A stretch of DNA of 64,000 nt. Origin: Chitinophaga pinensis. Its GTDB lineage: Bacteria; Bacteroidota; Bacteroidia; Chitinophagales; Chitinophagaceae. Both the position numbers and the translations under genes were made by a program. Positions within the stretch are counted from its first letter, which is position 1. The number at the start of each line of letters is the position of its first letter. The DNA is taken from NCBI GenBank assembly GCA_945872815.1, contig CAMCAY010000008.1, positions 1-64,000 of the forward strand. Reading direction: 5' to 3'. Below the pieces are notes generated by a model, which saw nothing but the letters and a program-made list of their open reading frames with translations, made no database searches and was not told the origin of the DNA. Below, one piece after another: positions 1-64,000 of the stretch.

Positions 1-73
1 CATGTTGAATTAGATCAACAATAGTATGAGATCCGATATATCCGCATCCGCCAGTAACTAAAATCTTATTCAT
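1..73 (-). CDS. galE: UDP-glucose 4-epimerase, N-terminal fragment
   Basis: Only the first 24 codons are inside the window; the rest lies beyond position 1. The visible peptide begins MNKILVTGGCGYIGSHT, which is the nucleotide-binding GGxGYIGSH loop of the extended short-chain dehydrogenase fold. The exact GGCGYIGSHTxxxL form is typical of GalE, which interconverts UDP-glucose and UDP-galactose in the cytoplasm. A related sugar-nucleotide epimerase cannot be excluded from so short a piece. The ATG lies at 71-73 on the minus strand. It is separated from the phosphate transporter upstream by about 200 bp, so it probably has its own promoter. Confidence 0.75.
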   Translation of the reverse strand, partial: MNKILVTGGCGYIGSHTIVDLIQH

Positions 74-188
74 TAATATTATTTAATTTTAATCCGTATT
101 ATTCGAATAAATATCGTCAAAGGTGAAGATACAAAAGATGATAGAAGTCATCGATATTCATAACAGGTTAAAAAAAATGTCAGACAAA

Positions 189-210
189 AAACAATTTATT
201 CTGATTGTTT
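189..210 (-). terminator. Possible weak terminator after the Pit gene
   Basis: Read on the minus strand, a 7-bp A/T-rich stem (AAACAAT / ATTGTTT, 8-nt loop) is followed by a run of T. It lies about 70 bp past the stop of the phosphate transporter gene and before galE. The stem is weak, so this is a tentative call. Confidence 0.35.
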
Positions 211-277
211 AAATAGGATTTGGTGTTGATAAAAAGCTAAAGAGAGACTAGAATTTATAATCGTTAACTATTGTAGA

Positions 278-1486
278 TTAAAATAATTTGTGAAATAAAT
301 AGTATAAAAACCCAGCCAGTAAACCATTGATAGGAATCGTTAAAACCCATGCCCAAAGAAGGTTTACCGTTACTCCCCATCTAACTGCAGATAGTCTTTT
401 GGTTGCTCCAACTCCAATGACAGAGCCGGTAATGGTATGGGTGGTACTAACAGGTATTTTTAAAGATTCTGTAATAAATAAAGTCATTGCTCCGGCTGTT
501 TCTGCAGCAACGCCTTCAAATGGGGTCACTTTAGTAATTTTTGTTCCCATGGTTTTTACAATTTTCCACCCCCCACTGACTGTTCCAAGTGCAATTGCTG
601 CATAGCATGCCAAGGGTACCCACCAAACCATGTTATCTAAACTATAAAGAGTCGGATTGTATGCAATTAATGAGGCCATGATGATACCCATTACTTTTTG
701 CGCATCGTTTCCTCCGTGACCAATACTGAAAGCAGCAGAGGAAACTAGTTGAAGTCGCTTAAACCAAATATTTGCCTTACTGGCGTTTAGTCTATTCAGG
801 AATAATGTAAAAACTGTCATGATGAATACAATACCCGAAAGCAATATCCATTTAAAATTAGAAGAATGAAAAATAATTCTAAGTAAATAACTATTAAAAT
901 GAGTTTTAAGTTTTTCAGGATCTGTTTCCAGATTATTTTTCAAAAAAATGGCGATTAATAAAAAAATAAAAGCCGCAATAATCTTTGGCATCCATCCTTT
1001 TTTAAAAGAATGAATAAACCACAAAGAGATAATAAATGCAACGATCATACCGATTACAGGAGCCAATAAAATAAATGAAATTGTCTTAATAATAGGTTCT
1101 GAATTGATAGCGTTAAATCCCCCAAAAGAGATAGCAGCACCTGCGAAAGCGCCAATTAATGCATGAGAAGAAGAAGAAGGAAGTCCATACCACCATGTAA
1201 ACAGATTCCAGAAGATTGCAGAAAGAAGACCTGCTAAAATGACCAACAACATGCTTTGACCAGAAACAATATCTGGCTTTACTGTTTTTGCTATTGTATT
1301 GGCTACCCCATGATCCTTAAAAATAAAGAAGGCGACAAAATTGAACAAGGCGGCCCAAATAACTGCCTGGCCTGGGGTTAAAACTTTTGTAGAAACAATA
1401 GTTGCTATTGAATTAGCAGCATCATGAAACCCATTTATATAATCGAAAATCAATGCTAGGGCAATGATTACAATTAGAAGTGTCAT
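278..1486 (-). CDS. pit: PiT-family inorganic phosphate transporter
   Basis: A 402-residue polytopic membrane protein of the PiT (PHO4) family, which imports inorganic phosphate with a coupling ion. Both halves carry the family signature: NGFHDAANS near the N-terminus and GGNDAQKVMG in the second half, each in the usual inverted-repeat setting. Around ten hydrophobic segments are visible, and the length fits the family. The ATG at 1484-1486 is well placed. The gene lies 76 bp downstream of a DUF47 PhoU-like gene on the same strand, an arrangement known from many bacteria in which the DUF47 protein modulates the transporter. No Pho-box was recognised. Confidence 0.93.
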   Translation of the reverse strand: MTLLIVIIALALIFDYINGFHDAANSIATIVSTKVLTPGQAVIWAALFNFVAFFIFKDHGVANTIAKTVKPDIVSGQSMLLVILAGLLSAIFWNLFTWWYGLPSSSSHALIGAFAGAAISFGGFNAINSEPIIKTISFILLAPVIGMIVAFIISLWFIHSFKKGWMPKIIAAFIFLLIAIFLKNNLETDPEKLKTHFNSYLLRIIFHSSNFKWILLSGIVFIMTVFTLFLNRLNASKANIWFKRLQLVSSAAFSIGHGGNDAQKVMGIIMASLIAYNPTLYSLDNMVWWVPLACYAAIALGTVSGGWKIVKTMGTKITKVTPFEGVAAETAGAMTLFITESLKIPVSTTHTITGSVIGVGATKRLSAVRWGVTVNLLWAWVLTIPINGLLAGFLYYLFHKLF

Positions 1487-1562
1487 ACAAGAAAATTAAT
1501 TGGATAAATGTTGTTTTAAAACAGTGTGCGTTGTTTGATATTTCTGAGTCGTACGTTTTTGT

Positions 1563-2210
1563 TTATGCGTATTTCACAATAATAGATTCAATTACATTTG
1601 CCGCATCTTCACATTTATCAGTTACCACTTCCATTATTTGATAAATCTCTCTTTTTTTAATTACTTCTTTTGCATCAGGCTCTGTGGCAAATAGTCTTTC
1701 AATACTCATATCAAAAATATCATCACCTTGATTTTCTATACTGTTGATAGCAACCAAGGCATCAGTTATTTGTCGCATATTTTTCATATTTCTTAGTTCT
1801 GTTACTGCTTTATGAACATGAGTGCACCCTAAGGCAATAAGGTCAGCCATTTTTTTTATTCCAATGTCATTTGGATCTACGTTGTAGAAATTAATTTTTT
1901 TTGCAGAGGCATAAATATAGTCAGCTATATCATCCAGCGAAGTGGCGAGATAATGAATATCTTCTCTGTCGAAGGGAGTAATAAAGTTTTTACCCAACTC
2001 AGTGAAAATCTGATGAGTTAATTCATCATTTATATGCTCAAAGTCCTCTACTTCTTTGATCAATTTCCCCCTTTGTTCAAAATCGGGTTCATTTACCACT
2101 TCTTTTAATTTTGAGCCCATTTTTACAAGGACTTCTGAAACATTTTCAAATAATTGATAGAAGATTCTGTCTTTTGGTAAAAAAATCTTTAGGATAGTAT
2201 TAAATGCCAT
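1563..2210 (-). CDS. DUF47 / PhoU-like phosphate-transport accessory protein
   Basis: A 215-residue all-alpha protein of the DUF47 (TIGR00153, PhoU-related) family. The acidic helical motifs typical of the family are visible, such as EHINDELTHQ, FDREDIHYLATSLDDIADY and VTDKCEDAANVIE. In PhoU-like proteins such E/DxxxD helices bind metals. The family usually sits beside PiT transporters and influences their activity, and here it is the first gene of a two-gene unit with pit. It has no signal peptide or membrane segment and so should act in the cytoplasm. A TAnnTTTG box 135 bp upstream is a candidate promoter. Confidence 0.9.
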   Translation of the reverse strand: MAFNTILKIFLPKDRIFYQLFENVSEVLVKMGSKLKEVVNEPDFEQRGKLIKEVEDFEHINDELTHQIFTELGKNFITPFDREDIHYLATSLDDIADYIYASAKKINFYNVDPNDIGIKKMADLIALGCTHVHKAVTELRNMKNMRQITDALVAINSIENQGDDIFDMSIERLFATEPDAKEVIKKREIYQIMEVVTDKCEDAANVIESIIVKYA

Positions 2211-2344
2211 TTGTTTTTGTTTATGGAAGTGTAAAAAAGTTTAAAAAAATGATAATATTAATTGATAAAGATAATTTTAATATTATCTGCTAAGAAAAAC
2301 ATTTTTTTAAAGAAATTACGCTATTTACATAGTATTGCGGGCGG

Positions 2345-2352
2345 CAAATGTA
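2345..2352 (-). promoter_or_regulatory. Candidate -7 box for the DUF47-pit unit
   Basis: Minus-strand TACATTTG fits the Bacteroidota sigma-ABfr -7 consensus TAnnTTTG. It would give a leader of about 130 nt. No convincing -33 element is visible. Confidence 0.35.
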
Positions 2353-2526
2353 AAAATTAGTTCTAAATGCTGTGTTTAAAGCTCTTTTTGTAATTAAAAA
2401 ATAACAATTTAATAATATTGAATTTTCGGATTCAAATTTAAAAAGCTCGAAAAAATAATTTAATTCTGTATTAATTAAATAGCAGACAAATAGTCGATTA
2501 TTTTAGGAATAAAGTTTGTATTGAGT

Positions 2527-2534
2527 TATCTTTG
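2527..2534 (+). promoter_or_regulatory. Candidate -7 box for the exopolysaccharide operon
   Basis: TATCTTTG matches TAnnTTTG and lies 54 bp before the first EPS gene. It is the best match in the right orientation in this gap, so it is the likely operon promoter. Confidence 0.5.
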
Positions 2535-2588
2535 ATTGAGGTGATTTTTAAATTTCTTTGCCTATTTCATTAGACTCTATTATCAAAT

Positions 2589-3341
2589 ATGTGTATGATT
2601 AATTTCAAAAAAAACTATATCCAATTTGTATGCTTTGTTTTTATAATTGGGCTTTCTTCTTGTCTTTCGCCCAAGAAACTCTATTATTTTAATGATCAAG
2701 TTCCTGGAGTGCAAAATTTAGAGAAAACAAAAAAATTCAATATTCACCTCATTCAGCCTAGCGACAGATTGTCAATATCTGTAAACTGCCCTGATCCATC
2801 ATTGACAAGTTATTTGAACGGGAACAGTGGGGGGGGTTATTTGGTTGATGTCAATGGAGCAATAGAGTTTCCTATGCTTGGAAAAGTTAATGTTCAGGGA
2901 TTATCAGCAAATGAAGCTGAAATGCTATTGAAAGAAAAATTGTCTTATTATTATAAAGATCTTTTTATAAATGTTTCATACATTTCCAAGGTATATTATA
3001 TAAGTGGAAAATCAGGAGGTTCTTTACCTATCCCCAATGAGAGATTGACACTTTTAGAGGCACTTACACAATTGCCCAATTTTGATCCTTACAATTATAA
3101 AGTGAATGATGTTTGGATTATTAGAGAGGATAGTGGTAAAAGATATTTTGCCAAATTAAATTTCAATAAAAAAAACATTTTTGAATCAGAGTATTTTTAT
3201 CTAAAAAATAACGATGTGTTATATCTTAAAAGCAGGTATAAAAATAGTTTCAGCGGTGCTACAAATAATTTAAAATTGATTACCACAGTGTTGGGATCAG
3301 TTTTGGCATTTTATATTACTATTAAAAATCTTAATCTCTAG
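2589..3341 (+). CDS. Wza-like polysaccharide export lipoprotein
   Basis: A 250-residue outer-membrane polysaccharide export protein of the Poly_export/SLBB type. It starts with a lipoprotein signal ending in LSSC (Cys25), so it should be lipid-anchored. A Poly_export domain follows, recognisable from the segment reading DVNGAIEFPMLGKVNVQGLS, then a short SLBB-like segment around residues 125-170. A C-terminal hydrophobic stretch (about 230-247) could cross the outer membrane, as the C-terminal helix of Wza does. A second ATG two codons in (2595) is an equally good start. It lies 3 bp before the Wzc-like gene, so the two are surely co-transcribed as the export pair. Confidence 0.88.
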   Translation: MCMINFKKNYIQFVCFVFIIGLSSCLSPKKLYYFNDQVPGVQNLEKTKKFNIHLIQPSDRLSISVNCPDPSLTSYLNGNSGGGYLVDVNGAIEFPMLGKVNVQGLSANEAEMLLKEKLSYYYKDLFINVSYISKVYYISGKSGGSLPIPNERLTLLEALTQLPNFDPYNYKVNDVWIIREDSGKRYFAKLNFNKKNIFESEYFYLKNNDVLYLKSRYKNSFSGATNNLKLITTVLGSVLAFYITIKNLNL

Positions 3342-3344
3342 AAT

Positions 3345-5756
3345 ATGGGGAGTAATGATTATAATATATGGGAAGGGAAGAATGATGTAACTGCGCAGGA
3401 GGTTTATCAGCCTAAAAATGAAACAATAAAACCCTCAACTGATGTAGATTTCAAGAGATTAATTGGTTTGTGGCCTTTTGTTTTGTTGTTTGCCATTTTA
3501 GGATACTCTATTGGTAAAATTATTTTGAGGTATGTTACGCCAATTTATACTGTATCAACCAGTATAACTTTAGAGGAAGAGAAAACGGAAGAAACTGAAT
3601 TGGAATTATTGCTGGGCAAAAAAAAGAAAAATTCCTTGGTTGATAAGATTGCCTATTTCAAATCCCCTTCATTAGTCGCTAAACTGGTTGACACCTTAGG
3701 ATTGCAATACCATACTGAAGCACTAGGCAAGTTTAAGAAAATCGATTATTACGGGCAAGTTAAATGGAGAATACTATCAGCAAATGAGAATAATGAGAAT
3801 AATGAGTATATTTCATTTGCAATTACTCCAAAACTAAACGGCTTTCATTACACTTCCGGTAAGATTTCTGGAAATGCATATTGGGGAACTCCTTTTATGA
3901 TTGCCAATAATAGAATTGTGGTTGAAAGATTAAAGTCAATTCCTAAGGGTGTTTTAATTAATTGTTTCAATGATTTAAAATTTAATGAGGCGTTTAGATT
4001 GAGTAGCGGTCTTTACATTGCTGCAGTCGGTCAAGGTAGTGCATTAATTGTAAGTTATACCGATGTAAATAGCGACAGAGCTATTGATATCTTAAATGTA
4101 TTATTGGATTTGCAAAAAGTCGAGTTGGAAAAGGATAAATCGGTCGGGTTTTCTAAAACGATTGATTTTATTGACAAAAGATTAGGGCCGCTTTCAAAGG
4201 ATTTGGATTCTATTGAGGCATCCATCGCCGAATACAAAATTTCAAAGGGTATTCTTGGTACAACCGGCTTGGCTCAGGGATATGAGCAAATTATAAAAAA
4301 TGCTCAGGATGAATTAGAAAAAATACGACAAAAAGAATCAGTCATGAAAGGGGTAGAGGATTTTATAAATAATCCAAAACATTATGATACAGACCTTCAA
4401 TACATCGGAATAGAAGGAACAAATCTTGCCAGCCTTTGTAATAAATTTGAACAACTTCGAAAAGAGAGAGAAAAATTATCACTAGTGGCTCAGGATGCTA
4501 ATCCCAAAGTTCGAATGCTTGATAAAAATATTGCTGAAGTTAGACGTAGCATGGATCGTGAATTCCTAAATTACAAAAACAGTCTTAAGGTTTTTAAAAG
4601 CGAATTAGAACAACAGTCAGCTGATGCAACTCTAAAGCTTTCGGAAGCCCCGGCAATTGAAAAAGAATTAGGTGAAAAATTAAGATTTAAAAGTATAAAA
4701 GAAGCATTATACTCATCTTTATTACAAAAAAGAGAGGAAGCACTTATGTCAAAAGCTTCTGTGAATGTGGACAATAAATTAATTTACCCACCCCTAAAAT
4801 CAAATGCTACAATTAGGCCTTCCAAAGAAATTGTTTTATCGATATCAACTGCTATTGGCCTTTTATTGCCATTGATTTTTGGTGTTATAAGAGAGGTTAC
4901 AAATCGAAAAATTATTACCAAGAAAAATCTTCAAAATAATACCCACATACCAGTATTAGCAGAATTAGAGCAGGTAAGTAATATTAAAACTTTTCCCTTT
5001 GCTGTGGGTGGAAATAACAGATCTATGTTTGGTGAACAGATTCGGTCACTTAGAACAAATATGAATTTTTATTTAAATCAAGAAAAGCTGACAAATAATA
5101 TTCTTATTACTTCTAGTATGAGTGGTGAAGGAAAGTCATTTTTGGCTATGAATATTGCGAAAAGTTATTCTTTACAAGGAAAGAAAGTCGCATTATTGGA
5201 ATTTGATCTGAGGCGTCCCAAAATCACTTCTGCCATTGGTTTGTTAGAAATAGATAAGGGTCTTTCTACTTTTTTAATTGGTAAAGCTACCATTGATGAA
5301 ATTATTCATACAGTTGTAAAAGACGAAGATGAACATCTTGATTTATTTCCTGCCGGTTCAATACCCCCTAACCCCCAGGAATTGATTTCTTCGAAGTACA
5401 TGAAAGTATTAAAAGAGTATCTTGATAATAACTATGAAATAGTAGTGATTGATTCCCCGCCATTTGGTATAGTTGCCGATGCTCAGATATTAGCAGTATA
5501 TGCTGATATTACGCTGATTGTTTCCCGATTTAATCTTACAACCATTGATCAAATCAAAGAAATTAATTCCTGGAATGAAAGGAAGATATTTAAAAGTATG
5601 GGAATGGTTTTTAACGGGGTTAAAAATAGCGGCTATTTTGGCTATCGATATGGGAATTACTACTATAGAAGAAAATACGGTTATGGTTATGGTTATGGTT
5701 ATGGTTATGGTTATGGTTATGGGTCAGATAAAAAAAACAAAAGAAAAATTACTTAA
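3345..5756 (+). CDS. Wzc-like polysaccharide co-polymerase / BY-kinase
   Basis: An 803-residue inner-membrane chain-length regulator fused to a bacterial tyrosine kinase. A first TM helix lies near residues 40-60 with a Wzz-like periplasmic region behind it. A coiled-coil stretch spans about 250-460 and a second TM lies near 500. The cytoplasmic kinase has Walker A (SGEGKS, Lys597), Walker A' (EFDLRRP, Asp621) and Walker B (VVIDSPP, Asp703). The tail is tyrosine-rich and ends in Tyr followed by seven exact Gly-Tyr units (codons 779-792) and a basic stretch. In this family the tail is cross-phosphorylated and controls polymer export. It works with the adjacent Wza-like protein. The hexanucleotide repeat encoding the tail is prone to length change. 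Confidence 0.93.
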   Translation: MGSNDYNIWEGKNDVTAQEVYQPKNETIKPSTDVDFKRLIGLWPFVLLFAILGYSIGKIILRYVTPIYTVSTSITLEEEKTEETELELLLGKKKKNSLVDKIAYFKSPSLVAKLVDTLGLQYHTEALGKFKKIDYYGQVKWRILSANENNENNEYISFAITPKLNGFHYTSGKISGNAYWGTPFMIANNRIVVERLKSIPKGVLINCFNDLKFNEAFRLSSGLYIAAVGQGSALIVSYTDVNSDRAIDILNVLLDLQKVELEKDKSVGFSKTIDFIDKRLGPLSKDLDSIEASIAEYKISKGILGTTGLAQGYEQIIKNAQDELEKIRQKESVMKGVEDFINNPKHYDTDLQYIGIEGTNLASLCNKFEQLRKEREKLSLVAQDANPKVRMLDKNIAEVRRSMDREFLNYKNSLKVFKSELEQQSADATLKLSEAPAIEKELGEKLRFKSIKEALYSSLLQKREEALMSKASVNVDNKLIYPPLKSNATIRPSKEIVLSISTAIGLLLPLIFGVIREVTNRKIITKKNLQNNTHIPVLAELEQVSNIKTFPFAVGGNNRSMFGEQIRSLRTNMNFYLNQEKLTNNILITSSMSGEGKSFLAMNIAKSYSLQGKKVALLEFDLRRPKITSAIGLLEIDKGLSTFLIGKATIDEIIHTVVKDEDEHLDLFPAGSIPPNPQELISSKYMKVLKEYLDNNYEIVVIDSPPFGIVADAQILAVYADITLIVSRFNLTTIDQIKEINSWNERKIFKSMGMVFNGVKNSGYFGYRYGNYYYRRKYGYGYGYGYGYGYGYGSDKKNKRKIT
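5679..5720 (+). repeat. Seven perfect GGTTAT tandem repeats in the kinase tail
   Basis: Seven exact copies of the hexamer GGTTAT lie in frame at codons 779-792 of the Wzc-like gene and encode (Gly-Tyr)7. Because the unit is 6 bp, gain or loss of copies changes the number of tail tyrosines without a frameshift. A neighbouring frame reads Met-Val repeats, which is a shadow of this repeat. Confidence 0.95.
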
Positions 5757-5799
5757 TAAGTCAATACAGATCAAGTACGACTACTGATGTAACGAAACA

Positions 5800-6765
5800 A
5801 TGAATTCAAAAAATCTGATAGTAACAGGAGGTGCCGGATTTATAGGTAGTCATCTTTCCGAATTTCTCTTGGAAAAGAATTATAAACTTACGGTAATTGA
5901 CAATTTTGATTCCTTTTATCCAAGAAAAGTAAAACAACAAAATATTGCTGCATTCAAATCTAATCCCAATGTAAAATTTATTGAATTAGATATTTTACAA
6001 TTTGATGAATTAATGGATTCGCTTTTGGATGACTATGATGCTATAATTCATCTTGCAGCAAAAGCGGGAGTTAGGCCATCCATTGAGAATCCAAAAGAGT
6101 ATCAAAAAGTAAATGTGGAAGGCACTCAGAATTTATTGGAGATTGCAAGAATAAAAAACATCAAACAATTCCTGTTCGCATCTTCAAGTAGTGTATATGG
6201 AATAAATCAGAATATTCCCTGGAGTGAATCTGACGGTTTATTGAAACCTATAAGTCCTTATGCCAGTACTAAAATATCCTGTGAGTTGATGGGGCATGTA
6301 TACAGCCATCTTTATGGAATTCGGTTCATTTCCATGAGATTTTTCACTGTTTATGGACCAAGGCAGCGCCCAGATTTAGCAATTAATACTTTTAGCAGAA
6401 AAATACTGAATGGAGAGACTATTCCCTTTTTTGGTAATGGAAATACTAAACGTGACTACACTTATGTTTCTGATATTGTAGATGGTATTTATAAAGCACT
6501 TCAATATAATTCTTCAATGTATGAGATCTTTAATTTTGGAAATAGTAACGCAATTCCATTAGCAGAAATGTTAAATGAGTTGGAGTTTGTATTGAATAAA
6601 AAAGCTATTATTAAAAAAGTGCCCGAACAACCAGGCGATGTATCATTAACATATGCAGACATTGAGAAAGCAAAGGAAAAATTAGGATATAAACCTGTAA
6701 CTGGTTTTCGTGACGGATTAATTCAATTTAAAGAGTGGTTTATGGAAAACCGGCATATTATTTAA
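5800..6765 (+). CDS. NAD-dependent sugar-nucleotide epimerase (UDP-glucuronate 4-epimerase-like)
   Basis: A 321-residue extended SDR enzyme. The Rossmann loop TGGAGFIGSH lies at residues 9-18 and the catalytic YASTK motif at Tyr154-Lys158, preceded by the serine-rich FASSSSVYG. The motif FFTVYGPRQRPD is typical of UDP-glucuronate 4-epimerases and close relatives, so the likely product is UDP-galacturonate. Other UDP-sugar epimerases share these features and the substrate is not certain. It follows the Wzc-like gene after 43 bp and precedes the glycosyltransferase by 19 bp, so it probably supplies a precursor for the exopolysaccharide. Confidence 0.85.
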   Translation: MNSKNLIVTGGAGFIGSHLSEFLLEKNYKLTVIDNFDSFYPRKVKQQNIAAFKSNPNVKFIELDILQFDELMDSLLDDYDAIIHLAAKAGVRPSIENPKEYQKVNVEGTQNLLEIARIKNIKQFLFASSSSVYGINQNIPWSESDGLLKPISPYASTKISCELMGHVYSHLYGIRFISMRFFTVYGPRQRPDLAINTFSRKILNGETIPFFGNGNTKRDYTYVSDIVDGIYKALQYNSSMYEIFNFGNSNAIPLAEMLNELEFVLNKKAIIKKVPEQPGDVSLTYADIEKAKEKLGYKPVTGFRDGLIQFKEWFMENRHII

Positions 6766-6784
6766 AGAGATAACTTTTGTACAA

Positions 6785-7900
6785 ATGCCTAAAATCCGGG
6801 TTTTACATATCATCAAATCTTTAGGAAGAGGGGGGGCAGAAACCTTACTTCAAGAGACTCTACTTTTTCATGATAAAGAATTATTTGAATTTCATTGTGT
6901 TTATTTTCTCCCCTGGAAAAACCAGATGGTTAAAGGAATTGAGAATTATGGTGGTATTGTAAAATTAATTCCTGCAAAAAACAACATAGCGATTATTTTT
7001 AGTGTCTTTAAAATAATTAAATACATAAAAGACAATAAAATAGATTTGATTCATTGTCATTTGCCTTGGGCAGGTTTTGCCGGCAGGTTAGTATATTTGA
7101 TTAGAAAGATTCCGTTAATATATACAGAACATAATATTCAGGAAAGGTATCACGGCATAACTAGATTCATTAATAGAATTACATTTAAATTTCAGACAAA
7201 AGTAATTGCGGTTTCCTCGGATGTAGCTAATTCAATTAAAAAGAATATTAAGCCCAATCTGCCGGTAGTTATCATTCCGAATGGAATAAATACTGAGTAT
7301 TTTTCTAGAGATTTATTGATGAGAGAATCAAAAAGGGCTGAATTAAACATTACTGGAGATACTGTTTTAATTGGTACTATCGCTGTTTTTAGATTTCAGA
7401 AAAGACTTTGTGAATGGGTCAGCCTTTTTAAAAAAATACATGAGCAATTTCCGGAGGTCAGGGGTTGTATCATAGGTGATGGTGTTATGAAAAAAGACAT
7501 CATGGAGCATGTAAAAAAGCTAAACATGGAAAAATATATTTTTTTTCCCGGTTTGCAATCAAACGTTTTACCTTGGCTCTCTTCTTTTGATATTTTTGTG
7601 ATGACTTCTCAGTTTGAAGGCCTTCCAATTGCATTGCTCGAAGCGATGAGCTCAGAATGTGCAGTCGTAAGTACTGATGCAGGAGGAATAAAGGAAGTAG
7701 TTAGAAATGGCAAGGATGGTTTTTTAGAAAAAACGAATGAGTGGGAAAAGCTAATTAATCCAATCGTATATTTAATGCAAAATAAAAAAGAGATTGAAAC
7801 TTACGGAAAGCAAGCAAGAGTGAGAGTTAGTCAATCTTTCAGTATTATTCAAATGGTGAATGAAATAGAGTTACAATACCAATCTCTATTATGTAAATAA
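6785..7900 (+). CDS. GT4-family glycosyltransferase
   Basis: A 371-residue GT-B glycosyltransferase. The N-terminus has the usual acceptor-side motif (KSLGRGGAETLL). The C-terminal donor domain carries the EX7E motif in EGLPIALLEAM (Glu278 and Glu286), the hallmark of GT4 retaining enzymes. It should add a sugar to the lipid-linked repeat unit at the cytoplasmic face of the membrane. It is the only clear glycosyltransferase in the locus apart from the initiating sugar transferase. The next gene starts 9 bp downstream. Confidence 0.9.
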   Translation: MPKIRVLHIIKSLGRGGAETLLQETLLFHDKELFEFHCVYFLPWKNQMVKGIENYGGIVKLIPAKNNIAIIFSVFKIIKYIKDNKIDLIHCHLPWAGFAGRLVYLIRKIPLIYTEHNIQERYHGITRFINRITFKFQTKVIAVSSDVANSIKKNIKPNLPVVIIPNGINTEYFSRDLLMRESKRAELNITGDTVLIGTIAVFRFQKRLCEWVSLFKKIHEQFPEVRGCIIGDGVMKKDIMEHVKKLNMEKYIFFPGLQSNVLPWLSSFDIFVMTSQFEGLPIALLEAMSSECAVVSTDAGGIKEVVRNGKDGFLEKTNEWEKLINPIVYLMQNKKEIETYGKQARVRVSQSFSIIQMVNEIELQYQSLLCK

Positions 7901-7909
7901 TAATACAAC

Positions 7910-8869
7910 ATGGAAATTGTTTTCTCCGAAAAGGAAGATATTCCTGAAATAGTTGAATTACTAAAGAGAAGTCTAGGAGAAAAGCGTATGCCTAAAACCC
8001 AAGCTTATTATATTTGGAAGCATCAAAAAAATCCATTTGGTCAGTCAATAACATTGGTTGCGAAGGAGTCAGGTAAAATTGTTGGTGTTAGAACATTTAT
8101 GAAATGGGAATGGAGTTTTGGTGAAAAAAAAATCGCCTCTGTAAGGGCCGTAGACACAGCGACAGACCCATTGTATCAAGGAAAAGGTATTTTTCGTATG
8201 CTTACTTTGAAAGCAATTGACGAATGCAAAAGGGAAGGTATTTCCTTTATATACAATACACCTAATCCTATAAGTTTGAAAGGCTATTTAAAAATGGGAT
8301 GGAATTCAATAGGAAAGATGCCATTAAATGTAAGATTAGGCAGTATTATACCTGGATTTTTCGATGAAATTAAAAACGAAAAATATTATCAAGAATACGA
8401 TGTCGAAAATCAATTAAAAAAATTACCAAACAGTTGGTCATTTAAACAGCCAAAATCTATTTCTACAGAGTTAACTATTCCGTATCTTAACTGGAGATAT
8501 GTTGAATGTCCGGTATCTTCATACGGCGCTTTAATTGAACCCGGAAAATTTGGTATTATTTTTCGGTTAAAAAAAATAAAGTTATTTTACGAATTCAGAA
8601 TTTGTGAATATTGGTTAGAAAACTCTGTTTATAGTGAGGAGGCTGAGCTGAAGATAAGGAGCGTAATTAAAAAAATAAAACCTTTAGTTGTTACCGAATC
8701 TTTTTTTGAAAAAAAAGTCCCATTGTCTAATAACATAAAATTAAATTTTGCTTCACCTTTTATTGGCCCTTTAACCACTGTAAAGAATTTAACAAACATC
8801 AACAATAAATCGGAATTAATCCGATTTGACATTTGGTCCCCCTCTTTGGGAGCTATGGAATTATTTTAA
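7910..8869 (+). CDS. GNAT-fold acetyltransferase of the EPS locus
   Basis: A 319-residue protein whose first 140 residues form a GNAT domain. The acetyl-CoA-binding segment reads DPLYQGKGIFRML, matching the Q/RxxGxG/A motif, followed by a strand and the PISLKGYLKMGW segment. The remaining half resembles the long C-terminal extension found in polysaccharide-locus GNAT proteins and has no motif I recognise. A role in acylating a sugar or sugar-linked amine of the polymer is inferred from context. It lies 3 bp before the probable polymerase gene, so co-translation is likely. Confidence 0.75.
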   Translation: MEIVFSEKEDIPEIVELLKRSLGEKRMPKTQAYYIWKHQKNPFGQSITLVAKESGKIVGVRTFMKWEWSFGEKKIASVRAVDTATDPLYQGKGIFRMLTLKAIDECKREGISFIYNTPNPISLKGYLKMGWNSIGKMPLNVRLGSIIPGFFDEIKNEKYYQEYDVENQLKKLPNSWSFKQPKSISTELTIPYLNWRYVECPVSSYGALIEPGKFGIIFRLKKIKLFYEFRICEYWLENSVYSEEAELKIRSVIKKIKPLVVTESFFEKKVPLSNNIKLNFASPFIGPLTTVKNLTNINNKSELIRFDIWSPSLGAMELF

Positions 8870-8872
8870 AAA

Positions 8873-10000
8873 ATGGATATAGTTTTAGTCATCATATTAA
8901 TTTTGCTTGTCAACTTGGTTATTGTAAAATCGATATCGTCAAAGTTTGACTGTAAACCTGGCAATTTTCCATGGATTCTCTTTTTATTTCATGTACTTAT
9001 TTCCGGAGCATATATTTTTTACACTTCTGATTCAAATAGTGACTCTTGGAGTTACTATATTGTCCCACATGGAATAGATGATTGGTTTTCTATGTATGAA
9101 AGTGGTACCAAGTTTATCAGTTTTCTTGCATGGCCTTTAATTCAGATATTCGGACTTTCCTTCTTTTCCAACATGGTGATATTTTCTTATTTTGGATATT
9201 TGGGTATTTTGTTGTTTTATTTAACTGCACTAGAAAACATTAAACTTAATACTTCAAAAAGTAAAATGGGCCCCATTGAGTTGGTTTTTTTATTGCCCAA
9301 TTTGCATTTTTGGACCTCCTCTTTGGGAAAGGGAAGTATGAGTTTGTTTGCTATCGGATTGTTTGCGTTCGGTTTAAGTAGATTTAACCGAAGATTTTTA
9401 TGGATCTTATTGGGAGGATACATAATTTATATGATAAGACCCCATATTTTATTAGCAGTGGTAATAGGGATACTAATTGGGGTTTTTCTGACAAATGTTG
9501 GTATCAAACCTGTATTCAAATGGTTGATTTTTCTCTTGTCTATTGTAGCATTTTCTTATTTAAGTGAAAGTGTATTAAAGTTTACGGATACTGATTCTTT
9601 GAATTTCACTACCTCTTCCACATTTAGTCATCGTACAAATGAACTTTCTAAAGCATCTTCTGGTGTTGATATCCAAAACTATAACCAGCTTGAAAAAGTA
9701 TTGACTTTTTGGTTTCGCCCCTTATTTTTTGATCAGCTAGGGGCCTTTGGATTTATTGCTTCCTTTGAAAATGCTATCTATATTTTTATGTTTGTAACTA
9801 TTATTAGAAGACTGTTTTCAAATTGGTTTAAGTTCAATGGTTTATTCAAAATTTTTTTATTTTCATTTATTTTAGGCTCTGTTGTATTGGCTCAGGTAAG
9901 TGGAAACTTAGGGATTGCATTACGCCAAAAAACACAGTTTATGCCATTTTTGTTTATTATTTATTTTAAAGCGCTGAGTTTTCAGAAAAAGTACCGTTAG
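8873..10000 (+). CDS. Polytopic membrane protein, probable EPS polymerase (EpsG/Wzy-like)
   Basis: A 375-residue protein with about ten hydrophobic segments and a long central extracytoplasmic loop (roughly residues 230-280). The spacing of membrane segments, the early segment with DSDSW-like acidic/aromatic residues after TM2, and a conserved-looking PNLHFWTSSLGKGS stretch resemble EpsG/Wzy-type polymerases. Those enzymes join lipid-linked repeat units in the periplasm. No decisive sequence motif exists for the family, so the call rests on topology and position inside the EPS operon. It could instead be a flippase-related or O-antigen ligase-like protein. Confidence 0.6.
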   Translation: MDIVLVIILILLVNLVIVKSISSKFDCKPGNFPWILFLFHVLISGAYIFYTSDSNSDSWSYYIVPHGIDDWFSMYESGTKFISFLAWPLIQIFGLSFFSNMVIFSYFGYLGILLFYLTALENIKLNTSKSKMGPIELVFLLPNLHFWTSSLGKGSMSLFAIGLFAFGLSRFNRRFLWILLGGYIIYMIRPHILLAVVIGILIGVFLTNVGIKPVFKWLIFLLSIVAFSYLSESVLKFTDTDSLNFTTSSTFSHRTNELSKASSGVDIQNYNQLEKVLTFWFRPLFFDQLGAFGFIASFENAIYIFMFVTIIRRLFSNWFKFNGLFKIFLFSFILGSVVLAQVSGNLGIALRQKTQFMPFLFIIYFKALSFQKKYR

Positions 10001-10022
10001 ACTAATTACCGGATTTATGTAG

Positions 10023-11015
10023 ATGAAAAAAAATGGAACTTTTATAATATCACTAGATTTCGAATTACATTGGGGATGTGTCGAATCAAAAACCGTTTTG
10101 GATTACCAGTCGCAACAGTATTTTATAAATACACGAAACGTAATACCGAATATACTTTATCTCTTTGATGAACACAATATACATGCAACATGGGCCACAG
10201 TGGGCATGTTGTTTAATAAGAGTTCACTAGATTGGCAAAAAAAAATTCCAACTATTATTCCAACGTACAAAAACAAAAAAGTTTCTGTGTATGAATGGAT
10301 ATTTAAAAATGGATTTTTGAAAGAAGATGATTGCTGTCATTTTGCTCCGGAATTAATTCAAAAAATAAAAGAAACAAAAAATCAGGAATTAGCTACCCAT
10401 ACTTACTCTCATTATTTCTGTCTTGAAAAAGGACAAACAATAGAGCAATTCCGTCAAGATATAGAGAGAGCTGTTACTGTGGCAAAAGAAAAGGACATAG
10501 AAATTACCTCACTCGTATTTCCTCGAAATCAATACAACGATCAATATATATCAGTGTGTCATGAATTTGGAATTCAAACCGTAAGAACATGTCCAAATGT
10601 TTGGTATTGGTCACCTACTGCAGAATCTGGTTTATTAAGAAAGTTATTTAGAACAGGTGATGCATATTTGAAAATTAATTCAATACCTCCTGTTTTTTTA
10701 GAAGATATAAAAACAGATCAATTGCCTTTGCGTTTACCCGCAAGCAGATTATACAGACCTTGGACTCCGAAACTATCATTACTCAATAAATTAAAGCAAA
10801 AAAGAATTTTACAAGAAATGACAGCAGCCGCACAAAACGGAGCCTATTACCACTTATGGTGGCATCCCGAAAATTTTGGATTATTTCCTGACAAGTGTAT
10901 GGAGGAGCTGAAGCAAATAGTAAATCATTATGTTTACCTGAATAAAAAGTATGGTTTTGAAAGTTATAATATGCATGAGATTTCAAAATTGTTATTAAAC
11001 AGAATTGAAAAATAA
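10023..11015 (+). CDS. Polysaccharide deacetylase family protein
   Basis: A 330-residue NodB-homology (CE4-like) protein. The metal/catalytic motif 1 is seen as SLDFELHWG (Asp12, Glu14), motif 2 as HTYSH (His126, His130) and motif 3 around FPRNQYND. A further HLWWHPEN motif lies near the C-terminus. The variant with LDFELHWG is common in exopolysaccharide loci. There is no signal peptide, so it is either cytoplasmic or acts on lipid-linked intermediates on the inner side. N-deacetylation of an amino sugar is the expected reaction, but the substrate is unknown. It lies 22 bp after the polymerase gene. Confidence 0.85.
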   Translation: MKKNGTFIISLDFELHWGCVESKTVLDYQSQQYFINTRNVIPNILYLFDEHNIHATWATVGMLFNKSSLDWQKKIPTIIPTYKNKKVSVYEWIFKNGFLKEDDCCHFAPELIQKIKETKNQELATHTYSHYFCLEKGQTIEQFRQDIERAVTVAKEKDIEITSLVFPRNQYNDQYISVCHEFGIQTVRTCPNVWYWSPTAESGLLRKLFRTGDAYLKINSIPPVFLEDIKTDQLPLRLPASRLYRPWTPKLSLLNKLKQKRILQEMTAAAQNGAYYHLWWHPENFGLFPDKCMEELKQIVNHYVYLNKKYGFESYNMHEISKLLLNRIEK

Positions 11016-11070
11016 AAACTCAAAATAATTTTCTGAAATTCTAATCTTAATTGCTTACTTAAGAATCCGG

Positions 11071-11688
11071 ATGTTAAATAAAAAAACATATCTATTAATA
11101 AAAAGATTTTTTGATGTTGTATTTTCATTAATCGGTTTAACCGTTTCTATTCCGGTAATTTCAATATTGATAGCAGTTTTTTTTATTACAGGACAACGAA
11201 GTTTTTTTTTCAAGCAAACCCGTGTGGGTTGGAAAGAAAATTTATTTAAGTTATACAAACTCAAAACAATGAATGACAAAAGGGATTCTTCTGGAGCTCT
11301 TTTATCTGATGAAAAAAGAATTACCAAATTCGGCAAAATAGTCAGATGGTCTTCATTAGATGAATTGCCTCAATTGTTGAATGTGCTGAAAGGTGAAATG
11401 AGTTTTGTAGGACCAAGGCCTTTGTTGAAAGAATATTTGCCTTTATATACCACCGAACAAAAAAAAAGACACGCATTAAAACCTGGAATTACAGGACTAG
11501 CTCAAATCTATGGAAGAAATGCTATTAGCTGGGAAAAGAAATTTCAACTTGATATTACTTACACAAAAAAGTATTCATTTTTTCTAGATATTAAAATATT
11601 ATTTATAACAGTAATGAGATTTTTTAGACCCGTAAATATCAATCAGCCAAACATCTCTACAGTAGAACCATTCAATGGAACAAATTAA
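11071..11688 (+). CDS. Undecaprenyl-phosphate phosphoglycosyl transferase (PglC-like)
   Basis: A 205-residue monotopic phosphoglycosyl transferase of the bacterial sugar transferase family. A single N-terminal hydrophobic re-entrant segment (about residues 15-40) is followed by the catalytic Asp-Glu in SSLDELPQL and the signature SFVGPRPLL, then KPGITGLAQIYGRN. These enzymes transfer a sugar-phosphate from UDP-sugar to undecaprenyl phosphate and so start the repeat unit. The short length equals the minimal PglC form without the extra WbaP-type TM domain. With the aminotransferase and 4,6-dehydratase downstream, an amino-dideoxy sugar donor is likely. Confidence 0.92.
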   Translation: MLNKKTYLLIKRFFDVVFSLIGLTVSIPVISILIAVFFITGQRSFFFKQTRVGWKENLFKLYKLKTMNDKRDSSGALLSDEKRITKFGKIVRWSSLDELPQLLNVLKGEMSFVGPRPLLKEYLPLYTTEQKKRHALKPGITGLAQIYGRNAISWEKKFQLDITYTKKYSFFLDIKILFITVMRFFRPVNINQPNISTVEPFNGTN

Positions 11689-11821
11689 CAAAGGGCATAA
11701 TTTCTATATTATTAAATTGTAATTTATATTAATTTAATAAAAGCATCTCGTTTTTTTTTCTTAATTTTAATTCACTTCTCTACCCTTTGAGCCAAACTGA
11801 AAATACTTAAATATTTGGATT

Positions 11822-12949
11822 TTGGATAAAATTTGGTTGTCGTCGCCGCATATCGGAGATAAAGAGATTCAATATGTCAATGAGGCATTTCAAACAAATT
11901 GGATTGCTCCTTTGGGTCCCAATGTTGATGCATTTGAAAAACAATTGAGTCAATTTTTAAAAGTAAATGAAGTAGTTTCATTAAGCTCAGGAACCGCAGC
12001 ACTTCACCTTGCATTGATAGCAGTTGGAGTTAAGTCGGGAGATATAGTTTTATGTCAGACTTTTACATTTGCTGCATCCGCATTCCCTATTTTGTATTTG
12101 AATGCAGAACCAGTATTTATTGACAGTGAAAAAGAAACATGGAATATAGATCCGGAACTTACTGAAAAAGCAATTATTGAGTCAATTTCGAAAGGTAAAA
12201 AGCCTGCTGCAATTATAATCGTTCATTTGTATGGAATGCCGGCTAAGATGAATGAGTTGTTGAGAATTGCAAAAACATACGAAATACCTGTAATTGAAGA
12301 TGCTGCTGAAGCATTGGGAAGTGAATATCATAATAGTAAATGTGGAAGCATGGGCACAGTAGGTGTGTTGAGTTTTAATGGAAATAAAATCATTACTACA
12401 AGTGGAGGTGGAGGATTGACAAGTAATGATACAAGTATCATTAAAAAAGTTAGGCATCTATCAGCACAATCTAAAGAACCAGCACCTTATTATTTACATA
12501 AGGAAATTGGATATAATTATCGATTAAGTAATGTTTGTGCAGGTATTGGCAGAGGGCAGATGGAAGTTTTACATGAAAGAGTTAATAGAAGAAGAGAAAT
12601 TTATAATTTATATAAAGTGGGTTTTAAAAATACAGAAGGGATTTCATTCGTGGAGGAACCTTTAGGAACATTATCAAATAGGTGGTTGACTACTTTATTA
12701 TTTGATAAACACACTTTTGAAACAGGGATTAACAATAAAGTAAGAATTGAATTGGAACGGCAAAAAATAGAATCTAGACTTCTTTGGAAACCCTTGCATC
12801 AGCAACCGGTTTTTGAAAATAAAACTGCTTTTTTGAATGGGGTATCAGATAATTTATTTGAAAATGGTCTTTGTTTACCAAGTGGCTCAAATTTAACCAA
12901 TCAAGAAGTTTTAAGAACAATCGAGAGTATAAAAAAAGTAATAGTTTGA
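11822..12949 (+). CDS. DegT/DnrJ/EryC1 sugar aminotransferase (PglE-like), TTG start
   Basis: A 375-residue PLP enzyme of the nucleotide-sugar aminotransferase family. The Schiff-base lysine lies in SFNGNKIITTSGGG (Lys189), with the cofactor-binding segment EDAAEALGS before it. The N-terminus IWLSSPHIGDKE and the segment FQTNWIAPLGPN are typical of UDP-4-amino-sugar synthases such as PglE. It should aminate the 4-keto sugar made by the 4,6-dehydratase in the next gene. No ATG or GTG exists between the in-frame stop at 11798-11800 and the conserved N-terminus, so TTG at 11822 is the best start. Confidence 0.88.
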   Translation: MDKIWLSSPHIGDKEIQYVNEAFQTNWIAPLGPNVDAFEKQLSQFLKVNEVVSLSSGTAALHLALIAVGVKSGDIVLCQTFTFAASAFPILYLNAEPVFIDSEKETWNIDPELTEKAIIESISKGKKPAAIIIVHLYGMPAKMNELLRIAKTYEIPVIEDAAEALGSEYHNSKCGSMGTVGVLSFNGNKIITTSGGGGLTSNDTSIIKKVRHLSAQSKEPAPYYLHKEIGYNYRLSNVCAGIGRGQMEVLHERVNRRREIYNLYKVGFKNTEGISFVEEPLGTLSNRWLTTLLFDKHTFETGINNKVRIELERQKIESRLLWKPLHQQPVFENKTAFLNGVSDNLFENGLCLPSGSNLTNQEVLRTIESIKKVIV

Positions 12950-13007
12950 TTTAATGGAATTTATAACTGATCTTAAGATATTAAACAAAAACGTATAATT
13001 TTTTGAA

Positions 13008-14870
13008 GTGAAATTTTTTAAAAAAATATTTATCAGGCCTTCTCAACTGGTTCTAATTGGTGATCAGGTATTGATAATACTCGGTTTTTTGTCTTCAATG
13101 ATTATTTATTACAGGATGCTATCCATCAATGACATACCTGTATTCTCTGTGGTATATAATTCACTTTTGCAACTTATTTTCGGGATTTATGCTTGGGTTA
13201 TTTTTAATATCAACAAAAAGGTAATTCGCTATTTTAACAGCAATGATTATTTAAATCTGATGCTCATTATTGTCTTGATACATGTATCAACTTTATTGAT
13301 GAGTTTGACTTTTCCTGAAAAATATCATTTAAAACCTGAAATCTTTTTTATCAGTTTTTTCATTACGTCCATTTATATAATTGCAACAAGATTTCTAATC
13401 AGCTATCTTTATTTTTTTTACAACAATCCCCGAAGTGTAAAAAGTCAAAAGAAATTATTGATCTATGGCGCAGGGGAATTAGGGAATTTTATCAAAAAAT
13501 CAATTGATACGCATTATAAAGGAGCGTATAAGCTGATTGCATTTCTTGATGACGATATTCAAAAAATAGGTCGTTATGTCGGAGAGACAATTGTATTGAA
13601 CCCTTCAAACAATATTAATAAAATTATTCAGGATAATGAGATTACGGATATTATAATTGCCAACAAAACCCTGCATCCTACAAAAAAATCTCAATTTCTT
13701 GAAAATGCCATTGCAGCCAATGTTAGAATTAAAGAAATATCTTCCATTCAATCTTTTTTTGGTGCAGATTTCAACTTTGAAAAACTTGAAAGTATAGAAA
13801 TCCAAGATTTATTGAACAGAGAGCCAATTGTTTTATTTGATGAACACGTTGCAGAAGAATTAACAAATAAAACGTTGCTAGTTACCGGAGCGGCAGGCTC
13901 TATTGGAAGTGAAATCGTTCGTAAGCTTGCAGAACATAATGCATCTTTAATCATTTGTGTGGACTTTTCAGAGAGTGCTTTATATGACCTACAACAGGAA
14001 TTATTGAACAAACACTCTTCAAAAAGACTTCGTTTTATTTTGCTAGATATTAGAAACCAGCATAGGATGGAAGAATTATTTAAAGAATATTCTCCTGATT
14101 TTGTTTATCATGCAGCAGCATACAAACATGTGCCTTTGATGGAATTGTTTCCTTGGGAGGGTATCCAGACAAATGTTATTTCGACAGCTAGATTGGCGCA
14201 AATCGCAATTCAATACAATGCAAAAAAGTTTGTTTTTATTTCTTCAGATAAAGCAGTAAATCCGACCAGTATAATGGGGGCAACCAAAAAACTTGCTGAG
14301 ATTATTGTTCAAACATACGCAGCCCAACATACATCAACCTCTTTTATTATTACACGTTTTGGAAATGTATTGGGCTCCAACGGGTCTGTAGTACCTTTAT
14401 TTAAGAAACAAATTAAAAAGGGTGGACCTATTACTGTAACTCATCCCGAAATGATTCGTTATTTTATGACAATTTCAGAGGCTTGTCAACTTGTTTTGGA
14501 AGCCTCCATTGTAGGGGAAAAAGGAGACGTTTTTGTTTTTGATATGGGCAGCCCCGTAAAAATTTTAGATCTGGCAAAAAATATGATTCGTTTGGCTGGC
14601 TACCAACCTGATGTTGAAATTAAAATTGAATTTACAGGACAAAGACCAGGTGAAAAATTATTTGAAGAATTATTTTCTTCAAATGAATTACTTCAACGAA
14701 CCCAACACGAAAAGTTAATGATTTCAAAAAATAATACAATTCATAACTTTGGATTGGATGAAATACTGAAAAAACTCTTGTTGTTAGAGGGTAATTATAA
14801 CCCGGACGCATATAAGAAACTAATGAAGGAATTAATACCCGAGTTTAATTATATTAACGAAAAAGATTAA
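13008..14870 (+). CDS. Membrane-anchored nucleoside-diphosphate-sugar 4,6-dehydratase (PglF/CapD-like), GTG start
   Basis: A 620-residue protein with four N-terminal TM segments (about residues 10-140), a CoA-binding-like Rossmann region, and a catalytic SDR domain. The NAD loop is TGAAGSIGSE (Gly294-Gly300). The active site has SSDKA (residues 412-416) and MGATKK (Met423, Lys427), where the usual YxxxK tyrosine is replaced by Met, as known for PglF/FlaA1/CapD enzymes. The expected reaction converts UDP-GlcNAc to its 4-keto-6-deoxy form, which the preceding aminotransferase would use. The start codon is GTG. It ends 17 bp before the PorP-like gene. Confidence 0.92.
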   Translation: MKFFKKIFIRPSQLVLIGDQVLIILGFLSSMIIYYRMLSINDIPVFSVVYNSLLQLIFGIYAWVIFNINKKVIRYFNSNDYLNLMLIIVLIHVSTLLMSLTFPEKYHLKPEIFFISFFITSIYIIATRFLISYLYFFYNNPRSVKSQKKLLIYGAGELGNFIKKSIDTHYKGAYKLIAFLDDDIQKIGRYVGETIVLNPSNNINKIIQDNEITDIIIANKTLHPTKKSQFLENAIAANVRIKEISSIQSFFGADFNFEKLESIEIQDLLNREPIVLFDEHVAEELTNKTLLVTGAAGSIGSEIVRKLAEHNASLIICVDFSESALYDLQQELLNKHSSKRLRFILLDIRNQHRMEELFKEYSPDFVYHAAAYKHVPLMELFPWEGIQTNVISTARLAQIAIQYNAKKFVFISSDKAVNPTSIMGATKKLAEIIVQTYAAQHTSTSFIITRFGNVLGSNGSVVPLFKKQIKKGGPITVTHPEMIRYFMTISEACQLVLEASIVGEKGDVFVFDMGSPVKILDLAKNMIRLAGYQPDVEIKIEFTGQRPGEKLFEELFSSNELLQRTQHEKLMISKNNTIHNFGLDEILKKLLLLEGNYNPDAYKKLMKELIPEFNYINEKD

Positions 14871-14887
14871 AAATCATCGAATATCAG

Positions 14888-16066
14888 ATGTATATGAAAA
14901 ATACTTACTTGCTTTTTATAGCAGTACTTTTATTCACAAGCAGCACTTTTTCTCAAAATGCCCGTTTTTCTCAACTTTGGGCTGCCCCCATTCAATTTAA
15001 CCCATCGCTTACAGGAAGATTTGATGGACAAATAAGATTTGGTAATTTAAATAGTTGGCAAACATCCTCTTATAGAATAGATCCCAACCAAGTAAATCTC
15101 AACCGAGTTAATCATCAGAATTTTACATTGGATATTAAAATAGGGAAATATAGAAGCAGTGGAGATGAAAGACCCAGTGGTAAATCTAATGAAAATTATG
15201 TTGCAGCAAAAGATCCATCCCTTGCAAAATTTACTCCCAATAAAGGTTATTGGAGCATTGGATTAAACTATTATCATTATGGTCACTCAACTTCAAGTGT
15301 TGATGGAAAGTTTTATTCAGGTTCAATTGCTCGCCATTTTTATTCTTTAAGTAACAGATATTTTGGATTTGGTGGGCAGATGACTTATGCCGTGGGCGAT
15401 TTGAATACTAACAGAGGAGCCTCATACTATTATGATATGGAAATTAACGGAGGTGGATTTCATATTTCTAATCAATTAACTAAATCAAAATCTAAAGGTA
15501 TTCAGTATAAAGTAAATTATATTGATTACAATGGTGGCGCTTATTATGGCTTGGTGACTGAGTCGGTGATGTTTGAAGTAGCTTATGCAATGTCTCATTT
15601 GTTTTATCCGTTCAATGCATTTAAGCCTGATGCAGATAAACCAAGTTTAAGACATAGAACAACAGCCAGCACGATTTTAAGGGTAAAATTAAATAACAAG
15701 TTTGGATTAATTCAAAGAAATATTTACTGGAAGGAAGGAATGTATCTTAAAAGTCGCAATGAAAACGGAGACAGCTCTCAATCTATTTCAATTTGGGCGG
15801 GGGTAGAGTTTATTAAAACCAATCCTGTAAGAGATTTGAACATGAGTGGAGGTTTGTATTTTCGTTCCTTCAGAACCATTATTCCTTATCTCAATATAAA
15901 TTTAAATAGGGCAATTAACCTGAGATATAGCTATGAAACTACTGTATTCAGTGCAAAAAAGTATACTGCTTATACGGCTAAAAGACATGAGCTAGCAGTT
16001 ATTTTATACAAAAAGAGATACACCACAATAGGAACTAAATTCTACAAAAAACTGAATTTGTGGTAG
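14888..16066 (+). CDS. PorP/SprF-family type IX secretion-associated membrane protein
   Basis: A 392-residue protein with a signal peptide (cleavage likely after TFSQ near residue 23). Directly after it comes the family hallmark NARFSQLWAAPIQFNPSLTG. The rest is rich in alternating aromatic strands, as expected for an outer-membrane beta-barrel. PorP/SprF proteins work with the type IX secretion/gliding machinery and often help attach or export a partner adhesin. Here the gene follows the EPS dehydratase by only 17 bp and precedes a PD40 protein, so it looks like part of the EPS operon. ATG at 14894 is an alternative start. Its exact partner is unknown. Confidence 0.85.
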   Translation: MYMKNTYLLFIAVLLFTSSTFSQNARFSQLWAAPIQFNPSLTGRFDGQIRFGNLNSWQTSSYRIDPNQVNLNRVNHQNFTLDIKIGKYRSSGDERPSGKSNENYVAAKDPSLAKFTPNKGYWSIGLNYYHYGHSTSSVDGKFYSGSIARHFYSLSNRYFGFGGQMTYAVGDLNTNRGASYYYDMEINGGGFHISNQLTKSKSKGIQYKVNYIDYNGGAYYGLVTESVMFEVAYAMSHLFYPFNAFKPDADKPSLRHRTTASTILRVKLNNKFGLIQRNIYWKEGMYLKSRNENGDSSQSISIWAGVEFIKTNPVRDLNMSGGLYFRSFRTIIPYLNINLNRAINLRYSYETTVFSAKKYTAYTAKRHELAVILYKKRYTTIGTKFYKKLNLW

Positions 16067-16108
16067 TCTCAATTTATTATATCTAAAAAAAATTCAAAAA
16101 AATCCGTG

Positions 16109-17869
16109 ATGAAAAAAATATCAATTGGTTTATTCTTTTCTTTCTGTTCTTCAATGCTATTAGCTCAGGCACCGGTTGAACAAACTACAATTGAAAATCT
16201 CGGCAAAAATGTTAATTCTCCATTTGCAGAATTAAGGCCTGTAATATCGGGCAATGGTAAGACTTTATATTTTGTAGTAGAAGGAAATCCTCAAAATGTC
16301 AATTATCCTGTTGACAACAGGGCACAGGATGTATGGTTTTCAACACTTGATATCACTGGGACAGGGTGGAACAAGGCTGAGCAATTTTCAGCACCTGTTA
16401 ATTCAAGAACAGACAATGCAATTTTTTGGACATCACCGGACGGCAGTGAAATTTTAATTAGAGGAGCCTATGAAAATGGTCAATATTATGGCAGAGGTTT
16501 TTCGTTTTGTCAGAAAACAATGGATGGCTGGTCGGACCCAAAAATGTTGTATATAGATGGTTATCAAACGATGTCTCAGGATATTTACGATGGAGCGACA
16601 CTATCCAGTGATAAGAAAACACTGTTGTTGTATATGTCTGAAGTTAAAAATAGTTTTTTGAATGACATTTATATCAGTCGTTTGCAGGAAGATAGTATTT
16701 GGAGTACTCCTGAAAAACTAATGGATAGTATTAGTTTAGACGATTATGATGAGGTTGCACCATTTATCGCCTACGATGATTACACCCTTTATTTTGCCAG
16801 TTCCAGACCTGGAGGATATGGAGGGTATGATATTTACAAAACAACCAGATTAGACGACTCATGGACAAGATGGTCAAAGCCAGTCAACTTAGGTAAGCCA
16901 ATAAATACATTAAAGTCTGAAGCATATTTTACATTGGATATTCAGGGAGACTATGCCTATATGGCTACTATGACTGCTAATAATAAAACAGACATAGTTA
17001 AAGTTCAACTCAGCGAAGATCAAAAACCCAAAAAGTCTTCAATAGGTACTAGAAATGGAGGCAATGAACAAGATAGCTTATCTTACAAAATACTTAATTC
17101 ACTTGATTTACCCGCTGAAGTAAAATTACAAATCATAGATTTGAGCAGAAGAAGCAAAGAAGGTGGAGTGGAGGGCGAGAAGGCAGTAGAAGAATTAAAA
17201 ATAATAACAACTCAGCCTGCAGAGTTTTTCAAACAGAGAAAAAGCGAAGCGATTGAAAGATCACAGGGAATATCACCTGAGGAAAGCGGAATTAATCAGA
17301 TAGTTAACAACTATAACAACATTATCCAACAATTAGAAAAATTAGATTCAATTGATTTAGCATTGTTGTCATCAGCTGATCTGAATTTTACTCAGGGTTC
17401 GTCAACAGTAGAAAAACCTGTTGACCAAAAAGAATCAAAGGAAAAAGATAAATACCAAGAGGGATCTGAATCAGAATTTAATTCAAATATAAATTGGATA
17501 GGGAACACCGCTCCAGGCGGCTCTACTAATCATACCTATCAGTGGAGTCAAACTGGAAATCTTGTTACACTGAGGATTTCCTTATTGTATGATATTCCTG
17601 GTAAAGAATGTAAATCTGCAGTAATTGAATTGCCTGCCGATTGTCCCACTCCTTTTGAGCCGAAGGGTTTTAAGGCAAATGGATCTATTTTATATTTTGG
17701 AACAGGATATTTCATGGAAAGCAACACTTCAGATCCTGTAGCTCCAAATGCATACACAAATGTGCTGAGAAAAAATGCATCAGGAACTGGCTATGAAATA
17801 TTTATTACCAGAGGCACGGCTATTGACCCTTCGGTTTGTTATACAACTATTCAGTATTACACTTATTGA
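16109..17869 (+). CDS. Secreted PD40 (WD40-like beta-propeller) protein with a novel-looking C-terminus
   Basis: A 586-residue protein beginning with a signal peptide (MKKISIGLFFSFCSSMLLAQ). A GTG directly before the ATG is the less likely start. Residues about 35-300 hold PD40-type propeller repeats, seen as LRPVISGNGKTLYFV, DGATLSSDKKTLLLY and IAYDDYTLYFASSRPGGYGGYDIY. A helical, charged linker (about 310-440) follows. The last 110 residues form a separate domain with two cysteines (ECKSAV and DCPTPFEP) that I do not recognise. Partners of PorP-like proteins often have PD40 plus OmpA domains; no OmpA domain is present here. It lies 42 bp after the PorP-like gene. Confidence 0.75.
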   Translation: MKKISIGLFFSFCSSMLLAQAPVEQTTIENLGKNVNSPFAELRPVISGNGKTLYFVVEGNPQNVNYPVDNRAQDVWFSTLDITGTGWNKAEQFSAPVNSRTDNAIFWTSPDGSEILIRGAYENGQYYGRGFSFCQKTMDGWSDPKMLYIDGYQTMSQDIYDGATLSSDKKTLLLYMSEVKNSFLNDIYISRLQEDSIWSTPEKLMDSISLDDYDEVAPFIAYDDYTLYFASSRPGGYGGYDIYKTTRLDDSWTRWSKPVNLGKPINTLKSEAYFTLDIQGDYAYMATMTANNKTDIVKVQLSEDQKPKKSSIGTRNGGNEQDSLSYKILNSLDLPAEVKLQIIDLSRRSKEGGVEGEKAVEELKIITTQPAEFFKQRKSEAIERSQGISPEESGINQIVNNYNNIIQQLEKLDSIDLALLSSADLNFTQGSSTVEKPVDQKESKEKDKYQEGSESEFNSNINWIGNTAPGGSTNHTYQWSQTGNLVTLRISLLYDIPGKECKSAVIELPADCPTPFEPKGFKANGSILYFGTGYFMESNTSDPVAPNAYTNVLRKNASGTGYEIFITRGTAIDPSVCYTTIQYYTY

Positions 17870-17942
17870 TTGTAAATAAAATTGCTACTTATAGTTAACT
17901 ACAACTTTTTCAGGTTGCTTACTAGGGAATGATATTGTTGTG

Positions 17943-18989
17943 TTATTTGTTCATTGGAAGTAAAAAACCGAATGTGCTTCCTACCTCAACAGTGCTTCTT
18001 ACATCAATAATTTGTTGATGTGCTTCTAGAATATGTTTGCAGATGGCTAAGCCTAAACCACTTCCGCCTTCTTTTCTGCTTCTGGCATGATCAGTTCTGT
18101 AGAATCTCTCAAATATTCTGTGTTTATGTTCTTCTGAAATACCAATTCCATTATCACTTATTTCAATCAATACGTTTGTAGAACCCATTACATAAAAGCT
18201 TGCTTCAATAGTGCCATTTGTCTTTCCATACTTAATTGCGTTTTCAATTAAGTTAACAAATACTTGTTTGATTTTTTCTTTGTCAGCATAAACAATCAAT
18301 GGTTGTTCACATCCCTTTTTAATATGACCGGTAATTGATTTTTCTGATAACTTGAAAGACATTATTTCAAAAACATCCTTTACAACATCTTGAATAATGA
18401 AATAATCGAAATTTAATTGAAGGGTACCACTTTCAAGTTTTGAAATTTCATCAAGATCTTCTACAAGTTTAACTAGCCTTTCAATATTCAAAGCGGTATT
18501 TTGCAGAAACTTTGTATTGACTTCCGCATTAAACATTGCGCCGTTGATCAAGGTGTCAATATAGCCTTGAATTGAAAAGATTGGAGTTTTTAATTCATGG
18601 CTTAGGTTTTGAAGAAATTCTTTCCTGTAAATTTCATTTTGTATAAGTGTTTCTAATTGACTTCTTTTCTGCTCAGCCCAGTTTTCAGCATCAATTCTTG
18701 CTTCTTCAATACTCTTGTTTGGAAGAATGTTTTTAAAATAAAAATCTTCTTTTTTACTCAATTTTGTTTGAGAAATTAATTTGTAGATCAATTTTATCTT
18801 TCTGTAAGTAAATATTTCATACGAATAAAAAACAATGCAAAAAGACAAAAGGAAAATAACAAACCAAAATGCAAAAATGATCTTCCAATTTGAGTCAATA
18901 AAATAGATTAGTGGAGAAATCAAACTGGCAATGGCTAATCCAATAAAAAAAGCCAATTGTCTTGATGATATGTTTTTTTGAAAGGGCAT
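17943..18989 (-). CDS. Sensor histidine kinase (PhoR-like)
   Basis: A 348-residue membrane kinase. Two TM helices (about residues 11-30 and 35-53) are almost adjacent, so there is hardly any periplasmic sensor. A linker, the HisKA dimerisation domain and the HATPase domain follow. The phospho-acceptor lies in LSHELKTPI (His131). The ATPase boxes are seen as NLIENAIKYG (N), SDNGIGI (G1) and GGSGLGLAIC (G2). It is encoded 51 bp downstream of its response regulator on the same strand. The minimal sensor suggests it reads a membrane or cytoplasmic signal. The stimulus is not evident. Confidence 0.92.
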   Translation of the reverse strand: MPFQKNISSRQLAFFIGLAIASLISPLIYFIDSNWKIIFAFWFVIFLLSFCIVFYSYEIFTYRKIKLIYKLISQTKLSKKEDFYFKNILPNKSIEEARIDAENWAEQKRSQLETLIQNEIYRKEFLQNLSHELKTPIFSIQGYIDTLINGAMFNAEVNTKFLQNTALNIERLVKLVEDLDEISKLESGTLQLNFDYFIIQDVVKDVFEIMSFKLSEKSITGHIKKGCEQPLIVYADKEKIKQVFVNLIENAIKYGKTNGTIEASFYVMGSTNVLIEISDNGIGISEEHKHRIFERFYRTDHARSRKEGGSGLGLAICKHILEAHQQIIDVRSTVEVGSTFGFLLPMNK

Positions 18990-19040
18990 GAAGTAGAGTC
19001 AATTGTTTATTATGTAAAGAAACAGGAGAAAATATTTACT

Positions 19041-19715
19041 TTAAAGTTCAAACTTATAGCCTACTCCTTTTATAGTTGTTATACAATCAATATTCAGTTT
19101 TTGTCTGATTTTTCGAATGTGAACATCAATAGTTCTGTCGCCAACAATAACATCCGTCCCCCAAATTTTTTGCAGGATATCGTTTCTTAGAAAGACTTTT
19201 CCGGGACTTGAAGCCAACAATGAAAGTAATTCGAATTCTTTTCTTGCTAAAATAATATCTGACCCACGGTAAGTAACTTTATATTGCTCCCGGTCAATTG
19301 TTAATTCATCACTTTGATTGTCTGAAGCTAATGGAGTTGGTATTCTTCTAAACAACGCATTTACTTTACTCACCAAAACCATTGGCCTGATCGGTTTTAC
19401 AAGATAATCATCCGCACCTGATCGAAGACTCTTTACCTCAGTATCATCATCATTGATTGCCGTTAGAAAAATAATGACTGTATTTTTAAATGAAGGCAAC
19501 AATCTTAAATCTTCACATACCTGAAGTCCGCTTTTACCAGGCATCATCATGTCAAGTATAATCAAATCAGGAGAGATTTTTTTCGAAATTTCTATGGCCT
19601 CTATTCCATTTTTTACTGTAGTAACCTCATATCCTTCTGCTTCAAGATTGAATCTTAATATTTCAAGAATATCAGGTTCATCATCTGCAATCAGTATTTT
19701 TTTTTTGCCCACCAT
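19041..19715 (-). CDS. OmpR/PhoB-family response regulator
   Basis: A 224-residue two-domain regulator. The receiver domain has the acidic pocket Asp11-Asp12, the phosphorylation site Asp55 in DLIILDMMMPG, and the Lys of LVKPIRPM. The C-terminal winged helix ends with the typical GDRTIDVHIRKIRQKL and TIKGVGYKFEL segments, so it should bind DNA. It is first in a two-gene unit with the histidine kinase. A TAnnTTTG box lies 16 bp upstream of the ATG. The target genes are not evident. The PhoB-like sequence alone does not prove phosphate control. Confidence 0.94.
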   Translation of the reverse strand: MVGKKKILIADDEPDILEILRFNLEAEGYEVTTVKNGIEAIEISKKISPDLIILDMMMPGKSGLQVCEDLRLLPSFKNTVIIFLTAINDDDTEVKSLRSGADDYLVKPIRPMVLVSKVNALFRRIPTPLASDNQSDELTIDREQYKVTYRGSDIILARKEFELLSLLASSPGKVFLRNDILQKIWGTDVIVGDRTIDVHIRKIRQKLNIDCITTIKGVGYKFEL

Positions 19716-19731
19716 ATTGTATGTTATTAAG

Positions 19732-19739
19732 CAAAAGTA
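19732..19739 (-). promoter_or_regulatory. Candidate -7 box for the two-component operon
   Basis: Minus-strand TACTTTTG fits TAnnTTTG and lies 16 bp before the response-regulator ATG, giving a very short leader. Confidence 0.45.
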
Positions 19740-19865
19740 AGATTTAATTCATCGTTATATTTCTTTATAGGATATTATTAAATTGTTAACACGCCTTGTA
19801 ATAATTGCCTTAAATTTGAATACATAATTTATAGAAATGTCTTTCAGTTATCAGTTAAATTGACT

Positions 19866-19873
19866 CATCTTTG
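19866..19873 (+). promoter_or_regulatory. Near-consensus -7 box upstream of the caspase-like gene
   Basis: CATCTTTG differs from TAnnTTTG at one position and lies 50 bp before the ATG at 19924. It is the best candidate in this 208-bp divergent gap, but it is weak. Confidence 0.25.
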
Positions 19874-19923
19874 CCTGGTAAAATAATAAAATAAAATTAT
19901 AAAATATCAAGTATCATAAATAG

Positions 19924-22128
19924 ATGAATTTGTTCTTCAAAATCATATTGTTGTTATTCATTTCAATATCTGTTAAAGCCGGTAATGATACTATCAACAT
20001 CCCCTTGAATAGACAATTTTTTCATGATAAAATAAACATCGAAAAAAGAAAGTGTGATAAAGTCGACGGGAATACGGACAGTGTAATGATAGTTGGAAAA
20101 AACGAGAAAATAAACAAGGATGTCACAGATGCTTTGTTTAGAGGAGTTAATTTGATGCAGGAATGGGTAGAGCTTAATGAAAAATCAAACAATGATAAAA
20201 TTCGTGAGTTGAGCTATATAGAAGCTATGCTGATGAATTTCAGAATTTCATTTAACAAAAAAGAAATTGAAGGTTTTGAATTTACCGAGTTGGTAAAAAT
20301 CCTGGAAACTATATTAAAGACTAATGATTCGTCTATTATTCCTTTCATAGAGAAATCTTCTTACGGAATTGCAAAAATCATTTCAGAAGTGTTTGCAGAT
20401 AATTCAGATTATCAGGAGTCACAAAAACTAATTTATCTCAAATATTGTAAAATACATCCTGAAAATATCATTACCACTATACGTTCATTTACTAGCGAAC
20501 CTTTTTCAGATAGTTTGATTTACATTGCCTGTAAAAATAACCCTTCAAAACTTTATACTTACGCACAATCAGTCAATACTCCAGAAGGCCGGCTGATTCA
20601 TAAAAGTAATATTCCGCTAGTAAAAACAATTGCTACATTAAGTCAGCTTCCCAATGCATTGATGTATTTTCCTTTTCTGGATGACTTACTTTCCGGCAAA
20701 AATTCAATTGAACTAATACAGAAATTTGTCGGCAATGATGAAAATACTTATGACAGTGTAGGATATTTCAAATTGCTGGTAAAAACAGAAATTGATTATC
20801 ATGGAAGAATGACATCCGTATTGAAAGACACTCCGATTGCTATGTTTGGAGTTAATGGCTTACGGGAAGTATTAAAAGATCGAGCTATCAGACATTTTAT
20901 CAATCCCATCAATCTTTTGCACAATGAAAATAATCTTGATGTCAGGATGCATGCCATTGATTCATTGTCGCCGGTTGAATTGTATTATATGGTGGTGATG
21001 GGAGAAAATGAAATATATACTTCGAGCTTTAAACACAGTTTCAACAGAATGATGCAAAGAATGGGTGCTAATACGGCTTCAGATTCTTTGTTACTAAAAG
21101 TAAAGTTTGATTATTTTAAGAAGTTCATTAAAATGGCAGCTAATTACAATAAACTGGATACCTTTTTAAGAAGCATGCCTCTAAAAAATTCCAGAATTTT
21201 AATGAAAGCATTTGTTGCAAAATTAGAAGGACCCGATGGCATGGAAGATGCTACGGATGTTGCAGATTCTTATAGCAGCATCACTAACCCACTGCTCAAA
21301 AAAACCATCCTCCGTTATATTACTGAAAACGAAAAAAAATGTATTTCACGTAATAACGAAAATGGCATACTCGTGTACGGCCTTCTTAAAAACATTTTTC
21401 TTTCAGAAGACAGTTCCAATAAAATTGATTTAACTGGAATTGCAGGAATTCCTTCTGTTTATGAAATAGACAAAAAATCACTGATGGATGTAAATGGTAG
21501 AATTGCAGAGCAAGTCTTTTTTTATGGAGATGAAGACGGCAAAACCTATTTCCCTATTTTTTTAAATTCATTTTCCTCTAAAGATTGGAAGATAACTCAA
21601 AATCCTGAGTGGGTTGAAATAAGGTCCGTAAAGGGGAATGTTTTTATTTATGCAAACAAGCCATTGGATTACGATGCCAATTTGGATGACAGTGCTCAAT
21701 ATCACTTGATAGAATACCTTAGAAAAAATGACATTGTTCCAACCATAGTAGTGCATCGCGGACATAGTTATTGGCTACAGGGAACTATCAACAGAATGCC
21801 CGAGGATGCTAAGATTGTTTTAATTGGATCTTGCGGAGGGTATAAAAATCTGAATAAAATTCTTGAAAGCTCTCCCAATGCCAACATTATTTCTACTAAA
21901 GAAATTGGTGCAGGTGATATCAATAAGCCCATTCTAAATTATATTAATCAAGCTTTGTTGAATAACAATAAAATATCCTGGAGAGAAATGTGGAAATCAC
22001 TGTCAAGATTATTTAACAACGATCCCAATAAATCGATTTACGAAACTTGGGAAAATTATATACCACCATATAAAAATCTCGGAGCAATTTTTATAAAAGC
22101 CTACAACAGAAAAATTGAAATAATGTAA
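19924..22128 (+). CDS. Secreted protein of unknown function with a caspase-like (clan CD) His/Cys motif
   Basis: A 734-residue protein that I cannot assign to a named family. It has a signal peptide (MNLFFKIILLLFISISVKAG). Residues about 60-480 look helical and repeat-like and have no motif I know. Residues 520-700 look like an alpha/beta domain: a hydrophobic strand runs into VVHRGHSYW (His611, His614), and a second strand runs into IVLIGSCGGYKNL (Cys637). A strand-His-Gly-His block followed by strand-x-Ser-Cys-Gly-Gly is the pattern of clan CD cysteine peptidases such as caspases, gingipains and CHAT domains. Proteolytic activity is an inference. The ABC exporter gene starts 24 bp downstream. 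Confidence 0.6.
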   Translation: MNLFFKIILLLFISISVKAGNDTINIPLNRQFFHDKINIEKRKCDKVDGNTDSVMIVGKNEKINKDVTDALFRGVNLMQEWVELNEKSNNDKIRELSYIEAMLMNFRISFNKKEIEGFEFTELVKILETILKTNDSSIIPFIEKSSYGIAKIISEVFADNSDYQESQKLIYLKYCKIHPENIITTIRSFTSEPFSDSLIYIACKNNPSKLYTYAQSVNTPEGRLIHKSNIPLVKTIATLSQLPNALMYFPFLDDLLSGKNSIELIQKFVGNDENTYDSVGYFKLLVKTEIDYHGRMTSVLKDTPIAMFGVNGLREVLKDRAIRHFINPINLLHNENNLDVRMHAIDSLSPVELYYMVVMGENEIYTSSFKHSFNRMMQRMGANTASDSLLLKVKFDYFKKFIKMAANYNKLDTFLRSMPLKNSRILMKAFVAKLEGPDGMEDATDVADSYSSITNPLLKKTILRYITENEKKCISRNNENGILVYGLLKNIFLSEDSSNKIDLTGIAGIPSVYEIDKKSLMDVNGRIAEQVFFYGDEDGKTYFPIFLNSFSSKDWKITQNPEWVEIRSVKGNVFIYANKPLDYDANLDDSAQYHLIEYLRKNDIVPTIVVHRGHSYWLQGTINRMPEDAKIVLIGSCGGYKNLNKILESSPNANIISTKEIGAGDINKPILNYINQALLNNNKISWREMWKSLSRLFNNDPNKSIYETWENYIPPYKNLGAIFIKAYNRKIEIM

Positions 22129-22152
22129 CTTTTTTTAAAGTTATTCTTAAGT

Positions 22153-23979
22153 ATGAAAAAATCTCCTTCCAGTATGGCTTTTAATAAAGTGCTTGTAAAG
22201 AGGATTTTCGGTTTTACTACACCCTATAAAAAAAAATTCCGCCTTGCTGTTTTTCTTTCAATCTTCCTGGCGTTATTGGCTCCTATTCGGCCAATGTTGA
22301 TACAAATAACTCTAAACAAGGGTATATCACAACACGCAGCTTCTATTTTTTTTCATGGGCCCGGTGGTTTCATAATAGAGCTGACTATTATTCAGATTCT
22401 TTTATTGATGGTAGAAACGGCAACAAGATTTTATTTTACCTATTCAACAGCTTCTTTGGGTCAGAGTGTGGTAAAGGACTTGCGAAATATCACTTTTTCA
22501 AAAATAATTCGTTATCCGTTGAAGCAATTTGATTCAACACCTATCGGAACTTTAACTACCCGAACCATCAACGATATAGAATCCGTTAACGATGTTTTCA
22601 GTGATGGTTTCATCCCAATCATAGCTGATTTGCTATCAATACTATCCGTACTTCTATACATGTTTTATATAGATTGGAAAATCACATTGGTTTGTTTGTT
22701 GCCGTTTCCTATTTTAATAATAGCTACTTATATTTTCAAAGAATCTGTAAATATATCTTTTACAAAAGTCAGAAATGCGATTTCGAATTTGAATGCTTTT
22801 GTTCAAGAGCATCTTACCGGCATTGCGGTTATACAGGCTTTTGCTGCGGAGAAACGAGAAAACGAAAAATTCACAGCTATCAACAAAGAACATCGGGATG
22901 CCAATATAAAAGCCATTTTTGCTTATGCAGTTTTTTTTCCCGTTGTGGAACTTGTTTCGGCAGTATCTATTGGATTACTTGTTTGGTGGGCTGCAAGGCA
23001 AAGCTCTTTTTTGCCTGCTGAGCAATCAATGAATATCGCAGGAATTGTTACCTCATTTATTTTATGCCTCAATCTTCTTTTTCGACCATTGAGAATGATT
23101 GCAGATAAATTCAATGTGCTGCAAATGGGATTGATAGCGAGTGAGCGGGTATTCAAAGTATTGGATAATCTCGATGAAAGGCAGATAAACAATTTCAACC
23201 ATTCATCAGATGAGGAGCCACCCTTAGTGATAAAGGGCAATATTGAATTCCGTCATGTATGGTTTTCATATCAGGAGGAACAATATGTGTTAAGAAATAT
23301 TTCCTTTAAGGTAAATGCAGGGCAAACCATTGCAATTGTTGGAAATACAGGAAGTGGTAAAACTACAATTGCAAGTTTGATAAACAGGTTATATCCAATT
23401 GATAAAGGTTCAATATTTATCGACGAAAAAGACATTAATAACATAAATATTAATTGCTTAAGAAGCCATATTTCAGTTGTATTGCAGGATGTTTTTTTAT
23501 TTGCCGGATCAATTATTGATAATCTTACTTTGAGAAATCCTGAAATTTCCATGCAAGACGTCGTGTATGCAACAAACTTGATTGGAATTCATGATTTTAT
23601 TTTAAGTCTTCCAGGCGGATATGATTATAACGTTATGGAAAGGGGAGCAACACTATCTATGGGTCAGCGACAACTGTTATCTTTCGCAAGGGCTATTTTA
23701 TATAATCCTTCCATCTTGATTTTAGATGAAGCTACTTCGTCAATAGATTCGGAAAGTGAAATGTTGATTCAGCATGCAATCGATAAGATTATTCACGGAA
23801 GAACATCGATTGTAATTGCACATAGGCTAAGTACTATTAAAAAAGCGGATAATATAATTGTTTTAGAAAAGGGAGAAATAGCAGAAATGGGGAACCATGA
23901 AACTCTTTTTGCCCAAAAAGGACAATATTTTAATCTTTGTGAGACACAATTTGCCGAAAATGCAGATAAAAGCGGTTAA
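22153..23979 (+). CDS. ABC exporter half-transporter (MsbA/MdlB-like)
   Basis: A 608-residue fusion of a six-helix permease (about residues 20-330) and an ATPase. The ATPase has Walker A GNTGSGKTT (Lys403), the ABC signature LSMGQ (residues 501-505), Walker B ILILDEATSS (Asp525, Glu526) and the switch histidine in IAHRLS. It should act as a homodimer, or with another half, to export lipids, drugs or peptides. The substrate cannot be read from the sequence. The gene starts 24 bp after the caspase-like protein gene, so they may be co-transcribed, and export of that protein's substrate or product is one untested possibility. Confidence 0.92.
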   Translation: MKKSPSSMAFNKVLVKRIFGFTTPYKKKFRLAVFLSIFLALLAPIRPMLIQITLNKGISQHAASIFFHGPGGFIIELTIIQILLLMVETATRFYFTYSTASLGQSVVKDLRNITFSKIIRYPLKQFDSTPIGTLTTRTINDIESVNDVFSDGFIPIIADLLSILSVLLYMFYIDWKITLVCLLPFPILIIATYIFKESVNISFTKVRNAISNLNAFVQEHLTGIAVIQAFAAEKRENEKFTAINKEHRDANIKAIFAYAVFFPVVELVSAVSIGLLVWWAARQSSFLPAEQSMNIAGIVTSFILCLNLLFRPLRMIADKFNVLQMGLIASERVFKVLDNLDERQINNFNHSSDEEPPLVIKGNIEFRHVWFSYQEEQYVLRNISFKVNAGQTIAIVGNTGSGKTTIASLINRLYPIDKGSIFIDEKDINNININCLRSHISVVLQDVFLFAGSIIDNLTLRNPEISMQDVVYATNLIGIHDFILSLPGGYDYNVMERGATLSMGQRQLLSFARAILYNPSILILDEATSSIDSESEMLIQHAIDKIIHGRTSIVIAHRLSTIKKADNIIVLEKGEIAEMGNHETLFAQKGQYFNLCETQFAENADKSG

Positions 23980-24018
23980 AAACCGGAATGATGATTTCGT
24001 TTTTCACACTTTCAGCAT

Positions 24019-24026
24019 TATCTTTG
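24019..24026 (+). promoter_or_regulatory. Candidate -7 box for the atpB operon
   Basis: TATCTTTG exactly fits TAnnTTTG and sits 20 bp before the chosen atpB ATG (24047). A T-rich TTTCG at 23995-23999 is spaced about right for a -33 element. The box supports the downstream start. Confidence 0.55.
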
Positions 24027-24046
24027 CGCCCAAATTAAGTAGCGAT

Positions 24047-25180
24047 ATGGTTGCTAAAAGCTTCAAATATATATGTACAGCCCTTCTAAGTACTATTTTA
24101 ATAGTGAATTCTCCTAGCTTATATGCTCAGGAAGTTGGAGAGGTTGTAGAAAATAATCATGATGTAAAAGAAGAAAAATTAGATCCTGCCAAGATTATTA
24201 TGGATCATATCAAGGATGCACATGAATTTCATTTTTTCACAATTGAAAACAAGGAAAATCCTCATGAGTCTTTTCATGCTTCTATTCCACTCCCTGTAAT
24301 TTTATATTCCCCGACAAATGGATGGAAAGTATTTTCATCTTCAAAATTTGGACACACGGGCGAAGAAGAATATGAGGGTTATAAATTTGACGAGAATAAA
24401 GAGATTGTTGCTGTTGACGGATCTGTAGTGTATGATTTATCACTGACGAAGAACGTTGTTCAAATGTTGATTGCGTTAACAATATTGGTATTGTTGATGA
24501 CAGGAATTTCAAAAAAGTATAAAAATGGTATCGGAGTAAAATCAGCACCAAAAGGATGGCAAAATGCGATTGAACCTGTTATTACTTTTGTCAGAGACGA
24601 TGTAGCAAAACCAAATTTGGGAAAGAAATATCAAAAATACTTACCCTATTTGTTAACTGTTTTCTTTTTTATTTTAATCAACAATATTTTTGGATTACTA
24701 CCCGGATCGGCAAATGTTACCGGGAATATAGCATTTACACTTGTTTTAGGTGTGATTTCATTAATTGTGATTCTTTTGAGTAGCAATAAGCATTTTTGGG
24801 GTCATATTTTTTGGTTTCCCGGTGTTCCAATGGTGGTGAGATTATTTATCATGTTACCGGTAGAGTTGTTGGGCGTTTTCACCAAGCCTTTTGCCTTGAT
24901 TGTTCGTTTGTTCGCAAACATGGTTGCCGGACATATCATTATATTGAGTTTTATTTCACTAATATTTATTTTCGGCTCGATGAATGGTATTGCAGGATGG
25001 GGTTTTTCACCTTTGTCTGTGGCGTTTGCAGTATTTATTTATCTTATTGAAATCATGGTGGCTTTTATACAGGCCTTTATTTTTACTAATTTAACGGCTG
25101 TGTTTATTGGACAAGCAGTTGAAGAAGGCCACGATGATCATCATGAAGAGAAAGCTCATCATGATGTAGCAGTTTCGTAA
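24047..25180 (+). CDS. atpB: F0F1 ATP synthase subunit a
   Basis: A 377-residue subunit a, which forms the proton half-channels of F0. The start at 24047 is chosen because the reading frame further upstream overlaps the ABC exporter gene, and because 24047 gives a good signal peptide (VAKSFKYICTALLSTILIV... ending YAQ) just after a promoter-like box. A periplasmic N-terminal extension of about 100 residues follows, as known in Bacteroidota. The essential arginine lies in IVRLFANMVAGH (Arg287). The C-terminus is His-rich. First gene of atpB-E-F-H. Confidence 0.95.
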   Translation: MVAKSFKYICTALLSTILIVNSPSLYAQEVGEVVENNHDVKEEKLDPAKIIMDHIKDAHEFHFFTIENKENPHESFHASIPLPVILYSPTNGWKVFSSSKFGHTGEEEYEGYKFDENKEIVAVDGSVVYDLSLTKNVVQMLIALTILVLLMTGISKKYKNGIGVKSAPKGWQNAIEPVITFVRDDVAKPNLGKKYQKYLPYLLTVFFFILINNIFGLLPGSANVTGNIAFTLVLGVISLIVILLSSNKHFWGHIFWFPGVPMVVRLFIMLPVELLGVFTKPFALIVRLFANMVAGHIIILSFISLIFIFGSMNGIAGWGFSPLSVAFAVFIYLIEIMVAFIQAFIFTNLTAVFIGQAVEEGHDDHHEEKAHHDVAVS

Positions 25181-25462
<282 letters not shown>

Positions 25463-25464
25463 CA

Positions 25465-25521
25465 GCATCTTTGCACCAAGCTATTACTGCATCTCAAGCA
25501 CAGGGCGGAAAGATGCAGTAA
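25465..25521 (+). promoter_or_regulatory. Alternative hairpins between atpE and atpF
   Basis: A perfect 11-bp inverted repeat, TTACTGCATCT (25484-25494) and AGATGCAGTAA (25511-25521), can form a hairpin with a 16-nt loop. An upstream copy, GCATCTTT (25465-25472), is complementary to AAAGATGC (25509-25516) in the same right arm. The two pairings exclude each other. A short T-rich run follows. This could act in attenuation, RNA processing or mRNA stabilisation. Confidence 0.6.
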
Positions 25522-25559
25522 CTTTTACTTAATTCATTTTAGAATAACCTTTAATTATT

Positions 25560-26054
25560 ATGAGTTTATTATTACCACATGTAGGACTTATTTTTTGGAC
25601 ATTACTGGCTTTTCTGATTGTTTTTTTTATACTCAAAAAGTTTGCCTGGAAACAGATTTTAGATGGATTAAATGAGCGTGAGTCCAATATTGCCGATTCA
25701 ATTGCAACAGCAGAGAAAGTAAAGCAGGAAATGGCTCAGTTAAAAAGTGACAACGAAGCCCTTTTGCAAAGTGCTCGCGAAGAAAGAGCTACCCTACTTA
25801 AAGAAGCAAAAGAGATAAAAGACAAAATGATAAATGATGCAAAGGAAGAAGCAAAAAGCCAGGCAGCTAAAATAATTGCTGATGCCAATGCTTCTATTCA
25901 ACATCAAAAAATGGCTGCCTTGACTGACATTAAAAACCAGGTTGGCAAAATGGTGGTTGAAGTGAGTGAAAAAATCTTGAGAAAAGAATTGTCTGACAAA
26001 GCGCAACAAGAGTCTTATATCAGCCTGTTGACTGAAGAAATTAAATTGAATTAA
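25560..26054 (+). CDS. atpF: F0F1 ATP synthase subunit b
   Basis: A 164-residue peripheral-stalk protein. One N-terminal TM helix (about residues 5-25) is followed by a long charged coiled coil with the usual alanine/lysine/glutamate pattern, including LNERESNIADSI. It links the membrane part to F1 through subunit delta, which is encoded 19 bp downstream. Length fits the family. It is 97 bp from atpE, the only long gap in this operon. Confidence 0.94.
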   Translation: MSLLLPHVGLIFWTLLAFLIVFFILKKFAWKQILDGLNERESNIADSIATAEKVKQEMAQLKSDNEALLQSAREERATLLKEAKEIKDKMINDAKEEAKSQAAKIIADANASIQHQKMAALTDIKNQVGKMVVEVSEKILRKELSDKAQQESYISLLTEEIKLN

Positions 26055-26073
26055 TCGAATTAATATTTCAAAA

Positions 26074-26637
26074 ATGACGAATCCACGATTAGCTGGAAGA
26101 TACGCTAAGAGTTTAATTGACTTATCAATTGAGAAAAACCAACTCGAGATCATTTATAATGACATCAAGTTTCTTCAATCATTGTGTAAACAAAACCCGG
26201 ATTTTGTCAACATGTTAAAGAGTCCTGTTATCGGCTCTGCTAAAAAAGAAAAGATAATTGAAACAATTATTTCAGGAAAAGTGAATGAATTGACTGGTGC
26301 GTTTTTGAAATTATTGGTTAATAAAACAAGGGAATATAATTTGCCAGAGATTATAATAGCGTTCATTAATCAGTACAATAAACTAAATGACATTCACCAA
26401 GTTACTATTACGACGGCTATTCCAATGAGTGAAACATTGCAAAATGCTATTGTGAATAAAATCACTTCTACTACTTCGGTTAAAAAAATCTCCCTAGAAA
26501 CAGAAGTAAATGAAGCATTGATAGGAGGGTTTACACTAGAAATGGACGGCAATCTAATAGATGCGAGTATTTTGAGAGATTTAAATGATGTTAAAAGACA
26601 ATTTAAAAACAACGAATACATTCATTCCATCAGATAG
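26074..26637 (+). CDS. atpH: F0F1 ATP synthase subunit delta
   Basis: A 187-residue OSCP/delta subunit. The N-terminus (NPRLAGRYAKSLIDLSIE) and the C-terminal GGFTLEMDGNLIDASILRDLNDVKRQF are characteristic of the family. It joins the b-subunit stalk to the top of F1. In most operons atpA follows. Here a terminator lies 24 bp past the stop and the next gene is on the other strand, so the F1 alpha, gamma, beta and epsilon genes must be elsewhere. Confidence 0.94.
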   Translation: MTNPRLAGRYAKSLIDLSIEKNQLEIIYNDIKFLQSLCKQNPDFVNMLKSPVIGSAKKEKIIETIISGKVNELTGAFLKLLVNKTREYNLPEIIIAFINQYNKLNDIHQVTITTAIPMSETLQNAIVNKITSTTSVKKISLETEVNEALIGGFTLEMDGNLIDASILRDLNDVKRQFKNNEYIHSIR

Positions 26638-26660
26638 TATATATTTTATTATAAATATGT

Positions 26661-26683
26661 AAAACCTCCACAACGGAGGTTTT
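26661..26683 (+). terminator. Intrinsic terminator after atpH, possibly bidirectional
   Basis: A 9-bp stem, AAAACCTCC / GGAGGTTTT with a 5-nt loop, is followed by a T run on the plus strand. The A run on its left side would give a T run on the minus strand, so it could also end the convergent kbl transcript. Confidence 0.85.
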
Positions 26684-26684
26684 T

Positions 26685-27872
26685 TTATTTAATGACGTTT
26701 AATTCTTTTCCTACTTTTATAAAAGCTTCAATGGCTTTTTCTAAATGATATTGTTCGTGTGCCGCACTTAATTGAACCCGAATTCGTGCTTGACCTTTGG
26801 CAACAACAGGGAAAAAGAATCCAATTGCATAAATACCTTCATCGAGAAGTTTTGTGGCAAATTGTTGAGCTAAAACTGCATCATAGAGCATGATAGGAAC
26901 TATAGGATGATCTCCGGGCTTTATATCAAATCCAGCATCTGTCATTTTGTTTCTGAAATACTGAGTGTTGTATTCAAGTTTGTCTCTAAGTTCGGTTGTT
27001 TCACTTAGCATATTTAGAACAGCAATTGAAGCACCAACAATGCTCGGAGCAACAGTATTGCTGAACAAATAAGGTCTGCTTCTTTGTCTGAGCATTTCAA
27101 TTATTTCTTTTTTACCTGAAGTAAAACCACCGCTGGCTCCCCCTAATGCTTTTCCCAATGTGCCTGTTATGATATCAACTCTACCCATCACATTTCTGTA
27201 TTCATGGGTACCTCTTCCCGTTTTTCCGATGAATCCGGATGAGTGACACTCATCTACCATCACGGCCGCATTATATTTGTCTGCCAATTCACAAATAACA
27301 TCCAGTTGTGCAATGGTTCCATCCATACTGAATGATCCGTCTGTAACGATAATTCTGTTTCTTAATCCTGCAGCTTCTTTCAATTTTTCTTCTAGGTCCG
27401 CCATGTTATTATGTTCGTATCTATAGCGCTGTGCTTTACACAAACGAATTCCATCAATAATAGAAGCATGATTCAATGCATCACTGATGATTGCATCCTC
27501 TTCATTAAACAATGGTTCAAATACGCCGCCATTTGCATCAAATGCTGCGGCATACAAAATGGTGTCTTCGGTTCCAAGAAAATCCGAAATAGATTTTTCC
27601 AACTCTTTGTGAATATCTTGTGTACCACAAATAAAACGTACACTGCTCATTCCATATCCTCTGTAATCGATATATTTTTTAGCTGCCTCCAATACTTTAG
27701 GATGAGAGGATAGCCCCAAATAATTATTGGCACAAAAATTAAGTACTCTTTTCCCATTGACGTTAATTTCAGCCCCTTGTTCACTTGCTATTATTCTCTC
27801 ATTTTTAAATAGCCCTGCTGCTGCAATTTCTTCTAATTCATTTTTTATCCTGCTTGTTAAACTTGCATTCAT
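26685..27872 (-). CDS. kbl: Glycine C-acetyltransferase (2-amino-3-ketobutyrate CoA ligase)
   Basis: A 395-residue alpha-oxoamine synthase. It converts 2-amino-3-oxobutyrate and CoA to glycine and acetyl-CoA, the second step of threonine catabolism through threonine dehydrogenase. The blocks NFCANNYLGL, SVRFICGTQDIHKELE and DALNHASIIDGIRLCKA match Kbl closely rather than serine palmitoyltransferase or BioF. The PLP lysine lies in GTLGKALGG (Lys241). No threonine dehydrogenase gene is adjacent. It is monocistronic, with a -7-like box 14 bp upstream of the ATG. Confidence 0.93.
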   Translation of the reverse strand: MNASLTSRIKNELEEIAAAGLFKNERIIASEQGAEINVNGKRVLNFCANNYLGLSSHPKVLEAAKKYIDYRGYGMSSVRFICGTQDIHKELEKSISDFLGTEDTILYAAAFDANGGVFEPLFNEEDAIISDALNHASIIDGIRLCKAQRYRYEHNNMADLEEKLKEAAGLRNRIIVTDGSFSMDGTIAQLDVICELADKYNAAVMVDECHSSGFIGKTGRGTHEYRNVMGRVDIITGTLGKALGGASGGFTSGKKEIIEMLRQRSRPYLFSNTVAPSIVGASIAVLNMLSETTELRDKLEYNTQYFRNKMTDAGFDIKPGDHPIVPIMLYDAVLAQQFATKLLDEGIYAIGFFFPVVAKGQARIRVQLSAAHEQYHLEKAIEAFIKVGKELNVIK

Positions 27873-27886
27873 TTTTTATTTTTTTA

Positions 27887-27894
27887 CAAATCTA
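27887..27894 (-). promoter_or_regulatory. Candidate -7 box for kbl
   Basis: Minus-strand TAGATTTG fits TAnnTTTG and lies 14 bp upstream of the kbl ATG. Confidence 0.45.
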
Positions 27895-27955
27895 ACAACT
27901 CAATGTGATTTTTTAATAAGTAGATTTGCAGAAAGAGATATTTACCGACATTATT

Positions 27956-27963
27956 TAGTTTTG
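27956..27963 (+). promoter_or_regulatory. Candidate -7 box for the L,D-transpeptidase gene
   Basis: TAGTTTTG fits TAnnTTTG, 75 bp before the ATG at 28039. A second match at 27921-27928 is farther away, so the assignment is uncertain. Confidence 0.3.
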
Positions 27964-28038
27964 AATACTATTTAAATAGTGTCACTCGCTAAGATTTTTC
28001 AAATAATCTCTTGTAATTTTTAATAACATTATTTTAAA

Positions 28039-28584
28039 ATGAGGGTTTTAATTGTATCGATTTTTTCAATATTCTTTATAGCAACATTGGGCTTTGTAAA
28101 GAATCCAATAAATAAAACCAAAGCCAGAAATTCTATTACAGATACTTCTTATTACATTGTAATCGATAAAAGTGATTATGAGTTGAGGGTTTATGATGAA
28201 GAGGGCTGGTATGCCACTTATCAGGTTGTTTTTGGAAGTAAAAATCAAGGTGATAAAATGGTTGCAGGAGATAAAAAAACGCCCGACGGAAACTATAGAA
28301 TCATTTTAAAAAAGATTCATTCCAAATGGGGTCCTGAATTACTATTGGATTATCCAAACCAGGAAGATTCCTTCAAGTTCCGGCAAAGAAAAGAATCTAA
28401 ATTGATTTCAAAAAATGCCAAAATAGGCAATGGAATTGCTATTCATGGAACAAGACCTCAGGAAGAATGGACTGTTGACAAAAATTATAATTGGACTGAC
28501 GGCTGTATTTCTTTAAAATACACAGAAATGAAGGATCTGTTCAGTTATATTAATGTTGGAACAAAAGTAACTATTCAGCCATAA
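28039..28584 (+). CDS. L,D-transpeptidase (YkuD family)
   Basis: A 181-residue exported protein with an N-terminal hydrophobic signal or anchor (about residues 1-20). The YkuD catalytic region is clear: IAIHGTRP (His136), and after the usual gap TDGCISL (Cys156), the nucleophile. Such enzymes form 3-3 cross-links in peptidoglycan or attach proteins to it, though this short form could have another amidotransfer role. It converges on queA, and the two coding regions overlap by 14 bp at their 3' ends. Confidence 0.88.
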   Translation: MRVLIVSIFSIFFIATLGFVKNPINKTKARNSITDTSYYIVIDKSDYELRVYDEEGWYATYQVVFGSKNQGDKMVAGDKKTPDGNYRIILKKIHSKWGPELLLDYPNQEDSFKFRQRKESKLISKNAKIGNGIAIHGTRPQEEWTVDKNYNWTDGCISLKYTEMKDLFSYINVGTKVTIQP

Positions 28585-29800
28585 AAAGTAAGCTGGCATC
28601 GCCGTAGCTTAAAAACCTAAAGTTATTATCAATTGCATACTGATAGCAAGATTTCCAATTGTTTCCAATTGCTGCTGCAACCAATAGCAATAGCGTAGAT
28701 TGAGGTTGGTGAAAATTCGTTACAAGTGCTTTTGCAATTTTAAATTTATAACCGGGCGTAATGAGCAGTTGAGTTTGGGTAAAAAGTCTGTCAACACCAT
28801 TTTTTTCCAGCCAATCTATTAAAGAGCGCAAAGATTTCTCAACACCATAATTATTGTCAATCAAATTCTCATCATAAATATCCCACTGCCCCAAATACAA
28901 TGTTTCAATATATGGATCAATGATTGTTTTAACTCCCAGCCAGTAAAGTGTTTCAAGAGTTCTTAAACTTGTGGTTCCCACTGCGGTAATCAATCCTTTG
29001 TGATTAATGAGATTGAGAATAGTTTTTTTGTCAACATCTATCCATTCTGCATGCATTTCGTGATCTTTCATGGTAGAGGATTTCACAGGTTTAAAAGTAC
29101 CTGCTCCAACATGAAGTGTGACATATTCAACGGCTATATTTTTTTTAATGGCTTCCGACAATATATTTTCAGTAAAATGTAAGCCAGCAGTAGGAGCTGC
29201 CACAGAACCTTCTTGTTTTGCATAGATTGTTTGATAACGGCTCAGATCATTTATTTCAGCCAACCTTTTAATATACGGCGGAAGTGGAATATCCCCTGCT
29301 ACATCAATAATCTCAGCAAAGGAGTAAGACAAAGGATTCCAGCTAAGTTCAACTACAAATCCTTCTGATAAGGGTTGGATGATTTTTGCCTTTAGTATTA
29401 CCTCATCACCATTTAGTATTATTTTTTTTTCCAAAAAATCTTCTTTCCATTTTGAAACCCCTCCAATAAAACACTTCCATTTTACACTTCTGGTTTGTTT
29501 CATAATTACGGCATAATCGTTGTTTGTTTCTGCAGGTTCAAGAAAAAAAACTTCTATTCTACTTCCTGTGGATTTTTGAAAAAGAACTCGGGCATTAATG
29601 ACTTTGCTGTTGTTAAAAACCAGCATTGTGTTTTGTGGAAACCACATGCAAATGTTTTTAAAAATATCCTCCGAAATATTATTGTCTTTATAAATCAATA
29701 ATCTAGATTCCTGCCTTTCTAATAATGGGTGTAATGCAATTCGATCATCAGCCAATTCATATTGATAATCGCTGATAGAAATTTCTTTTGGGGATTGCAT
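28571..29800 (-). CDS. queA: S-adenosylmethionine:tRNA ribosyltransferase-isomerase
   Basis: A 409-residue QueA. It makes epoxyqueuosine at the tRNA wobble position by moving the ribosyl part of AdoMet to preQ1-tRNA. Diagnostic segments are ADDRIALHPLLERQESRLL near the N-terminus, AAPTAGLHFTE and VTLHVGAGTFKPV in the middle, and TNFHQPQSTLLLLVAA near the C-terminus. It is somewhat longer than the roughly 350 residues common elsewhere. It starts 6 bp after the acs stop, so the two may be transcribed together. Confidence 0.95.
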   Translation of the reverse strand: MQSPKEISISDYQYELADDRIALHPLLERQESRLLIYKDNNISEDIFKNICMWFPQNTMLVFNNSKVINARVLFQKSTGSRIEVFFLEPAETNNDYAVIMKQTRSVKWKCFIGGVSKWKEDFLEKKIILNGDEVILKAKIIQPLSEGFVVELSWNPLSYSFAEIIDVAGDIPLPPYIKRLAEINDLSRYQTIYAKQEGSVAAPTAGLHFTENILSEAIKKNIAVEYVTLHVGAGTFKPVKSSTMKDHEMHAEWIDVDKKTILNLINHKGLITAVGTTSLRTLETLYWLGVKTIIDPYIETLYLGQWDIYDENLIDNNYGVEKSLRSLIDWLEKNGVDRLFTQTQLLITPGYKFKIAKALVTNFHQPQSTLLLLVAAAIGNNWKSCYQYAIDNNFRFLSYGDASLLFMAE

Positions 29801-29806
29801 AATATT

Positions 29807-31720
29807 TTATTGTCTGTTTGATTTTATTTCTTCTACAATCAATGGATCCAATAAAGTACTGGTGTCTCCTAGATTATTGATATCGCCTTCTGCAATTTTT
29901 CGGAGAATTCTGCGCATAATTTTTCCGCTTCTTGTTTTTGGAAGGCCGGTTACAAATTGAATCTTATCGGGCTTTGCAATGGCTCCGATTATCTTGGCAA
30001 CAGTTTGACAAATATCTTGTTTGGTATGCTCTTCATCTGTATGCATTCCATTGAAAATAACATAAGCATATATTCCTTGACCTTTTATATCATGTGGATA
30101 ACCTACAATTGCACTTTCCACTACTCCTGTATGCATGTTAATGGCATTTTCCAATTCGGCCGTTCCGATTCTGTGACCGCTTATATTTAATACATCATCA
30201 ACCCTGCCGGTAATTCTGTAATTGCCATTTTCATCTCTTAGGCAACCATCTCCGGTAAAGTATAAATCTGGGTATGCAGAGAAATAGTTGATTCTGCATC
30301 TTTCATGATCACCATAAGTTGTTCTTAAAATTCCAGGCCATGGATATTTGATACATAGATTTCCCGACACTTCATTTCCTTTGATTTCTTTACCTGATTC
30401 ATCTACCAAAACAGGCTGAATACCAGGCAGAGGCAGCGTTGCAAACCCAGGTTTTGATTCTGTTATCCCTGCCAAATTAGATATAAGTACTCCTCCGGTT
30501 TCCGTTTGCCACCAAGTATCTACAATCGGACATTTCTTATTACCAATATTCTCATTGTACCAATGCCATGCTTCCTCATTGATTGGTTCGCCGACTGTAC
30601 CCAATACATCTATAGAGCTTAGATTTTTACCCATTATAGGCTCAATCCCAAAACTCATTAAACTTCTGATTGCGGTCGGTGCTGTGTATAAAATATTAAC
30701 TGAATGTTTTTCTACTATTTCCCAGAATCGTCCTGCATCGGGCCAAGTTGGAATTCCTTCAAACATCAGGGTGGTGGCTCCTGCACTTAATGGCCCATAA
30801 ATAATATAACTATGTCCGGTAATCCATCCGATATCTGCTGTACAAAAATGCACTTGGCCTTTTTTATATTGAAAAACATTTACAAAAGTATAGTTGGCCC
30901 AAACCATATATCCTGCGCAGGTATGAACAACCCCCTTGGGTTTACCAGTACTTCCGGAAGTGTAAAGAATAAACAGCATGTCCTCTGCATCCATGCTTTC
31001 TGCAGGACAATACCAATTTTCCTGTGATTCTATTTTTTTGATTTCGTCTTCCCACCACAAATCTCTTTCATTAATCATACTAACGGGAACGCCTGTATGC
31101 GTTAGAACAAGCACTTTTTCAATTGATGGACATGTCAACAAGGCCTCATCAATAATTGATTTTAATGGAATGGTTTTATTTCCTCTAAAAGCTCCATCAG
31201 CTGTAATTACCATACTGCATTGCGCATCCTGAATTCTGTCTGAAATACTTTGTGCAGAAAATCCACCAAAAACAACAGAATGGATAGCTCCAATTCTGGC
31301 ACAAGCTAATACTGCAATGACCAATTCAGGAACCATAGGCATATAGATACAAATCCTGTCTCCTTTCTTTGCGCCGTTGTTCTTTAATACATTAGCAAAT
31401 TGACAAACTTTAAAATGAAGTTCTTTATAGGTTAAAGTAATGCTTGATTTAGTAGGATCATTCGGTTCCCAAATTATAGCAGGAATATCTGGTTGAGTTT
31501 CAACCCACCTATCCAAACAATTTTCCGTGATATTCAAACGAGCTCCTTTAAACCATTCCACTTTTGGTTCTTTAAAGTTCCAATGTAAAACCTCATCCCA
31601 TTGTTTGTGCCATTTGAAATGCTCTCCAATTTCACTCCAGAATTTGGTGGGATGTTCGATACTTTGATTATATATTTTTCGGTACTCTTCTAAAGATTTG
31701 ATTTGATATGGATAAGACAT
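29807..31720 (-). CDS. acs: Acetyl-CoA synthetase
   Basis: A 637-residue AMP-forming acetate:CoA ligase, which activates acetate in the cytoplasm. Seen are the ATP-binding P-loop-like YTSGSTGKPKGVVHT, the WWQTETGG block, and the C-terminal PKTRSGKIMRR, whose Lys600 corresponds to the lysine acetylated for control in characterised Acs proteins. Length is near the family norm. A one-mismatch -7 box (TTACTTTG, 31737-31744) lies upstream of the ATG. Confidence 0.95.
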   Translation of the reverse strand: MSYPYQIKSLEEYRKIYNQSIEHPTKFWSEIGEHFKWHKQWDEVLHWNFKEPKVEWFKGARLNITENCLDRWVETQPDIPAIIWEPNDPTKSSITLTYKELHFKVCQFANVLKNNGAKKGDRICIYMPMVPELVIAVLACARIGAIHSVVFGGFSAQSISDRIQDAQCSMVITADGAFRGNKTIPLKSIIDEALLTCPSIEKVLVLTHTGVPVSMINERDLWWEDEIKKIESQENWYCPAESMDAEDMLFILYTSGSTGKPKGVVHTCAGYMVWANYTFVNVFQYKKGQVHFCTADIGWITGHSYIIYGPLSAGATTLMFEGIPTWPDAGRFWEIVEKHSVNILYTAPTAIRSLMSFGIEPIMGKNLSSIDVLGTVGEPINEEAWHWYNENIGNKKCPIVDTWWQTETGGVLISNLAGITESKPGFATLPLPGIQPVLVDESGKEIKGNEVSGNLCIKYPWPGILRTTYGDHERCRINYFSAYPDLYFTGDGCLRDENGNYRITGRVDDVLNISGHRIGTAELENAINMHTGVVESAIVGYPHDIKGQGIYAYVIFNGMHTDEEHTKQDICQTVAKIIGAIAKPDKIQFVTGLPKTRSGKIMRRILRKIAEGDINNLGDTSTLLDPLIVEEIKSNRQ

Positions 31721-31782
31721 TTTATTAATTATTATCTACAAAGTAAAGAAATAAAACAGAAGTAATTAGTGCTTTTAAGATA

Positions 31783-34683
31783 CTATTGATATAGCAATTC
31801 AAGTATTTTACTTCTCAATTGCAATGTTTTAAAAACGCCGTTATCATTTGGATAAATACGATTACTTAGGAAAACAAAAATAATATCGCTTTCAGGATCA
31901 GCCCAAACGCAAGTGCCGGTAAATCCCAAATGACCAAAAGTAAATGGAGAACAAGATTTGGCAGGATAAGGTTCAGCTTTGATTTCATTGTCTTTTTCCG
32001 GCTTATCAAAACCTAGTCCTCTTCTGCTATTTGTACTTTGATAAGTGGTAAACAATTCTATGGTCTCATCTTTTAGATAACATTTACCTTGCCAGTAGCC
32101 ACCGTTTAACAACATTTTCATTATAGTAGAAATGTCTTTTGAATTGGAAAACAAACCCGCATGCCCAGCAACGCCTCCCATTATAGCAGCACCTTGATCA
32201 TGCACATATCCCTGTAATTCTTGGTTCCTGAATTCCGTTTCCAAAACTGAAGGAACAATATTTTTTTTAGAATGATTAATTAATGGAAGATATCCAATAG
32301 AAGATAATCCCATCGGTCTGTAAAATGATTCATCGACATACTCATTCAATTTCATTCCGGTGATTTGCTCAACTATTTTACCCAAAAAAATAAAATCAAG
32401 ATCGCTGTATAAATATTTTTTTTCCTTACTTACTTCACTATTCAATATCTGTTTATAAAAACTATCAACATATTGATTTTGGATATACAATTTTTTAGCG
32501 ACTTCATTGGATGCAACTTTCTTTTTAGAGCGGGAATAATATTTTTTTAGGGGCTTTTGATGACTGTCTAATGTTTGTTTAAAATAGGGTATGAAAGGTG
32601 TTAATCCAGCTTCATGTAGAAGCAAATCCTTGATGATTATATTTTCTTTGTTTGTGCCTTTAACCATCTGCAAGTAATCCCCAAGTGTTTTATTTAAATC
32701 CAACTTTCCTTCATCATACAATTTCATCAAACACAATGAAGTGGAAAGAACTTTTGTCAAAGAAGCGAGGTCATACAAAGAAGTATAGTCAACAGCTTGT
32801 TTTTTATTATAGCTGGAGTATCCATAATTTTTATTGATTAATGTATCGTTATTTTTTATTGCTAAAACAGCGCATCCCGGCATGGCTTTTTTATTGATAG
32901 CATCATTAACCATTGAATCTATTTGAATAGTCAATGATTGTTTTGAAGTATGAAAGGCATTCAATTCATTTTTTTGATTTGCATGTAATCCAAACCCTGA
33001 TGTATATTTTTCACACACAGATACAGGAAGGGTTCCTTTAAATGGAATCACTCCCATCAACATTCTTATAGCTGTTTTTTGAGTACTGCTATCGTCTTCA
33101 AAACACACAGCCAGATTTTTTGCATCACACCAGTTTTTTGCAGCGTATGCATTTCCAAATAAAAAGACAAAGGCATTTGATTTTAATCTGATGCTGTCTA
33201 TTATTTTTTTAATATCCTCGCAGATTCCAAAGTTATTGACTGGTGTGCGATTGATTTTATGAATTCCAATAATCACATGATCGTATTGAATATAAATTTG
33301 ATTCACAATCGCTGCTACAGAGTCATTCCATTTTGCAGAATTGTCAAAAAGAAAAACAGCAGCATCATAATTTAATTTAAGTTCCTTTGCAAATACATTT
33401 TCTTCCTTAAGGCCAATTCCTATGTAGGCAATTCTATTTTTGTTTTTTCTTAAAGGAAAAAAGGAATTGTCTTCGTTACTCAGTAAAGTGATTGCATTTT
33501 TAGCCACAAGCTTTTTTATTCTAATGGCATCCTTATTTAAATCACTCGTTAAATTCAATAAATCAATAGAATCATTGTCACTAACCACATATTTATATTT
33601 AGCCATCAATACTTTCTTACACTTTGCTTCAATATCGACCCATGTTAATCTGTTATCGATGATTGCTTGTTTTATTTTTTCAATAGAAACAGGTATGCTG
33701 TCCGGAAGACATAAAAGGTCATTTCCTGCAATCAAAGCTTCAACAGATGCTTCACCATTTGAGTAAAACTTTTTTACGCCTTGCATTTCAAGTCCGTCTG
33801 TGATTACAATTCCATTGTATTTTAATCTGGTCTGAAGTAGATCTTTTATATTTTTTTTCGATAAAGAGGTGGGCCGATTAATTCGATCATCAATGGAAGG
33901 AATAGATAAATGACCTACCATTACACTACTTACGCCTTTATCAAAAATACTTTTAAAAGGAAATAACTCTAATGAATCCAGTTGATTGATGGATTTGTTA
34001 ATCACAGGAAGATCTAGATGAGAATCAACAGATACATCACCGTGTCCTGGAAAATGTTTTGCGCATGCCATCACCCCATTATCTTGCAACCCTTGCATAT
34101 ATAAAGTTCCAAATTTGGCAACTTTAAATTTATTTTCTCCAAAACTTCTGTCATTTATCACAGGGTTTAAAGGATTGTTATTGATATCCATTACGGGTGC
34201 ATAGTTCATTTGAATCCCTATTCTTTTGCATTGATTTGCCACAACACTGCCATATTCATAAATTAAATCAGGATTATTTACTGCACCAAGCATCATTTGT
34301 CTGGGCAATGGTATAACGCTGTCGGGTATACGCATTCCAACACCCCATTCGCCGTCAATAGATATAAGCAAGGGAGTTTTTGCCATCTTTTTCAATTTAT
34401 TGAGATTCGCGGCCTGAAATTCAGGACTACCTTGAAATATGCACACCCCACCGATATTATATTTTTTTATAAAATCAGCAGTTTGATCGAATAATGATGT
34501 GATGGATCGAGTTTTTGAATCTATTGATGATAATCTTGCAACCACCAACTGACCAACTCTTTCATCATGATTTAAACTGTTATAAACACTGTCAGCCCAA
34601 TATTTTGCCTTTTTTTCGGTTATGGACTGGGCAAAACAAATGCTGTTTAAAAACCCTAAAAAAACTAGAAAAAACACTTTCAT
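31783..34683 (-). CDS. GH3 beta-N-acetylglucosaminidase fused to a serine hydrolase (beta-lactamase fold)
   Basis: A 966-residue exported protein with a signal peptide (ending CFAQ). Residues about 30-370 are a GH3 NagZ-like domain, with KHFPGHGDVSVDSH and the nucleophile in VITDGLEM (Asp296). Residues about 380-590 form a linking domain of GH3-C type. Residues about 600-960 form a class-C beta-lactamase/DD-peptidase-like domain with the SxxK motif in LASLTKV (Ser641, Lys644) and a Tyr motif in LYSDLDF. The combination suggests trimming of GlcNAc-containing muropeptides plus a peptide- or ester-cleaving step in the periplasm. The fusion is known in Bacteroidota. The serine hydrolase substrate is unknown. 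Confidence 0.88.
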   Translation of the reverse strand: MKVFFLVFLGFLNSICFAQSITEKKAKYWADSVYNSLNHDERVGQLVVARLSSIDSKTRSITSLFDQTADFIKKYNIGGVCIFQGSPEFQAANLNKLKKMAKTPLLISIDGEWGVGMRIPDSVIPLPRQMMLGAVNNPDLIYEYGSVVANQCKRIGIQMNYAPVMDINNNPLNPVINDRSFGENKFKVAKFGTLYMQGLQDNGVMACAKHFPGHGDVSVDSHLDLPVINKSINQLDSLELFPFKSIFDKGVSSVMVGHLSIPSIDDRINRPTSLSKKNIKDLLQTRLKYNGIVITDGLEMQGVKKFYSNGEASVEALIAGNDLLCLPDSIPVSIEKIKQAIIDNRLTWVDIEAKCKKVLMAKYKYVVSDNDSIDLLNLTSDLNKDAIRIKKLVAKNAITLLSNEDNSFFPLRKNKNRIAYIGIGLKEENVFAKELKLNYDAAVFLFDNSAKWNDSVAAIVNQIYIQYDHVIIGIHKINRTPVNNFGICEDIKKIIDSIRLKSNAFVFLFGNAYAAKNWCDAKNLAVCFEDDSSTQKTAIRMLMGVIPFKGTLPVSVCEKYTSGFGLHANQKNELNAFHTSKQSLTIQIDSMVNDAINKKAMPGCAVLAIKNNDTLINKNYGYSSYNKKQAVDYTSLYDLASLTKVLSTSLCLMKLYDEGKLDLNKTLGDYLQMVKGTNKENIIIKDLLLHEAGLTPFIPYFKQTLDSHQKPLKKYYSRSKKKVASNEVAKKLYIQNQYVDSFYKQILNSEVSKEKKYLYSDLDFIFLGKIVEQITGMKLNEYVDESFYRPMGLSSIGYLPLINHSKKNIVPSVLETEFRNQELQGYVHDQGAAIMGGVAGHAGLFSNSKDISTIMKMLLNGGYWQGKCYLKDETIELFTTYQSTNSRRGLGFDKPEKDNEIKAEPYPAKSCSPFTFGHLGFTGTCVWADPESDIIFVFLSNRIYPNDNGVFKTLQLRSKILELLYQ

Positions 34684-34715
34684 AAAACTTACATATAATA
34701 GTGAAATGGATTGGT

Positions 34716-34723
34716 TATTTTTG
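34716..34723 (+). promoter_or_regulatory. Candidate -7 box for mutL
   Basis: TATTTTTG fits TAnnTTTG and lies 20 bp before the preferred mutL TTG start (34744). It also argues against starting mutL further upstream. Confidence 0.5.
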
Positions 34724-34743
34724 CACTACAAATTACAAGGATT

Positions 34744-36558
34744 TTGACAGATATTATACAATTATTACCCGATAACATTGCAAATCAAATTGCAGCGGGA
34801 GAAGTTATTCAAAGACCCGGCAGTGCTGTAAAGGAATTGATGGAAAATGCAGTTGATGCTGGTGCAGATGAAATTAAGCTGATTATAAATGATGCAGGTA
34901 AGTCACTAGTGCAGGTTATTGACAATGGAAGAGGGATGAGTGCAACAGATGCAAGAATGGCTTTTGAGCGTCACGCCACTTCTAAAATAAAAAATATTGA
35001 GGACTTGTTTAAGATAAAAACGATGGGCTTTAGAGGTGAAGCGCTTGCCAGCATTGCGGCTGTAGCTCAAGTCGAACTCAAAACGAAAAGGGAAGAAGAT
35101 GAATCGGGAACATATATTGAAATAGAAAACAGTAAGGTTAAACAGCAGGAACCTATTGCATCCAATAAGGGAACCAGCATAGCCATGAAGAACTTATTTT
35201 TCAATGTACCTGCAAGAAGAAATTTCTTAAAAAGCAACACGGCAGAATTAAGACATATTGTAGAAGAATTTACCCGAGTTGCAATGGCTTTCCCCGATGT
35301 TTTCTTTTCACTCCAGTCCAATGGTCAGGAAGTTTTTCATTTAGAAAAAGGTAGTTTTAAACAAAGGATCGTTCAAATTTTAGGGAATAACTACAATGCA
35401 AAACTGGTAAGTGTTCAGGAGCAAACAGACTACTTGAATATCATGGGATTTGTAGGAAAGCCAGAAACTGCTAAGAAAACAAGAGGAGATCAATACTTGT
35501 TTGTAAACAATCGGTTCATTAAAAGTGCATATTTGAATCATGCAATCATGAATGCTTTCTCGGATTTAATTCCTAAAGATAGCTATCCGATGTACGCATT
35601 GTTTATTGATTTAGATCCTGCTCAATTGGACATCAATGTTCACCCCACCAAACAAGAAATTAAATTTGAAGATGATAAAATAGTTTATGCTTTTGTTCAG
35701 GCGGCAGTGAAGCATGCATTGGCTCAATTTAGTATTACTCCAACACTTGATTTTGAGCTAGACCCATCTATAGAGAGATTAGATGCTATCAGTAAACCTG
35801 TTTCTCCAGAGCAAAAATCTTCTACAGCATCTTCTTCATTGTATCAGGCATTTACTCAGAAAAACCAAGCTCATTTAATTGAGAAGGGAAGTAATTTACA
35901 ACATTGGAAAGATTTCTATGAAAGCCCTGACAATACTCAATCCCAAAAGGATTCAAATTTTGAAAAGCAATTACTACATCAACCTGTAGAAAATACTTTT
36001 CCATTATTACAATTACATCAAACCTACATTATAAAACAACGACAAAATGGTTTTGTTGTCATTCACCAACAAAATGCACATGAGCGGATTTTATATGAAA
36101 AATATGCAAACGCTGTTTCCGGCAAACCGATTGCTACACAACAAAGCCTTTTTCCTGCTACATTAGAGTTATCTCCGGCAGATACGGTGCTAATGAATGA
36201 ACTATTGTCTGATATGAAAGAATTGGGGTATCAACTTGAACCTTTTGGTCAAAATACTTTTGTAATTCAAGGGACTCCTGCAGATGTAGATTCGGGAAAT
36301 GAAAAGGTTGCAATTGAAAAAATGCTTGAACAATATAAACATTTCAGCAGCGAGGTTAAATTTTCAAAAAGAGAAAAATTGCTTAGGTCTATGGCTATTC
36401 AGCATGCAGTAAAATCAGGTATTGCATTGACTCAAAAAGAAATGCAAAACATAGCGGAAGAATTGTTTCTGAGCGAAATGCCGAGTTCTACTCCAAGCGG
36501 CAAACCCACTTTTATGAATTTCGATAAGTCTGATATGGATAAAATGTTTGGCAGGTAA
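34744..36558 (+). CDS. mutL: DNA mismatch repair protein MutL, TTG start, endonuclease motifs degenerate
   Basis: A 604-residue MutL. The start is set at TTG 34744, where the conserved N-terminus (TDIIQLLPDNIANQIAAGEV) begins and just after a promoter-like box. The GHKL ATPase motifs are intact: ELMENAVDAGA, DNGRGMS and GFRGEALASIAAV. The C-terminal domain has HQQNAHERILYE (from His441) where endonuclease-type MutL has DQHA(x)2E(x)4E. It has TPSGKP (Thr583-Pro588) where that type has CPHGRP. The metal-binding Asp, Cys and His residues are therefore missing, and the protein is probably not a nicking enzyme. It would still couple MutS to downstream repair. Confidence 0.93.
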   Translation: MTDIIQLLPDNIANQIAAGEVIQRPGSAVKELMENAVDAGADEIKLIINDAGKSLVQVIDNGRGMSATDARMAFERHATSKIKNIEDLFKIKTMGFRGEALASIAAVAQVELKTKREEDESGTYIEIENSKVKQQEPIASNKGTSIAMKNLFFNVPARRNFLKSNTAELRHIVEEFTRVAMAFPDVFFSLQSNGQEVFHLEKGSFKQRIVQILGNNYNAKLVSVQEQTDYLNIMGFVGKPETAKKTRGDQYLFVNNRFIKSAYLNHAIMNAFSDLIPKDSYPMYALFIDLDPAQLDINVHPTKQEIKFEDDKIVYAFVQAAVKHALAQFSITPTLDFELDPSIERLDAISKPVSPEQKSSTASSSLYQAFTQKNQAHLIEKGSNLQHWKDFYESPDNTQSQKDSNFEKQLLHQPVENTFPLLQLHQTYIIKQRQNGFVVIHQQNAHERILYEKYANAVSGKPIATQQSLFPATLELSPADTVLMNELLSDMKELGYQLEPFGQNTFVIQGTPADVDSGNEKVAIEKMLEQYKHFSSEVKFSKREKLLRSMAIQHAVKSGIALTQKEMQNIAEELFLSEMPSSTPSGKPTFMNFDKSDMDKMFGR

Positions 36559-36607
36559 AACAGTCAAACATTATTTTGCCAGAAACGAAAAATTGTACTT
36601 CAAAAAA

Positions 36608-38533
36608 TTAAATCAAGGTCGCACTTGGTTGTAGAATCATTTCTTTAATAGCTTCTCGAATTCCATTGGCGTCAATCCCAATTTCATTGTACAATTGTTT
36701 AGGTGTCCCATGTTCTACAAGTCTGTCAGGGATGCCCATTATTTTCACATCAGCCTTGTAGCCATTTGCATTCATGAATTCTAAAACAGCAGAACCAAAG
36801 CCGCCAACAACTGTCCCATCTTCAATAGTAATAATCTTATTGTATTTTGAAAAAACTTCGTGAAGCATTTCTTCATCAATTGGTTTTGCAAATCTCATGT
36901 CATAATGAGCAGGGTAGATGCCATCATGATTTACATCTCTGATAGCTTCAGCTGCGAAATTGCCGGGATGACCAAATGAAAGAATCGCAATATCTTTTCC
37001 GTCTTTTAGTTTTCTTCCTTTTCCTATTTTAATTTCTTCCATGGGAATTTTCCATTCAATCATTACCCCTTCACCTCTGGGATAGCGAATTACGAAAGGC
37101 AATTCATTGCTTTCCAGTTGAGCTGTGTACATTAAGTTTCTTAATTCAGACTCATTCATTGGTGCACTTACAATAATATTTGGCACACATCTCATGTATG
37201 CAATGTCGTAACACCCATGATGCGTTGGACCATCATCGCCTACTAATCCCGCTCTGTCCAAACAAAATATCACAGGAAGTTTTTGAATAGCAACATCATG
37301 TACAACCATATCGTAGGCCCTTTGCATAAAGGATGAATAGATATTGCAAAACACCTTTAATCCCTGTGTTGCCATCCCTGCACTCAATGTAACGGCATGT
37401 TGTTCGCAGATACCAACATCAAAAGCACGATCAGGCATTTTTTCCATCATGTATTTCATAGAGCAGCCGCTGGGCATTGCCGGCGTAACGCCCATTATTT
37501 TGGGATTTTTTTCGGCCAGTTCAATAATAGTATGACCGAATACATCCTGGTATTTGGGAGGTTGGGGTTTATCAAAAGTCTTTTTAAGAATTTCACCTGT
37601 AACTTTATCAAATAAACCAGGGGCATGCCACTTGGTTTGATCTTTTTCAGCTAATTCATAACCCTTTCCTTTGACCGTTTTGATATGCAATAATTTTGGC
37701 CCTGGTATGTCTTTTAAATCTCTTAAAGTGTCAATAAGTTTATTGATATTATGTCCATCAACAGGTCCGAAATAACGCAATTGAAGTGCTTCAAAAAGGT
37801 TACTGCTTTTACTTACTATTCCTTTAAGGCTTGCTTCGAGTTTACTTGCCATGTCTCTGCTGAAATTTTTTCCAACCGGTAGTTTTCCAAGCAAATTCCA
37901 AACATTGTCCCGAAGGTCATTGTATGTATGAGAGGTGGTAATATCCGTTAAATATTCTTTCAGGGCACCAACATTGGGGTCGATGCTCATGCAGTTATCA
38001 TTTAGTATGATTAGCACATTGCTTTTTTCAATGCCGGCATGATTCATGGCTTCAAAAGCAAGTCCCGCGGTCATGGCCCCATCTCCAATAACAGCAATGT
38101 GTTGTCTGTCTTTTTCACCCTTGTAATGTGAAGCCATTGCCATTCCCAAAGCTGCGGAGATGGAAGTAGATGAGTGCCCTACTCCAAATGTATCATATTC
38201 GCTTTCGCTTCTTTTTGGAAATCCACTTAATCCATTGTATTTTCTGTTGGTAGGAAAATTATCCCTTCTTCCTGTTAGGATTTTATGACCATAAGCCTGA
38301 TGGCCCACATCCCAAACCAGTTGATCATAGGGAGTATTAAAAACATAATGTAATGCAACCGTTAACTCTACTACGCCTAAACTTGCACCAAAATGACCGC
38401 CATAAACACTTACTACATCAATAATATATTGCCTTAGTTCATTACAAACCGAAAGCATATCGTCCTTGCTCAATTTTTTTAAATCAGCAGGGCTATTTAT
38501 ATTTTGTAATAATTTACCGGGGTTAATATCCAT
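36608..38533 (-). CDS. dxs: 1-deoxy-D-xylulose-5-phosphate synthase
   Basis: A 641-residue thiamine-diphosphate enzyme that condenses pyruvate and glyceraldehyde 3-phosphate in the first step of the MEP isoprenoid pathway. Seen are HFGASLGVVELTVALHYVF, WDVGHQAYGHKILTGRR, the ThDP-binding GDGAMTAGLAFEAMNHAG...NDN region, and the transketolase-central DRAGLVGDDGPTHHG. All expected domains and the usual length are present. ispG of the same pathway is at 56504-58483. Confidence 0.96.
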   Translation of the reverse strand: MDINPGKLLQNINSPADLKKLSKDDMLSVCNELRQYIIDVVSVYGGHFGASLGVVELTVALHYVFNTPYDQLVWDVGHQAYGHKILTGRRDNFPTNRKYNGLSGFPKRSESEYDTFGVGHSSTSISAALGMAMASHYKGEKDRQHIAVIGDGAMTAGLAFEAMNHAGIEKSNVLIILNDNCMSIDPNVGALKEYLTDITTSHTYNDLRDNVWNLLGKLPVGKNFSRDMASKLEASLKGIVSKSSNLFEALQLRYFGPVDGHNINKLIDTLRDLKDIPGPKLLHIKTVKGKGYELAEKDQTKWHAPGLFDKVTGEILKKTFDKPQPPKYQDVFGHTIIELAEKNPKIMGVTPAMPSGCSMKYMMEKMPDRAFDVGICEQHAVTLSAGMATQGLKVFCNIYSSFMQRAYDMVVHDVAIQKLPVIFCLDRAGLVGDDGPTHHGCYDIAYMRCVPNIIVSAPMNESELRNLMYTAQLESNELPFVIRYPRGEGVMIEWKIPMEEIKIGKGRKLKDGKDIAILSFGHPGNFAAEAIRDVNHDGIYPAHYDMRFAKPIDEEMLHEVFSKYNKIITIEDGTVVGGFGSAVLEFMNANGYKADVKIMGIPDRLVEHGTPKQLYNEIGIDANGIREAIKEMILQPSATLI

Positions 38534-38611
38534 CCTTTTGGATTTAAGAATTTTAAAATTAGCAAATTAATGCCATTGTGTAATTATAACGAAATAAATT
38601 ACAATTATGTT

Positions 38612-38619
38612 CAAATCTA
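38612..38619 (-). promoter_or_regulatory. Candidate -7 box for dxs
   Basis: Minus-strand TAGATTTG lies 78 bp before the dxs ATG. A one-mismatch box (TTAATTTG, 38562-38569) is nearer, so either could be used. Confidence 0.3.
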
Positions 38620-38698
38620 CCATAAAATAGCTCAAAATCAGAACAGATAAGTTTGAAAGGTAGTATATGTTTATAGGAGATGTGATTTCAACTTAATC

Positions 38699-41446
38699 CT
38701 ATACCACAACGTTCACCATTTTTCCCTTTACAAAAATAATCTTCTTCGGACTTTTGCCTTCCAGCCATTTTTGCACTACATCATTTGAAAGAACTATATC
38801 TTCAACCTCAGATTGCGATGCTTCCAGTGAAATAGAAATGTTTGTCCTCATTTTCCCATTAACAGAAATGGGATATTCTTTATCTGTTTCTATCAAATAC
38901 TTTTCTTCAAATGCAGGGAATGTTGCATTTAATACAGATCCTTCTTTTCCAAGTTGACTCCACAATTCTTCTGCAATATGAGGGGCATAAGGCGAAAGTA
39001 ATATGATTAATTTCTCTAAAAATTCTTTTTTATAACAGCTTATTTCACTCAATTCATTAACGCATACCATAAAAGTGCTGACGGCTGTATTGAAAGAAAA
39101 ATTCTCTGTATCTGATTCTATTTTTTTAATTGTTTTATGTAAAATTTTTAATTCCTGGTTATTTGCTTTTTCATCATTCCAAATTTTACCGCTTACTTCG
39201 TTGTTGAATAATCTCCATAATTTTCTCAAAAAACGATGAACTCCTTCAATTCCTTTGGTATCCCATGGTTTACTTTGTTCAATTGGTCCTAGAAACATTT
39301 CATACATTCGAAAAGTATCTGCACCATATTTATTAACCAAATCATCAGGATTAACCGTGTTGAATTTAGATTTTGACATTTTTTCAACTTCGGTTCCGCA
39401 GATATATTTCCCGTCTTCCAAAATAAATTCAGCATTGGCAAAGTCAGGTTTCCATTTTTTAAATGCATGGATGTCCATTTCAACTCCATCTACAAAATTT
39501 ACATCTACATGTAAAGTATCAGTAACGTATTGATTTTTGAGACCGAATGAAACAAATTGATTTGTACCTTTTATGCGATATGCAAATCTGCTGCTTCCCT
39601 GTATCATACCTTGGTTAACCAGTTTTTTAAAAGGTTCATCAAATCCAATTAAACCAAGGTCATATAATACTTTTGTCCACATTCTGCTATATAATAAATG
39701 GCCTACAGCGTGTTCTGTACCACCAACATATACATCAACTTGCCCCCAGTAATCGCTTGCTTTTTTATCGCAAAAACTGTTGTTGTTATGGGGATCCATG
39801 TATCTCAAAAAGTACCAGGATGATCCGGCAAAACCAGGCATGGTGGAGGTTTCATAATTTTCAATTTTCCAACTTTTAATATTCGCCAGAGGACCTTCTC
39901 CCTCAGGGCCAGGCCCATAAGATTCTACATGCGGTAATTCAAGTGGAAGTTGAGATTCATCTAATGCATAGGCAGCGCCATTATCCCATTTAACTGGAAA
40001 AGGTTCTCCCCAATAACGTTGACGGCTGAATCCTGCATCACGCATTTTGTAGTTTGTTTTTTTTCTTCCGATTCCTCTTTCTTCTATTTTTTCTATGGCA
40101 ACTTTTATTGCTTCATTCATTTTTAATCCTGTAAGAAAATCTGAATTAACCAATACTGCTTCTTTTGTAGAATTAGCTTCATTACCATCAAAGAGATCAC
40201 CCAATATATTTGTGATGGGAATATTAAAGTGTTTGGCAAAAGAAAAATCTCGTTGATCTCCACATGGGACTGCCATGATGGCGCCTGTTCCATAGCCCGC
40301 CAACACATATTCTGCAATCCAAATAGGAATCTGCTTTCCATTGAAAGGGTTTATAGCATATGATCCAGTAAAGCATCCTGTTATTTGTTTTACCTCAGTC
40401 ATTCGCTCTCTGTCACTTCTGCTTTTTACGTATTTCAAATATTCGTCTATGCCTGACCGTTGTTCTGTTGTTGTGATTTTTGTAACTAATTCATGTTCGG
40501 GTGCAAGCACCATGAAATCTACTCCGAATATGGTGTCTGGTCTTGTGGTGTATACTTTTATTTTGTTTTCAGAATCAATGACTTCAAACTCTAACTCCGC
40601 TCCTTCACTTTTTCCAATCCAGTTGCGTTGCATATCTTTCATGGAATCACTGAATTCCACCCTGTTTAAACCTTCTAACAATCTATCCGCATAATCAGTA
40701 ATCCGCAGATACCATTGACGCATTTTCTTTTTAACAACAGGGTGACCACCGCGCTCACTTGCACCATTAATTACTTCATCATTCGCCAAAACGGTACCCA
40801 ATGCTTCACACCAGTTTACCTCTCCAAATGCAGAAAAGACCAGCCGGTAATTCATCAGAATTTCTTCTTGTTTTTTATCTGAAAAAGATATCCATTCTTC
40901 AGCTGTAAATGGAGAATGGTTTCTTGTATTTATTTTTGAGGAACCATTTGTCTCAAAATCTTTCAAAAGAAAATCAATCGATTCTGCTTTGTTTTTTTCT
41001 TTATTGAACCAACTTTTAAACAATTGTAGGAAAATCCATTGAGTCCATTTATAATAATCAGGATTACTGGTTCTGATTTCTCTTTCCCAATCGTAACAAA
41101 AACCAATTTTATTCAATTGGTTTTTAAAAGTGTCAATATTTTTTTCCGTGGTATCAGCAGGATGTTGGCCGGTTTCTAGAGCATACTGCTCTGCCGGTAA
41201 ACCAAAACTGTCAAAGCCTATGGGATGTAATACATTGAATCCCCTGAGTCTTTTATATCTGCTGAAAATATCACTGGCAATATATCCTAAAGGATGCCCT
41301 ACATGAAGTCCTGCGCCGCTTGGATAGGGAAACATGTCTAATACATAAAATGGAGGTTTTACAGAATCATTACAGACTTTGTAAACTTGCTGTTCTACCC
41401 ATTTTAGCTGCCACTTACTTTCTATTTCCCTGAAGTTATATTCCAT
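38699..41446 (-). CDS. leuS: Leucyl-tRNA synthetase
   Basis: A 915-residue class I synthetase that charges tRNA-Leu. HVGH (residues 48-51) is the HIGH box and MSKSKFN is the KMSKS loop. The editing domain is recognisable from the TTRPDTIFGVDF segment, and WYLRITDYADRLL lies before it. Two charged insertions relative to shorter homologues (around residues 140-190, and before KMSKS) fit the long Bacteroidota form. It is followed by a 165-bp gap before dxs on the same strand. Confidence 0.96.
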   Translation of the reverse strand: MEYNFREIESKWQLKWVEQQVYKVCNDSVKPPFYVLDMFPYPSGAGLHVGHPLGYIASDIFSRYKRLRGFNVLHPIGFDSFGLPAEQYALETGQHPADTTEKNIDTFKNQLNKIGFCYDWEREIRTSNPDYYKWTQWIFLQLFKSWFNKEKNKAESIDFLLKDFETNGSSKINTRNHSPFTAEEWISFSDKKQEEILMNYRLVFSAFGEVNWCEALGTVLANDEVINGASERGGHPVVKKKMRQWYLRITDYADRLLEGLNRVEFSDSMKDMQRNWIGKSEGAELEFEVIDSENKIKVYTTRPDTIFGVDFMVLAPEHELVTKITTTEQRSGIDEYLKYVKSRSDRERMTEVKQITGCFTGSYAINPFNGKQIPIWIAEYVLAGYGTGAIMAVPCGDQRDFSFAKHFNIPITNILGDLFDGNEANSTKEAVLVNSDFLTGLKMNEAIKVAIEKIEERGIGRKKTNYKMRDAGFSRQRYWGEPFPVKWDNGAAYALDESQLPLELPHVESYGPGPEGEGPLANIKSWKIENYETSTMPGFAGSSWYFLRYMDPHNNNSFCDKKASDYWGQVDVYVGGTEHAVGHLLYSRMWTKVLYDLGLIGFDEPFKKLVNQGMIQGSSRFAYRIKGTNQFVSFGLKNQYVTDTLHVDVNFVDGVEMDIHAFKKWKPDFANAEFILEDGKYICGTEVEKMSKSKFNTVNPDDLVNKYGADTFRMYEMFLGPIEQSKPWDTKGIEGVHRFLRKLWRLFNNEVSGKIWNDEKANNQELKILHKTIKKIESDTENFSFNTAVSTFMVCVNELSEISCYKKEFLEKLIILLSPYAPHIAEELWSQLGKEGSVLNATFPAFEEKYLIETDKEYPISVNGKMRTNISISLEASQSEVEDIVLSNDVVQKWLEGKSPKKIIFVKGKMVNVVV

Positions 41447-41502
41447 TATTAAGTTGGGTTATGGTATCGTACTTTAGAATACATCAATTTGCTATGACAA
41501 AT

Positions 41503-41510
41503 CAAATGTA
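41503..41510 (-). promoter_or_regulatory. Candidate -7 box for leuS
   Basis: Minus-strand TACATTTG, 56 bp before the leuS ATG, in the divergent gap with ftsX. Confidence 0.45.
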
Positions 41511-41582
41511 AGCCAGTTGATATTTTAACAATTTTTCAATTTTTGCCAAGTACAAAATTAAAGTAAAGCGCTTAAAATCTAT

Positions 41583-41590
41583 TACTTTTG
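41583..41590 (+). promoter_or_regulatory. Candidate -7 box for ftsX
   Basis: TACTTTTG fits TAnnTTTG and lies 38 bp before the ftsX ATG. Confidence 0.45.
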
Positions 41591-41628
41591 TATGCATAGC
41601 TTGATTATCCGTTTATTAAAAATATTGT

Positions 41629-42507
41629 ATGGCTCAATTTGGAAAAGCATCGGCAAAAAAAAGTAAACCTTCATACGCGTATGCAATCATAGGTATTTCT
41701 CTGGTATTGTTTTTATTTGGTATTGTGGGATGGTTTTTTCTTAACCTTAGAAAAACCGGTGATTATTTTAAAGAAAACATTCAGGTGCATACCTACTTAA
41801 ACAGGGATGCTTCTGTTAAACGTATCGACAGTTTGGTAATGTTCATTCAAAGTATTCCTTATACGAATAAGGTAGAATACGTGACGAAAGAAAAAGCTAT
41901 ACAAAGATGGAATACTGAAAATGATACAACATGGAAGACATTTTTGAAAAACAACCCGCTTCCAGAAAGCATCGATTTTTATGTGAAGGCAAACTATGTT
42001 AATCAAGATAGTCTTAATGCGCTCTCCAATATTTTGCAAAGTAGTTTTCCAGGGGTGATTTCTGAATTTCAATTTCCAACTGAAACGGTTGCCAAAGTAA
42101 GCAATTATGTTAGAATTGCCGGATTCGCTTTCCTAATAGTTGCCATTTTACTTACCATATTGGTAGTATTTTCAATTGATAACACCATTAGACTGGCAAT
42201 GTACAGCAATCGGTTTTTAATTAAAACCATGCAGATGGTAGGAGCAACCAGAGGATTTATTTCGAAACCAATTAACAAACGCGCTGTGATAAATGGTTTG
42301 ATAGCGGCTATTTTTGCAATAGTCGCTATTTGGGGAACTGTCATTTTAATTGAGAGTTTTTTACCTGATTTTAAAATCCTCCATGATAATAACGGATTGT
42401 TTCTTTTATTTTTCATTATTATTTTATTAGGGATTATCATGTCATTAGCCAGTACACACCGAGCTGTAATTAAATATTTGAAAATGAAACTGGATGATTT
42501 ATATTAA
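41629..42507 (+). CDS. ftsX: Cell division protein FtsX
   Basis: A 292-residue membrane protein. An N-terminal TM helix (about residues 20-42), a periplasmic domain of about 100 residues, and three further TM helices in the C-terminal FtsX domain match the family. With the ATPase FtsE, FtsX controls septal peptidoglycan hydrolases. No ftsE lies beside it here, which is common in Bacteroidota. The following DUF3098 and uppP genes are on the same strand, a grouping seen in this phylum. Confidence 0.9.
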   Translation: MAQFGKASAKKSKPSYAYAIIGISLVLFLFGIVGWFFLNLRKTGDYFKENIQVHTYLNRDASVKRIDSLVMFIQSIPYTNKVEYVTKEKAIQRWNTENDTTWKTFLKNNPLPESIDFYVKANYVNQDSLNALSNILQSSFPGVISEFQFPTETVAKVSNYVRIAGFAFLIVAILLTILVVFSIDNTIRLAMYSNRFLIKTMQMVGATRGFISKPINKRAVINGLIAAIFAIVAIWGTVILIESFLPDFKILHDNNGLFLLFFIIILLGIIMSLASTHRAVIKYLKMKLDDLY

Positions 42508-42597
42508 TAAATGTGGACTTTTTTCACAACCGGAATCAAAATAAATTCTCGCCAAAAATGAAGAAAAATAGTATATTGCAAATTCAAAAGATATATT

Positions 42598-42852
42598 ATG
42601 ACAAAGGATAAAAAAGATTTAGAAGTAAAACAAAACCTATTTGGTAAAGAAAATTATATATGGATGTTGATTGGATTATTGTCCTTGGCTGCCGGATTTT
42701 TTTTAATGGCTGGTGGAAGAAGTGCTAATCCCAATGAGTTTAATCCCAATGAAATTTACAGTACTCAAAGAATAACTATTGCTCCTATTCTAATAGTAGC
42801 CGGTTTCATAATTGAAATTGTGGCTATTATGAAAAAACCATCAGCCAAATAA
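42598..42852 (+). CDS. DUF3098 small membrane protein
   Basis: An 84-residue protein with two TM helices (about residues 17-38 and 58-78) separated by a polar loop with the family-like GGRSANPNEFNPNEIYS stretch. It matches the DUF3098 group, which is Bacteroidota-specific and usually lies between ftsX and uppP. That setting suggests a role in envelope synthesis or division. No biochemical function is known to me. Confidence 0.8.
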   Translation: MTKDKKDLEVKQNLFGKENYIWMLIGLLSLAAGFFLMAGGRSANPNEFNPNEIYSTQRITIAPILIVAGFIIEIVAIMKKPSAK

Positions 42853-42875
42853 GTAAAACGAATCTCATATTTTAT

Positions 42876-42906
42876 TGCGAAGTGTTAATGCTTCGCATTT
42901 TTTTTA
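42876..42906 (+). terminator. Intrinsic terminator between the DUF3098 gene and uppP
   Basis: A 7-bp stem, TGCGAAG / CTTCGCA with an 8-nt loop, is followed by a T run of eight or more. It would end or attenuate the ftsX transcript just 13 bp before uppP starts, so uppP expression may depend on read-through. Confidence 0.7.
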
Positions 42907-42918
42907 AGTCCAATCAAT

Positions 42919-43719
42919 ATGAATACCATTCAAACCATTATAATCGGAATTGTTGAAGGGTTAACTGAGTTTTTACCTATTTCGTCTACAGCCCATATGC
43001 GAATTACTGAAAATTTATTGGGTATTGGAAATGATGATAAGTTCTCCATAGTTTTTACGATTGCCATTCAGCTGGGAGCAATACTTTCAGTAGTGGTATT
43101 GTATTGGAAGAAGTTTATACGTTTCAATGAATGGCAGTTTTATGCAAAACTCTTTATTGCTGTTATTCCGGCTTTAATTGTAGGAAAATTGTTAAGCGAA
43201 AAGATAGATTCAGTGCTGGAAAAACCGGTTATTATTTCTTGGATTATGATTGCCGGTGGTTTGGCATTTCTTTTTATTGACAAAATTTTCAACAAACACA
43301 CAATTGAATCAGACGAACAAATTAGTTTTCTAAAATCCTTGCAGATTGGATTGTTTCAGTGCTTGGCTATATTGCTTCCCGGATTGAGCAGAAGTGCGGC
43401 TACCATTATTGGAGGAATGAGCCTAAAATTGACCAGAGCTGCGGCCGCAGAATTTTCGTTTTTTTTGGCAGTCCCTACCATGTTGGCTGCTACTGTTTAT
43501 AAACTATACAAATACAATAATGAAAACGGTGGGTTTTCTGAAAATGAAATCAAACAATTGATTTTAGGAAATGCAGTAGCCTTTTTAGTTGCACTGCTTG
43601 CCATTAAATTCTTTATTCAGTTTTTGCAAAAACATGGATTTAAAATCTGGGGTTATTACAGAATAGTCGTTGGATTGATATTATTGTTGCTAATTCAAAA
43701 AGGATTCATTGCAATATAG
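42919..43719 (+). CDS. uppP: Undecaprenyl-diphosphate phosphatase
   Basis: A 266-residue polytopic BacA/UppP enzyme, which recycles undecaprenyl diphosphate to the monophosphate carrier used for peptidoglycan and the EPS encoded earlier in this window. Both active-site blocks are present: GLTEFLPISSTAHM near the N-terminus and PGLSRSAATI in the middle. About eight TM segments are visible, and length matches the family. Confidence 0.95.
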   Translation: MNTIQTIIIGIVEGLTEFLPISSTAHMRITENLLGIGNDDKFSIVFTIAIQLGAILSVVVLYWKKFIRFNEWQFYAKLFIAVIPALIVGKLLSEKIDSVLEKPVIISWIMIAGGLAFLFIDKIFNKHTIESDEQISFLKSLQIGLFQCLAILLPGLSRSAATIIGGMSLKLTRAAAAEFSFFLAVPTMLAATVYKLYKYNNENGGFSENEIKQLILGNAVAFLVALLAIKFFIQFLQKHGFKIWGYYRIVVGLILLLLIQKGFIAI

Positions 43720-43757
43720 TTTTTAAAAAATTATTACTCAACACCTAAAGTAATCAA

Positions 43758-45083
43758 ATGCAAACTGCACCAAAAAAAGTTATCAATGGATGGGCCATGT
43801 ATGATTGGGCAAATTCTGTTTATAATTTGGTTATCACTTCCACAATTTTCCCTGCTTATTTTGAATTTATTGCCAAGGATAGAATGGATAATTCCGGAAA
43901 TGAAATTGTTACATTTCTTGGAAGAGAGTATGTAAATACAGCTTTATATAATTACGCGTTGGCTTTTTCTTTTTTAATTGTTGCATTTATGTCTCCAATA
44001 CTATCATCCATAGCTGACTACAAAGGGAACAAAAAAAGCTTTATGCATTTTTTTCTTACCATTGGAAGCATGGCATGCGCAGGGCTCTTTTTTTTTAATA
44101 GTAGCAATCAGCTTGGGTGGGGTATTTTATGTATGATCATCGCCTGTATTGGTTTTTGGAGCAGTCTTGTATTTTACAATTCTTATTTGCCTGAAATTGC
44201 AGCCCCACAAGACAGAGATAGTGTAAGTGCAAGGGGATTTGCCATGGGCTATATAGGTAGTGTAATTCTTCAGATTATTTGTTTTGTATTTGTTTTTAAG
44301 CCCGCGTTGATTGGTGGCAATGATCTATCAACAATTCAATTTAGGCTGTCGTTTTTATTGGTAGGCATTTGGTGGTGGAGCTTCGGTCAATTTTCATTAA
44401 GCAGATTGCCTAAAGGAAATAAGTCGGCAGATTCAAGCAATCGAAAAAATCTGATAATAAATGGGTATTCAGAGTTATTGAAAGTTTGGCAACAATTAAA
44501 ACATTTGTCGGTATTGAAAAGATTTTTATTTTCTTTTTTCTTTTATAATATGGGGGTTCAAACTGTTATGCTTGCAGCTACATTGTATGGCAAAAGTGAA
44601 TTGCAGATTCCAACCTCCAACTTAATAATAGCTATATTGATCATCCAGGTGATTGCTATTCCTGGTGCTTTTATAATTTCTAAATTGTCTTCAGTAATTG
44701 GTAATTTTAAAGCACTTATGTTGTGTGTGATAGTATGGATTTTTTTGTGCATAGCAGGATATTTATTGCCTGCAAAAGGAATCAATCAATTTTATGCATT
44801 GGCTGTAATGGTTGGTTTTGTAATGGGGGGCATTCAAAGTTTAAGCAGAAGTACTTACAGCAAAATAATGCCATCAACCAGGGATACTACTTCTTTTTTC
44901 AGTTTTTTTGATGTAACCGAAAAAATTGCCATAGTGATTGGAATGTTCAGTTTCGGCTATATTACCGAAATGACGGGCTCTCAGCGAAACTCAGTACTCG
45001 TGCTGGTTGTTTTCTTTTTTATTGGATTAATTGGTTTGTTTTTCACCCAACAAAAGAAAAACAATCTGTCTGTTTTATCTTAG
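43758..45083 (+). CDS. UMF1-type MFS transporter
   Basis: A 441-residue permease with about twelve TM helices. The start WAMYDWANSVYNLVITSTIFPAYF, with helix 2-3 LSSIADYKGNKK and later GGIQSLSRSTYSKIMP, is typical of the UMF1/Atg22-like MFS group. Proteins of this group are linked to amino-acid or small-solute efflux, but the substrate here is unknown. It lies 38 bp after uppP. The metallo-hydrolase gene starts 28 bp downstream, so the genes may be co-transcribed. Confidence 0.88.
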   Translation: MQTAPKKVINGWAMYDWANSVYNLVITSTIFPAYFEFIAKDRMDNSGNEIVTFLGREYVNTALYNYALAFSFLIVAFMSPILSSIADYKGNKKSFMHFFLTIGSMACAGLFFFNSSNQLGWGILCMIIACIGFWSSLVFYNSYLPEIAAPQDRDSVSARGFAMGYIGSVILQIICFVFVFKPALIGGNDLSTIQFRLSFLLVGIWWWSFGQFSLSRLPKGNKSADSSNRKNLIINGYSELLKVWQQLKHLSVLKRFLFSFFFYNMGVQTVMLAATLYGKSELQIPTSNLIIAILIIQVIAIPGAFIISKLSSVIGNFKALMLCVIVWIFLCIAGYLLPAKGINQFYALAVMVGFVMGGIQSLSRSTYSKIMPSTRDTTSFFSFFDVTEKIAIVIGMFSFGYITEMTGSQRNSVLVLVVFFFIGLIGLFFTQQKKNNLSVLS

Positions 45084-45111
45084 TAAACTATTAAACAAAT
45101 TTCTCTATTCA

Positions 45112-45948
45112 ATGAATTTATATACTATTAACACAGGTAATTTCAAATTAGATGGTGGTGCAATGTTTGGCGTTGTTCCCAAAAGTATTTGGAATAAAAT
45201 AAATCCAGCCGACAGCAACAATATGTGCACTTGGGCAATGAGATGTTTGTTGATTGAAGACGGCAACAGACTTATCCTTATTGACAATGGTATTGGAAAC
45301 AAGCAAGACGAAAAGTTTTTTGGACATTATTATCTTCATGGTGATGATACATTGGAAAAATCGTTAGCGAAAAATGGATTCAACAGAGAAGATATTACCG
45401 ATGTAATATTGACTCATCTTCATTTTGATCATTGTGGAGGAAGCATATTAAGAGAGGGAGAGAAGTTAGTCCCTGCGTTTAAGAATGCAACTTACTGGAG
45501 TAATGAAAGGCATTGGAAATGCGCTACACAGCCTAATGAAAGAGAAAAGGCTTCTTTTTTAAAAGACAATATTCTTCCAATTCAGGAAAGCGGTCAGTTG
45601 AAATTTGTTGAAGAGAAATCAGGTTTTTTTTCAGAAAATATTGAAGTCATTCATGCCTTTGGCCATACCGACTCTATGATGTTGCCTAAAATATCTTACA
45701 AGGGAAAAAAAATTGTATTTATGGCCGACTTACTTCCTTCAGTAGGTCATTTGCCTATACCTTATGTGATGGCTTATGATATGTTTCCGCTTACTACTTT
45801 GAATGAAAAAAAATCATTTCTGACACAAGCTCAGCAAAATGATTTTGTTTTGTTTTTTGAACACGATCCCTACATTGAATGCTGTACGTTACAACTGACA
45901 GAAAAAGGCATTCGATCTAAAGATTCATTTAATTTAAATGAATTGTAG
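45112..45948 (+). CDS. MBL-fold metallo-hydrolase
   Basis: A 278-residue metallo-beta-lactamase-fold hydrolase with the zinc motif LTHLHFDHCGG, a further histidine in HAFGHTDSMM, and the Asp of FMADLLPS. ATG at 45112 is preferred over an upstream in-frame codon that would overlap the transporter gene. The general layout resembles AiiA/YtnP-type lactonases, but many MBL hydrolases share it and the substrate is not evident. It is cytoplasmic, with no signal peptide. It converges on the DUF3108 gene, one base apart. Confidence 0.85.
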   Translation: MNLYTINTGNFKLDGGAMFGVVPKSIWNKINPADSNNMCTWAMRCLLIEDGNRLILIDNGIGNKQDEKFFGHYYLHGDDTLEKSLAKNGFNREDITDVILTHLHFDHCGGSILREGEKLVPAFKNATYWSNERHWKCATQPNEREKASFLKDNILPIQESGQLKFVEEKSGFFSENIEVIHAFGHTDSMMLPKISYKGKKIVFMADLLPSVGHLPIPYVMAYDMFPLTTLNEKKSFLTQAQQNDFVLFFEHDPYIECCTLQLTEKGIRSKDSFNLNEL

Positions 45949-45949
45949 G

Positions 45950-46747
45950 TTATCGCAAACTAACCAATGAGCTTAGGGGGTATCGTAAATTTTGATATCC
46001 CATCATATCAACTTTTATACTTCCAACAGTAATAGGACTTTCAACTCTTAACAGCAAATGATTTGGGTCGTCACTTACCCATACAGTCATATTTTCTCCT
46101 CCTTCAAAAATTGTTCCTTTAATCAAAAGAGGCTTAAATTTGATTGCTTTGAATTTCCCATATTTTGTTTTTATTTTTTCCCTTCCAATCAATTTGATGT
46201 ATAGGTGAAATATTTCATCATCCAAGAACATGTCAAAAGGTATTTTATCACCGGCTTTGTATTTTTCAAAATTTATATTACGGGCATAGTAAACCGCACT
46301 TACCACGTCTTGGATACAGTCTGTTATTTTAAATACACCATTAGTACTTACAGCTGTATTAGCCGTTTGATTAAAAGTGACATTGTTATATATTTTATGT
46401 CCACCTTCGTCAACATTTCTGATAAATTTAAATGGCTTTAAAGTCGCTGTATCAATATAGCTTTCATAACGGTCTCTTACTTTAAAAAAATTATCAAAAA
46501 ACGGATAGGTTTTACCAACACCAACCGCATGATAAACCGCTTTGCCATTAAAACGCTCTAAAGTAGTTGTAAATGTTGCTTCTCCCGCACCTATATAAGC
46601 CCCCAGTGTGCTATAATAAACCGTCATATTTACTACTTCGCCCGCATTGAATGATGTGTTTTTGATTCCACAAAATTCCCCATCTGTTTTTTGCTGAAAT
46701 GGAATTATTATTCCACATAAAACAAAAAGAAGTTTGATTGTATTCAT
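45950..46747 (-). CDS. DUF3108 domain-containing exported protein
   Basis: A 265-residue protein with a short signal peptide. The body matches the DUF3108 family: AGEVVNMTVYYSTLGAYIGAGEATF, the RDRYESYID segment, and VWVSDDPNHLLLRVE near the C-terminus. The fold is thought to be an LolA/LPS-binding-like beta structure in the periplasm, but no function is established. It lies 41 bp downstream of the flippase-like gene on the same strand. Confidence 0.82.
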   Translation of the reverse strand: MNTIKLLFVLCGIIIPFQQKTDGEFCGIKNTSFNAGEVVNMTVYYSTLGAYIGAGEATFTTTLERFNGKAVYHAVGVGKTYPFFDNFFKVRDRYESYIDTATLKPFKFIRNVDEGGHKIYNNVTFNQTANTAVSTNGVFKITDCIQDVVSAVYYARNINFEKYKAGDKIPFDMFLDDEIFHLYIKLIGREKIKTKYGKFKAIKFKPLLIKGTIFEGGENMTVWVSDDPNHLLLRVESPITVGSIKVDMMGYQNLRYPLSSLVSLR

Positions 46748-46788
46748 TTATTAGACTTTTAATTTTATGTTGCAAAATCCCGTTTAAT

Positions 46789-47757
46789 TTATTTAATCTT
46801 TTGCGTGGTTTTTAAAAAAAACATACTCCCCAACAGCGATGGAATGAAAAGATTAATTAACCAGATTGCAAATACTGCGGCTTGTATTCCGAGCATATTT
46901 GTATTATAAACTCCTAAAATCATTGATGCAGCAGTTGCTCTCACAGGAAGTTCGATAATTCCAATTGTTGGAGCTAAGGCCATCATCAAGTAAAAGATTG
47001 AAATTAAACTTATACAAATCGTTGGTTCTATCAAAACATTCATTACTCTTAGAATAATAAGATACTGCAATATAAAAACCAAGTATCTGAGTAAAGACAA
47101 AATCAATATTCTTAACAATTCTTTTTTTGTGTAAATAGTTACAATGGCAACATTTTTTGTGATTTTATTAAAGAATGTCCACTTTGAAAAAAGTTTGATA
47201 AATAAATCTACGTTTAAAAAAAGCAGTAGTAAGGCAATGCAAGAAACAACGCTTACTCCAATAATCAAGTTGTTTCCCAAAATTTTTATTATACCCGAAT
47301 CGGCATCAGTTTGATACTTCAGGAAAAACAAACCCATGCAACCAATTAAAAATGTTATAATCAATTGACTTATCCCACTCAATATGGATATTGAAATGGC
47401 TTTAATTCTGTTTTCTTTTGCAACGAACAATATTCGACCTCCATACTCTCCAATGCGATTGGGCGTTATCATCGTAATACTGCATCCGGCCAAAACTGCT
47501 TTAAATGCATTGTTAAATGAGATTGTCTCCAATGGACGCATCATTTTTTCCCATTTTATTGTTTCGAGTCCCCAGTTTATAAACATCAGAAAAAAAACCA
47601 ACCAAAAAAATGCGGAATGCCAACTGCTTTTAATTCTCTCCCAACTAGAATAAAAGTCTTTTTGATGAACAAGTTGTTTATATAAGCTGAATGATAGCAG
47701 AATAAAGATTACCGAACCTAATAAATAATTGAGTGATATTTTAATACTTTTGTTCAA
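46789..47757 (-). CDS. Lysylphosphatidylglycerol-synthase-TM / YbhN-type membrane protein, TTG start
   Basis: A 322-residue protein with about eight TM helices, resembling the transmembrane flippase half of lysyl-phosphatidylglycerol synthase. The motifs ITPNRIGEYGGRILF and PTIGIIELPVRATAAS are typical. It lacks the aminoacyl-transferase part, so a lipid-flipping or other membrane role is inferred. The start codon is TTG at 47755-47757; no ATG occurs until the family's conserved region. It lies only 25 bp from the start of the divergent ruvC. Confidence 0.8.
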   Translation of the reverse strand: MNKSIKISLNYLLGSVIFILLSFSLYKQLVHQKDFYSSWERIKSSWHSAFFWLVFFLMFINWGLETIKWEKMMRPLETISFNNAFKAVLAGCSITMITPNRIGEYGGRILFVAKENRIKAISISILSGISQLIITFLIGCMGLFFLKYQTDADSGIIKILGNNLIIGVSVVSCIALLLLFLNVDLFIKLFSKWTFFNKITKNVAIVTIYTKKELLRILILSLLRYLVFILQYLIILRVMNVLIEPTICISLISIFYLMMALAPTIGIIELPVRATAASMILGVYNTNMLGIQAAVFAIWLINLFIPSLLGSMFFLKTTQKIK

Positions 47758-47777
47758 ATAATATTTTACAGTAAAAT

Positions 47778-47785
47778 TAAGTTTG
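47778..47785 (+). promoter_or_regulatory. -7-like box overlapping the ruvC start
   Basis: TAAGTTTG fits TAnnTTTG but overlaps the first possible ruvC codon (TTG 47783). If it is real, translation must start at TTG 47789 on an almost leaderless mRNA. It may be a chance match. Confidence 0.25.
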
Positions 47786-48352
47786 TCCTTGCAAAAAGCA
47801 CCAAAAATAATATTAGGAATTGATCCCGGAACAATTATTATGGGATTTGGTTTAATTGAAGTTAAACAAACAGGAATTCAATTGGTGGAAATGGGTGTGC
47901 TAAAACTTGCAACAAAAGAGGACGCATACGGAAGATTGGAAAAAATATACAATAAGATAACATCACTTATCAGCAGTTATCAGCCGGATAGTTTTGCCAT
48001 AGAAGCTCCCTTTTTTGGTAAAAATGTTCAAAGTATGCTAAAGCTTGGTCGTGCACAGGGAGTAGCTATTGCAGCAGCCATGCAGTCAGGAATTAACACC
48101 ACAGAGTACTCACCCAAAAAAGTGAAGCAATCTATTACAGGAAATGGAAATGCTGATAAGGAACAAGTGATGAAGATGTTGCAGCAAATTCTTTCATTTA
48201 AGGAAACACCGAAACATATGGATGCGACGGATGCTCTAGCTGTAGCCGTTTGTCATTACTTCCAGCAAAAAAACATTGTATCAAATCCAAAAGGTAAAAT
48301 GAACGGCTGGAAAGATTTTATTACCAAAAATCCTCAGCGTCAAAAAAAATAA
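47783..48352 (+). CDS. ruvC: Holliday junction endonuclease RuvC, TTG start
   Basis: A 189-residue RuvC, which cuts Holliday junctions with RuvAB. The catalytic acidic residues are in LGIDPGT (Asp14), AIEAPFFG and DATDALAVAVCH. Length is normal. Between the in-frame stop at 47759-47761 and the conserved domain there is no ATG or GTG, only TTG at 47783 and 47789. Its 3' end abuts the convergent HIT-protein gene. Confidence 0.94.
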   Translation: MSLQKAPKIILGIDPGTIIMGFGLIEVKQTGIQLVEMGVLKLATKEDAYGRLEKIYNKITSLISSYQPDSFAIEAPFFGKNVQSMLKLGRAQGVAIAAAMQSGINTTEYSPKKVKQSITGNGNADKEQVMKMLQQILSFKETPKHMDATDALAVAVCHYFQQKNIVSNPKGKMNGWKDFITKNPQRQKK

Positions 48353-48745
48353 TCAACTCAAATTTGAAGTGATTATTTTTTGAATTTCTTTTAATTCTTC
48401 AGTAGTTAAACTTAGTTTGGCTTTGGTGAAGTTCAAATCTTCTGCACTGTTTATTGGTAAAAGATGCAGATGGGCATGAGGTACTTCCAATCCGATTGCA
48501 CTGATACCGCAACGCTTGCAGTTAAAGGATTTTTCTATTGCTTTTGCAATTGGCTCAGCAAAGAGCAGCATCTTATTTAAATAGTTTTCAGGCAAATCAA
48601 ATATTTTATCTATTTCAATTTTCGGGACTACTAACACATGACCTTTTACCAAAGGAAAGACATCCAGGAATGCGAAGAAATGGTCATCCTCGGCAATTTT
48701 ATAAGAAGGGATTTCTCCGACAATAATTTTTGAAAAAATCGTCAT
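48353..48745 (-). CDS. HIT-family hydrolase
   Basis: A 130-residue histidine-triad protein of the HinT-like group. The catalytic motif is PHAHLHLLP, and the N-terminal FSKIIVGEIPSYKIAED and GHVLVVPK segments are characteristic. It hydrolyses nucleoside phosphoramidates or related adenylates in the cytoplasm. It follows greA by 9 bp on the same strand, a gene pair seen repeatedly in Bacteroidota. Confidence 0.93.
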   Translation of the reverse strand: MTIFSKIIVGEIPSYKIAEDDHFFAFLDVFPLVKGHVLVVPKIEIDKIFDLPENYLNKMLLFAEPIAKAIEKSFNCKRCGISAIGLEVPHAHLHLLPINSAEDLNFTKAKLSLTTEELKEIQKIITSNLS

Positions 48746-48754
48746 TATAGTAAA

Positions 48755-49228
48755 TTAAATACTGATTTTATCAATCCTGAATTTCATAATTCCTGCAGGA
48801 ACATTCACTTCCGCTACTTCTCCTACTACTTTACCTAATAATCCTTTTCCAATTGGAGAGGTTACCGAAATTTTTCCGTCTTTCAAGGACGCTTCTTTTT
48901 CTGAAACAATTTGATAGGTGACTGTTTTGTTGGTACTCAAGTTAGTTGCGGTAACTTTTGTAAGAATACTAACCCTCGATGAATCAATACTGGATTCGTC
49001 TAAAATTCTAGCTGTGGCAATAACCCCTTCCAGGTATTTTATTTTTGCTTCAAGTATGCCCTGAGCTTCTTTCGCAGCGTCGTATTCGGCATTCTCTTTC
49101 AAGTCTCCTTTTTCTCGGGCTTCAGCAATTGCTTTGCTAGCTGCGGGTCTGTCCACACTCTTTAAAGTATAAAGTTCAACCTTCATCTTTTCGAAGGTTT
49201 CTTGCGTTACATAATTTGTCTCTGCCAT
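48755..49228 (-). CDS. greA: Transcription elongation factor GreA
   Basis: A 157-residue GreA. The N-terminal coiled coil has the conserved tip EARE(K)GDLKENAEYDAAKE, whose acidic residues stimulate RNA cleavage by backtracked RNA polymerase. The C-terminal FKBP-like domain has TSPIGKGLLGKVVGE. Length and start are normal. A terminator-like hairpin lies in the 93-bp region before the gene, behind a possible -7 box. Confidence 0.96.
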   Translation of the reverse strand: MAETNYVTQETFEKMKVELYTLKSVDRPAASKAIAEAREKGDLKENAEYDAAKEAQGILEAKIKYLEGVIATARILDESSIDSSRVSILTKVTATNLSTNKTVTYQIVSEKEASLKDGKISVTSPIGKGLLGKVVGEVAEVNVPAGIMKFRIDKISI

Positions 49229-49262
49229 AGTTACATATCATTTACAGGGTATAAAAAAATAC

Positions 49263-49288
49263 AACGCCTCAGACAATCCAAAGCGTTG
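49263..49288 (-). terminator. Terminator-like hairpin upstream of greA
   Basis: On the minus strand, a stem of CAACGC / GCGTTG, extendable by three weaker pairs to 9 bp, encloses a 9-nt loop and is followed by a seven-base T run. It either ends the ridA-dehydrogenase transcript or acts as an attenuator in the greA leader. Confidence 0.7.
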
Positions 49289-49296
49289 CATGCTTA

Positions 49297-49304
49297 CAAA
49301 TATA
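49297..49304 (-). promoter_or_regulatory. Candidate -7 box before the greA hairpin
   Basis: Minus-strand TATATTTG fits TAnnTTTG. A transcript from it would begin right at the hairpin, which makes it either an attenuated promoter or a chance match. Confidence 0.3.
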
Positions 49305-49321
49305 CTAAAAAGGTTAAAAAA

Positions 49322-50248
49322 TCATTTTAAGAAAGGCTCAATTTTTTTTAAAAGCACATTGCTTAATTGGAAGCTCGCTTCAAAGGAGTATCCCCCAATA
49401 TGAGGTGTAAGAAGAACATTTTCGCTGGAGGATAGAAAATTAAAATCATCATTTTCGATTTCTGAATAAGATGATAGTTTTTCATTTTCCAAAACATCCA
49501 ACGCAGCTCCTTTTATACTATCATTTTCAATTGCTTCTCTAAGCTTTTTTGTATCAATAATGCTACCTCTTGACGTATTGATGATGTATGGTTTTTTTTG
49601 AAGCTTTTTGAAAAAAGCATCATTGGCTATATGTTTTGTCTCATTGGTTAGTGGCAGATGAAAACTAATCACATCCGCTCTTTGAGTTATAGCTTCAACA
49701 GTAGATTCAATTATATATTCGTTCCCAAATCCTTGTTTGTATTTATCGTGTGCAAGTACCGTAACATTAAAAGCGGAAAGTAATCTTGCAAAGGCGGAGC
49801 CGGTATTTCCAAAACCTATTATTCCTACCGTTTTTCCATTCAGTTCAATTCCTCTATTTTCCTCTCTTAGCCATATTCTTTTTTTAACTTCATTATTGCT
49901 CTTAGATATATTCCTCATCAAGCACAATAACAATCCCAATGCATGTTCTGCAACTGCTGTGCGGTTCCCTTCAGGACTACTGACGCAACGTATATTTTTC
50001 GAATTTGCATACACTACGTCAATATGCTCCATTCCTGATCCTAACCGGCCAATCCATTTTAAATTTGTAGCAGAATCAATCATTCTTTTGTCGATAGTTA
50101 TTTGAGTAGCTACAATAAGCCCAGTTGCTTCAGTGATTTGCTCAAGTAATTCATTATAATTTGCATTGGGCAAATGTTTGAATTGTAACCCTTTTTCAGA
50201 CAGGCTATCAAAAATTATAGGATGAACGGGGGTGGTTATAATAATCAT
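49322..50248 (-). CDS. D-2-hydroxyacid dehydrogenase (NAD-binding)
   Basis: A 308-residue protein of the D-isomer-specific 2-hydroxyacid dehydrogenase family (SerA/GhrB-like). The NAD-binding loop is GKTVGIIGFGNTGSAFA. The catalytic set is visible as an Arg in INTSRGSIID, Glu in the LDVLENE region, and His in LLTPHIGGYS. ATG at 50248 is preferred to a TTG five codons upstream because it directly follows the ridA stop. The substrate (phosphoglycerate, glyoxylate or another oxo-acid) cannot be decided. Confidence 0.88.
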   Translation of the reverse strand: MIIITTPVHPIIFDSLSEKGLQFKHLPNANYNELLEQITEATGLIVATQITIDKRMIDSATNLKWIGRLGSGMEHIDVVYANSKNIRCVSSPEGNRTAVAEHALGLLLCLMRNISKSNNEVKKRIWLREENRGIELNGKTVGIIGFGNTGSAFARLLSAFNVTVLAHDKYKQGFGNEYIIESTVEAITQRADVISFHLPLTNETKHIANDAFFKKLQKKPYIINTSRGSIIDTKKLREAIENDSIKGAALDVLENEKLSSYSEIENDDFNFLSSSENVLLTPHIGGYSFEASFQLSNVLLKKIEPFLK

Positions 50249-50249
50249 A

Positions 50250-50630
50250 TTATAAAGCAGCAATCATACTTATTTCTACATTAACGTTTCTTGGAAGTCC
50301 TTTAACAGCTACTGTTTCTCTTGCAGGATACTCTCCTGTAAAGTATTTTCCATACACCTCATTTACAATTAAAAAATGTTCCATGCCACTTAAAAAAATA
50401 GTTGTTTTTACAACTTGATGAAAACCAGCACCCGAAGCATTCAATATTGAGTCAAGGTTTTTCATTACTTGTTCGGTTTCTTCTGCAATGCTTGAATTGA
50501 TTAGCGTTTCAGTACCGGGAACCAAAGCAATTTGCCCAGAAATAAAAAGCAAATTTCCCGCAATAACAGCCTGATTATAGGGGCCAATGGGTGCCGGAGC
50601 ATTTTCAGTTATAATAATTTCTTTTTCCAT
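50250..50630 (-). CDS. ridA: RidA-family imine/enamine deaminase
   Basis: A 126-residue RidA/YjgF protein. The conserved blocks are APAPIGPYNQAV at the start, LLFISGQIAL, and PARETVAVKGLPRNVNVEIS with the substrate-binding Arg, and Glu near the end. It removes reactive 2-aminoacrylate in the cytoplasm. It is first in a two-gene unit with the hydroxyacid dehydrogenase and has a -7-like box 19 bp upstream. Confidence 0.95.
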   Translation of the reverse strand: MEKEIIITENAPAPIGPYNQAVIAGNLLFISGQIALVPGTETLINSSIAEETEQVMKNLDSILNASGAGFHQVVKTTIFLSGMEHFLIVNEVYGKYFTGEYPARETVAVKGLPRNVNVEISMIAAL

Positions 50631-50649
50631 GGAATTTTTTTTAAGAATG

Positions 50650-50657
50650 CAAATATA
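50650..50657 (-). promoter_or_regulatory. Candidate -7 box for ridA
   Basis: Minus-strand TATATTTG, 19 bp before the ridA ATG, in a 65-bp divergent gap that also has a plus-strand box. Confidence 0.5.
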
Positions 50658-50672
50658 TCTTATTCAAGCACC

Positions 50673-50680
50673 TATTTTTG
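50673..50680 (+). promoter_or_regulatory. Candidate -7 box for the HCDH-like / tsaB unit
   Basis: TATTTTTG fits TAnnTTTG, 15 bp before the ATG at 50696. With the opposite box 15 bp away, the two promoters would overlap back to back. Confidence 0.5.
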
Positions 50681-50695
50681 CTAAAAATTATTTAA

Positions 50696-51310
50696 ATGCG
50701 GATTTTAGTATTGGGTAAAGAACAAGCGTTTTTAGATTTGATTCAATTATCCTCATCTATCAAATGGTTGAGAGCAGATGATTTTACTTCCTTTGATAAT
50801 GATGAAATTGCAGATGCTTATTTTAATCTTTTGGACAATGCTGCTTTGGAAAGTTATTCAAATAAAAAGAAGCCGATTTTTATTAATAGCGTATCTTATA
50901 CATTAATTGAATGTAACCATTCAGAAAATGTCATCAGATTCAATGGGTGGAATGGCTTTATTAAAAGAGAGCTTTGGGAAATGTCAGGCAAAATCAACCA
51001 TGCGCACGAGGAGGTATTAAATACATTGGGAAAGAAATACGTCAACTTACCGGATGAGCCAGGGTTCATTTCTCCAAGAGTCATTTCAATGATAGTTAAC
51101 GAGGCTTTTTTTGCTAAACAAGAAAATATTAGCACCGAAGAGGAAATTGATATCGCTATGAAACTCGGCACAAACTATCCTAAGGGCCCCTTTGAATGGG
51201 AAAAAGAAATTGGGACTAAAAATATTTATTTTCTATTGAACACACTTAGTCAAATTGACCCAAGATACAAACCTTCCAATTTATTGGAATCAAAAGCTGG
51301 CGAAAAATGA
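50696..51310 (+). CDS. Orphan 3-hydroxyacyl-CoA dehydrogenase C-terminal-domain protein
   Basis: A 204-residue protein. Residues about 115-185 match the helical C-terminal domain of 3-hydroxyacyl-CoA dehydrogenases: PGFISPRVISMIVNEAFFA, then EEIDIAMKLGTNYPKGPFEW. That domain forms the substrate pocket and dimer contact. The usual N-terminal Rossmann domain is missing. The first 110 residues form a shortened alpha/beta region beginning MRILVLGKE without the GxGxxG loop, so NAD binding is doubtful. Function is unknown. The stop overlaps the start of tsaB by 4 bp, so translation is coupled. Confidence 0.7.
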   Translation: MRILVLGKEQAFLDLIQLSSSIKWLRADDFTSFDNDEIADAYFNLLDNAALESYSNKKKPIFINSVSYTLIECNHSENVIRFNGWNGFIKRELWEMSGKINHAHEEVLNTLGKKYVNLPDEPGFISPRVISMIVNEAFFAKQENISTEEEIDIAMKLGTNYPKGPFEWEKEIGTKNIYFLLNTLSQIDPRYKPSNLLESKAGEK

Positions 51311-51981
51311 GTTTGATTTTACACATAGACACTTCGTTGGAAACTGCATTTGTAAGTATTGCCAAAGACGCTGTGCCTGTTGTAATTAAAACAAATACTG
51401 TTCAAAAGGAACATGCAGGTTTTGTTCATAAGGCTGTCGAGGAAGTTATTCATGAATGTGGAATGAGATTGAGTGACCTTGCCGCTATTGCTGTTACTGA
51501 AGGACCAGGTTCCTATACGGGATTAAGAGTAGGGATGTCTAGTGCCATCGGACTGTGTTATGCTTTAAAAAAGCCGTTTATAAAAATCAGTACATTAAAG
51601 ATGATTGCTCAAGACGCATACCTGCAAGCTCAAGATACAGATGCCTTGTATTGTCCAATGGTGGATGCAAGGAGAATGGAAGTTTTTACAGCAATGTACG
51701 ATCATGAACTCAATGTGATACTAAAACCAATGGCGATGATTTTGGAAGATGATTCTTTCAAAGATTCATTAGAAAAACACAGAATCTATTTTTCGGGAAA
51801 TGGTTCTTCAAAATTTAAAAACATTCTTTCGGAAAAAAACGCAGTATTTCTCTCGTCCAATAACCTCCCATTATCACTAAGTCAACTCTCCTATGCTGCT
51901 TTTTTAAGTTCATCTTTCAGCAATTTCACAGACTCCGAACCAAATTATATAAAAGAATATGTTAATTTTGGTTCTAAGTAG
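51307..51981 (+). CDS. tsaB: tRNA threonylcarbamoyladenosine biosynthesis protein TsaB
   Basis: A 224-residue member of the TsaB/YeaZ branch of the ASKHA fold. It lacks the metal-binding histidines of TsaD and works as its partner in making t6A on tRNAs. Diagnostic are LHIDTSLETAFVSI at the start and VTEGPGSYTGLRVGMSSAIGL in the middle. Its ATG overlaps the stop of the HCDH-like gene (ATGA). Confidence 0.93.
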   Translation: MSLILHIDTSLETAFVSIAKDAVPVVIKTNTVQKEHAGFVHKAVEEVIHECGMRLSDLAAIAVTEGPGSYTGLRVGMSSAIGLCYALKKPFIKISTLKMIAQDAYLQAQDTDALYCPMVDARRMEVFTAMYDHELNVILKPMAMILEDDSFKDSLEKHRIYFSGNGSSKFKNILSEKNAVFLSSNNLPLSLSQLSYAAFLSSSFSNFTDSEPNYIKEYVNFGSK

Positions 51982-52045
51982 TATAAAAACTACATAATTT
52001 TAATAAAAAAGATTTCAAATATTAAATATTTCTATTGAAAATTAC

Positions 52046-52053
52046 TAAATTTG
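52046..52053 (+). promoter_or_regulatory. Candidate -7 box for the HTH regulator
   Basis: TAAATTTG fits TAnnTTTG, 41 bp before the ATG at 52095. Confidence 0.45.
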
Positions 52054-52094
52054 CTTATAGAAATTTGATTTAATACTTTAAAATTTAAAAACCT

Positions 52095-52445
52095 ATGTCA
52101 GTTCAAAGTCAACCAAAAGAACAAAATGTTGAAACTCCATTAGGAGCATCGAATACGTTAAAATTCAATCTTTACAGCCTTAAGAAAGCGGCTCTTGTGT
52201 TAAGAGCATTAAACCACAAACTTCGTCAGCAGATTTTAGGTTTAATCGATACAGAAAAAAGAATCACTGTTACTGAAATCTATGTGAAGCTTCGCATAGA
52301 ACAGTCAGTTGCATCTCAACATCTTGCTATTTTAAGACGTGCCGGAATCGTTATTACTCAACGTGATGGTAAGTTTATTCACTATACAGTGAACCATAAA
52401 AGAATTGATGAGATCAAAAAATTCGTTTCTGAATTAGTAGATTAA
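52095..52445 (+). CDS. ArsR-like winged-helix transcriptional regulator
   Basis: A 116-residue protein. Residues about 35-110 form a winged helix with the ArsR-type recognition region SVASQHLAILRRAGIVITQRDG and a wing ending in FIHYTVN. It has no cysteine pairs of the metal-sensing ArsR members, so a metal ligand is unlikely. Short homologues of this type are widespread in Bacteroidota. The targets are unknown. A strong terminator follows, so it is a single-gene unit. Confidence 0.85.
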   Translation: MSVQSQPKEQNVETPLGASNTLKFNLYSLKKAALVLRALNHKLRQQILGLIDTEKRITVTEIYVKLRIEQSVASQHLAILRRAGIVITQRDGKFIHYTVNHKRIDEIKKFVSELVD

Positions 52446-52471
52446 AATTATTCAATTTATTGAATTTAATG

Positions 52472-52500
52472 AAAACGGTTGCCTTTGGTAGCCGTTTTTT
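52472..52500 (+). terminator. Intrinsic terminator after the HTH regulator
   Basis: A 12-bp stem with two G-U pairs (left arm 52472-52483, 3-nt loop, right arm 52487-52498) is followed by T residues. The -7 box of the next gene overlaps its end. Confidence 0.85.
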
Positions 52501-52507
52501 ATATTTG
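52500..52507 (+). promoter_or_regulatory. Candidate -7 box for the MBL-rhodanese gene
   Basis: TATATTTG fits TAnnTTTG, 14 bp before the ATG at 52522, and begins in the T run of the preceding terminator. Confidence 0.5.
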
Positions 52508-52521
52508 CAAAAAATAATTGT

Positions 52522-53919
52522 ATGTATATCAAACAATTTTATACAAACTGCCTGAGTGAGGCAGCTTATTATATTGAAAGCAAGGGGGAAGTTGTAATTA
52601 TTGATCCTTTGAGGGATATAGATGTTTACATTCAGCATGCAAAAGAGAGAAATGCGGAAATAAAATATATTTTTGAAACTCATTTTCATGCTGATTTCGT
52701 AAGCGGTCATATTGATCTTGGAAAAATTACCGGTGCACCAATTATATATGGGCCGGGAGCAAAAACAAATTATACCATAGTTTCTGCTAAAGACGGTGAA
52801 ACGTTTCATATAGGAGATATTTATTTCGAAGTAATGCACACTCCCGGGCATACATTAGAGAGTACTTGTTATTTATTGTATGATGAAAACAAAAAGCCGC
52901 ATGCGATTTTTACAGGAGATACTTTATTTGTGGGAGATGTCGGCAGACCTGATCTCAGTAGCGGTAATATGAGTAGTGAAGATTTGGCGGTTATCATGTT
53001 CAACACCATGCAGAATAAAATAATTCCCTTGAACGACGATATTCTTGTATATCCTGCTCACGGACCTGGCAGCAGTTGCGGAAAAAGTTTAGGACCTAAT
53101 ACACATAGCACAATAGGTGAGCAGAAACAAACGAATTATGCATTGCAAATAAAAAATAAAGAGGAATTTGTTGAAGCGGTTACTAATGGGCTATCAATGG
53201 CACCTGTGTATTTTGCAATCAATGCAAAAATTAATCAATCCGGTTATGACAACATAAATGAAATTATTGAAAGAGGAGCCAAAGAATTGTCATTAGAACA
53301 GTTTAAGGATAAGATCAATGATCATTGTATTATTTTAGATACACGACCGGCTAATATTTTTACCAACGGTTTCATTCCTGGTTCAATTTCTATTGGTTTG
53401 GAAGGGCGCTTTGCCGAATGGGCAGGAAATTTACTTTCTTTTGAAAAACCCATAATACTTGTTACTGAAAATGGGAAAGAGAGAGAATCTGTTATTCGAT
53501 TGTCCAGGGTTGGTTTTGATAAAATGCAAGGGTGTTTGAAAGGTGGCTTTGAGACATGGCAAAATGCTGGAGAATCAATTGATATAATTATAGATGTGGA
53601 GGCGGATGAATTAATGATGGATATTCCATTTGATCCAAATTTGCAGGTAGTCGATGTTAGAAAGGAGTCTGAATTTGTTGAAGGACATTTGGCTAATGCA
53701 TTGAATCTTCCATTAAATGAAATGATTGATATTGCTGAAATTGCTCAGTTTGAAGAAAATCAAAACCTGTATGTACATTGCGCAGGTGGCTATAGAAGCG
53801 TAATTGCGACTTCATTGCTGAAAAGCCAAGGCATTCATAACGTAAGAAATGTACTGGGCGGATGGAATGCTATCAAGCAACAAGAAAAAGCTGTGATAGA
53901 AAAAGGTAGTATTGCTTGA
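52522..53919 (+). CDS. MBL-fold hydrolase fused to two rhodanese domains (persulfide dioxygenase-like)
   Basis: A 465-residue protein. Residues 1-250 form an MBL domain of the persulfide-dioxygenase/glyoxalase II type, with THFHADFVSGH, MHTPGHTLEST and TGDTLFVGDVGR. Residues about 270-360 form a first rhodanese domain without the active-site cysteine (the loop reads VTENGKERES). Residues about 370-460 form a second rhodanese domain with Cys420 in HCAGGYRS. Such fusions oxidise glutathione-type persulfides and move sulfane sulfur, so a role in sulfide detoxification is inferred. It converges on the acyltransferase gene. Confidence 0.88.
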   Translation: MYIKQFYTNCLSEAAYYIESKGEVVIIDPLRDIDVYIQHAKERNAEIKYIFETHFHADFVSGHIDLGKITGAPIIYGPGAKTNYTIVSAKDGETFHIGDIYFEVMHTPGHTLESTCYLLYDENKKPHAIFTGDTLFVGDVGRPDLSSGNMSSEDLAVIMFNTMQNKIIPLNDDILVYPAHGPGSSCGKSLGPNTHSTIGEQKQTNYALQIKNKEEFVEAVTNGLSMAPVYFAINAKINQSGYDNINEIIERGAKELSLEQFKDKINDHCIILDTRPANIFTNGFIPGSISIGLEGRFAEWAGNLLSFEKPIILVTENGKERESVIRLSRVGFDKMQGCLKGGFETWQNAGESIDIIIDVEADELMMDIPFDPNLQVVDVRKESEFVEGHLANALNLPLNEMIDIAEIAQFEENQNLYVHCAGGYRSVIATSLLKSQGIHNVRNVLGGWNAIKQQEKAVIEKGSIA

Positions 53920-53930
53920 GATTGACAATA

Positions 53931-54830
53931 TCAATGAAGAGGCTCTTTATCATCAATCCATTTGTCAGCAAAACTTTCATTGTATTCCCATCTCCATCTT
54001 CTGTGGCTCCAAAGATAATTGTCAGGGTTGGCTCTGATACTCTCTTCCAGAAAGTCTCTGTATAGCTTTGTTATTTGACCTTCTTTCAAATCAGCAGCAT
54101 TTTTAGCAATCACTTTTGTAACAACGCGGTAATTACCCCTTTTGATTTTTTCTAGTCTTACAAAAACGATGGAGGTGTTGTTTTTAATTCCTCCCTTATC
54201 AGGGCCTGTAACGAAAGGTACCGGCCTGTTGAAAAAATTAAGCCAATATGCATTAGAAGGATTGCCGGGATTTTGATCTGCTGCCAATCCAATTGAATAT
54301 TGCTGTTTCAACAACTGATGCATTTTGTTTTTAAACTCATGCGTTGCCACCAAAACAGTTCCTTTCTTTGATCTAAGGTTATAGAAGATCTTGTCAATAG
54401 CCTTATTGCTTATTTTCATATATACCCCAACAAACGGAATGGGCATGTGTTTTGAAATCACCCAATTGGCGTATTCCCAATTAAATTGGTGACCTGAATG
54501 AAATTGAATGCTCTTACCTTTTTTAGTCAGCAAAATCACTTCCTCAAGATTGAATTTATTTCTATTAAGAAATGTTTTTTCAGACATGCTCAACAAAGCA
54601 ATTGTTTCTATAAAAGTATCTGTAAGGTTTCTGTAAAATTTTTTAGCGATTGATTTCTTTTCAGTGAATGACTTTTCAGGAAAAGCAATGTTTAAATTAT
54701 TGAAAACAACTTTTTTTCTGTAACCAACTACATAATATAAAATGAGATAAGCAAAATCACTTAATCTATACAAAATAAACGAGGGTAGTAGGGATATACA
54801 ATAAAGTAACGCGTAAGTTAAAAAATACAT
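53931..54830 (-). CDS. LpxL/HtrB-type lauroyl acyltransferase family protein
   Basis: A 299-residue membrane-associated acyltransferase of the lysophospholipid/lipid A late acyltransferase family. An N-terminal TM helix precedes the catalytic region QFHSGHQFNWEYAN, which contains the H(x)4-5 acidic motif (in the H..NWE form). The blocks GLAADQNPG and PFVTGPDKGG follow. It probably adds the secondary acyl chain to lipid A at the inner membrane. It is last in the minus-strand run that includes nadB and ispG, 49 bp after nadB, with a -7-like box directly before its ATG. Confidence 0.88.
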   Translation of the reverse strand: MYFLTYALLYCISLLPSFILYRLSDFAYLILYYVVGYRKKVVFNNLNIAFPEKSFTEKKSIAKKFYRNLTDTFIETIALLSMSEKTFLNRNKFNLEEVILLTKKGKSIQFHSGHQFNWEYANWVISKHMPIPFVGVYMKISNKAIDKIFYNLRSKKGTVLVATHEFKNKMHQLLKQQYSIGLAADQNPGNPSNAYWLNFFNRPVPFVTGPDKGGIKNNTSIVFVRLEKIKRGNYRVVTKVIAKNAADLKEGQITKLYRDFLEESIRANPDNYLWSHRRWRWEYNESFADKWIDDKEPLH

Positions 54831-54834
54831 AGGG

Positions 54835-54842
54835 CAAATTTA
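54835..54842 (-). promoter_or_regulatory. -7-like box immediately before the acyltransferase ATG
   Basis: Minus-strand TAAATTTG ends 4 bp before the ATG at 54830. A transcript from it would be leaderless. Confidence 0.3.
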
Positions 54843-54879
54843 CATGCTAAATATGAATTTTCTAAAGTTCATAAAATAC

Positions 54880-56478
54880 TTATAGTATGGTGTTTTGAAG
54901 TATAGCGTCTTTGCCAGGAAAATCAGTATTAAAATGCAAACCCCTGCTTTCTTTTCTAAATTCAGCACTTTTAACAATCAGATAGGCCACTGTAATCATG
55001 TTTCTTAACTCGCATAGTTGAGGTGAAACTTCTGTTTTATGATACAATGTTTCGGTTTCTTCATGCAACAAATCCAACCTTTTCATCGCTCTGTGAAGTC
55101 GTTCTTTATTTCTCACAATGCCAACATAATCGCTCATCAGTAATTTCAATTCTTTTAAACTCTGTGTTATCAAAATCATTTCTCCGGGAGCAGTAGTTCC
55201 TTCAGCATTCCAATCAGGAATATTTTTTTTCAGCTCTATATTGTTAATTTGACTGGCAGAATCCAAATAACTTCTGTGAGCAAAAACCATCGCTTCCAAA
55301 AGAGAATTGCTGGCCAACCTGTTGGCGCCATGAAGACCAGTACTGGCACATTCTCCAGCAGCATACAGGTTTTTGATAGATGTTCTCCCCCATTCATCTG
55401 TTTTGATTCCACCGCAACTATAGTGAGCTGCAGGTGCAACGGGAATCATATCCTTTGAAACATCAATTCCAATACTGATACATTTATTGTAAATATTGGG
55501 AAAATGCTCTTTGAAATTTTTTATGTCCATGTGCCTGCAATCCAAAAAAACATATTCATTTCCGTTGATCTTCATTTCATTATCAATGGCTCTGGCTACA
55601 ATATCTCTGGGAGCGAGGTCTTTTCGGGAGTCGTATTTTTCCATGAAAGGCAATCCCTCATGATTTCTTAAAATTCCACCATCTCCTCTAACTGCTTCCG
55701 TTATTAGAAATGAATGACCTTTTATGGAAGTTTCATATAAGGCAGTTGGGTGAAATTGAATAAACTCCATATTTTCAATTCTCCCCTTTGCCCTGTAAAC
55801 CATGGCAACCCCATCGCCGGTTGCAATAGAGGGATTGGTAGTGGTTCTGTAAACTTGTCCATTTCCTCCTGTTGCAAGCAATGTTATTTTTGAAAGTATT
55901 TTTTCTATTTTTTTTGTAAGAAGATTTAATACGTACACTCCATAGCATTCAATATCAGGGGTAGATTTTGTAACTAAATATCCAGTGTGATGTTGAGTTA
56001 TCAAATCCAAAACGAAGCAATGATTGACGAGTTGAATATTGCTGCAATTTTTAATTGCCTCTAGCAATGTTCTTTCCATTTCCTTTCCTGTTACATCTTT
56101 ATGATGTAATATTCTTGACTCACTGTGTCCTCCTTCTTTCCCAAGTTTAAAATCTCCGAAAGGGTCCTTATCAAATTGAGCACCCCATTGAATGATTTCT
56201 TTTATTCGGTCAACGCCTTCTTTTACAACAATTTCAATGATAGATTGATTGCACAACCCATCTCCTGCAATGAATGTATCTTGAATATGTTTTGAGAAAC
56301 TATCTTCATTAAAATTCATAACACCTGCAATACCACCTTGTGCATATTTGGTATTGGTTTCATCACTGGTTGTTTTGGTGATGATGGTTATTGTTTTTTC
56401 GGGAAAATCATTCGCGACTTTTAATGCATAAGTTAAACCTGCAATTCCAGATCCTATTATTAAAAAGTCGGTATTCAT
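54880..56478 (-). CDS. nadB: L-aspartate oxidase
   Basis: A 532-residue FAD enzyme that oxidises aspartate to iminoaspartate, the first step of de novo NAD synthesis. The FAD-binding loop IIGSGIAGLTYAL is at the N-terminus. The blocks NTKYAQGGIAGV, MEFIQFHPTALY and CASTGLHGANRLASNSLLEA are characteristic and distinguish it from succinate dehydrogenase. No nadA or nadC is adjacent. It begins 25 bp after the ispG stop on the same strand. Confidence 0.95.
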   Translation of the reverse strand: MNTDFLIIGSGIAGLTYALKVANDFPEKTITIITKTTSDETNTKYAQGGIAGVMNFNEDSFSKHIQDTFIAGDGLCNQSIIEIVVKEGVDRIKEIIQWGAQFDKDPFGDFKLGKEGGHSESRILHHKDVTGKEMERTLLEAIKNCSNIQLVNHCFVLDLITQHHTGYLVTKSTPDIECYGVYVLNLLTKKIEKILSKITLLATGGNGQVYRTTTNPSIATGDGVAMVYRAKGRIENMEFIQFHPTALYETSIKGHSFLITEAVRGDGGILRNHEGLPFMEKYDSRKDLAPRDIVARAIDNEMKINGNEYVFLDCRHMDIKNFKEHFPNIYNKCISIGIDVSKDMIPVAPAAHYSCGGIKTDEWGRTSIKNLYAAGECASTGLHGANRLASNSLLEAMVFAHRSYLDSASQINNIELKKNIPDWNAEGTTAPGEMILITQSLKELKLLMSDYVGIVRNKERLHRAMKRLDLLHEETETLYHKTEVSPQLCELRNMITVAYLIVKSAEFRKESRGLHFNTDFPGKDAILQNTIL

Positions 56479-56503
56479 TGTTTTTAAATGTGAATTTAAT
56501 TGA

Positions 56504-58483
56504 TCAGCTGTTTACAGGAACTTCTACCCAAGCATTATTTTCTTTCAGCAAATTAACCAACTCTTCAACAGCTACTTCGCTGTTTACATTTCTTTTAACC
56601 ACTTCTTTGCCCTTATACAATGTTATTTTTCCAACGCCGCTTCCAACATACCCGAAATCAGCATCTGCCATTTCTCCGGGTCCGTTTACAATGCAACCCA
56701 TCACTGCTATTTTAACCCCTTTCAAATGACTGGTAACTGCTCTTATTTTAGCAGTAGTTTCTTGTAAATCAAATAGGGTTCTGCCGCAACTGGGACAACT
56801 GATGTATTCGGTTTTAGAAATTCGCGTTCTTGCAGCTTGCAATATTCCAAATGCAACGGAATTGATGAAATCATTGGGAGTATCAACTGCAGAATCTGAA
56901 TAATGAAAACCAAAACATATTCCATCTCCCAATCCGTCAATTAAAAGCGCACCGGATTCAACAGCGAAATGAATAAGACTTTCTTCTTTTGAAGAAAAGT
57001 TACTGTCGCAAATTTGAATAACAGGATTATTAATGCCTTGAATGATTAATTCACAGAACATTCTTCTAATTGACTGCACCGCATTTTTATTGGTGGAACT
57101 CAGACAAATAACAGCGGTAGAATCCAATTTAATTGTACGTAACACGTTTTGTAATTGTGCCTGACTTGTTTCTTCAGAGTAACAATCAATCATTACAAAA
57201 TTCATTTTGTCTGATTTTTGTAATGAATCATTCAAGTACTCAGATTCATTTAAAATAGGAAAACAAACTTCCTTGTTTGAAGCAATGGTCCACGCTGAAT
57301 ACTGTAGAATCACCTTCAATGTTCCAGGTAATTCGAAAGATGGTTCGTTCTGTGAAAAAAAATAATCAGCAGCAGTGTCTGCAATATTCCATTTGTCTGT
57401 TTGCTCGTTATATACATAACCAATCGATTCTAAATCTTTTGGGTTCACCGAACTTTTTTTATGATAATCAGCAATTACAACAGGTACATGATCAGCTCCT
57501 ATGTTTCCAATTGAAAAGGAATGTCTTCTTTTATAACTAAAAGGGTCAAAAGGAAATTTTTCTAATGCAGGCACTTTGTTTGCTGCTAGATGCTCATCTC
57601 CATATTGATAGCGTTTAATCAAATGTTTACAAACTGGAATTTCAAATTCAGGATCTTCTGTCAACGAAACACGAACAGTATCGCCAATTCCATCTTCCAG
57701 TAAAGTGCCTATGCCTATTGCTGATTTAATTCGACCATCTTCTCCATCACCGGCTTCGGTTACGCCAAGATGCAAAGGATAACATTCGCCAAATTCATTC
57801 ATCATGTGATCAATGAGCAATCTGTAAGCTTGCACCATTACCTGAGGATTACTGCTTTTCATACTCAGTACAATATTATGGTAGTCTTCATCTCTTGCTA
57901 TTCGAAGAAACTCCATGGCGCTTTCAACCATTCCGATTGCAGTATCACCATACCTGCTCATGATTCTATCGCTGAGACTTCCATGATTGGTTCCAATTCT
58001 CATGGCTGTTCCATACTCTTTGCAGATAAGAACCAAAGGAGTAAATCTTTCACGAATGCGTTCGATTTCTTCGGCATACTCTACATCCGAATATTCAATT
58101 TGTTCAAATTTTTTTTTGTCAACATAATTACCGGGGTTCACTCGAACTTTTTCAACTATTCGGGCAGCGATTTCTGCGGCATTGGGAGTGAAGTGAATGT
58201 CTGCTACTAACGGTGTTGCATAACCCATTTTTCTGAGTTCATCTTTTATATGCTGAAGATTTTCAGCTTCTTTTTTTGAAGGAGCAGTAATTCTGACAAG
58301 TTCGGCGCCGGCTTCAATGCAACGAATGCACTGTTCAACAGTTGCCAAGGTATTCATAGTATCGGTGGTGGTCATTGTTTGAACCCTAATTGGATTTCCT
58401 CCCCCGATTAAAATATCCCCCACTTTAACAACTCTTGTTGGAAGCCTTTTATAAGAAGTTGCAGAGGTACAATATGATTGCAT
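56504..58483 (-). CDS. ispG: 4-hydroxy-3-methylbut-2-enyl diphosphate synthase (long form)
   Basis: A 659-residue IspG/GcpE, an iron-sulfur enzyme of the MEP isoprenoid pathway. The N-terminal TIM barrel has NPIRVQTMTTTDT. The C-terminal Fe-S domain has CPSCGRTLFDLQ and MGCIVNGPGE, giving the three cysteine ligands and the glutamate. An extra domain of about 260 residues between them makes the long, plant/Chlamydia/Bacteroidota-type form. dxs of the same pathway is at 36608-38533. It lies in a tight same-strand run with the class-D-like protein gene and nadB. Confidence 0.95.
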   Translation of the reverse strand: MQSYCTSATSYKRLPTRVVKVGDILIGGGNPIRVQTMTTTDTMNTLATVEQCIRCIEAGAELVRITAPSKKEAENLQHIKDELRKMGYATPLVADIHFTPNAAEIAARIVEKVRVNPGNYVDKKKFEQIEYSDVEYAEEIERIRERFTPLVLICKEYGTAMRIGTNHGSLSDRIMSRYGDTAIGMVESAMEFLRIARDEDYHNIVLSMKSSNPQVMVQAYRLLIDHMMNEFGECYPLHLGVTEAGDGEDGRIKSAIGIGTLLEDGIGDTVRVSLTEDPEFEIPVCKHLIKRYQYGDEHLAANKVPALEKFPFDPFSYKRRHSFSIGNIGADHVPVVIADYHKKSSVNPKDLESIGYVYNEQTDKWNIADTAADYFFSQNEPSFELPGTLKVILQYSAWTIASNKEVCFPILNESEYLNDSLQKSDKMNFVMIDCYSEETSQAQLQNVLRTIKLDSTAVICLSSTNKNAVQSIRRMFCELIIQGINNPVIQICDSNFSSKEESLIHFAVESGALLIDGLGDGICFGFHYSDSAVDTPNDFINSVAFGILQAARTRISKTEYISCPSCGRTLFDLQETTAKIRAVTSHLKGVKIAVMGCIVNGPGEMADADFGYVGSGVGKITLYKGKEVVKRNVNSEVAVEELVNLLKENNAWVEVPVNS

Positions 58484-58501
58484 ATCCTGTATTTTAGAAT
58501 C

Positions 58502-59308
58502 TTATTTTTTACCCTCAAAAAAACCGTAGTGCTTCAAAATATCTTTTAAAACATTTAGGCGTATTTCTTTTATGTCAATATTCGAATTGTCCGTTTTTAT
58601 TAGTGTTGTAAAGAAATAAACATGTCTGTTTTCTTCTATCCAGCCAACTACCCAACCTAATTTTTCTTTAGATTCGTTGATGGCGAAACCCATTTTATAG
58701 CTCAGTTTGTAAGCGCTGTTGTCTTCTTCCAGCATAAATCTTCTTACTGTTTCCTGAACAGATTTTCTAAAAGGCAATTGATCAAAATATAGTTTTTTTA
58801 ACAAGCCTAGTTGTTCATCGGGAGATATTTTAAGTTTATTGTTGAACCAAAAAGAATCAATAGGTCCTTCTGTTATTTTGTTTCCGTAGGATAAGCTGTC
58901 AATCCAGGATTGCATTGTTTTTTTTCCAATTCTTCTTGCAACTTCATGAAAAAAAGGGGTTCCATCAATTTTAAAACCATCATGTATATTTTCCCCAATA
59001 TTGTTCGAGTCTGAATTGTTTGATTTGATAATCATTTTCTCATCTGTTACTACTCCAGTTTGCAATGCAATCAATGAGCTGATTAATTTGAAAGTGGCTG
59101 CGGGAGAGAATCGCGCGGTATCCATATTCATATTATAGACCGTAATCTCTCCATCAGCATTGTTCAGCATTGTAAAACAACCATCTACATTGTATTTGTC
59201 AAAATAACTTTTAAGATCATTGTCAATTCGTGCTTTATTTACAGAGCAAGAATTTATTAATAAAACAAGGGCGCTCAATTTGAAAATTCGGAAGATAAAA
59301 TTATTCAT
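58502..59308 (-). CDS. Class D beta-lactamase-like lipoprotein lacking the catalytic serine
   Basis: A 268-residue lipoprotein (signal ending INSC, Cys21) with the full class-D beta-lactamase/BlaR-sensor fold. Recognisable blocks are FSPAATFKLISSLIALQTG, FFHEVARRIGKKTMQSWID, LSYGN and FWFNNKLKISPDEQ. The SxxK motif of class D (Ser-Thr-Phe-Lys) is Ala71-Thr-Phe-Lys74, from a GCC codon at 59096-59098. The SxV motif is replaced, and KTG is Lys-Met-Gly. It is therefore predicted to be unable to form the acyl-enzyme. It may be a binding or structural protein. It lies 12 bp after the DUF3109 gene and 18 bp before ispG. Confidence 0.85.
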   Translation of the reverse strand: MNNFIFRIFKLSALVLLINSCSVNKARIDNDLKSYFDKYNVDGCFTMLNNADGEITVYNMNMDTARFSPAATFKLISSLIALQTGVVTDEKMIIKSNNSDSNNIGENIHDGFKIDGTPFFHEVARRIGKKTMQSWIDSLSYGNKITEGPIDSFWFNNKLKISPDEQLGLLKKLYFDQLPFRKSVQETVRRFMLEEDNSAYKLSYKMGFAINESKEKLGWVVGWIEENRHVYFFTTLIKTDNSNIDIKEIRLNVLKDILKHYGFFEGKK

Positions 59309-59320
59309 TACTAAGAATTG

Positions 59321-59908
59321 TTATTGTTTTTTTGATTGAATATGTTTCGCGGTGGCGTCCAGCGCTTCATAAAATTTCTTTCCAAATTTTCTGGTTAGGG
59401 GCTCTTTGAGAAACTCGTAAACCGGAACTTTTAATTTTTTTCCTAATGAACAAGCTGCTTTGCAATTATCTTCTCTAGGTTCATAGTTAGCCAAAACAGT
59501 GACGCCGTCATTGCTTTTTTTGGTTATGATTGGAAAAAGATGACAACTGATTGGTTTTTTCCATTGTATTTTTCCCTCTAGATAGGCTTGTTCAATTCCG
59601 CATTTTACTATTCCATTGGAATCTTTAATTCCATAAACACATACTTGACTATTAATTGTTGGGGTAACCCATCCAAACTCCTTATCGTACACGTAATTTC
59701 CCTGCTTCTCAATTTCATTTTTACTTATCTTATTTAAATAGGGTAATACTTTATCCAATACCTCGTCAATTTTCTTAAGTTCAGATTTATCTAAGGGTGC
59801 ACCAGCATCTCCATCTACACAGCAAGCTCCTTTGCATTTATTCAAATCGCAAACAAATTGCTCACTGATAATTTTATCGCTTAATAATACATTGTCAATT
59901 GCTATCAT
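59321..59908 (-). CDS. DUF3109 family cysteine-rich protein
   Basis: A 195-residue cytoplasmic protein of the DUF3109 family. It has about eight cysteines, in CDLNKCKGACCVDGDAG near the N-terminus and single ones in VCVYG, KCGIEQA, SCHLFP and NCKAACSLG. That distribution resembles YkgJ/Fe-S or zinc-cluster proteins. The function is not established. First gene of the run that includes the class-D-like protein, ispG, nadB and the acyltransferase. Confidence 0.85.
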   Translation of the reverse strand: MIAIDNVLLSDKIISEQFVCDLNKCKGACCVDGDAGAPLDKSELKKIDEVLDKVLPYLNKISKNEIEKQGNYVYDKEFGWVTPTINSQVCVYGIKDSNGIVKCGIEQAYLEGKIQWKKPISCHLFPIITKKSNDGVTVLANYEPREDNCKAACSLGKKLKVPVYEFLKEPLTRKFGKKFYEALDATAKHIQSKKQ

Positions 59909-59912
59909 GCTG

Positions 59913-59920
59913 CAAAATTA
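59913..59920 (-). promoter_or_regulatory. -7-like box immediately before the DUF3109 ATG
   Basis: Minus-strand TAATTTTG ends 4 bp before the ATG at 59908, which would give a leaderless transcript for the ispG-nadB run. Confidence 0.35.
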
Positions 59921-59977
59921 CAATTGATTGATGAATGAAACCTAAATTAGTTCATTACACTTTAAATAATATGGAAA

Positions 59978-60658
59978 CTACTTCTTAACAGAGGTATTTT
60001 TATTCCATTTGAATGTATTGATGATATGCTCCATATCCGTTTGCAAAAAATCATGAACCGGTTTCAGGGAGTCTGCATTGGGGCTTGCATTGAAATATAA
60101 AGCACCTCTGATGAAATGATTTAAAGTGTCGCTAAGAAAAAACTGCTTTGCTGTAGCAGCATTTCCGCCTACTTTAAAAAATACGCCGTAAATATTGTTA
60201 GATGTATGAATCAAGCTGTCACTAATATAGGAGGCAATTACATCGTTTTTATTGGTAAGGTTAAATGCATCATTCACCATCAAATCAAATTGATTGATAC
60301 CTACTGAATCTTTGTATTTTCCATCAGCTTGTTTTACTTTATAGGTTGCTTTTCCACCAATAATTTTATAACTCAGAAATATCCTTGCGTTCAGGTTGGG
60401 AAAATCAATATTTATCCAGTAGTCATTTTCAGGTTTACTGTCAAAATAAGAGCTGTCCTGAATAATATTAGCATAAATTGGAAATTCAAATGAATAGGGG
60501 AATGAAGAATCTTTAAAAGGCTTGTATTTATGCTCCGGCAAGGGGATTTTAAAATACCCCGTTTTTTTAGAAGTATAATTGGAGTTGCATTGAACTAGGA
60601 ATAATAAAAACAACAGCGAAATTATAATGCACTCTTTTTTATGAAGGTAATTTGTCAT
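59978..60658 (-). CDS. gldD: Gliding motility lipoprotein GldD
   Basis: A 226-residue lipoprotein (lipobox LVQC, Cys24). The family start TGYFKIPLPEHKYKPF is visible, then SFPYSFEFPIYANI, WINIDFPNLNARIFLSYK and GNAATAKQFFLSDTLNHFIRGALYF, all GldD hallmarks. GldD is required for gliding in Flavobacterium and is conserved in non-gliding relatives too. It starts directly at the end of gldE (stop and ATG abut), so the pair is translationally coupled, the arrangement known in the phylum. Confidence 0.92.
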   Translation of the reverse strand: MTNYLHKKECIIISLLFLLFLVQCNSNYTSKKTGYFKIPLPEHKYKPFKDSSFPYSFEFPIYANIIQDSSYFDSKPENDYWINIDFPNLNARIFLSYKIIGGKATYKVKQADGKYKDSVGINQFDLMVNDAFNLTNKNDVIASYISDSLIHTSNNIYGVFFKVGGNAATAKQFFLSDTLNHFIRGALYFNASPNADSLKPVHDFLQTDMEHIINTFKWNKNTSVKK

Positions 60659-62005
60659 TTATTGATCGGATGATTTTGGATGAATGACAACTTTAATGGT
60701 ATCAATTCTGTTTTTGTTAATTTGAAGAGGTATAAAAGTAAATTCATCATGTTGGAAAGTTTCATTCAATGCCGGGAATTCTCCTGCAATTTCCAATAGA
60801 AGACCTGCAAGAGAATCACTGTCTCCTCTCACTGAATCAAATTTATCAGAAGGAATGCCAATAATTTTACAGAAATCATTGATCATTGTTTTTCCTTCAA
60901 AAATATAGTTGAAATCATCTATTTTTTTGTTTGTGCTGTCATCTTCATCAAACTCATCTTTAATTTCTCCTGTTATTTCTTCTATAATATCTTCCATGGT
61001 TACAATACCTGATGTTCCACCAAACTCATCTACCACAATAGCGAAATGAATTCTTTTACTTCTGAATTCCTGTAAAAGGTCTTTGATCAGTTTTTGTTCA
61101 TGAATAAAATAGGGCAGTCTGATAAGACTGTGCCAGTCATATTCATTACTTTCATTTAAATAGGGCAACAAATCTTTTGTATGGAGCACTCCCACAATTT
61201 CATCTAAATTCGATTTGTATACGGGTAACCTGGAGTAATGCAACTCTTCTGTCATCTTGATAAGTTCTGAAAATCCAAAAGAGGATTCTATACCACTGAC
61301 ATCCATTCTTGTGCGCATGATTTGCTTAACAGAAGTACCGCCAAATTTTCGAATGCCTTTTAAAATTTGTTTCTCTTCAGGAGTGGCTTCATGTTCAGGA
61401 AGTAAATCGATGGCATAGTCTAAATTGCTGTCATCCATTTTAGATGATTTTGAATAGGAAACTTTTTCCTCAATGCTGTCACTTAGTTTTACCAATCTTT
61501 TGCTTATTCTGTAGAAGATGCTGTTTAGAATTTCAATAATAAGAGAAGAATTGGATGCAAACCAAATATTGTGGTGTGTCGCCCATACTTTTGGTAATAT
61601 CTCGGCAAAAATCACAATCAACAATGTTACTGAAATGACTTTTATTAAAAAATCAATCCAGAAAGGGAGATCGTAAAAACTCAACCATTCATGAAGCAAT
61701 AAATTGGAAATAAGAATGATGCCGATGTTTACAAAACTATTGGCAATCAACATGGAAGCCAGTAGAATCTTAGGCTGTTCAAGTAACACAACAATCCTTC
61801 GGTAAGAAGGAAGTTTCTTTGTTTTTAAAATATTGATGTCTTTATTAGACAATGAAAAGAAAGCAACTTCACTGCCTGCTATAAAAAATGATAAAATAAA
61901 CAATATGCAGATAGTGATAATTAATACAGTAGTGCCGGCAGAAGTGATTGCCAAAATAAACGGCGAGTGTACATTTAAAGCCGCAAGTCCCGAATGGTAG
62001 TCCAA
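60659..62005 (-). CDS. gldE: Gliding-motility-associated protein GldE (DUF21-CBS-CorC), TTG start
   Basis: A 448-residue membrane protein. The N-terminal DUF21 domain has about four TM helices, with AGSEVAFFSLS. A CBS pair follows (MRTRMDVSGIE and VVDEFGGTSGIVTMEDIIEEI), then the C-terminal CorC/HlyC transporter-associated domain. This is the architecture of GldE, the partner of GldD, and resembles Mg/Co-export proteins. TTG at 62003-62005 must be the start, because an in-frame stop lies two codons upstream. ssb lies 44 bp upstream on the same strand. Confidence 0.9.
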   Translation of the reverse strand: MDYHSGLAALNVHSPFILAITSAGTTVLIITICILFILSFFIAGSEVAFFSLSNKDINILKTKKLPSYRRIVVLLEQPKILLASMLIANSFVNIGIILISNLLLHEWLSFYDLPFWIDFLIKVISVTLLIVIFAEILPKVWATHHNIWFASNSSLIIEILNSIFYRISKRLVKLSDSIEEKVSYSKSSKMDDSNLDYAIDLLPEHEATPEEKQILKGIRKFGGTSVKQIMRTRMDVSGIESSFGFSELIKMTEELHYSRLPVYKSNLDEIVGVLHTKDLLPYLNESNEYDWHSLIRLPYFIHEQKLIKDLLQEFRSKRIHFAIVVDEFGGTSGIVTMEDIIEEITGEIKDEFDEDDSTNKKIDDFNYIFEGKTMINDFCKIIGIPSDKFDSVRGDSDSLAGLLLEIAGEFPALNETFQHDEFTFIPLQINKNRIDTIKVVIHPKSSDQ

Positions 62006-62049
62006 AATTCAGTTTTTAGTTAAGAAATATGACTTGGTTAAAGAGGAGA

Positions 62050-62475
62050 TTAATCAAAAGGTAATTTTTCGTTTTCTCCAGCAACAAAACCGAGGTCATT
62101 TATTTTATTTCCAATGCTGTCGTTTTCTGACAGCGAAGTTTCATTTTTTTTGTCAAGCATCACCAGGTTTTCGCCTATTATTTCGGTAACACTTCGTTTG
62201 TTGCCCTCTTTATCATTCCAGCTTCTGGTTTTTAATCTACCTTCAATATACACCAAATTGCCTTTGCGTAAAAATTTCTGTGCCATCTCAGCCAATCCTC
62301 TCCAAACTACTATTGAATGCCATTCTGTATGAGAAATTATCTTTCCGGATTTGTCTTTAAATTGTTCAGTTGTTGCCACAGAAAACCTAGCTAAAGCAAT
62401 ATTTCCTTCTAAAAATTGCATTTCCGGATCTTTCCCAATATTCCCAACAAGCATTACTTTATTTACTCCTTTCAT
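62050..62475 (-). CDS. ssb: Single-stranded DNA-binding protein
   Basis: A 141-residue SSB. The OB fold begins MKGVNKVMLVGNIGKDPEM and includes TEWHSIVVWRGLAEMAQKFLRKGN and VYIEGRLKTRSW. The short C-terminal tail ends in KLPFD, a variant of the usual acidic DDxIPF interaction peptide. It lies between mutY and gldE, as in many Bacteroidota. A -7-like box lies 49 bp before the ATG. Confidence 0.94.
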   Translation of the reverse strand: MKGVNKVMLVGNIGKDPEMQFLEGNIALARFSVATTEQFKDKSGKIISHTEWHSIVVWRGLAEMAQKFLRKGNLVYIEGRLKTRSWNDKEGNKRSVTEIIGENLVMLDKKNETSLSENDSIGNKINDLGFVAGENEKLPFD

Positions 62476-62524
62476 ACAATAATTATAAATCCCTTTTTCA
62501 GTAAAGAAGGAATCAAACCGCCTT

Positions 62525-62532
62525 CAAAATTA
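62525..62532 (-). promoter_or_regulatory. Candidate -7 box for ssb-gldE-gldD
   Basis: Minus-strand TAATTTTG fits TAnnTTTG and lies 49 bp before the ssb ATG. Confidence 0.4.
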
Positions 62533-62565
62533 AAGATACTAAATAAAGATTCAAATTATTAACCA

Positions 62566-63654
62566 TCATTTTATAGATGGAGGCAAAGTGTTTTTTTGTA
62601 TGTAATCCTTGATTATTTTGGGAAATGATAGTTTTTCAAGTTCGGCAGTTTTTACTGCAAAATATTCTTCAGGGATAGGAGTTTTTTTTATTTCAATTTC
62701 TATAAATAGTGCATGAATGGTCTGATGAGTTAACTGTTGTCGGTAATATTCGCCGATATTTTTGATTGTAAAACTTTTCCCGATTGTTTGTTGAATTTCA
62801 TCAGATTTGATTATTTCATTTACATTCAATTTCGTCAATTTTTCCAGCAGCACAAATTCATAAAGATTTTGCCAAATATCTTTCTTTTCCCGTCTTCTTA
62901 TCCAAACGGAATCCTTTTGCCTGACAATAAAATAATAGAACCATCTTTCTTTTTTTATTAATTTCTTTTCTTTGACAGGGTACTCATTGACTTTGTTTTT
63001 TTTATATGAAAAGCAATTAGAAGCTAAATTACATTGATTACATAGAGGCAGTTGAGGTTTACATACTGTTGCACCAAAATCCATAATTGCCTGATTGTAT
63101 ATCGCGGGTTGTTTTTTATCCAACAATAAGTTTGCTAATTCATTGAATGTTTTTTTTCCCTCATTCGAATCTATCGATGTAGAGATACCAAAAAATCTAG
63201 ATAGAACTCTCATCACATTTCCATCTACTACCGCATAGGGTAGGTTAAACGCAAAAGAGGAAATGGCTGCGGCTGTATAAGGTCCGATTCCTTTAAGTGA
63301 AAGTATTTCATCATAACTTTTCGGGAAAACCCCACGCATTTCATTTGCGATAAATTTTGCTGTGGCAATAAGGTTTCTGCATCGGCTGTAATACCCCAAA
63401 CCTTCCCAAACTTTATACACTTCCGCATCACTTGCTGAGGCAAGTTTTATTATATTGGGAAACATTTTTATAAAGTTATTATAATACATAGTGCCTTGTT
63501 CTACACGTGTTTGTTGAAGAATTATCTCACTTATCCATATTTTGTATGGGTCTTTTTCAAATTTCCAGGGCATTTTTCGATTATTGTATAAACGATTCCA
63601 CTCAAGGAGTTTTTCTGTAAAAAAAAGATGTTTTTTGGATATTTTTTGCGACAT
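62566..63654 (-). CDS. mutY: A/G-specific adenine glycosylase
   Basis: A 362-residue MutY, which removes adenine opposite 8-oxoguanine. The catalytic Glu lies in EIILQQTRVEQG. The HhH-GPD block reads LKGIGPYTAAAISSFAF with the aspartate in VVDGNVMRVL. The [4Fe-4S] cluster follows the pattern Cys-x6-Cys-x2-Cys-x5-Cys around CKPQLPLC and NQCNLASNC. A NUDIX-like C-terminal domain follows. A -7-like box lies 18 bp before the ATG. Confidence 0.95.
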   Translation of the reverse strand: MSQKISKKHLFFTEKLLEWNRLYNNRKMPWKFEKDPYKIWISEIILQQTRVEQGTMYYNNFIKMFPNIIKLASASDAEVYKVWEGLGYYSRCRNLIATAKFIANEMRGVFPKSYDEILSLKGIGPYTAAAISSFAFNLPYAVVDGNVMRVLSRFFGISTSIDSNEGKKTFNELANLLLDKKQPAIYNQAIMDFGATVCKPQLPLCNQCNLASNCFSYKKNKVNEYPVKEKKLIKKERWFYYFIVRQKDSVWIRRREKKDIWQNLYEFVLLEKLTKLNVNEIIKSDEIQQTIGKSFTIKNIGEYYRQQLTHQTIHALFIEIEIKKTPIPEEYFAVKTAELEKLSFPKIIKDYIQKNTLPPSIK

Positions 63655-63672
63655 TTCTCAAAAATTGATTTA

Positions 63673-63680
63673 CAAACCTA
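63673..63680 (-). promoter_or_regulatory. Candidate -7 box for mutY
   Basis: Minus-strand TAGGTTTG fits TAnnTTTG, 18 bp before the mutY ATG in the divergent gap with the HU gene. Confidence 0.45.
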
Positions 63681-63749
63681 TTGATAATCATGAACTTAAT
63701 TTTTATTTTTTAATATTATTTTGTATCTTACTTTCTAAATTACCCGTAT

Positions 63750-64000
63750 ATGAGAAAAGCAGATTTAATAAATAAAATTTCAGCGGAAACAGGAATTCAA
63801 AAAGTTGATGTAATGGTCACAATTGAAAGAATGATTCGCGAAATAAAAAATTCATTAGCAAGCGGCGAAAACCTTTATATACGTGGGTTTGGGAGTTTTA
63901 TCATCAAAAAAAGAGCTGCTAAAGTTGGAAGAAACATCAAGAAAAACATATCTGTTGCTATTCCAGAACATTTTATTCCGGCTTTTAAACCTGCCAAAGA
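63750..64000 (+). CDS. HU/IHF-family DNA-binding protein, cut by the window end
   Basis: The first 83 codons are visible and the rest lies beyond the window. The start MRKADLINKISAETGIQKVD and the segment NLYIRGFGSFIIKKRAAKVGRN are the typical HU/IHF helix pair and the strand leading into the DNA-binding arm. The arm appears short or different from standard HU (it reads KKNISVAIPEHFIPAFKPA). It compacts and bends DNA. It is divergent from mutY, an arrangement common in Bacteroidota. Confidence 0.9.
   Translation, partial: MRKADLINKISAETGIQKVDVMVTIERMIREIKNSLASGENLYIRGFGSFIIKKRAAKVGRNIKKNISVAIPEHFIPAFKPAK

Follow-up and report, generated by a model that had tools for sequence, protein, structure and literature searches.

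The window (the whole stretch of 64,000 nucleotides of Chitinophaga pinensis DNA that was analyzed) carries on its forward strand an open reading frame of 734 amino acids (19924..22128), which by its sequence and by family searches appears to encode an exported helical protein with a C-terminal caspase-like domain. Both the frame and its length agree with the initial annotation, which had also reported a signal peptide and the segments VVHRGHSYW (His611 and His614) and IVLIGSCGG (Cys637); all three residues are where it placed them. Judged by eye, the N-terminus (MNLFFKIILLLFISISVKA, with GND after the likely cut) resembles a signal peptidase I substrate, with V-K-A ahead of the cut, and no lipobox cysteine was seen there by eye. 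Residues 1-19 (19924..19980, forward strand) are thus a probable signal peptide, as had been claimed, and the N-termini in the family alignment are also hydrophobic. A predicted all-helical domain follows (residues 28-507; 20005..21444, forward strand), and then a predicted alpha/beta domain that resembles caspases (residues 514-733; 21463..22122, forward strand). Within the helical domain, residues 312-507 are better conserved: N330, Y354, and Y485 are conserved at 97% or more, and residues 28-311 have no such site.

On the reverse strand, and divergent from this gene, lies a response regulator (19041..19715; Pfam Response_reg and Trans_reg_C), which is followed by a histidine kinase (17943..18989, also on the reverse strand), assigned from Pfam and its sequence. 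(By eye, the kinase has two hydrophobic stretches separated by about five residues.) Between the divergent genes is a conserved element of 17 bp (19773..19789, reverse strand), which is probably part of the response regulator's promoter and reads TTAACAATTTAATAATA towards the regulator. Downstream of the 734-residue protein, on the same strand, is an ABC half-transporter (22153..23979; Pfam ABC_membrane and ABC_tran), whose reading frame begins 24 bp after position 22128, as the initial annotation had it.

The gene for the 734-residue protein, which we will refer to as the putative peptidase, is a core gene of the Chitinophagaceae: it is present in 144 of 146 genomes of this family. Within the order, it was found in every one of the 36 genomes from its genus and in 6 of 23 others (42 of 59 together). 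A search of the class found it in 19 of 296 genomes (8 from the Chitinophagaceae, 8 from a second family, 2 from a third, and 1 weak partial match from a fourth), and a profile search of the phylum found it in 15 of 392 genomes, all 15 of them Chitinophagaceae. The named records that contain relatives of the gene are mostly from Chitinophagaceae and Ferruginibacter. Five genomes of the order have two copies, and in each of these genomes one copy is longer, at 931 to 1076 residues; in two of the five, the extra part resembles the helical region of the 734-residue protein.

To describe the neighborhood of the gene, we used 121 loci (merged by the last 300 residues of the protein, with loci dropped if the flank was under 700 nt) in five bands of identity: at least 60%, 45-60%, 38-45%, 33-38%, and under 33%. 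A response regulator lies divergently upstream in 20/20, 38/39, 32/33, 4/9, and 0/18 members of these bands, or in 90 of the 92 members at 38% identity or more. One locus groups the regulator, the kinase, a DUF547 gene, and two copies of the peptidase in a row. The regulator pair might therefore control the peptidase via the shared promoter region, which would be compatible with the protein being an endopeptidase. We consider such control possible, and lean mildly against it. The shared region carries a conserved 17-mer, TATTATYAAATTGTTAA, which is present in exactly one copy in 44 of 58 genomes of the genus, while its reversed control has no match in any of the 58. We checked the flanks of 39 of these 44 occurrences: all 30 that were tested by the sequences of both genes lie between the divergent pair, and the 9 for which only the coordinates of the peptidase were used are all located 98-188 bases upstream of it. 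Allowing 2 mismatches, the 17-mer is in 57 of 58 intergenic regions within the genus, as compared to 18 of 35 outside it.

The 17-mer seems nonetheless to be tied to the regulator. Two genomes of the family lack the peptidase; one of them has no close regulator (best match 34%), while the other, G703, keeps the regulator and has the 17-mer at -79 of it with 1 mismatch (the least of 20 shuffles was 3). Because the 17-mer is present in G703, it is most likely the regulator's own box and autoregulatory, and we dropped the idea of a dedicated link between regulator and peptidase: chiefly on the evidence of G703, the 17-mer goes with the regulator alone. In two genomes whose peptidase gene is located elsewhere, a candidate is found at -75; these candidates have 3 and 4 mismatches, and the best of 20 shuffles did equally well. 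Furthermore, regulator and peptidase can be found apart. Four genomes without the peptidase have a clear counterpart of the regulator (50-54% identity, with the next best much lower), and one genome has the peptidase without a close regulator (best match 37%). In those four genomes and in two others, the best matches to the 17-mer upstream of the regulator had 5 to 7 mismatches. When the C. pinensis genome was searched with relaxed criteria, 4 matches were found, including the site itself, as compared to 7 for the reversed control, so no regulon can be claimed.

The putative peptidase is well conserved, exported, and almost universal in a large bacterial family, and no model in Pfam, NCBIfam, or PADLOC fits it. 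At E values up to 10, no Pfam family matched the 734-residue protein, including CHAT (PF12770), C11 (PF03415), C25 (PF01364), C14 (PF00656), and separase (C50, for which we take Pfam to hold a model). When 35 members were compared to Pfam, CHAT, C11, C25, and C14 were not among the best 25 of 33 families. No PADLOC model matched the protein. In a sequence search of the PDB, the full profile gave 8 rows, none of which was from clan CD, and the domain profile gave no rows. In the genome that contains the window, the C11 and C14 models had no match, and the only match to C25 was a different gene, on contig C5. Among the open-access papers that we searched, we found none describing the family. By these sequence comparisons, the protein is not a member of CHAT, C11, C25, C14, or C50 as modeled in Pfam, and our results point to an exported protease family that is not described in the databases that we searched. 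We took a few other matches to be due to chance: an NCBIfam row for RNA polymerase subunit F (22 bits for the 734-residue protein, with a cut-off of 182), and matches of single family members to SIR2 (0.0012) and GajB (0.0042) in PADLOC and to DnaA_N (0.00066) in Pfam.

To identify conserved residues, we used 159 family matches, 157 of which reach the C-terminus, and merged identical strings to give 124 distinct open reading frames, among which a gene that is present in two loci with different ends may count twice. The members extend down to about 25% identity. (The 35-member alignment contains chosen members; the long paralogs and a member with an internal stop were excluded, and one included member is cut by the end of its contig.) The probable catalytic histidines are in H611-R-G-H614-S615 (21754..21768, forward strand) and the probable nucleophile, Cys637, is in G635-S-C637-G638 (21826..21837, forward strand). 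H611, R612, G613, S615, G635, C637, and G638 are each conserved in all 123 rows that have letters at these columns. H614 is conserved in 122 of them, and the single exception is a tyrosine in a paralog. The remaining row is a long paralog that was aligned by its other part; both HRGHS and GSCGG are present in it. Thus, neither Cys637 nor the two histidines vary freely among homologs. After the first strand is another conserved motif, D536-x-D538 (21529..21537, forward strand), with aspartate at both positions in 122 of 124 rows; the exceptions are a misaligned paralog and a fragment that lacks this stretch. R612, K659, W686, W690, and N718 are also constant, or nearly so, across the family.

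In clan CD, the more usual order is His-Gly, whereas in this family H614 is followed by serine. The glycine adjoining the candidate histidine precedes it (G613, in 123 of 123 rows), an order that matches the glycine next to the catalytic histidine as worded in an excerpt of PMC12445089. The initial annotation had argued from both the order and the spacing of the histidine and the cysteine in clan CD. The order agrees. As for the spacing, Cys637 follows H614 by 23 residues and H611 by 26, which is shorter than in four clan CD proteins as numbered in the available parts of the sources, namely caspase-7 (His144 and Cys186) and PmC11 (133 and 179; both PMC4357240), Csx29 (615 and 658, a spacing of 43; PMC10028731), and YabG from C. 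difficile (161 and 207; PMC12445089).

AlphaFold2 modeled the full protein (with 36 sequences) as an alpha/beta domain at the C-terminus preceded by a helical arm, with a pLDDT of 87.7 and a pTM of 0.74; a model of residues 487-734 alone had a pLDDT of 86.2 and a pTM of 0.87. In the model, strand 608-612 ends in His611-Arg612, and Cys637 comes, along the chain, after strand 631-634. In a comparison that covers position along the chain, the predicted order of elements agrees with clan CD. (In the portion of PMC4357240 that was available, the clan CD sheet has strand order 2-1-3-4 with helices 1-3.) Helices 1 and 2 of the model are separated by three strands (555-578), which fit the extra strands 2-4 given for PmC11 (PMC4357240, section 11).

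The most conserved sites are concentrated where an active site might be expected. Residues 514-733 contain 23 sites with at least 97% conservation. Thirteen of these are among the 36 positions that surround the C-terminal ends of the core strands (527-533, 608-612, 631-634, and 654-658; hypergeometric P = 2.8e-6); the positions were picked after the model was seen, and the four strands were deemed the parallel core from their placement in beta-alpha units. The N-terminal ends of these strands have 0 such sites in 36 positions, and the C-terminal ends of other strands have 4 in 36. Other sheets of the same kind also carry their active sites at the C-terminal ends of strands. For clan CD, an excerpt of PMC4357240 places the catalytic residues at the C-terminal ends of the core strands.

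We then compared the models to known structures. Structural alignments were run on Foldseek's candidates, and we considered rows within 1 Z as tied; the tool itself cautions that a Z under 8 can reflect a common arrangement. For the full model, the top row is the SAVED-CHAT structure 8tl0 (Z = 9.2, rmsd 3.5, 162 residues aligned), followed by the C11 peptidase iotapain (6nag; Z = 8.9, rmsd 4.3, 183 aligned). Complexes of Csx29 (8eex and 8d9f), a C11 zymogen (6mzo), separase (5fby), and clostripain (9cip) are at Z = 7.4-7.9. The first 16 rows include entries for DdvA (an anti-sigma factor) as well as for Csx29, C11, separase, and clostripain, and the first 11 comprise 8 peptidases or peptidase complexes, 2 entries for DdvA, and 1 GTPase (3r7w, Z = 7.8). 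For the domain alone, C11 entries are ranked 1-3 (Z = 8.7, 8.4, and 7.7), followed by rows for Arf, Gtr, and clostripain at Z = 7.1 and below. CHAT and separase both rank for the full model but are absent from the best 50 rows for the domain alone, which excludes nothing. The best GTPase row is 1.4 Z (full model) or 1.6 Z (domain) below the best clan CD row, and it ties with the lower clan CD rows. No named fold emerged for the helical arm, whose rows in the structural alignment fell below the tool's threshold for helical bundles.

The fold search that had been proposed to support a caspase core therefore gave a mixed result: structural alignment ranks clan CD first, while plain Foldseek favors GTPases. 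Among its best 50 rows for either model there is no recognizable clan CD chain, and the only row to fall below 1e-3 (8.4e-4, domain model) is for a chain from the SMG8-SMG9 complex. Because rows within 1 Z tie, the predicted fold on its own is suggestive of clan CD.

The plain Foldseek ranking raises the question of whether the C-terminal domain is instead a Rossmann-like domain with a GTPase-type arrangement, which would bind a ligand or nucleotide and have no protease activity. GTPase-type chains (SMG8-SMG9, FeoB, and MglA) are ranked first by Foldseek for the domain, Gtr and Arf chains are at Z = 7.8 and below in the structural alignment, and the 734-residue protein has GDEDGKT after strand 1, which is one residue short of the Walker A motif (GxxxxGK[ST]). 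Across the family, however, none of the 124 rows has GxxxxGK[ST] at residues 528-550 and just 20 have the shorter GxxxGK[ST], so a nucleotide-binding loop is not a feature of the family. K540 is lysine in 69 of 124 rows and residue 541 is free to vary, while D536 and D538 are constant. Similarly, in the NKxD-like segment ANKPLD, K579 is lysine in 53 of 124 rows (others have arginine or leucine) and residue 582 is aspartate in 74 of 124. Among the first 30 rows for the domain, the GTPase chains align over 124-149 residues, and the C11 chains align over 179-188 residues, up to the C-terminus. Finally, the protein is exported, and GTP is not expected outside of the cytoplasm. We consider this reading of the domain to be unlikely.

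Comparisons of profiles gave a similar picture. We built profiles for CHAT, C11, C25, C14, and, as a control, the GTPase FeoB from at most 30 loci of best matches each (9 for C11). Of the four clan CD families, the best match for the family's domain was CHAT, at 6.8 and 11.3% in the two directions. C11 (0.2 and 1.7%), C14 (1.1 and 1.5%), and C25 (0.2 and 0.3%) were lower, and the FeoB control was at 0.2 and 0.9%. By the same method, known pairs of families ranged widely: CHAT and C25 gave 0.6 and 1.9%, C11 and C25 gave 0.2 and 0.4%, and CHAT and C14 gave 83 and 77%. Of the two families for which the initial annotation had proposed a profile search, CHAT and C25, both score weakly, and neither has a Pfam match. 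When our family served as the query, the top-scoring local alignments to CHAT, C11, and C14 paired Cys637 with a cysteine that follows a strand in those families, which we take to be their catalytic cysteine. The best match with C25, with FeoB, or with C11 as the query is elsewhere and leaves the cysteine unpaired. None of the 60 column shuffles reaches the CHAT score of 27.0 (their largest is 21.3); the C14 score of 19.8 exceeds the 95th percentile of column shuffles but not the largest of them; and the C11 score of 15.6 just equals the mean of its column shuffles. Block shuffles that leave the motif intact match the CHAT score (95th percentile 28.4, as compared to 27.0), so the signal in the profiles is the motif itself. 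To the extent that this can be judged from its sequence and predicted fold, the protein works like a clan CD peptidase.

We propose that the protein is an exported cysteine endopeptidase of the clan CD type, probably from a family of its own, and we put the probability of this at roughly 70%. Of the initial annotation's description (a divergent exported clan CD peptidase with a helical partner domain), the resemblance to clan CD, the export, and the helical arm have held up, while we infer the proteolytic activity, along with the site of action, the specificity, and the gating that are described below. Given its signal peptide, the protein would be exported via Sec and would act in the periplasm or beyond. 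Cys637 in the C-terminal domain would be the nucleophile, and the base would be His614 or, less likely, His611, with the histidine and the cysteine placed after two successive core strands. We favor His614 because it is preceded by glycine, and GH motifs do occur in clan CD. The paralog with tyrosine in place of His614 could be a dead copy, or it could be an argument for His611.

D536 and D538, after the first strand, would line a pocket for a residue of the substrate (a candidate S1 pocket) or else hold a metal ion. They are placed like Asp163 of gingipain R and Asp365 of MALT1, which hold a basic P1 residue according to the accessible part of PMC4626109. From this placement, we guess that P1 is arginine or lysine: if the acids act as they do in gingipain R and MALT1, then the chances that the enzyme cleaves after these residues are about even. 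A calcium site at D536 and D538 is our guess for an alternative. Lys659, which is nearly constant, is not in favor of a basic P1.

The role of the helical arm (about 480 residues) would be to bind a substrate or a partner. By analogy to Csx29, whose catalytic residues shift position upon changes in the TPR arm (in the excerpted text of PMC10028731), it may hold the protease domain in check or turn it on, for which we see somewhat less than even chances. In the fullest version of this proposal, which we consider doubtful, the new clan CD family would be a core envelope enzyme of the Chitinophagaceae, an exported analog of the architecture of separase and Craspase, whose arm senses a partner or a damaged envelope protein and acts allosterically to switch a caspase-like domain that makes one specific cut.

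Several known systems share parts of this architecture. The C11 peptidases of Bacteroidota (iotapain, 6nag and 6n9j, and PmC11) are secreted and from the same phylum, and they are the best structural match at the level of the domain (Z = 8.7, 184 aligned). In the model, the family shares with them a set of three strands that separates helices 1 and 2, as well as the placement of histidine and cysteine after successive core strands. In contrast to C11, it has a shorter His-Cys spacing and a large helical arm before the core, and the identity in the structural rows is just 8-13%. The TPR-CHAT protein Csx29 has a C-terminal His/Cys domain after a helical arm, as our protein does, and SAVED-CHAT (the top row for the full model) also has a C-terminal His/Cys domain; both belong to cytoplasmic CRISPR systems, whereas our protein is exported and lacks PADLOC or CHAT matches. 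Separase (C50) has a helical N-terminal part and a C-terminal clan CD domain, and the structure 5fby (ctSPD) aligns to the full model over 167 residues at Z = 7.8. Its His-Cys spacing is similar to the 23 or 26 residues of this family, but separase is eukaryotic and much larger. Gingipains and PorU (C25) are exported clan CD peptidases of Bacteroidota. Gingipain R has an acidic residue after strand 1 for a basic P1, in the portion of PMC4626109 at hand, which is comparable to D536 and D538. Unlike gingipains and PorU, the 734-residue protein has no C-terminal sorting domain that we could see by eye, and the C25 profile scarcely matches.

If the protein is a protease, then clan CD gains a family that has an unusual signature (HRGHS/GSCGG), places its His and Cys close together in the chain, and has a helical arm outside of the cytoplasm. 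Arm-gated, caspase-like switches, as in separase and Craspase, would become testable in the bacterial envelope.

A thiol enzyme on a clan CD scaffold need not be a protease: it could be a transpeptidase, ligase, amidase, or acyltransferase that acts on envelope polymers. R612, K659, W686, W690, and N718 match no feature of clan CD that we could name, and legumain has ligase activity besides proteolysis (in the available part of PMC9604545). On the other hand, the structural rows are led by peptidases (8 of the first 11), and among the labeled open reading frames nearby, we noted no gene for envelope biosynthesis as a steady neighbor. A non-proteolytic enzyme seems improbable to us.

Returning to the neighbors of the putative endopeptidase, the response regulator is a steadier one than the ABC transporter. 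A transporter lies downstream on the same strand in 21/21, 33/36, 14/33, 4/9, and 0/17 members of the five identity bands, or in 68 of the 90 members that have sufficient flank and an identity of at least 38%. The initial annotation's suggestion that exporter and peptidase form a module for export or maturation is very unlikely to be correct, as this adjacency fades with distance (14/33 at 38-45%), meaning that peptidase and transporter are not fixed partners, and the peptidase has a signal peptide of its own. Instead, the transporter is probably just a frequent neighbor. At two loci, the regulator pair is present and there is no transporter within the stretch covered. ATP synthase genes often come next after the transporter, although not at three of the loci. 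Near the distant relatives of the peptidase, we noticed by eye TrmH- and MutS-like genes, which have the look of housekeeping genes and were uninformative.

The intergenic region between the divergently transcribed response regulator and peptidase genes contains a conserved 17-bp element (window 19773-19789), which reads TTAACAATTTAATAATA towards the response regulator; that gene lies about 74 bases beyond it. The genomes of the genus that have this element each carry a single copy. The element looks like an autoregulatory direct repeat of the OmpR type. A copy of its 16-base core with one mismatch was also seen in another locus (L292, around 1501-1516), close to the divergent starts of an LptD-like gene and an amidase-like gene (both labeled by eye). 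Such one-mismatch copies of the core were no more numerous than in the control.

On the peptidase side of the same region, CATCTTTG (window 19866-19873) lies roughly 50 bases upstream of the peptidase start, and it resembles the -7 box of Bacteroidota. This sequence is enriched in the intergenic regions between response regulator and peptidase (27 of 93, versus 0.7 expected).

In the histidine kinase (window 17943-18989, reverse strand), the two hydrophobic stretches are separated by only about 5 residues, as judged by eye, so any periplasmic sensor portion of the kinase is probably minimal or absent.

In L013 and L033 and in genomes G006, G031, and G033, the reading frame of the peptidase is broken, at positions that differ between assemblies; these splits could be either assembly errors or real decay.

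Longer paralogues of the peptidase (931-1076 amino acids) were found in L067, L069, L070, L072, and L073, and in L067, L070, and L073 the long paralogue directly adjoins the short form. In L073, the long paralogue has tyrosine at the position of His614 (the favored candidate for the catalytic histidine) and arginine at the position of Lys659. The L073 cluster (1938-9268) comes from a different family of the same order and encodes, on one strand, a response regulator, a kinase, a DUF547 protein, and two copies of the peptidase.
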